In this document: positions 1 through 24,007 of the stretch, piece by piece
How the letters are laid out: each line of letters starts with the position of its first letter
Position numbering within the stretch: position 1 is the first letter of the stretch
From: Candidatus Latescibacterota bacterium
GTDB taxonomy: Bacteria; Latescibacterota; UBA2968; UBA8231
Direction of reading: 5' to 3'
NCBI GenBank assembly: GCA_022827165.1
Contig: JAJDTN010000416.1
Span: 1-24,007 of the forward strand
Length of the DNA: 24,007 nt
Notes under the pieces: generated by a model
What the model was told of the DNA's origin: nothing
Database searches by the model: none
Seen by the model: the letters and a program-made list of their open reading frames with translations, nothing else
Made by a program: the position numbers and the translations under genes

Positions 1-912
1 GCCGGCGCGGCTGGCCGCCTCGATGCTGCGCGGCTGGTGAGCCAGGAGGATCCGCACGTCGGCGCCGTCGCTGCCGGCGAGGGCCCCGGCCGGGTCCGAC
101 TCGTGGCGGGGGACCATCTCGCCGGCGCTGAAGTCGGTGGCCCCGGCCACGGCGAGCCGTCCGCCGCCGCGGTCGATGTGGCGCACCTCGTTGATCAGGA
201 CGTCGAAGCCGAGGCGCCGAGCCTGGGCGGTCCACTCCTCCACGCCCGAGTAGTACTCGTGGTTGCCGGTGCAGGAATAGACCCCGAGGGGGGCGGTGAG
301 CCGGCCCAGGGCCGCCGTGTGCGGGGCGAGCTGTTGGACGGTGCCGTCGGCGAGATCGCCGGTGAAGGCGATCAGGTCCGGCTGCAACTCCTGGACCCTG
401 GAGACGAGGCGCTCCACGAAGGGGCCCTTGATCGTCGGGCCCACGTGGAGATCGCTGATCTGGACGATGCGCAGCCCTTCCAGCGCGGGAGGCAGGTCCG
501 CCACCGGCACATCGATCCGGCGGACCGCCGGAGTGCGCCGGGCCTGGTAGTAGCCAAAGGCCGCCACGCCCAGGGCGAGGGAGAAGGTCGCCAGGTCGAT
601 TCCCGCGTTGAGCCCGGGGTCGATGGGGGTGACCAGCCCCAGAAGCAGGCCCCCCAGATCGCGCAGGACCAGCAGCGTCGAGGAGACGATGAAGAAGCCC
701 ATGCCCAGGTAGGCGACCCAGGAGAGGGGATCGCTGAGCCAGGCAAGGCGGGCACGGGAGCGCAGGCGGAAGAGCAGAAAGGGCAGGAAGAGGAGGAGGA
801 CCAACGCCGATGCCGCTCCGGTCTGAGCGGGGAGAGGCAGATAGGGGATGAGGCGCCAGCCCGAGTAGGCGTAGACGGAGGCGAGCAGCGACAGGAAGAA
901 CAGCACCAACAT
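1..912 (-). CDS. Membrane-anchored metallophosphoesterase (C-terminus cut by window edge)
   Basis: A calcineurin-like metal-dependent phosphoesterase of the membrane type (YkuE/YaeI-like). The 304 visible residues start with about four hydrophobic segments (roughly residues 1-17, 32-50, 64-93 and 105-122). The catalytic domain follows, with the family's metal-binding motifs in order: ISDLHVG at about 152-158, FTGDLADG at 183-190, TGNHEY at 215-220 and LLAHQP at 289-294. The reading frame is still open at base 1, so the last metal-binding His motif is probably outside the window. The ATG at 912 lies 14 bases after the stop of the Fic gene, so the two are probably co-transcribed. No strong ribosome binding site is visible before it. 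The family hydrolyses phosphoesters (some members act on UDP-diacylglucosamine or cyclic nucleotides); the substrate here cannot be told. Confidence 0.9.
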   Translation of the reverse strand, partial: MLVLFFLSLLASVYAYSGWRLIPYLPLPAQTGAASALVLLLFLPFLLFRLRSRARLAWLSDPLSWVAYLGMGFFIVSSTLLVLRDLGGLLLGLVTPIDPGLNAGIDLATFSLALGVAAFGYYQARRTPAVRRIDVPVADLPPALEGLRIVQISDLHVGPTIKGPFVERLVSRVQELQPDLIAFTGDLADGTVQQLAPHTAALGRLTAPLGVYSCTGNHEYYSGVEEWTAQARRLGFDVLINEVRHIDRGGGRLAVAGATDFSAGEMVPRHESDPAGALAGSDGADVRILLAHQPRSIEAASRAG

Positions 913-926
913 GACAGGGCCTGTCT

Positions 927-2117
927 TCAGGCTCCGGTGGCTGTGGAGGACAGGGGCTCGGTGCCCTCGTCGAGCACGGCGAGGTACTCGCGGTAGACGA
1001 AGACCCTGTTGCGGCGGCCGCCGGTAACCTCCGTGGCGATGTCGAGGTCGCACAGCCGCTGAAGCCCGGTCCCGACCGTGGGGGCCGAGAGGCCCGTGCG
1101 CTCGACGACCCGCGCCACGTTGACGACGACCAGCTCGGCGAGAGCCTCGTGGATCCGGAGCGCCGAGTTCGCGCCCCGGCCGCTGGCGGCGATTCTCGAT
1201 CGATCGCCCGAGGCCATGCTCAGCAGGCGCTGGGCGGTCTCGCGGGCGGAGGTGGCTACCGCGGCGACTCCCTCGAGAAAGAACTCGAGCCAGGACTCCC
1301 AGTCGCCGGTGCGCCGAACGACGTCGAGCAGCTCGTAGTAGCGGTCGCGGTGCTTCTTGAAGTACAGGCTGAGATACAACGCGGGCGACGAGAGCAGCCC
1401 GCGGTCGATCAGCATGAGGATGATCAGCATCCTTCCGGTGCGGCCGTTGCCGTCCATGAAGGGATGGATGGTCTCGAACTGGACGTGCGCCAGGCCGGCG
1501 CGCACCAGCGCCGGCAGACCGTCATCGACAGCGTGGACGAAGCGTTCCAGGTCGGACATGGCCGCGGCCGCCTCGCCCGGCGGGGGCGGGACGAAGGCGG
1601 CGTTCCCCGGCCGAGTCCCGCCGATCCAGTTCTGGGAGCGGCGGAACTCGCCCGGCCGCATGTGGCCGCCGCGGGCATCGGTGAGAAGGATCTGGTGGGC
1701 CTCGCGCAGCAGGCGGTTGCACAAGGGCAGGCCATCCTGGCCGGCGAGCCGGGTGGTGGCGTGGTCGACGGCCGCCACGTAGCGGGACACCTCGCGAAGA
1801 TCGTCGAGGGGTGCACCCGGAGAACGGGCGGACTCGAAGCGCAGGAGGTCGGACAGGGAGGACTGCGTACCCTCGATCTGGGAGGACAGGACGGCTTCCT
1901 TGCGCACGTAGCTGTAGATGAACAGACCGGGGTCGGGCAGGAGGGAGGCCGCACCGTCCAGCCGCCCGAGGGCATGGGTTGCCTCCTCGAGGAGCACCTG
2001 CAGAGGCCCCGTCATCCGGAGGGGCGGCTCGGGCGGCAACGGCCGGGGAACGAAGGCTCGCACCTCTTCGTCGCCATGGGATGTGACCAGGTAGTCCCCG
2101 GTCGGACCGCGGTTCAT
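927..2117 (-). CDS. Fic family protein with N-terminal inhibitory helix and C-terminal winged helix
   Basis: A Fic-domain enzyme of 396 residues. Fic proteins usually transfer AMP from ATP onto a hydroxyl group of a target protein. The catalytic loop HPFMDGNGRTGR is complete at residues 218-229. The N-terminal part carries SSQIEG at 78-83, matching the (S/T)xxxE(G/N) inhibitory motif of class II (self-inhibited) Fic proteins. The last ~90 residues look like a winged helix (VARVVERTGLSAPTVGTGLQ), common in stand-alone Fic proteins and suggestive of DNA binding. The start MNRGPTGDYLVTS is typical of the family and is preceded by GAGGAA four bases upstream. The metallophosphoesterase follows 14 bases downstream. 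A palindrome about 80 bp upstream is a candidate autoregulatory operator. No antitoxin partner gene is adjacent, consistent with intramolecular inhibition. The target is unknown. Confidence 0.95.
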   Translation of the reverse strand: MNRGPTGDYLVTSHGDEEVRAFVPRPLPPEPPLRMTGPLQVLLEEATHALGRLDGAASLLPDPGLFIYSYVRKEAVLSSQIEGTQSSLSDLLRFESARSPGAPLDDLREVSRYVAAVDHATTRLAGQDGLPLCNRLLREAHQILLTDARGGHMRPGEFRRSQNWIGGTRPGNAAFVPPPPGEAAAAMSDLERFVHAVDDGLPALVRAGLAHVQFETIHPFMDGNGRTGRMLIILMLIDRGLLSSPALYLSLYFKKHRDRYYELLDVVRRTGDWESWLEFFLEGVAAVATSARETAQRLLSMASGDRSRIAASGRGANSALRIHEALAELVVVNVARVVERTGLSAPTVGTGLQRLCDLDIATEVTGGRRNRVFVYREYLAVLDEGTEPLSSTATGA

Positions 2118-2195
2118 GTGTTCCTCGACGGGCGGTCAGGCTCCGTGTGACGTGGGCCGCCCTTGTGAAAGGTTCTTGCGTTCCATGCCACTCAA

Positions 2196-2220
2196 TGTAA
2201 ATTCAAAGCGCAAATTTACA
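2196..2220. promoter_or_regulatory. Perfect inverted repeat, candidate operator between fic and the barrel gene
   Basis: TGTAAATT (2196-2203) and its exact reverse complement AATTTACA (2213-2220) flank a 9-base spacer. It is one of the few AT-rich elements in this GC-rich region and lies in the 148-bp gap between two divergent genes. Each arm contains TTTACA reading outward. The winged-helix tail of the neighbouring Fic protein makes autoregulation a reasonable guess, but that is inference. Confidence 0.6.
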
Positions 2221-2242
2221 CAAGGCCACCGCCAAGTAAACT
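2215..2242 (+). promoter_or_regulatory. Sigma70-like promoter for the barrel gene
   Basis: TTTACA (2215-2220), a 16-base spacer and TAAACT (2237-2242) form a plausible -35/-10 pair 23 bases before the ATG at 2266. The -35 box is the right arm of the palindrome, so a protein bound there would block the promoter. Called by eye only. Confidence 0.45.
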
Positions 2243-2265
2243 AATCTTCGTCGACGAGAGATCAG

Positions 2266-3816
2266 ATGACTCTGCCTCGTGGCGCCACCCTTCGGTTGCT
2301 CGCCCTGCTGGCCAGCACCATGCCTGCGGCCGGCCCCCTCGAAGCCCAGCTGCGGCTCACAGCCCACCACGAGTACCAGTTCGGCAACCTTCCCGACGCC
2401 GAACCGGCCGACCTGCGGGCCCTGTACCAACAGGTGAACCTCGGCTTCGAGTCCGCGGGATTCCTGGCCAGCGCCCGCAGCGAGGCCTTCCGCTCCAGCG
2501 GCGAGGACCGCGACTACCTCCATCTCGCCCAGCGGTCGCTGTCGTACCGGCACGGCGGCCTGGAGGCCACGGCCGGGCACTTCTACGCCCTCGTGGGCCG
2601 CGGTGTGCTGCTGCACGCCTTCGAGCTTCCCGGCGTCATCACCGAGGACCGCGTCTCCCGCCGGCGTTACCAGATCGTCCGCGACCTCGACGGCGCGCGG
2701 GTGAGCGGCCGGTGGCGGCAGGTGGAGGTGCTGGCCCTGCACGGCGTGCCCGTGAACAGCGAGCTGGCCCCGGGGCTGAAGGGTCTCGACCGGCGCCAGG
2801 GCCGGGTCTCCGGGGGGGCCGTCCGGGCCAGGGTGAGCGGTGAGATCGAGGTCGGGGCGGGACTGATCGAGTTCTCCTTCGGCGGGGAGGAGGAGCTCGG
2901 CGCCACCACCCACGGGGAGTTGCGCTTCGGATCCCTCCTCGAGAGGCTCGGACTGGGCGGCTGGTACGGGGATCTCTACGGCGAGTATGCCCAGATCGAC
3001 CCCGCCCCGGACCGCTGGCTGTCGCTGGACCGCGACCGTTCGCGGGCCCTTTACCTGGCCGGCACCCTGACGGGCGGGGCCTGGGGCCTGAGCCTGGAGC
3101 TGAAGGACTACGACGACTTCGCCTTCCCGAGCCTCAACAACCCGCCGACGCTGATCCGGGAGCACGAGGCCTTCCTCCTCAACCGGGAGACCCACGCCCT
3201 GCTCGCCGACGACGAGACCGGGGTGCAGGCCGAGCTGACCTGGGCCCTGCCCCGCGACATCGGACTGACCGCCGCCTGGAACCTGGCCACCCGCCGGGGA
3301 CCGGACCCGGGGGACGAGAAGTCCCTGCGCGAGTACTTCGTGCAGCTGGACTCCCCGGTGGGCGAGGCATTCCACGGGCAGCTGTTCCTCGATTACACGC
3401 GCAACCGCATCCTCGAGAACGAGCGCCGCCTGACCGCGGGCACGCGCTGGGACTGGTCCGCCGGCGGACGCCACGCCGCCAGCGCCGACCTGCAGGTGCA
3501 GGACGTGGACCGGCGCTTCGGCCGCAGCGAGTTCCCCTACGAGAACCTGCTGGGAACGGTGGAGCTCAGCCGCTATCCGGCCTGGACCTGGTCCCTGCAA
3601 CTGCAGAGGTCGAACGATCCCCTGGAGGCAGGGGCCTCGGAGTCGGGAGCGACGTACTGGTGGGCCCTCGGCGCCAGCTGGCGGTTCCGCGACGCCCACA
3701 CGCTGGACGTCTTCGGGGGCCGGCGCAGGACGGGGCTGGCCTGCACCGGGGGCAGCTGCTACGAGGTGCTGGGCTTCGAAGGCATCGAGCTGCGCCTCAC
3801 CAGCGAGGTGCTGTAG
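2266..3816 (+). CDS. Predicted outer-membrane beta-barrel-like protein, function unknown
   Basis: A 516-residue protein with an N-terminal signal-peptide-like stretch (hydrophobic residues about 8-24, then LEAQ as a likely cleavage site). The rest alternates short polar turns with amphipathic strands rich in aromatic residues, for example HHEYQFGNL, LHLAQRSLSYRH, GGWYGDLYGEYAQI, GEAFHGQLFLDYTRN and YPAWTWSLQLQRSN. The pattern ends in WWALGASWRFRDAHTLDVFG and a short terminal strand. This alternation over the full length resembles a porin-like barrel or the DUF6029-type proteins of FCB bacteria. I do not recognise a specific family with certainty. The ATG at 2266 follows a weak GAGAGA. It is the only gene of its transcription unit and converges on the selenoprotein gene, 23 bp away. 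Confidence 0.75.
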   Translation: MTLPRGATLRLLALLASTMPAAGPLEAQLRLTAHHEYQFGNLPDAEPADLRALYQQVNLGFESAGFLASARSEAFRSSGEDRDYLHLAQRSLSYRHGGLEATAGHFYALVGRGVLLHAFELPGVITEDRVSRRRYQIVRDLDGARVSGRWRQVEVLALHGVPVNSELAPGLKGLDRRQGRVSGGAVRARVSGEIEVGAGLIEFSFGGEEELGATTHGELRFGSLLERLGLGGWYGDLYGEYAQIDPAPDRWLSLDRDRSRALYLAGTLTGGAWGLSLELKDYDDFAFPSLNNPPTLIREHEAFLLNRETHALLADDETGVQAELTWALPRDIGLTAAWNLATRRGPDPGDEKSLREYFVQLDSPVGEAFHGQLFLDYTRNRILENERRLTAGTRWDWSAGGRHAASADLQVQDVDRRFGRSEFPYENLLGTVELSRYPAWTWSLQLQRSNDPLEAGASESGATYWWALGASWRFRDAHTLDVFGGRRRTGLACTGGSCYEVLGFEGIELRLTSEVL

Positions 3817-3840
3817 GGGCAGGGAGCCAGCCGCGCCCCT
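3815..3840. terminator. Possible bidirectional terminator between convergent genes
   Basis: AGGGGC (3815-3820) and GCCCCT (3835-3840) are exact reverse complements with a 14-base loop. They span the whole gap between two converging stop codons. The stem is short and there is no long T-tract, so this is weak. Confidence 0.3.
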
Positions 3841-4727
3841 TACTTCAGCAGAGTGACCTTGCGGGCGATGGCGGCGCCCCCTTGGCGCGCGGAAGCGAGG
3901 TAGACGCCGGTGGCGACCGCTTCACCGCCTTCGTCGCGCCCGTCCCAGGTCAGGGAGTGCGTCCCCGCCGCGTAGTGTCCGGACCAGGCGCGCACTACCT
4001 GCCCCCGCAGATCGAATACGGTCAGGGCCACGGGACCTGCCGTGGTCACCGTGAAGGAGAGGGTGGTCTCGGCGTTGAAGGGATTCGGCCAGGCCTCCAG
4101 GGCGAAGCCGGCGGGCACCCGGGGGGCGGCTCCCACCGCCGTGCCGATCTCCTCCTCTTCCTCTTCGACCTCCTCCAGGGCGGCGGCCAGATCAGCCAGG
4201 GCGGTGTCGATGGCCTCGCGGATCTCGCCATCGTTGTAACGCTGGCCGAGCCTGGCGTCGGGCGACCGGTAGCGGACGACGCCCTCGTGATCGATGACGA
4301 AGTAGTAGTCCTGGACCACGCCGTAGTCCCGGGCCACCCCGGAACCGTTGACCAGTATCGGGTAGGTTGCCAGACCGTCGTCTACCCAGATCGACTTGAC
4401 GCTCGATGCCCGACCGTCCCAGATATCGATTCCGAGGGCGATGAGCTGATCGCCCCCGTAGTCCTGCCAGACTGCCTCGGAACTCGCGGCCTCCGCGACG
4501 CAGTACGGTCAGGTGTTCCCGAGGAAGTTGATGTAGACGACCTTCTCGCCGAGGAAGTCGCCCAGCGACACGAGCTCTCCGTCCACGGTCTCGAGCTCGA
4601 AGGTGGGGGCCGTGTCGCCGGCCGCCGCCTGGGCCTCGGCCTCCCCGGCTCCGGCCACGTGAAGAGCGGTGAGGGCGACCGCCGCGCAGGCGAACGGTCC
4701 CTTCCGCAGGACGCTTCTAGCTCTCAT
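3840..4727 (-). CDS. Secreted thioredoxin-fold selenoprotein (UPYC redoxin) with FlgD-like C-terminal domain
   Basis: The frame from the ATG at 4727 is open to a TAA at 3840 except for one TGA at 4511-4509. Read as selenocysteine, this gives 295 residues with U73-P-Y-C76, exactly where AhpC/TSA-TlpA-type redoxins carry CxxC. Order of parts: signal peptide (1-33, ending AEAQA); redoxin domain (about 37-180) with VVYINFLGNT before the motif, a YP cis-proline-like site at 122-123 and FVIDHEGVVRY near 143-153; a glutamate-rich linker (185-193); and a FlgD/Por-sorting-like Ig domain (about 208-295: WPNPFN, VFDLRGQVV, WDGRDEGG, GVYLA, KVTLLK). The start at 4727 is preferred over the GTG at 4763 because AGGGGA lies just upstream and it begins a normal signal peptide. 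It overlaps the end of tlpA by 11 bases. A conventional annotation would split it into an 84-residue fragment and a 165-residue fragment starting at a GTG (4337). Likely role: periplasmic or surface thiol redox chemistry; exact substrate unknown. Confidence 0.85.
4471..4504 (-). promoter_or_regulatory. SECIS-like hairpin directly after the in-frame TGA
   Basis: On the minus strand, counting from the base after TGA, TCGCGG (11-16) pairs with CCGCGA (20-25) around an AGG triloop at 17-19. An outer ACTGC (5-9) pairs with GCAGT (34-38). Bacterial SECIS elements are stem-loops right after UGA with a small G-containing loop about 16-37 bases away, which fits. Pairing was done by eye; folding energy and conservation were not computed. 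Confidence 0.6.
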
Positions 4728-5283
4728 CGGCTTCCCCTTTCGTCGAATCCGGAACGGCCTCACCCAGCAGCTCCACCAGCCTGGCGCGCAGGCGGATCTC
4801 GTCTCCCGGCTTGTACCCGAAGTGCTTGTACACCACCTCGCCCTCCGTGGAGAGGAGCAGCGACGCCGGCACCGCGGGCAGCTGGAACTGCTTCATCACC
4901 TGCCGCGAGTGGTCGAGGAGGACCGGCAGCTCCAAGCGGTGGCGCTTGAGGAAGGGCCTCACCTTGGGCTGATTGCGCGGACCGTCGACATTGACGGCGT
5001 AGACCCCCACTCCGCGGTCCTCGAACTCCCTGGCGATCTTCTGCACCGCGGGCAGCCCCTTGATGCAGGGCTTGCACCAGGTGGCCCAGAAATCGAGGAT
5101 CACCGGCCCCTCTTCCAGCGCCTTCTGCAGTGAGAACTCCTTGCCGTCGAGGGACGGCAGGGTGAACTGGGACTTGGCCGCCGCCGCGGCAGGCGCCGGA
5201 GGAAGGAGCACGAGGCCGAAGGCCGGCAGGATCAGCGCCATTCGGGCCATGGCCGCGAGGGCCTTGCGGTTGCTCCTGCTCAT
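4717..5283 (-). CDS. TlpA-like thioredoxin-family protein, secreted
   Basis: A 188-residue thiol-disulfide oxidoreductase of the TlpA/ResA type. Residues 1-36 form a signal peptide or membrane anchor (ALILPAFGLVLLPPAPAAAAA). The thioredoxin domain follows, with the classic VILDFWATWCKPCIKG at 61-76 and active-site cysteines C70 and C73. VPASLLL further on holds the cis-proline, followed by STEGEVVYKHFG. Such proteins reduce disulfides outside the cytoplasm, for example in cytochrome c maturation, or carry electrons to a partner. GGAGGA stands a few bases before the ATG at 5283. The gene sits 25 bp behind the mechanosensitive channel gene and its end overlaps the start of the selenoprotein, so the two redox proteins are probably translated together and may be partners. 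Confidence 0.93.
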   Translation of the reverse strand: MSRSNRKALAAMARMALILPAFGLVLLPPAPAAAAAKSQFTLPSLDGKEFSLQKALEEGPVILDFWATWCKPCIKGLPAVQKIAREFEDRGVGVYAVNVDGPRNQPKVRPFLKRHRLELPVLLDHSRQVMKQFQLPAVPASLLLSTEGEVVYKHFGYKPGDEIRLRARLVELLGEAVPDSTKGEADES

Positions 5284-5308
5284 CTTCTCATCCTCCCCGG
5301 CTTCTACC

Positions 5309-6547
5309 TTATTGCCGCGGCGTCGATGCGTGCAAGGCGGCCGCGAAGTCCGACCCCGCCGGCTCCTGGTAGACGCGCAGCCCGAAGCGCGGCACCACCG
5401 CCAGCAGATGGTCGAATATGTCGGACTGGATCCCCTCGTAATCGGCCCACACCGTGGTGTTGGTGAAGACGTAGATCTCCAGGGGCAGACCCTGGGCCGC
5501 CGGCGCCAGCTGCCGGATCAGGAAGGTCATGTCCTGGCGGATTCGGGGGTGGCTGCGCAGGTAGGCGGCCACGTAGGCCCGGAAGGTGCCCACGTTGGTC
5601 AGGCGCCGGCCGTTGACCAGCTCCGAGGCGTCGACCCGCGACTCGGCGTTGTGTTCCTCCACTTCCTTCTGACGGGAGTCCAGGTAGTGGCGGATCAGCT
5701 CGAAGCGCTCGAAGCGCTGCAGCATCTCGGCGTCGCAGAACCGGATCGAGTTCATGTCGATGTGGATGGCGCGCTTGATCCGGCGGCCGCCGCTGTCCTG
5801 CATGCCGCGCCAGTTCTTGAAGGAGACGTCCACCAGCTTGTGGGTGGGAATGGTGGTGATCGTCTTGTCCCAGTTCTGCACCTTCACCGTGTGCAGGGCG
5901 ATGTCGATGACGTCGCCGTCGGCTCCGAAAGTGGGGACCTCGATCCAGTCGCCCACCTTGACGAGCCGGTTGGAGGCGATGGTGAAGCTGGCCGTCAGCG
6001 ACAGCAGGGTGTCGCGGAAGACGAGGATGACCACGGCCATGACCGCGCCGACGCCCGAGAGCAGCACCCAGGGCGAGCGCCCCGTCAGGACCGCCACCGT
6101 CATCAGGCCGCCGATGACGTAGAGGACGATCTTGAAGATCTGGGCGTAACTCTTGATCGGAACTTCGGTGCGCGCGTCGTAGTCGGCCGTCGCCTCCTGC
6201 AGGGCGCCGACCGCGGCCCCCGCCACGAGCAGGACCACCATGAGCAGCGCGGCGTTCACCACCTGCAGGGCCGTCTCCGTCGAGCCCGGCAAACCCTCGG
6301 CGCCGTAGTAGAAGACGAGCACCGGCAGCAGCAGGGCGGCGCGGTTGAGGACGCCCTGGTGCAGCAGCACGTCGTCGAGCTTGGTGCTGCTCGCCTGGAT
6401 CAGGTGGGACATGGCGCGCAGCAGCACCCTGCGGGCCAGGAGGTGGGCCACCCAGGCGACCAGGAAGAGACCGGCGGTGTAGGCCGCCTGGCCCTTCAAG
6501 GGATGCTCGGCGAACCACAGCGTCAGGGCCTCGATGAACTCGTGCAT
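5309..6547 (-). CDS. ybdG: YbdG-type mechanosensitive ion channel (MscS family)
   Basis: An MscS-family channel of 412 residues. The N-terminal half holds about five membrane helices. The pore-lining helix and beta domain follow: LVFRDTLLSLTASFTIASN, then VKVGDWIEVPTFGADGDVID and VKVQNWDKTITTIPTHKLV, then FKNWRGMQDSGGRRIKR. These stretches closely match what I recall of E. coli YbdG, which also has about the same length (415). The channel opens under membrane tension to release solutes in osmotic downshock. I chose the ATG at 6547 over a GTG at 6580 because it starts just before the first amphipathic helix. It also has TACCTT six bases upstream, mirroring the divergent hrpA gene. It is probably the first gene of an operon with tlpA and the selenoprotein. 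Confidence 0.93.
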   Translation of the reverse strand: MHEFIEALTLWFAEHPLKGQAAYTAGLFLVAWVAHLLARRVLLRAMSHLIQASSTKLDDVLLHQGVLNRAALLLPVLVFYYGAEGLPGSTETALQVVNAALLMVVLLVAGAAVGALQEATADYDARTEVPIKSYAQIFKIVLYVIGGLMTVAVLTGRSPWVLLSGVGAVMAVVILVFRDTLLSLTASFTIASNRLVKVGDWIEVPTFGADGDVIDIALHTVKVQNWDKTITTIPTHKLVDVSFKNWRGMQDSGGRRIKRAIHIDMNSIRFCDAEMLQRFERFELIRHYLDSRQKEVEEHNAESRVDASELVNGRRLTNVGTFRAYVAAYLRSHPRIRQDMTFLIRQLAPAAQGLPLEIYVFTNTTVWADYEGIQSDIFDHLLAVVPRFGLRVYQEPAGSDFAAALHASTPRQ

Positions 6548-6553
6548 GCCCGA

Positions 6554-6559
6554 AAGGTA
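6554..6559 (-). promoter_or_regulatory. TACCTT box six bases before the ybdG start (possible -10 of a leaderless transcript)
   Basis: On the minus strand CGTACCTT ends six bases before the ATG at 6547, and no Shine-Dalgarno site is present. TACCTT fits a TAnnnT -10 element. At this distance transcription would begin at or next to the start codon. No clear -35 box is visible. Confidence 0.4.
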
Positions 6560-6597
6560 CGAAGGCCCCGCCTTTCCCACCGTTTCCGCCGAGCCCG

Positions 6598-6603
6598 TAC
6601 CTT
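6598..6603 (+). promoter_or_regulatory. TACCTT box six bases before the hrpA start (possible -10 of a leaderless transcript)
   Basis: CGTACCTT ends six bases before the ATG at 6610, the same arrangement as on the opposite strand for ybdG. There is no Shine-Dalgarno site and no obvious -35 box. Same reasoning as for the ybdG box. Confidence 0.4.
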
Positions 6604-6609
6604 CATCGC

Positions 6610-9600
6610 ATGAGCACCGCCGCCCCGCCCGACGTCAGACTCGTCGACCTCGAGAGCAGCCTCGACGGCTGCATGATGTCCGACCGCGTGCGCCTCGGCC
6701 GCCGGCTCCGCCGCCTGCGCGAAGCCCTGTCCAGCGGCCGGCCGCCCCGGCGCCTGGTGCAGGACCTCGACCACATCGCCGAGCGCGCCCGCCGCTCGCG
6801 GCGGACCCGCGCCCTGCGCCGGCAGGCCCTGGAGGCGATGGACATCAGCTTCCCGGCGGAGCTGCCGGTGAGCCAGCGCGCCGACGAGATCCAGGCCGCC
6901 GTCCGCGAGCATCCCGTGGTCATCGTCGCCGGGGACACCGGCTCGGGCAAGACCACCCAGATCCCCAAGATCTGCCTCCTCGCCGGCCGCGGGAGAGACG
7001 CCCGCATCGCCGTGACCCAGCCCCGCCGGGTGGCGGCCACCTCCCTGTCGCGGCGGCTGGCGGAGGAACTGGGCGTCGAGTGGGGGCGGCAGGTGGGCGC
7101 CAGGATCCGCTTCCAGGACCGGACCTCACCGGAGACGCTGATCAAGTTCGTCACCGACGGTCTGCTGCTGGCCGAGGTCCGCTCCGACCGCGACCTGCTG
7201 GAGTACGACACCCTGATCATCGACGAGGCCCACGAGCGCTCCCTGAACATCGACTTCCTCCTGGGGTACGTGCGCACCCTGCGGGCCCGCCGCCCCGACC
7301 TGCGGATCGTCGTCACCTCGGCCACCATCGACACCGGGAGGTTCTCCCGCGCCTTCGGCGGCGCGCCGGTCGTCCAGGTGTCGGGGCGCGTCTACCCGGT
7401 CGAAGTGAGGCACTGGCCCCTGGAGGAGCTGCTGGAGGGGGAGGAGGGCGGGTTCTCGTACACGGATGGCGCGGTGGCCGCCTGCGAGCGGCTGCTGGCC
7501 GCGTCCACCCGCGGCGACGTGCTCGTCTTCATGCCGTCGGAGCGCGACATCCGCGAGACCCGCGACCTGCTGGGCGCCAGGCTGCGGGAGCGGCGGCAGG
7601 GCCCGGGCGGCGTGGAGGTCCTGCCCCTGTTCTCGCGCCTGAGCGCCGCCGAGCAGCAGCGCGTCTTCGGACCCCACTCGGGGCGGCGGATCGTCATCGC
7701 CACCAACATCGCCGAGACCTCCCTCACCATCCCGGGGATCCGCTACGTGGTGGACACCGGCCTGGCGCGGATCTCGCGCTACAACCCGCGCAGTCAGACC
7801 CAGCGGCTGCCGATCGAGGAGATCAGCCGCTCCTCGGCGGAGCAGCGCAAGGGCCGCTGCGGCCGCGTCGAGGACGGGACCTGCGTGCGCCTCTACGGCG
7901 AGGAGGACCTGCTGGCGCGGCCGGAGCACACCCAGCCGGAGATGCAGCGCGCCAACCTCGCCGAGGTGATCCTGCGGATGCTGGATCTGGAGCTGGGACG
8001 GGTGGAGACCTTCCCCTTCCTCGACCCGCCCTCCGAGGCCGCGGTCCGCGCCGGCTACCAGCTGCTCGAGGAGCTCGGGGCCATCGACGAGAACCGCCGC
8101 CTTACCTCCCTGGGGCGGGACATGGCGCGCATGCCGATCTCGCCGGCGGTGTCGCGCATGGTCCTGCAGGCGCGCGCCGAGGGCTCCCTGGCGGAGGTCC
8201 TCGTCATCGCCGCCGCCATCTCCGTGCAGGACCCGCGCGAGCGCCCGGCCGAGGAGGAGGAGAAGGCCGATCTGGCCCACCGGCGCTTCGTCCACCCGCG
8301 CTCCGACTTCCTCACCCTGCTCAACATCTGGGCCGCCTTCCACGACCGGCTGGAGGAGGGCACGCAGTCGCAGCTGCGCAGGTTCTGCCGTCGGCACTAC
8401 CTCTCCTACCTGCGCATGCGCGAGTGGCGGGACATCCACGCCCAGCTGCGCGCCAACCTGCGGGAGCTGGGCGGCTTCCGGCTCGAGGAGGACGCCTCCG
8501 GGGGGGAGGCCGCGTACGATGCCGTGCACCGCTGCCTGCTCACCGGGCTCTTCAGCCACGTGGGGCGGCGCGAGGACCGCAACCACTACGCGGCGCCCCG
8601 CGGCCGGAAGGCGATGCTGTTCCCCGGCTCGGGGCTGTTCCAGCGCACCGAGCCGAGGAAGCGCCGGGCGCCGGCGGCGGCGGCGACGGCGGATGCGCGG
8701 GACGGGGCCCCCGCGGCCGAGGGGGAGGGGGCGGAGTGGGTGGTGGCCGCGGAGATGGTGGAGACCAACCGCCTCTACGCGCGCACCTGCGCCGCCATCC
8801 GCCCGGAGTGGATCCTGGACCTGGGGAAGCACCTGTGCCGCTCCAGCCACCGGGACCCCCACTGGAGCCGGTCCTCCGGACGCGTCCTCGCCCACGAGAC
8901 CATCCGCCTCCACGGACTCGTGGTCTCCGAGGGCCGCGTCGGCTACGGCCGCATCGCCCCGCGGGAGGCGCGCGACATCTTCGTGCGCGAAGGCCTGATC
9001 GCCGGCGAGATCGACGGCGCCGCCCAGCGCTTCCTCGACCACAACCGCCGCCTGCACCAGCGCCTCGAGGTCTGGCAGAGCCGCCGGCGCGGCGGATCTC
9101 CCGTCGACCTGGACGACGCCTTCCACGATTTCTACGCCGGGGTGCTGCCGGAGGGCACGGCCTCGGTCCACGACCTGAACCGCGTCATCGGCGACCACGG
9201 GGGCCGCGACGACTTCCTCCTCGCCGACGAGGCCCGGCTTCTGGGAGACGGCGCCGCCGGCGTCGACGCCGAGGCGTTCCCCGAATCCGTCGACATCGGC
9301 GGGGTGCAGCTCGGGCTCTCCTACAAGTACGCGCCCGGCCACGAGGCCGACGGCATCACCCTGCAACTGCCCTACCGGCTGGTGGACGCGGTGCGCCCGG
9401 AGGTCCTCGACTGGCTGGTTCCGGGGCTCGTCGAAGAGCGGGTCACGGCGCTGCTGAGGTCGCTGCCCAAGGCCGTGCGCAAGCGCTTCGTGCCGGTGCC
9501 GGCCACGGCCCGCCGGATCGCCGCCGACCTGAAGCCCACCCACGGGGACGGCACCTTTCTCGACGCCCTGGAGAGCTACATCGAGGAGCACTGGCGGGTG

Positions 9601-10638
9601 CAGGTGCTCCGCGCCGACTGGGACCTGGAGCAGGTGCCGGAGCACCTGCGTCTGCGCGTGGAGATCGAGGGCGAGGGCGCCACCCTGGCCGCCGGCCGGG
9701 ACCTGGCGGCCCTTTCGGGACAACTCGACCGGCCGGCCGGTAGCGGGGCCGTCAACCTCGAGGCCTGGGGGGAGGCCGTCCGCCGCTGGGAGCGCGAAGA
9801 CGTGACCGGCTTCGACTTCGGGGACCTGCCCGAGCGCCTGGAGGTGACCCGCGTCTCGGGGGTGCCAGTCTTCGCCTTCCCGGGGCTGACGTTGGAGGAG
9901 AACGCCGTTCACGTGCGCCTCTTCCCCGACCGCGGGGAGGCCCGCGCCGCCACGCCGGCGGGTCTCCAGCGGCTGTGCGAGCTGGCCCTGAAGGACGAGA
10001 CCGTCTGGCTGCAGCGGGAGCTGAAAGATCTGCGCGCCCTCGCCGCCGGCCGGCTGCCCGGGGACGCCGACGAGATCGAGCGCCAGGCCTACGAGCACCT
10101 GGCCCGCCACCTGTTCCTCGAAGGCGATCTCTTCCCACTGACCGGGGAGCGCTTCGAGGCGCGGGTGGCCCGCTCCCGGGAGCGGCTGGAGGGGTTGTCG
10201 CGGCGCTTCCTCGACCTGATGGGGGAGATCGTGGAACTGAGATCCGGGCTGGCCGCCCAGCCGCGGCCCTACCCGGGGCTGAAGGAGGATCTGCGGCGCC
10301 TGCTGCCGGCGGACTTCCTGGCGGGACTGGAGTTCGACCGCCTGCCGCACCTGGTGCGCTATCTCAAGGCGATGAGCGTGCGCGCCGACCGCTATCTCGC
10401 CGACTCGGGCCGGGACGCGGCCAAGGCGGCCCAGGTGGAGCCCTTCGCCAAGGCCTGGGAGCAGGTCCGGGACGGCCTGGCCGATGCTTCAGCGGCGCGG
10501 CGCCGGCGGGCCGAGGCGCTGCGCTGGCTGGTGGAGGAGTTCCGCGTCTCGGTCTTCGCCCAGGAGCTTGGAACGGCCGAGCGCGTCTCCGCGGCACGGC
10601 TGGACCGGGCGATCGAGGTGGTGGCGAAGGCGGACTGA
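6610..10638 (+). CDS. hrpA: ATP-dependent RNA helicase HrpA (DEAH box)
   Basis: A full-length HrpA helicase of 1342 residues; the E. coli enzyme is about 1300. Helicase motifs appear in order: GDTGSGKTTQ (108-117), RRVAATS in motif Ia, DEAH at 205-208, SAT at 237-239, and QRKGRCGR at 412-419. The helicase-associated HA2 and OB-fold regions follow, then the long C-terminal DUF3418-type region (roughly residue 760 to the end) that distinguishes HrpA from shorter DEAH helicases. HrpA uses ATP to unwind structured RNA and, in E. coli, rescues stalled ribosomes and processes fimbrial mRNA. An Ala/Arg-rich low-complexity insert lies around residues 683-710 (RKRRAPAAAATADARDG), probably a linker. 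The gene stands alone, divergent from ybdG and convergent with the TIM-barrel gene 17 bp away. The ATG at 6610 lacks a Shine-Dalgarno site. Confidence 0.97.
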   Translation: MSTAAPPDVRLVDLESSLDGCMMSDRVRLGRRLRRLREALSSGRPPRRLVQDLDHIAERARRSRRTRALRRQALEAMDISFPAELPVSQRADEIQAAVREHPVVIVAGDTGSGKTTQIPKICLLAGRGRDARIAVTQPRRVAATSLSRRLAEELGVEWGRQVGARIRFQDRTSPETLIKFVTDGLLLAEVRSDRDLLEYDTLIIDEAHERSLNIDFLLGYVRTLRARRPDLRIVVTSATIDTGRFSRAFGGAPVVQVSGRVYPVEVRHWPLEELLEGEEGGFSYTDGAVAACERLLAASTRGDVLVFMPSERDIRETRDLLGARLRERRQGPGGVEVLPLFSRLSAAEQQRVFGPHSGRRIVIATNIAETSLTIPGIRYVVDTGLARISRYNPRSQTQRLPIEEISRSSAEQRKGRCGRVEDGTCVRLYGEEDLLARPEHTQPEMQRANLAEVILRMLDLELGRVETFPFLDPPSEAAVRAGYQLLEELGAIDENRRLTSLGRDMARMPISPAVSRMVLQARAEGSLAEVLVIAAAISVQDPRERPAEEEEKADLAHRRFVHPRSDFLTLLNIWAAFHDRLEEGTQSQLRRFCRRHYLSYLRMREWRDIHAQLRANLRELGGFRLEEDASGGEAAYDAVHRCLLTGLFSHVGRREDRNHYAAPRGRKAMLFPGSGLFQRTEPRKRRAPAAAATADARDGAPAAEGEGAEWVVAAEMVETNRLYARTCAAIRPEWILDLGKHLCRSSHRDPHWSRSSGRVLAHETIRLHGLVVSEGRVGYGRIAPREARDIFVREGLIAGEIDGAAQRFLDHNRRLHQRLEVWQSRRRGGSPVDLDDAFHDFYAGVLPEGTASVHDLNRVIGDHGGRDDFLLADEARLLGDGAAGVDAEAFPESVDIGGVQLGLSYKYAPGHEADGITLQLPYRLVDAVRPEVLDWLVPGLVEERVTALLRSLPKAVRKRFVPVPATARRIAADLKPTHGDGTFLDALESYIEEHWRVQVLRADWDLEQVPEHLRLRVEIEGEGATLAAGRDLAALSGQLDRPAGSGAVNLEAWGEAVRRWEREDVTGFDFGDLPERLEVTRVSGVPVFAFPGLTLEENAVHVRLFPDRGEARAATPAGLQRLCELALKDETVWLQRELKDLRALAAGRLPGDADEIERQAYEHLARHLFLEGDLFPLTGERFEARVARSRERLEGLSRRFLDLMGEIVELRSGLAAQPRPYPGLKEDLRRLLPADFLAGLEFDRLPHLVRYLKAMSVRADRYLADSGRDAAKAAQVEPFAKAWEQVRDGLADASAARRRRAEALRWLVEEFRVSVFAQELGTAERVSAARLDRAIEVVAKAD

Positions 10639-10655
10639 CGCCCTCGCCCCGTTCC

Positions 10656-11468
10656 TTACCCCGGCACTCTGTCCCGCAGCCAGCGGAAGCACTTCTCGTA
10701 GCCGATCCCGCCCTCGCCCTCGGGACCCTCGTACTCCACCGTCCAGGCGCCGGAGTACCCGGCGTCGCGCAGGCAGCGGACGGCGTGGTCCAGGTGGATC
10801 TCCCCCTCCCCGAGGGCGGCGCCCTTGTACTCGGAGCGGGAGCCGGTGCCGTCCTTGATGTGGGTGTGGAAGGTGTGGGGGGCGAGGATCTCGTAGAAGT
10901 GGTCGATGCGGTCGAGGTCGTGGCCGAACCAGCGGTAGTTCATGGTGTCGAGGTTGACGCCGAGGCGGTCGGAGCCGACGCGCTCGATCAGGTGGAGCTG
11001 CCAGTCGCCGTCGTTGGTGGAGACCCCGTGGTTGTCGAGGGCGATGCGCACGTCGAGCTCCTCGAGGAATCCGGCGCAGCGCTGGAAGGCCTCCAGCATC
11101 ATGCCGTCCCAGCGCTCCCGGGGGACCTTGTCGCCGCGGTCCCAGCCGCCGTCGGAGCGCACGATGTCGGTGCCGGCCTTCGGGATGATCTCGCAGACCC
11201 GGCGGTAGCGGCGGATCTGATCCTCGAAGTCGCCGCGGTCGGCCTGGATGAAGTCGTTGCCCGCCGAGACGGCCGAGACCCGCAGGCCGTGGCCCTCGAA
11301 CAGGGCCCGCACCTCCTCGGCGCGGCGGCCGCCGTCGTCGTCGGCTTCGTCCCAGATGTCGCGGATCTGCAGCTCGCAGGACTGGTAGCCGATCTCGCTC
11401 GCCCGGCGGGCGAAGCCCTCGAGGTCGTACCCCGGCCAGTTGTGGTGGATGGCGCCGATCGTGCTCAT
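10656..11468 (-). CDS. Sugar phosphate isomerase/epimerase-like TIM barrel
   Basis: A 270-residue protein of the AP endonuclease 2 / xylose isomerase-like TIM-barrel superfamily. Probable metal and acid/base residues lie where the family has them: CELQIRD (31-37), ALDNHG (143-148), NLDTMN (172-177), HTHIKDG (201-207), GEGEI (220-224) and VEYEG (244-248). Relatives isomerise or epimerise sugars or sugar acids, such as inosose or 3-keto sugars; the substrate is not known here. I chose the ATG at 11468 because GGAG lies nine bases upstream and it starts the first strand; an upstream extension to 11537 would lie inside the DUF3500 gene. It is the last gene of a tightly packed operon, two bases after the DUF3500 stop. 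The operon also contains a cupin, which fits carbohydrate catabolism. Confidence 0.92.
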   Translation of the reverse strand: MSTIGAIHHNWPGYDLEGFARRASEIGYQSCELQIRDIWDEADDDGGRRAEEVRALFEGHGLRVSAVSAGNDFIQADRGDFEDQIRRYRRVCEIIPKAGTDIVRSDGGWDRGDKVPRERWDGMMLEAFQRCAGFLEELDVRIALDNHGVSTNDGDWQLHLIERVGSDRLGVNLDTMNYRWFGHDLDRIDHFYEILAPHTFHTHIKDGTGSRSEYKGAALGEGEIHLDHAVRCLRDAGYSGAWTVEYEGPEGEGGIGYEKCFRWLRDRVPG

Positions 11469-11470
11469 GG

Positions 11471-12435
<965 letters not shown>

Positions 12436-12439
<4 letters not shown>

Positions 12440-13170
12440 GGGAGGTCTCCGGTGTGCAGATCGATGGTGGTGAAGGCTTTGCCCTTCTCGGTCACGGCGA
12501 CGCGCACGAAGTCGAGGTGCTCCTCGCAGGGGTTGAGGAGGCCGTGGCCCTCGCCGGGGCGCTGCAGGGTGACGTGGCCGGGACCGATGCGCGTGGTGCG
12601 GTCGCCGATCGTCATCTCTCCGGCCCCCGAGAGGACGACGAAGACCTCGTCCATGTGCTCGTGGTAGTGGCGTCCCAGGGAGCTGCCCCGGGAGAGGACG
12701 GCATGGTCGACGAAGGTCCAGCTGCTGGCGAAGTCCTCCGGCCCCCACAGGTGCCGGGTGGCGATGCGTCCGCCGCCGCCGTGGATGGCGTCGCGCCAGG
12801 GCAGCCGGTCGCGGGTGAAGGGCTCGGTCGAGAACCGTGCGCGCTCCGGATCGGCGCCGCTCACGCCGATGGCGATGAGGCGGGCTCCGCCGGGTCCGGC
12901 CGTCAGCCGGTGGTCGGCGCCGACGCCGCACAGGAGCGCCACGGGCGCATCCACGGTCTCCGGCGCGCCCTTGCCGGACGTCACGACCGTCGTCCCGCGC
13001 AGCAGCAGGTAGCCGCACTCCACGTCGGGGGAGGGGCGGGCCTGGTGCACGGCCCCGGCCGGCAGGTCGATCAGGTCCAGTTGCGGCCACGGGGTTTGCC
13101 GCGGGGTGCCCGGGAACAGGGCCACGGGCTCTCCGGTCGGTCGGGCGACATCTTCGAGGCGCTGGATCAT
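12436..13170 (-). CDS. Two-domain cupin protein
   Basis: A 244-residue bicupin. The C-terminal cupin has a complete metal-binding set: H168 and H170 in GRHYHEHMDEVF, E175, and H209 in RPGEGHGLLNP, with VFVVLSGAGEM between. The N-terminal half (about 30-105) is a degenerate cupin without clear metal ligands (YLLLRGTTVVTSGKG, then CGVGADHRLTAGP). Cupins of this kind act as sugar isomerases, dioxygenases or binding proteins; the activity cannot be specified. It is the first gene of the cupin/DUF3500/TIM-barrel operon and overlaps the next gene by four bases (ATGA). The ATG at 13170 has no Shine-Dalgarno site, but a TACCTT box lies seven bases upstream. Confidence 0.9.
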
Positions 13171-13177
13171 GCGGGGT

Positions 13178-13205
13178 AAGGTAAGCCCGCGCCCACGACC
13201 GGCAA
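13178..13205 (-). promoter_or_regulatory. Promoter of the cupin operon (TTGCCG-N16-TACCTT), probably leaderless
   Basis: On the minus strand TTGCCG (13205-13200), a 16-base spacer and TACCTT (13183-13178) form a recognisable sigma70-type promoter. The -10 box ends seven bases before the ATG at 13170. Transcription would then start at or almost at the start codon, consistent with the missing Shine-Dalgarno site. Confidence 0.5.
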
Positions 13206-13309
13206 CGGAGGTCCTCGGGGGACTCCCGCCGGGTGGCTGCGGTCACCTGCCCTTCGTACTCTTGCCCGCGTTCCGCCTTCCACCACCCCTTCCGCCGAGC
13301 ACGCCTTCC

Positions 13310-14425
13310 ATGTCCGCCGCCACTCCGCGCCGCCGCACCTCCGGCCCGTTGCGCGTCGGCGTCCTGGGGCAGGGCCGCAGCGGCTACGGCATCCACTGCC
13401 GCTGGTTCGAGCAGTCGCCCCGGAAGTACCGCATCGCCGCCGTGGCCGATCTGCTCGCCGACCGCCGCCGGGAGGCCGAGAGCCGCTTCGGCTGCGACAG
13501 CTACCGGGAGCACCGCGACCTGTTGTCCCGCGACGACCTCGACCTCGTGGTCAACGCCCTGCCGTCGCACCTGCACCCGCCGGTGACGATCGAGGCCCTG
13601 AAGGCCGGCCACCACGTGGTCTGCGAGAAGCCCGCCGCGTGGAACGTGGCCCAGCTCGACCGCATGATCGCCGCCGCCGCCAAGGCCCGTCGCGTCCTGG
13701 CCCCCTTCCAGCAGTCCCGCTACCGGGCCCTGTTCCGCAAGAGTCTGGAGGTCATCGACTCCGGCGTGTTGGGGCGCATCCTGCAGGTGCGGATCACGGC
13801 CAACGGCTTCGCCCGCCGCTGGGACTGGCAGACCCTGCAGGAGTTCAAGGGCGGCAACCTGCTCAACACCGGGCCTCACTTCCTCGACTGGGCCGTCTGC
13901 CTGCAGGGCTTCCGCAAGCCGGACGAGGTGTTCTGCGCCATGGACCGGGCCAACACCTCCGGCGACGCCGAGGACTACGTGAAGGTGGTGCTCCGCAGGA
14001 AGGGCGCCCCCGTCATCGACCTGGAGATCTCGAGCTGCGACGCCTACCCGCCGGGGGAGACGATCAACGCCCAGGGGACGAGGGGAGGGCTGAGCGGCGG
14101 CAACGGCGGCCTGCGGTGGCGCTGGTACGATGAGAAGCAGACGCCGAGGCAGCGGCTGATCCGCAGCCCCCTGCCCGAGCGGGCCTACTGCCGCGAGGAG
14201 CTGGAGTTCACCGAGGAGAGCTGGACGCCGACGGAGGCCGAGACCGACGCCTTCCGGTGGATGTCGCGGCGGTTCTACGATCACCTCCACGAGGTCCTGC
14301 GCGGCGGCGCCAAACTCGAGATCACCCCCCGGCAGGTGCGCGTGCAGATGGCGGTGATGGAGGAGTGCCACCGCCAGGCGAAGCTGCCGAAGCTGCCGGC
14401 CAAGGGCTGGCCGAAAGGACGATGA
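13310..14425 (+). CDS. Gfo/Idh/MocA-family NAD(P)-dependent oxidoreductase
   Basis: A 371-residue dehydrogenase. The N-terminal Rossmann fold has RVGVLGQGRSGYG (15-27), an AVADL strand end (44-48), NALPSHLHP (82-90) and the hallmark CEKPAA (105-110) with the catalytic lysine K107. The C-terminal alpha/beta domain holds FKGGNLLNTGPHFLDWA, matching the GGG..D.G.H..D pattern that supplies the catalytic His/Asp. These enzymes oxidise or reduce sugars, inositols and their derivatives using NAD(P). The ATG at 13310 has no Shine-Dalgarno site but starts shortly before the first strand. It is the first gene of a plus-strand operon and its stop overlaps the next start (ATGA). It diverges from the cupin operon across 139 bp, and both sets look like parts of one catabolic locus. 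Confidence 0.94.
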   Translation: MSAATPRRRTSGPLRVGVLGQGRSGYGIHCRWFEQSPRKYRIAAVADLLADRRREAESRFGCDSYREHRDLLSRDDLDLVVNALPSHLHPPVTIEALKAGHHVVCEKPAAWNVAQLDRMIAAAAKARRVLAPFQQSRYRALFRKSLEVIDSGVLGRILQVRITANGFARRWDWQTLQEFKGGNLLNTGPHFLDWAVCLQGFRKPDEVFCAMDRANTSGDAEDYVKVVLRRKGAPVIDLEISSCDAYPPGETINAQGTRGGLSGGNGGLRWRWYDEKQTPRQRLIRSPLPERAYCREELEFTEESWTPTEAETDAFRWMSRRFYDHLHEVLRGGAKLEITPRQVRVQMAVMEECHRQAKLPKLPAKGWPKGR

Positions 14426-15459
14426 CCATGACCCCCGACCGGGAGCGCGCCTTCGAGACCGCCCTGGCCGCCCTGCCGCGGGTGCGGCTGGCCTCGGTGC
14501 GTCCGACGCCCCTGGAGCCGATGCCCCGCCTCAGCGCCGAGCTCGGCGGCTCGGACATATATATCAAGCGCGACGACCTCACGGGCCTGGCCTTCGGCGG
14601 CAACAAGACGCGCATGCTCGAGTTCTCCCTCGCCGACGCCAGGGAGCAGGGCGCCGAGGTGATCGTCACCGGCTCGGCGGTGCAGTCCAACTACTGCCGG
14701 CAGATGTCGGCCGCCTGCGCCCGCCTGGGCCTGGAGCTGCACCTGGTCCTGCGGCCGGTGCGCGGCATCGACCACGAGGAGGTGCAGGGCAACCACCTGC
14801 TGATGCGCCTCCTCGGCGCCCACGTGACCGTCCACGACGAGTCCGGGCGACAGTCCCACGCCGAGGCGCTCGCGGACAAGGCGGACCAGCTGCGCGCCGA
14901 GGGCCGCAAGGTCTACGAGCCGCGCACGGAGGAGACGGTCGACCTCGACGCCTTGGCCTACGCCGAGGCGGCGCTGGAGGTGGTGCGGCAGTCGCGGCAG
15001 CTCGGCATCGAGCCCCGGTTCCTCTACGTGGCGGCCCACGACACCACCCAGGCTGGCGTCGTGCTCGGTCTGAAGTACCTGGGCAGCGGCATCCACGTGC
15101 GCGGCTTCACGCCCATCGAGGACCGGCCGCGCCGGCAGGAGGAGATGCGCCGCATGGCCCTCCAGGGCGCCCGCCGCATCGGCCTGGAGGTGGAGCTATC
15201 CGCCGCGGACTTCGACAACGAGGAGTCCTTCGTCGGCGAGGGATACGGAATCCCCACCGAGGCCTGCCTCGAGGCGGTGCGCACCACCGCCCGCACCGAG
15301 GGCGTGCTGCTCGATCCGGTCTACACGGGCAAGGCGATGGCGGCCCTCTTCGCCCACGTGCGCCAGGGCAAGCTGAAGAAGGAGGACGGTCCCGTGGTCT
15401 TCCTGCACACCGGCGGCAACCCCGCGCTCTTCGGCTACGCCGGGGAGGTGATCGAGTGA
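14422..15459 (+). CDS. PLP-dependent D-cysteine desulfhydrase / ACC deaminase family enzyme
   Basis: A 345-residue fold-type II PLP enzyme. IKRDDLTGLAFGGNKTRMLEF-like sequence at 48-68 contains the PLP lysine K62; SAVQSNYCRQ (85-94) matches the family's substrate and cofactor loop. LDPVYTGKAM and the glycine-rich VFLHTGGNPALFGY near the end are also diagnostic. The family degrades D-cysteine to pyruvate, ammonia and sulfide, or opens 1-aminocyclopropane-1-carboxylate. Sequence alone does not separate these, so I give no gene symbol. The ATG at 14422 overlaps the oxidoreductase stop (ATGA) and has AAAGGA just upstream. Its stop overlaps the start of the methyltransferase gene. An amino-acid lyase inside a sugar-type operon suggests a nitrogen- or sulfur-containing substrate, or simple co-regulation. 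Confidence 0.93.
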   Translation: MTMTPDRERAFETALAALPRVRLASVRPTPLEPMPRLSAELGGSDIYIKRDDLTGLAFGGNKTRMLEFSLADAREQGAEVIVTGSAVQSNYCRQMSAACARLGLELHLVLRPVRGIDHEEVQGNHLLMRLLGAHVTVHDESGRQSHAEALADKADQLRAEGRKVYEPRTEETVDLDALAYAEAALEVVRQSRQLGIEPRFLYVAAHDTTQAGVVLGLKYLGSGIHVRGFTPIEDRPRRQEEMRRMALQGARRIGLEVELSAADFDNEESFVGEGYGIPTEACLEAVRTTARTEGVLLDPVYTGKAMAALFAHVRQGKLKKEDGPVVFLHTGGNPALFGYAGEVIE

Positions 15460-15953
15460 GCCGGGTGGACTACGCGGTGATGGACACGCCCCTGGACCGC
15501 CTCGGGGTGGCGTGGTCGGCGGCGGGACTGCGGCGCATCTGGTTCGCCTGTGCCGACGCGGCACCACCGGTGCCGGCGGAGTGGCGCCGGCGGCCCGGGC
15601 CCGCCTTCGGCGCCGGCGAGCAGCTGGCCGCCTACTTCGCCGGGGAGCGGCTCGAGTTCGACCTGCCCCTCGATGCCTGCGGCACCCCCTTCCAGCGCCG
15701 GGTGTGGCAGGCGTTGACGGAGATCCCCTATGGGGGCACGAGCACCTACGGCGAGATCGCCCGGCGCCTCGGCCGCCCGCGGGCGGCGCGCGCCGTGGGC
15801 GGCGCCAACCACCGCAATCCGCTGCCCGTGGTCGTCCCCTGCCACCGCGTCATCGGCGCCGGCGGGTCCCTGACCGGCTATGCGGGGGGCCTCCGGATCA
15901 AGCGCTTCCTCCTCGACCTCGAGGCCGGAAGCAGTTCCCGCGCCGCCGCCTGA
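15456..15953 (+). CDS. ogt: Methylated-DNA--protein-cysteine S-methyltransferase
   Basis: A 165-residue suicide DNA-repair protein that moves the alkyl group from O6-alkylguanine to its own cysteine. The signature VVVPCHRVIG (125-134) has the acceptor C129. It is preceded by the helix-turn-helix segment GTPFQRRVWQALTEIPYG (76-93) and TSTYGEIARRLGRP, with the arginine finger region ARAVGGANHRNP (111-122). The short N-terminal half is typical of Ogt/MGMT proteins without an Ada regulatory domain. Translation starts with a GTG inside the end of the preceding gene (GTGA overlap), so it is translationally coupled to an amino-acid lyase. That is an unusual place for a repair gene. Twenty-three bases separate it from the enolase-family gene. 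Confidence 0.95.
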   Translation: MSRVDYAVMDTPLDRLGVAWSAAGLRRIWFACADAAPPVPAEWRRRPGPAFGAGEQLAAYFAGERLEFDLPLDACGTPFQRRVWQALTEIPYGGTSTYGEIARRLGRPRAARAVGGANHRNPLPVVVPCHRVIGAGGSLTGYAGGLRIKRFLLDLEAGSSSRAAA

Positions 15954-15976
15954 GAACCCCACCGAGGAGGCCATCC

Positions 15977-16987
15977 GTGAAGATCACCCGCATCGACCGT
16001 TACGTCACCGCCGTCCCTCACATCCCCTCCATCGAGAAGAGCCGCCCCGGCCACTACCGCGACAACCCGATCACCATCGTCGAGGTGCATACCGACGAGG
16101 GCCTCACGGGCCTCGGCGAGGGCGGGCGGGGCGACCTGATGGAGGGCGTCGAGGAGGCGTGGGTGGGAAAAGACCCCCTGGCGGTCGAGCTGCCCAACAT
16201 GGGCGGCGCCATGGCCATGGCCTGCTACGACATCGCCGGGAAGGCATACGGCCTGCCGGCCTGCCGACTCATGGGGGCCCGGCACTGGAGCGCGGTCCCC
16301 GTGGGCTGGTGGTCGCCTCCCCTGGAGCCGGCGGAGTTCGCGGCCATGGCGGAGGAGGGCGCGAGGCTTGGCTACAAGACCCACAAGCTCAAGGCGCGCC
16401 CCTGGAACATCGTCGAGACCGTCGAGCTCATGACCAGGGCCGCCGGTCCCGACTACGGCATCATCGTCGATCCCAACTTCTCCTTCGGCGACCTGGCCAC
16501 CTCCCTCCGCCTGGCGCGGCGGCTGGAGGGCTACAACATCCAGGCGTTCGAGGATCCCTTCCGCTACCGGCCCGGCTGGCACCAGTACCACCACTTCCGC
16601 CAGCACTCGGCGATCCCCCTGGCGCCGCACCTGCATGACCCCGAGCAGGTCATGAGCGCCATCCGCGCCGACGCCGCCGACGCCTTCAACCTCGGCGGCT
16701 CGGTGGAGAGCGCGCAGATCATGGCCGGCATGGCCGGGGCCGCCGGACTGCCGGTGTGGCTGCAGGTCGTCGGACTCGGGCTGGGGGTCTCAGGCGCCTA
16801 CGGCACCCACGTGCACGCCGTGATCCCCAACGCCACGATTCCCTCCGACTCCCTTCACTTCACCCGGGAGAACGACCTCATCGGCGGCGCCCTGACCCCG
16901 AAGGACGGCATGGTGCAGGTGCCGACAGCGCCGGGACTGGGGGTGGACCTGGACAGGGCGGCGGTGGAGAAGTACCGGGTGGGCTGA
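15977..16987 (+). CDS. Mandelate racemase/muconate lactonizing enzyme (enolase superfamily)
   Basis: A 336-residue enolase-superfamily protein with the N-terminal capping domain (VKITRIDRYVTAVP, then ITIVEVHTDEGLTGLGE) and a C-terminal barrel. Visible catalytic features: KLK at 137-139 (the KxK motif), the first metal ligand D165 in IIVDPNFSF and the second E192 in FEDPF. The third ligand, usually a Glu in a GE motif, is not obvious; IPLAPHLHDPEQ stands in its place. Relatives dehydrate sugar acids or racemise or cycloisomerise carboxylates by abstracting an alpha proton. The capping domain is shorter than usual around residues 50-75. The GTG at 15977 is supported by a perfect GAGGAGG six bases upstream. 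It ends the oxidoreductase/lyase/methyltransferase run; its substrate is unknown. Confidence 0.9.
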   Translation: MKITRIDRYVTAVPHIPSIEKSRPGHYRDNPITIVEVHTDEGLTGLGEGGRGDLMEGVEEAWVGKDPLAVELPNMGGAMAMACYDIAGKAYGLPACRLMGARHWSAVPVGWWSPPLEPAEFAAMAEEGARLGYKTHKLKARPWNIVETVELMTRAAGPDYGIIVDPNFSFGDLATSLRLARRLEGYNIQAFEDPFRYRPGWHQYHHFRQHSAIPLAPHLHDPEQVMSAIRADAADAFNLGGSVESAQIMAGMAGAAGLPVWLQVVGLGLGVSGAYGTHVHAVIPNATIPSDSLHFTRENDLIGGALTPKDGMVQVPTAPGLGVDLDRAAVEKYRVG

Positions 16988-17001
16988 AGCACCCCCTCCT
17001 C

Positions 17002-17030
17002 TTGTGTGCAGGCGGAGATGTGCCTACATT
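17002..17030 (+). promoter_or_regulatory. Promoter and candidate operator of the vapBC pair
   Basis: TTGTGT (17002-17007), a 17-base spacer and TACATT (17025-17030) make a good sigma70-type promoter, followed by AGGAGG at 17043-17048. An imperfect inverted repeat TGCAGGC (17007-17013) / GCCTACA (17022-17028), six of seven positions paired, overlaps it. This is the usual place for antitoxin autorepression. TGCAGGC also recurs at 17030-17036. Confidence 0.5.
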
Positions 17031-17054
17031 GCAGGCATGGATAGGAGGCACACC

Positions 17055-17297
17055 ATGCAGTACACCCTTCGCGGCGTTCCCGATCACGTCGACCGCGTCC
17101 TGCGCGAGCGGGCGGTGAGCTACGGCTGGAGTCTGAACCGGGTCGCCCTGGAGGCCCTGGAGCAGGGGCTCGGACTGGAGCGGCAGGAGAGACGGTTCCA
17201 TGATCTCGACCACCTCGCCGGCACCTGGGTCGACGACCCGGGGTTCGACCGCGTGATCGAAGAGATGGACACGATCGACGAAGAACTCTGGTCGTGA
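17055..17297 (+). CDS. VapB-type ribbon-helix-helix antitoxin
   Basis: An 80-residue antitoxin. Residues 2-42 (MQYTLRGVPDHVDRVLRERA, then SLNRVALEALEQGLG) fit a FitA/VapB-like ribbon-helix-helix DNA-binding fold. The C-terminal tail, rich in Asp/Glu and Trp (DLDHLAGTWVDDPGFDRVI, then EELW), is the type that wraps around and blocks the toxin's active site. I chose the ATG at 17055 over upstream starts at 17004 and 17037 because AGGAGG lies six bases before it and the promoter's -10 box is at 17025-17030. It overlaps the toxin start as GTGA, standard for such pairs. It probably represses its own promoter together with the toxin. Confidence 0.9.
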   Translation: MQYTLRGVPDHVDRVLRERAVSYGWSLNRVALEALEQGLGLERQERRFHDLDHLAGTWVDDPGFDRVIEEMDTIDEELWS

Positions 17298-17680
17298 GGA
17301 TCGCCATCGACACCAATCGCTACCGGGACTTCTGCGCCGGCGATGCCGACTGCCTCGATCTAATGCAGCGAGCGGAGCGCGTCTACCTGCCCTTCATCGC
17401 TCTCGGGGAGTTGCGCGCCGGATTCCTGGCCGGTTCGCGGACCGGGCCCAACGAGCGGGTGCTGGATCGGTTCCTCTCATCGCCGAGAGTCGAGGTCCTC
17501 TTCCCCACGGCGGCCACGACGCGCCAGTACGCCCAGTTGTACCTGCAGTTGCGCACCCAGGGGACCCCGATCCCCGCCAACGACCTGTGGATCGCCGCCC
17601 TGGTCCTGGAGAACGACGTGCACCTGTTCTCCCGCGACGCCCACTTCGACCGGCTGCCCCAGCTGCCGCGGGCGGCCTGA
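17294..17680 (+). CDS. vapC: VapC-type PIN-domain toxin ribonuclease
   Basis: A 128-residue PIN-domain endoribonuclease, the toxin of the pair. The acidic active-site residues are all present: D6 in AIDTNRY, E39 in IALGELRAG, D97 in PANDLWIAA and D115/D119 in LFSRDAHFD. Such toxins cut tRNA or rRNA in a magnesium-dependent way when the antitoxin is degraded. The GTG start at 17294 lies within the antitoxin's last codons (GTGA). The following PhyH-like gene begins only 10 bases after the stop, so vapBC could be read through into the metabolic genes. All catalytic residues are intact, so the toxin is probably functional. Confidence 0.92.
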   Translation: MRIAIDTNRYRDFCAGDADCLDLMQRAERVYLPFIALGELRAGFLAGSRTGPNERVLDRFLSSPRVEVLFPTAATTRQYAQLYLQLRTQGTPIPANDLWIAALVLENDVHLFSRDAHFDRLPQLPRAA

Positions 17681-17690
17681 AGGCCCCGAC

Positions 17691-18548
17691 ATGGTCCCGG
17701 ATCTCGACACCTACCTCTTCGACCTGCGCGGCTACATCCACCTGCGCGGCGCCCTGTCGCCGGCGGAGGTCGCTGCCTGCAACGCCGGTCTCGACGCCAT
17801 CCCGCGCCTGGAGCCGGGCCAGTGGTACGGCCACGTGCAGGGCCACACCTACGGCACCCTGGACGGCCTCAACTACCAGCAGATCTACGAGGCGGGAGAG
17901 CCCTTCGAGCGGCTCATCGACCACCCCTCGTGGATCGAGCACGTCAAGCTCTTCGTCGGCGGCGAGGGCACCTTCGACTACCACCACGGACCGCTGTTCA
18001 TCGACGAGTGCTTCGCCAGTTTCCGCGGGCCCGGCGAGGCGATCGGACTCCACTCGGGCGGGTACCCGCCCATCCACCGCAACCAGTTCCGCTACCACGG
18101 CGGGCGCTTCATGTGCGGCCAGGTGAACGTGCTGATGGCCCTCACCGACATCGGGGCCGGCGACGGCTGCACCATGGTGATCCCCGGCAGCCACAAGTCG
18201 AACTTCCAGCACCCGGAGTACCACCGGAAACACATGAGGCCGGGGGGCGCCACCGTCGAGGGGACCGAAGGCGCCGTGGAGGTGCACATCGCCGCCGGCG
18301 ACGCCCTGGTCTTCGTGGACGGCATCTCCCATGGCTCGGCCCGCCGCAGCAACCCCGGCGAGCGGCGGGTGTGCGTCTACCGCTACGGCCCGTCGTGGGG
18401 GAACTTCCGGCTCGGGTACGCGCCCTCGCCGGAGCTGCTGGCGCGGCTGACGCCGGAGCGCCGCCGGATCGTGCAGCCCCTGGAGTTGCTGCCCCGGGAG
18501 CCGCAGGTCAAGCCGCCGGCCGCCGTCTCCGACGGAGGCGCAACATGA
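17691..18548 (+). CDS. Phytanoyl-CoA dioxygenase (PhyH)-like Fe/2-oxoglutarate enzyme
   Basis: A 285-residue PhyH-family protein. Supporting motifs: the N-terminal YLFDLRGYIHLRGALSPAEV (8-27), VNVLMALTDIGAGDGCTMVIPGSHK-type strand and turn (145-169), AAGDALVFVDGISHGS (201-216) with the distal metal histidine H214, and the RRVCVYRYGPS strand supplying the 2-oxoglutarate arginine. The proximal site, normally HxD, reads LHSGGY with H121-S122-G123, so the carboxylate ligand is missing at its usual position. That is a halogenase-like feature, but some environmental PhyH relatives may share it. The ATG at 17691 has only a weak GAAGG. Function cannot be assigned beyond likely oxidation of a small organic molecule in the surrounding pathway. 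Confidence 0.88.
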   Translation: MVPDLDTYLFDLRGYIHLRGALSPAEVAACNAGLDAIPRLEPGQWYGHVQGHTYGTLDGLNYQQIYEAGEPFERLIDHPSWIEHVKLFVGGEGTFDYHHGPLFIDECFASFRGPGEAIGLHSGGYPPIHRNQFRYHGGRFMCGQVNVLMALTDIGAGDGCTMVIPGSHKSNFQHPEYHRKHMRPGGATVEGTEGAVEVHIAAGDALVFVDGISHGSARRSNPGERRVCVYRYGPSWGNFRLGYAPSPELLARLTPERRRIVQPLELLPREPQVKPPAAVSDGGAT

Positions 18549-18656
18549 TCAGGCGTGCCGCCGCGGGTAACGCGGCCTCTGGCTGTCGCCGAGGGAGGTG
18601 TGCCGCCACAGGTGCGCGGGACCGGCTGCAGGGTCCCCGGGCCCGGGACGGGCGCC

Positions 18657-20297
18657 ATGAGTGACCCCGCCCTCCATCTGCCGCTGGACGACTCCCGGGC
18701 GCCGCCCGGGGGGCCGGCCAAAGCGCGCCGCTTCGACGGCGGCGAGGGCCTGACCCTGCCGGCGGCGGACACCCCGGCCCTCGGCACGGGGGACTTCACC
18801 ATCGACCTGTGGCTGAATCCCGACGCCGACGGCGGCACCGTGGGCGACCTGGTTTCGCGCTTCGACCCCGTGTCGCGCCGCGGCTTCGCCCTCTCCTGCG
18901 TCAGCCACAGCGGCGTCACCTCCACGAGCCAGGCGAACCTGCGGGGCCTGCAGTTCGGCATCGACGAGGGGCGGCTGCCCGACGCGGCCGACCCGTGCGC
19001 CGACCCGCTCCTGCAACCGACGCCGTGGGTCGACCGGGGCCGCCCGGGCGCCGCCATGCACGTGGCCGCCCTGCACACCTCGGGCGGCGACCTGTTCGCC
19101 GGCACCTTCGAGATGGAAGCCGACGAGCGCGGCCACCTGTGGCGCTACGGCGGCGGCGACCTCTGGCACGACCTCGGCGGGGCGCCGGACGGCTCCAGCG
19201 TCGTCGACGCCATTGCCCGTTTCGACGGCGACCTCTACTGCGGCACCGGGCGCTACATGCCGCAAGGTTCCGCCCTAGGGCCGGTGCGCAACAACCGGCC
19301 GGGGGGCACGGTGTGGCGCGTCGACGGCGACGGCGCCTGGGTCGACTGCGGGCGGCCTGGGGAGGAAGACGCCACACCCGAGGAGGTGGAGGTGTCCGGC
19401 TACGCCACGGGCAAGGCCGACCAGGCCTCGGCTCTCACCGAGTTCGAGGGGCGCCTCTACTGCACCAGCTTCCACCGCCGCGGCGCCTTCGTGTACGAGG
19501 GCGGCCGGGACTGGCGCTACGTGGGGCCCGACGAGCGGCTGATCGCCTTCGCCGTCTTCGAGGGGAACCTGCTGGCCCTGGTCAACGGCGGGCCGGTGCT
19601 GCGCTACGCCGGCGGCGAGAGCTGGGAGGACTGGGGCCATCCGCAGGGCTCGACCCAGACCTACTCGGCCGCGGTCTACGGCGGCCGCCTGCACGTAGGC
19701 ACCTGGCCCTGCGGCACCGTGCACCGCCGCGGCGAGGACGGCCGCTGGACGGAGCTGACCCGCCCGGGGTACGAGCGCGAGATCATGGCCATGGCCGTCT
19801 TCAACCAGAAGCTCTACGTCGGCGGCCTGCCCATGGGCATCGTCTACCGCCACGACCCCGCCGACGGAGGGGGGGATGCCTTCTCCTACGTGGGCACCCT
19901 GGACGCCACTCCCGGAGTGGTCCTGCGGCGGGTGTGGTCCATGTCCGTGTTCGACGGCCAGCTCTTTGCCGGCACCCTGCCCTCGGGCCGGGTGTGGAGC
20001 CTGCGCGCCGGTGCCCTGGCCACCTTCGACGACGTCCTGAGCCCCGGCTGGCACCACGTGGCGGCGGTGCGCCGCTCGGGGCGGCTGGAGCTGTTCGTCG
20101 ACGGGAGGCCCGCCGGCCGCTCGGCGGCCTTCGCCCCGGAGGACTACGACGTCGACGCCGGGGTGCCGCTGCGCGTAGGCGCCGGGTGCCATGCCGGCCT
20201 GCGGGGGTGGCTGGCCGATGTGCGCGTCCACGGCCGCGCCCTGTCGGCGGACGAGGTGGCCGCGGCCCGCGGCCAAGCCGGTGGTCTCGCCGGGTAG
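18657..20297 (+). CDS. LamG-like protein with an inserted seven-repeat beta-propeller
   Basis: A 546-residue protein with no signal peptide or membrane segment. Residues 1-100 resemble the first half of a concanavalin A/LamG domain (FTIDLWLNP) and residues 463-538 the second half (GWHHVAAVRRSGRLELFVDG, then GWLADVRVHGRALSADEV). Between them are seven repeats of about 30-50 residues beginning near 138, 186, 259, 297, 337, 378 and 428. Each follows the pattern xxxFxGxLYxGTxxxGxVxRxxGxxxWxDxG, which predicts a seven-bladed propeller. LamG domains bind or act on glycans, and the propeller may bind a ligand. The ATG at 18657 lacks a clear ribosome binding site; a GTG at 18600 or 18612 is a possible alternative. 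It lies 108 bp after the PhyH-like gene. Confidence 0.85.
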   Translation: MSDPALHLPLDDSRAPPGGPAKARRFDGGEGLTLPAADTPALGTGDFTIDLWLNPDADGGTVGDLVSRFDPVSRRGFALSCVSHSGVTSTSQANLRGLQFGIDEGRLPDAADPCADPLLQPTPWVDRGRPGAAMHVAALHTSGGDLFAGTFEMEADERGHLWRYGGGDLWHDLGGAPDGSSVVDAIARFDGDLYCGTGRYMPQGSALGPVRNNRPGGTVWRVDGDGAWVDCGRPGEEDATPEEVEVSGYATGKADQASALTEFEGRLYCTSFHRRGAFVYEGGRDWRYVGPDERLIAFAVFEGNLLALVNGGPVLRYAGGESWEDWGHPQGSTQTYSAAVYGGRLHVGTWPCGTVHRRGEDGRWTELTRPGYEREIMAMAVFNQKLYVGGLPMGIVYRHDPADGGGDAFSYVGTLDATPGVVLRRVWSMSVFDGQLFAGTLPSGRVWSLRAGALATFDDVLSPGWHHVAAVRRSGRLELFVDGRPAGRSAAFAPEDYDVDAGVPLRVGAGCHAGLRGWLADVRVHGRALSADEVAAARGQAGGLAG

Positions 20298-20312
20298 CCC
20301 CGGACGAGGCGG

Positions 20313-20430
20313 GTCCCTCGGCTGGCGATCGCTGCCGTGGGCCCGAGGTGCCGCCGGGTTCGCGCAGACCCTGGCTCGCCGGTAGCGGCGGCGGACGGGG
20401 GTGTCCCTCGGGCAGGGTCGCTGCCGTGGG
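20313..20430 (+). repeat. Imperfect direct repeat upstream of the hydrolase gene
   Basis: GTCCCTCGG...TCGCTGCCGTGGG occurs at 20313-20341 and again at 20403-20430. The 9-base and 13-base ends are identical and the middles differ, with a spacing of 90 bases. A shorter related CCTGCCGTG lies at the proposed GTG start of the hydrolase. It may be a decayed tandem duplication in the 186-bp gap; no function is evident. Confidence 0.45.
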
Positions 20431-20483
20431 TTCGCAACCACCGGCTCGCACCCGCTCTTCCGCTTCACCCGGAGATCCCTGCC

Positions 20484-21527
20484 GTGACCAGGCGCATCCG
20501 CTCCCCCGAACCGCAGCTCTCGCCCTCTCTATACCACCGCTGGCTGATGGACCACACGGAGCCCGCCCTGGCGTGGGACGGGGGCGACCTGACGGCCTGG
20601 CAGCGCCGGCTGCGCCGCCGGGTGCGCGAGCGCATCGGACTGCCGTCGGGGGAGCGTGAGCCCCTGCGGGTGCGCTCCCTGTGGAAGCGGCCGCACGAGC
20701 TGGGCACGATCGAGAAGATCCTCTTCCGCGCCGAGCCGCGGGCCGACGTGATGGCCTACATCTGCCTGCCGGCGGGCGTGGAAGGGCCGCTCCCGTGGTT
20801 CGTCTGCGTGCAGGGGCATACGACGGGGGCCCACTGCTCGATCGCGGTGGAGCGGGAGGACGAGACCCGGGAGATGGAGGTCGACGGAGACCGCGACTTC
20901 GGCCTGGGCTGCATGCGCCGCGGCATCGCCGCCCTGTGCATCGAGCAGCGCTCCTTCGGCGAGCGCCGCGAGCAGCACCAGGAGAGGGTATCCCAGCACG
21001 GCTGCCACGACGCGGCCATGCACGCCATCATGCTGGGCCGGACGCTGATCGGCGAGCGCGTCTTCGACGTCGACCGGGGGCTGGACTACCTCAAGACGCG
21101 GTCCGACGTCGACTGGAAGCGCGTCGGTGTCATGGGCAACTCAGGGGGCGGGACGATCAGCCTCTTCGCGGCCGCCACCCTGCCGCGCCTGCGCTTCGCC
21201 ATGCCCTCCTGCTACTTCTGCACCTTCCGCGACTCGATCATGTCGATCTACCACTGCGCCGACAACTACGTGCCAGGGCTGCTGCAGGACGCGGAGATGG
21301 CCGACGTGATGGGCCTGTTCGCGCCGCGGCCGGTGGTCTGCGTGGCCGGGCGGGAGGACCCCATCTTCCCCATCAAGGGGGTGCGCAAGGCCTTCCGCCG
21401 TCTGAAGGAGATCTACCGGGCCGCCGGCGCCGAGGACCGCTGCCGCCTCGTGGTGGGCGGCGAGGGGCATCGGTTCTACGCCGACCCGGCGTGGAAGAAG
21501 ATGCTGCCGATGGTGGAGCGGGGGTGA
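20484..21527 (+). CDS. Alpha/beta hydrolase (acetyl xylan esterase / dienelactone hydrolase-like)
   Basis: A 347-residue alpha/beta hydrolase. The oxyanion-side VCVQGHTTG (107-115) is followed by the nucleophile elbow VGVMGNSGGG (214-223) with Ser220. The acid is Asp292 in VAGREDPIFP and the base His329 in GGEGHRFY. The N-terminal ~90 residues form the extra segment seen in acetyl xylan esterase- and DUF1100-like members. Such enzymes cleave esters, often acetyl groups on sugars, which would fit the carbohydrate-type genes upstream. The start is uncertain: I prefer the GTG at 20484 with GGAG about nine bases upstream; an internal ATG at 20547 is also possible. The gene converges on a small gene across a strong terminator hairpin. 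Confidence 0.87.
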   Translation: MTRRIRSPEPQLSPSLYHRWLMDHTEPALAWDGGDLTAWQRRLRRRVRERIGLPSGEREPLRVRSLWKRPHELGTIEKILFRAEPRADVMAYICLPAGVEGPLPWFVCVQGHTTGAHCSIAVEREDETREMEVDGDRDFGLGCMRRGIAALCIEQRSFGERREQHQERVSQHGCHDAAMHAIMLGRTLIGERVFDVDRGLDYLKTRSDVDWKRVGVMGNSGGGTISLFAAATLPRLRFAMPSCYFCTFRDSIMSIYHCADNYVPGLLQDAEMADVMGLFAPRPVVCVAGREDPIFPIKGVRKAFRRLKEIYRAAGAEDRCRLVVGGEGHRFYADPAWKKMLPMVERG

Positions 21528-21539
21528 GGCGCGGAGGAC

Positions 21540-21563
21540 GGGTCCGGGCGGGCGCCCGGACTC
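21540..21563. terminator. Strong hairpin terminator between convergent genes
   Basis: GGGTCCGGGC (21540-21549) pairs with GCCCGGACTC (21554-21563) over ten pairs, one of them G-T, with a GGGC loop. It lies exactly between the stop of the hydrolase (21527) and the stop of the minus-strand small gene (21563). It can work in both directions, although the T-tract is poor. Confidence 0.65.
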
Positions 21564-21799
21564 TAGTTGACGGGTTCGCTCTCCAACTCGGCGAGGATCT
21601 CGTCCATGGACCAAAGCCGCTCGGAGTCCTGGATCAGGACCTCGATGATGAAGGGATGGGCCTTCACCGTTCGGCTGTCGATGAACTGGAAACCCGGCGA
21701 CCAGTTGCCGTCGCCGTCCTTGACGAACATGCTCTTGTCCTCGATGACGGTGATCTCGTCGTCGCTGCCGTCGGCGCCCATGTAGCGATAGTTCGACAT
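21563..21799 (-). CDS. Small acidic protein of unknown function
   Basis: A 78-residue acidic protein (MSNYRYMGADGSDDEITVIE, then a FVKDGDGNWSPGFQFID-like middle and an IIEVLIQDSERLWSMDEIL end). I do not recognise a family. It has no signal peptide or membrane segment. The hydrophobic and aromatic pattern suggests a compact alpha/beta domain rather than a disordered peptide. The ATG at 21799 is strongly supported by GGGGAGGAA five bases upstream. The frame stays open upstream to 22030, but that extension is low-complexity Gly/Pro/Arg and unlikely to be translated. It is a lone gene facing the hydrolase across a terminator, preceded by about 500 bp of non-coding DNA. Confidence 0.75.
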   Translation of the reverse strand: MSNYRYMGADGSDDEITVIEDKSMFVKDGDGNWSPGFQFIDSRTVKAHPFIIEVLIQDSERLWSMDEILAELESEPVN

Positions 21800-22305
21800 C
21801 GCTTCCTCCCCTTGCTGCCGTCCCACTTCGTCGTCTCGCGGAAAAACACATACAAATTCCGTGCCATCGTGCATCGGGCCCCTGATCCCCGGCGATCCGG
21901 TCTCGATGGCAGGCCGGAGGGGCCCCCGGTCTCCTTCTCGGGCCCCCGCCGGAGGTGTCCGCTGCCCCTGAGCACCCCTCGGGCTCCCAGCCGGTCCTCC
22001 GCCGATCGGCTTCAACTTGTTCATAATCAATCACATAAGAGTAAACGAACGGGATTCTCCCGACTCTTCGAGGTTGATCGGCGGCATGAGTTGCGCCGTG
22101 GGCAATTCCTGATACCAGTCTCAGATTTCCAGGGCGCCCGGGTCGGCCGCCGGGCGGGCCGGTGAGGATCCACCGGGCACGGCCGAGCCTGTTCACTACC
22201 GGACACGTGGTGTGTGCAGGCGTGCACGGGGGGCCAGAGTGCACTATTTGCACCGGAGGTCCATGTTGAGCGTGACGCCCTGCGTTCTCTTCTTTCTCAC
22301 CGGCC
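21800..22305. other. 506-bp intergenic region between divergent genes
   Basis: No convincing gene is found here. It holds an AT-rich island (about 22016-22056, around TTCATAATCAATCACATAAG) that stands out from the GC-rich surroundings. It also holds a 7-bp GC hairpin CGCCCGG/CCGGGCG (22135-22156, 8-base loop). A cluster of TGCA(C/G) motifs follows at 22215, 22223, 22240 and 22249, shortly before the GNAT gene. A GGAGG at 22255-22259 precedes an ATG at 22263, but that frame only runs as an out-of-frame shadow of the GNAT gene. Promoters for both flanking genes are expected here, but I cannot place them reliably. Confidence 0.6.
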
Positions 22306-23211
22306 ATGACGATTCCGGTACGACCCTATCGCCCCGACGACCTGAAGGGCGTCCTCGACCTCTACAACGACCTGCTCGTGGGCCGCGTCCCCCACTGCTG
22401 GCCGGTGGCGGCCTCGGCCCTGGGCGGGATCCTGGGTTCAGCGGAGGCCGAGCACGACGGGGTCCGGCTGCTGGAGCAGGCGGTGCTCGTGGCGGGATCA
22501 GCCGACGGGTTCGTCCACGTCGGCCGCCAGGCGGTCCACAAGTGGCAGGACCACGAGGTCGGCGTGATCCGCTTTCTCGCCTGCCGCCGCGGCCAGCGCC
22601 CCGTGGGCGACGCCCTGCTGGAGGCGGCCGAATCCTGGATGGGTGAGCGAGGCCTGGGGCACAGCACGGTCATGCCGCAGGTGTGGCGCTACCCGTTCTA
22701 CGGCTTCCCCCACGCCTATCTGTCCGACCATCTGGATCACGTGCAGGCCCTGGTGCGGTTCCGCGGCTACACCCGGAGCGGCGGCGAGGTCTTCCTCGAC
22801 TGGCCGGAGATGCAGCCGGAGCCGGGGGTCCAACCCGAGGGCCTGGACTTCGACCTGAGCCTGGAGGACCGCCCGGGGGAGGGCCGGCTGCCGGGGCTGA
22901 GGCTTCGGGCTCTCCAGGGCGACGAGATCATCGGCACCTGCGTCCTGGTGAGCGGCGCCGACTCCTCCCCGTCGGCCGACGAGGCCCACGACTTCGCCTT
23001 CTGCGACTGGCTCGGCGTGACAGAGGAGCACCAGGGCAACGGCCTCGGACGGTTCCTGCTGGCGCAGGCCATGTTCCTGGCGCGAGAGCGCGGCTATCGC
23101 CACGGCGCCATCAGCACCGCCCTGAGCAACGACCGCGCCTTCCTGTTCTATACCAATCACGGCTTTCGGGTCGTCGACTGGACCTACGAGTTCTCGCGGG
23201 AGCTGTCGTGA
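22306..23211 (+). CDS. Tandem GNAT-family N-acetyltransferase
   Basis: A 301-residue protein with two GNAT-like halves. The C-terminal half (about 180-301) has a clear acetyl-CoA loop, WLGVTEEHQGNGLGRFLLAQ (235-254, motif A QGNGLG at 243-248), then AISTALSNDRAFLFYTNHGF, the usual N...A...FY...GF ending. The N-terminal half (1-165) has the shape VRPYRPDDLKGVLDLYN, RRGQRPVGDALLEAAESW and ALVRFRGY, but a degenerate acetyl-CoA loop. It is probably structural or substrate binding. The acetyl acceptor is unknown. The ATG at 22306 lacks a Shine-Dalgarno site; upstream in-frame extension is blocked by a TGA at 22273. Its stop overlaps the next start (GTGA), tying it to the amidohydrolase. Confidence 0.9.
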   Translation: MTIPVRPYRPDDLKGVLDLYNDLLVGRVPHCWPVAASALGGILGSAEAEHDGVRLLEQAVLVAGSADGFVHVGRQAVHKWQDHEVGVIRFLACRRGQRPVGDALLEAAESWMGERGLGHSTVMPQVWRYPFYGFPHAYLSDHLDHVQALVRFRGYTRSGGEVFLDWPEMQPEPGVQPEGLDFDLSLEDRPGEGRLPGLRLRALQGDEIIGTCVLVSGADSSPSADEAHDFAFCDWLGVTEEHQGNGLGRFLLAQAMFLARERGYRHGAISTALSNDRAFLFYTNHGFRVVDWTYEFSRELS

Positions 23212-24007
23212 CCGTCATCGATTCCCACGCCTACTGCTTTCCGCCCGGGGATTCCCCCGCCGGCCACGCCACCGCCGCCGACCACCTGAAGTGGGTCCAG
23301 GGCGGCCAGGCCTCCCACCACCAGCCGGCCTGGCGCATCCGCGACCGCGCTCCCGCCTCCTCCGAGGTGCTGGCCGCCCCCGGCGGGGCGATGGACTTCG
23401 ACAACCTGCCCGATGTCGACTTCCGCGTCGATCACGACAAGGGGCGGGTCGTGTGGACCATCGACGGCGAGGACTACACCAAGCAGTTCTACCCGCCCAA
23501 CCTGGCGCACCTGCGGTACACGCCCCACAACCTGATCGCCGAGATGGACTACGCCGGCGTCGACAAGGCCCTGCTCCACGTGGACGCCATGCTCGGCCGC
23601 GATCCGGCCTTCCAGGCCGAGGCGGTCGCCGCCGACCCGGGGCGCATCTTCTCCATGGCCCCCGTCGACGAGTGGAGGCTCGCCGGCGAGCTGGACGCGG
23701 TCACCGCCGAGACTGTGGCCGCCGTGAAGGAGCACGGCCTGCACGCGATCAAGTTCAACCCGCCCCACGCCTACTACTACCGCTCCGACCCGTGGGACGG
23801 GGAGCACCTCCGTCCCTTCTGGGAGGCCGTGGCGGGACTGGGCGTGCCCGTGTTCTTCACCCTCGGCACCGGCCCCGGCGAGGCCTCGGTGACCCAGGGC
23901 CTGGAGAGCCGGCGCCGCGGCTACCTGGCCGAGCTGGAGGTCCTGGCGCGCTGGATGGAGCGCTGGCCGGAGGTCCCGTGCAGCCTCACCCACGGCTTCC
24001 CGTGGCG
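23208..24007 (+). CDS. Amidohydrolase-2 family metal-dependent hydrolase (C-terminus cut by window edge)
   Basis: The 266 visible residues resemble the amidohydrolase 2 (ACMSD-like, PF04909) TIM barrels. It begins TVIDSHAYCFPP, where the family usually has a DxHxH motif; the second histidine is replaced by tyrosine. Later landmarks are LIAEMDYAGVDKALLHVDA, FSMAPVDEW, the lysine/proline strand HAIKFNPPHAYYY and SLTHGFPWR at the end, the likely third-strand His region. Family members hydrolyse or decarboxylate small cyclic compounds and lactones. An insert of about 60 residues (roughly 25-95) lies between strand 1 and the next helix. The GTG at 23208 overlaps the stop of the GNAT gene (GTGA), indicating translational coupling. 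The frame is open to the last base, so the catalytic C-terminal Asp is not visible. Confidence 0.87.
   Translation, partial: MTVIDSHAYCFPPGDSPAGHATAADHLKWVQGGQASHHQPAWRIRDRAPASSEVLAAPGGAMDFDNLPDVDFRVDHDKGRVVWTIDGEDYTKQFYPPNLAHLRYTPHNLIAEMDYAGVDKALLHVDAMLGRDPAFQAEAVAADPGRIFSMAPVDEWRLAGELDAVTAETVAAVKEHGLHAIKFNPPHAYYYRSDPWDGEHLRPFWEAVAGLGVPVFFTLGTGPGEASVTQGLESRRRGYLAELEVLARWMERWPEVPCSLTHGFPW

Follow-up and report, generated by a model that had tools for sequence, protein, structure and literature searches.

A minus-strand gene in the window, the whole 24,007-nucleotide stretch of Candidatus Latescibacterota DNA analysed here, very probably encodes an exported redoxin of the AhpC/TSA type that contains selenocysteine (Sec) and is made as an intact product despite an apparent stop codon. 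Comparison with related genes makes Sec at residue 73 close to certain, and the product is most likely an extracytoplasmic thiol-disulfide oxidoreductase working with TlpA. Reading of the frame from 4727 to 3840 gave an ATG, 72 codons, one TGA (4511-4509), 222 codons and a TAA, with the TGA interrupting an otherwise open frame exactly where the preliminary description had placed it. Pfam matches to AhpC-TSA (residues 37-153, 56.9 bits against a cut-off of 26) and Redoxin (residues 36-155) run across residue 73, so that the TGA lies inside one domain; it falls at the first Cys of the expected CxxC (U-P-Y-C), also as first described. Among the 12 NCBIfam models listed, TIGR04183 alone exceeded its cut-off; no redoxin or selenoprotein model did so, the best being the ResA model NF002854 (37 against 170 bits). 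The features of the gene and its surroundings are collected in Table 1; the T9SS-like tail, the TlpA and DUF6029 neighbours and the comparative SECIS evidence go beyond the preliminary description.

Table 1 Features of the window, and large Omp28-like UxxC frames near DUF6029 genes in other genomes
Feature	Position	Strand	Remarks
Predicted selenoprotein gene, UxxC redoxin with C-terminal FlgD-Ig / T9SS-type tail	3840..4727	-	295 residues, Sec 73, stop TAA
In-frame TGA, predicted to be read as selenocysteine	4509..4511	-	residue 73, first position of UPYC; kept in relatives
AhpC-TSA/Redoxin (thioredoxin-fold) domain	4263..4622	-	residues 36-155; Pfam, AlphaFold2 model, Foldseek
Signal-peptide-like N-terminal segment	4626..4727	-	about residues 1-34; judged by eye
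FlgD Ig-like / T9SS type A sorting domain	3855..4091	-	residues 213-291; TIGR04183 29.4 bits, cut-off 23
SECIS-like hairpin, TCGCGG-AGG-CCGCGA	4484..4498	-	loop 4492-4490; 16 nt from TGA to loop
TlpA/ResA-type redoxin, WCKPC	4717..5283	-	immediately upstream; its end runs into the start of the selenoprotein gene
DUF6029 (PF19494) protein, probably an outer-membrane beta-barrel	2266..3816	+	convergent neighbour; 59.5 bits, cut-off 27
Large Omp28-like UxxC frame	L128:1298-3388
Large Omp28-like UxxC frame	L133:8396-10441
Large Omp28-like UxxC frame	L144:1263-3398
Large Omp28-like UxxC frame	L147:494-2512
Large Omp28-like UxxC frame	L147:2516-4558

The redoxin domain (residues 36-185, with C for U) was searched against 147 relatives at E<=1e-12, giving 26 matches in 19 genomes. 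Exactly one in-frame TGA was present in 24 of the 26, from 17 genomes, at the same codon in all 24 and at identities reaching down to about 40%; their motifs are UPYC, UPFC, UPDC, UPLC, UPAC, UPVC, UTFC, USFC, USHC and UGFC. A read error is very unlikely, since 24 genes from 17 genomes share this TGA. The two matches with Cys (in G095 and G121) were the weakest and are ordinary TlpA types. The nearest genome compared, G001, has 23% of sampled 31-letter words in common with the window, and its homologue is 92% identical with the same single in-frame TGA. Between the two, dN was 0.016 and dS 0.162 over 112 codons after the TGA: protein-level selection goes on past it. The distribution of the gene among relatives is patchy: at 1e-12 the search found nothing in three other genomes of the same genus (G002-G004, 76-87% complete), nor in G005-G007, G011, G016 and G018. 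Weaker redoxin matches with one in-frame TGA each were seen at C53:13903-14379 of G001 (E 2.7e-5) and at L089 in G122 (E 4.6e-13), a genome outside the phylum.

The protein database search returned 74 matches. A BLASTP match spanning residue 150 was found in 48 proteins (from these 74 plus P0077), of which 47 begin after residue 73, in agreement with the earlier suggestion that annotation splits this gene and loses the active site; the one that crosses residue 73 is a Cys-containing TlpA-type protein. Cys homologues aligning across the TGA, proposed at the outset as a check on the Sec reading, were readily found: among the matches listed, both motif positions are Cys in every one of the 83 redoxin-type proteins that align across the site. 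These (P0060, P0076 and P0078-P0158) come from a pool of 157 from two protein searches, the other 74 comprising 43 that start after the site, four (P0044-P0046 and P0050) that match only after it, and 27, P0073 included, that were taken as tail-only with unrelated N-termini. P0044-P0046 and P0050 are distant proteins, possibly belonging to another truncated Sec subfamily. Among the proteins listed, which take in the best 120 of 4080 profile matches, no complete one fuses such a redoxin with a FlgD-Ig tail; the profile search drifted into ordinary TlpA proteins because of two Cys TlpA rows in the alignment. A scan of contigs yielded two weak matches to the redoxin and 14 relatives of the tail domain, and the phylum-level search around G122 comprised G122 alone.

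Immediately downstream of the TGA, at positions 14-28 counted from it, lies a hairpin that SelB and tRNA-Sec would recognise, leading to insertion of Sec at residue 73. The bacterial SECIS (bSECIS) model, as given in the available part of PMC13188914, has a 3-9 nt loop with G within the first two loop positions, a 4-16 bp stem, a spacing of 16-37 nt and an energy of at most -7.5 kcal/mol. The window hairpin agrees with this model, having 6 bp, the loop AGG with G second, a spacing of 16 nt and -8.0 kcal/mol for the hairpin alone. At -7.5 kcal/mol, 11 of the 20 Sec candidates passed a rule-based scan, compared with 50 of the 566 remaining in-frame TGAs, which is supportive but not decisive; the paralogue group L084, with its loop 15 nt after the TGA and thus one below the published range, fails the scan. 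Search of positions 3600-5400 with Rfam gave no SECIS family, the sole match being a miRNA far below cut-off. The folding energy after the TGA is ordinary for the codons of the window gene (z 0.14; 517 of 1000 synonymous shuffles as low), and the window is not among the 9 of 18 sequences for which fewer than 50 of 1000 synonymous shuffles were as low. The assignment of a SECIS element therefore rests on comparison, namely on covariation and synonymous freezing.

In the alignment of 18 distinct sequences, 92.6% of cells in the hairpin are paired against 84.3% in shuffled alignments (0 of 500 as high), and sliding the hairpin to other positions gave 31.5-55.6%. Pair 16-26 is G-C in 13 sequences and U-A in five, a compensatory change, and RNAalifold recovers five of the hairpin's pairs. 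The covariation score exceeds all 500 shuffles, which ignore relatedness, while two of five covariation measures, both counts, were equalled by 25 of 500. Where the amino acid is equal, the codon itself is also the same in 614 of 637 comparisons at +4..+8, whereas the figures are 1208 of 2685 upstream, 203 of 332 at +1..+3 and 133 of 395 at +9..+14 (235 diverged gene pairs; L058 and L072 left out). This synonymous freezing of the hairpin codons indicates selection on the nucleotides and not on the protein alone. That the locus is a pseudogene, two separate genes or a TGA created by sequencing error, as might be supposed from standard gene calling, which stops at the TGA, and from the ORF list, where the gene appears as pieces of 84 and 165 aa, is extremely improbable given the recurrence of the same codon across diverged genomes, the purifying selection after it, the frozen hairpin and the continuous domain.

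The machinery for Sec insertion was read from near kin. In G001, selA (551 bits), selB (337 bits) and selC (73 bits) are contiguous on C105, and selD (355 bits) lies on C7, itself with one TGA. In 60 relatives, selB passed its cut-off in 44, selC in 45, selA in 45 and selD in 47, although some of the selC scores lie close to the threshold of 47 bits, and other tRNAs may account for these. Sixteen family-level genomes carry the gene; among these, selA and selB were each over cut-off in 15 and selD in 16, and selC exceeded 60 bits in 14; one or two sel genes are missing or in pieces in G009, G013, G014 and G020 (73-89% complete). SelB and tRNA-Sec are also present in G122. With the shared TGA and the downstream hairpin, these genes uphold the selenocysteine reading of the preliminary description. 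As a separate observation, the in-frame TGA of the G001 selD (C7:42957-43880, in L086) has counterparts in 40 of the 47 SelD proteins over cut-off in relatives, so that selenophosphate synthetase is probably itself a selenoprotein here. The G001 stretch with selA, selB and selC also contains a CxxU frame (YCSSU; L085:2041, plus strand), SelW/Rdx-like by eye, with a strong hairpin after its TGA.

Reassignment of TGA to another amino acid in this lineage, or non-specific readthrough, would leave an open frame that is locally indistinguishable from the one observed. Against this, TGA is the stop codon of 8 of 12 other window genes checked, which contradicts a general reassignment, and it ends the selenoprotein gene itself in the relatives' copies at L050, L053 and L068. 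The presence of Sec machinery in near kin, and the correspondence of the position to a redox Cys in relatives, likewise make this explanation very unlikely.

An AlphaFold2 model was built from a 28-row alignment (mean pLDDT 77.7, pTM 0.57). It adopts a thioredoxin-like fold with residue 73 immediately before helix 74-89, after which come a long helix at 166-191 and, at the end, a domain rich in beta structure; pLDDT is below 50 at residues 5-30 and 193-208. In a Foldseek search of the PDB, the best matches were to ResA and to AhpE, a 1-Cys peroxiredoxin (TMt about 0.8). Typical peroxiredoxins carry PxxxT/SxxC around the peroxidatic residue. This motif is absent from the window protein, in which G-N-T precede U73 and G stands at -3. 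The TlpA/ResA/CcmG oxidoreductases have the same fold (ResA entries at TMt 0.77-0.86 among the 50 matches listed), and the Cys relatives retrieved are of this type; the window protein differs from them in Sec for the first Cys, in GNTUPYC instead of WATWCPPC, and in the extra surface-type tail. The UPYC of the predicted 295-residue product would stand where ordinary TlpA/ResA-type proteins have CxxC. The ResA-like WAxxUGC selenoprotein model NF041054 also has, by its name, Sec in the motif, but the window protein scores 20 bits against its cut-off of 300 and the motif differs.

Judged from the protein sequence, the signal peptide would direct passage across the inner membrane, and in members with a FlgD-Ig/T9SS-type tail a type IX-like system may then carry the protein to the cell surface. 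The FlgD_ig match covers residues 221-280 (36 bits against a cut-off of 27), and of 34 genomes examined for SprA_N, a family of the T9SS translocon, 32 scored above its cut-off, among them G001. Most of the members read have a FlgD-Ig tail, that in L058 is dockerin-like, and those in L055-L057 have none, so that surface sorting is not essential to the family. At L051:91-2007 (minus strand), a hydrolase-like insertion, resembling a serine hydrolase (beta-lactamase-like, by eye), lies between the Sec redoxin and the FlgD-Ig tail.

TlpA and/or DUF6029 genes lie beside the selenoprotein gene in 17 of 23 loci searched, including that of G122, where the order is rearranged. The remaining six loci hold the USHC paralogue group, with no TlpA or DUF6029 in the DNA searched, which for five of them spans just 3.4 kb. 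The G001 copy of DUF6029 is 94% identical to that of the window, and DUF6029, mentioned by a single paper in the literature searched (PMC9603273), is described there as a possible outer-membrane export barrel. A Fic_N/Fic domain protein (927-2117, minus strand) adjoins the DUF6029 gene of the window. At the surface, the selenol/thiol pair would catalyse thiol-disulfide (or selenenylsulfide) oxidoreduction; servicing by the co-encoded TlpA and a link to the DUF6029 barrel are both probable.

A simpler account, to which we assign a substantial though clearly less than even probability, accepts Sec but takes the product to be an ordinary periplasmic selenoprotein, TlpA/ResA-like or peroxiredoxin-like, with a tail that merely anchors it and neighbours that are incidental. 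The tail-less members, the fold matches to ResA and 1-Cys AhpE, and the USHC group lacking TlpA and DUF6029 in the stretches searched are all compatible with it, as are the UxxC selenoproteins of PF00578 and PF08534 already catalogued in the part of PMC13188914 available. The tail, however, exceeds a curated cut-off and SprA is present in kin, and the recurrence of TlpA and/or DUF6029 extends to a locus outside the phylum despite the rearranged order.

We examined the neighbourhood of DUF6029 across bacteria. DUF6029 was found in at least 45 of 291 genomes (E<=1e-10), a lower bound because G001, G008, G012, G014 and G025 are unlisted though tblastn with the DUF6029 protein of the window finds it in them. 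From 32 of the 45 genomes, including all 24 of the same domain, 32 loci were analysed (five from one genus, g9), and TlpA adjoins DUF6029 in 30 of these loci from diverse bacteria. Thioredoxin-like UxxC frames, picked by eye from in-frame TGAs, occur near TlpA-DUF6029 in nine of the 32 loci (11 genes). Five of the 11 resemble Omp28 and end in FlgD-Ig or dockerin domains; measured from the previous stop, their open frames run to 673-712 codons (Table 1). Pfam scanning of ten UxxC genes placed five over cut-off for AhpC-TSA, Omp28 or DUF1223 (L123, the first of L133, L146 and both of L147) and four below it (L125, L129, L144 and the second of L133); the L128 frame matched none of the three. The Omp28 matches start after the U. 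Cys versions lie upstream of TlpA at L120 (CTWC), L121 (CLPC), L133 (CQNC), L134 (CPAC) and L140 (CAPC).

The background consisted of 800 kb drawn from 19 genomes as 40 stretches of 20 kb; two of these genomes have no SelB. It contained 29 UxxC frames, of which none looked thioredoxin-like by eye, compared with 18 UxxC frames in the 338 kb near DUF6029. With a fixed motif, which misses five of the 11 genes picked by eye, there were six hits in the 338 kb and one in the background, the latter not thioredoxin-like by eye. SelB was over cut-off in 22 of 26 DUF6029 genomes against 36 of 80 controls (p 0.0005), the controls being every second genome of the list and possibly including some DUF6029 carriers. 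When two same-phylum genomes without SelB were left out of the controls and G045 and G049 out of the 26, SelB was over cut-off in 20 of the 24 same-domain genomes with DUF6029 and in 36 of the 78 lacking a match (Fisher p 0.002, uncorrected for phylogeny). A tRNA-Sec was over threshold in 22 of the 26 DUF6029 genomes searched; G219 has selC, selB and DUF6029 inside a span of 18 kb, and G166 has selC and DUF6029 inside one of about 9 kb. We give nearly, but not quite, even odds to a module, spread across many bacterial families, of a DUF6029 barrel, TlpA and one or more exported UxxC/CxxC thioredoxin-like proteins (AhpC/TSA or Omp28-like), which would be a main extracytoplasmic use of Sec there and include surface-tailed selenoproteins of ~700 residues.

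Redoxin selenoproteins with UxxC are known. Table 1 of PMC13188914, in its available part, includes a Prx-like thiol:disulfide oxidoreductase selenoprotein (PF00578, UxxC/UxxU) and a Redoxin family selenoprotein (PF08534, UxxC). Among the GOS selenoproteins, the part of PMC2398784 available describes 'Prx-like 1' and 'Prx-like 3' with UxxC and domain fusions of such proteins, and Prx-like UxxC proteins appear in the accessible text of PMC9312934. The window protein shares with the PF00578/PF08534 selenoproteins its Pfam domains and the U in UxxC, and adds the FlgD-Ig/T9SS-type tail, a signal peptide recognised by eye, the TlpA operon and the DUF6029 neighbour; this distinction is by description, and some of their examples may be relatives. 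The tail (29.4 bits) and the SprA family in kin resemble those of known T9SS cargo with a type A sorting domain (TIGR04183), from which the window protein would differ as a selenoprotein cargo.

Selenoproteins beyond the cytoplasm have likewise been catalogued, from protein families unrelated to that of the window protein: outer-membrane examples, in the part of PMC13188914 available, are a TonB-dependent receptor with an FCYXU motif and an MtrB/PioB-type barrel, and secreted ones, in that of PMC2398784, are trypsin-like and MucD-like proteases. Our literature search, whose scope excluded subscription papers and preprints, found no report, judging by titles, of a selenoprotein T9SS cargo and nothing on a selenoprotein with Omp28. 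The terms T9SS, FlgD and 'secret' are absent from the available text of PMC13188914, the terms sought are absent from PMC12013277, and the available part of PMC8318568 names Latescibacteria solely as a reconstructed genome. The tailed subfamily and its neighbourhood were not found in the literature searched.

If this reading is true, scarce selenium is invested by some bacteria in thiol chemistry that takes place at the outer membrane or outside it. Because reviews already include selenoproteins of other families that are secreted or lie in the outer membrane, the location alone is not new; what would be new is a surface-sorted redoxin together with a repeated gene module containing a TlpA-type redoxin and DUF6029. 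Each of the 47 database relatives found is truncated at the TGA with loss of the active site, so that annotation misses these proteins, and it probably also misses the larger Omp28-like UxxC genes by DUF6029. The neighbourhood, in turn, gives a lead on DUF6029.
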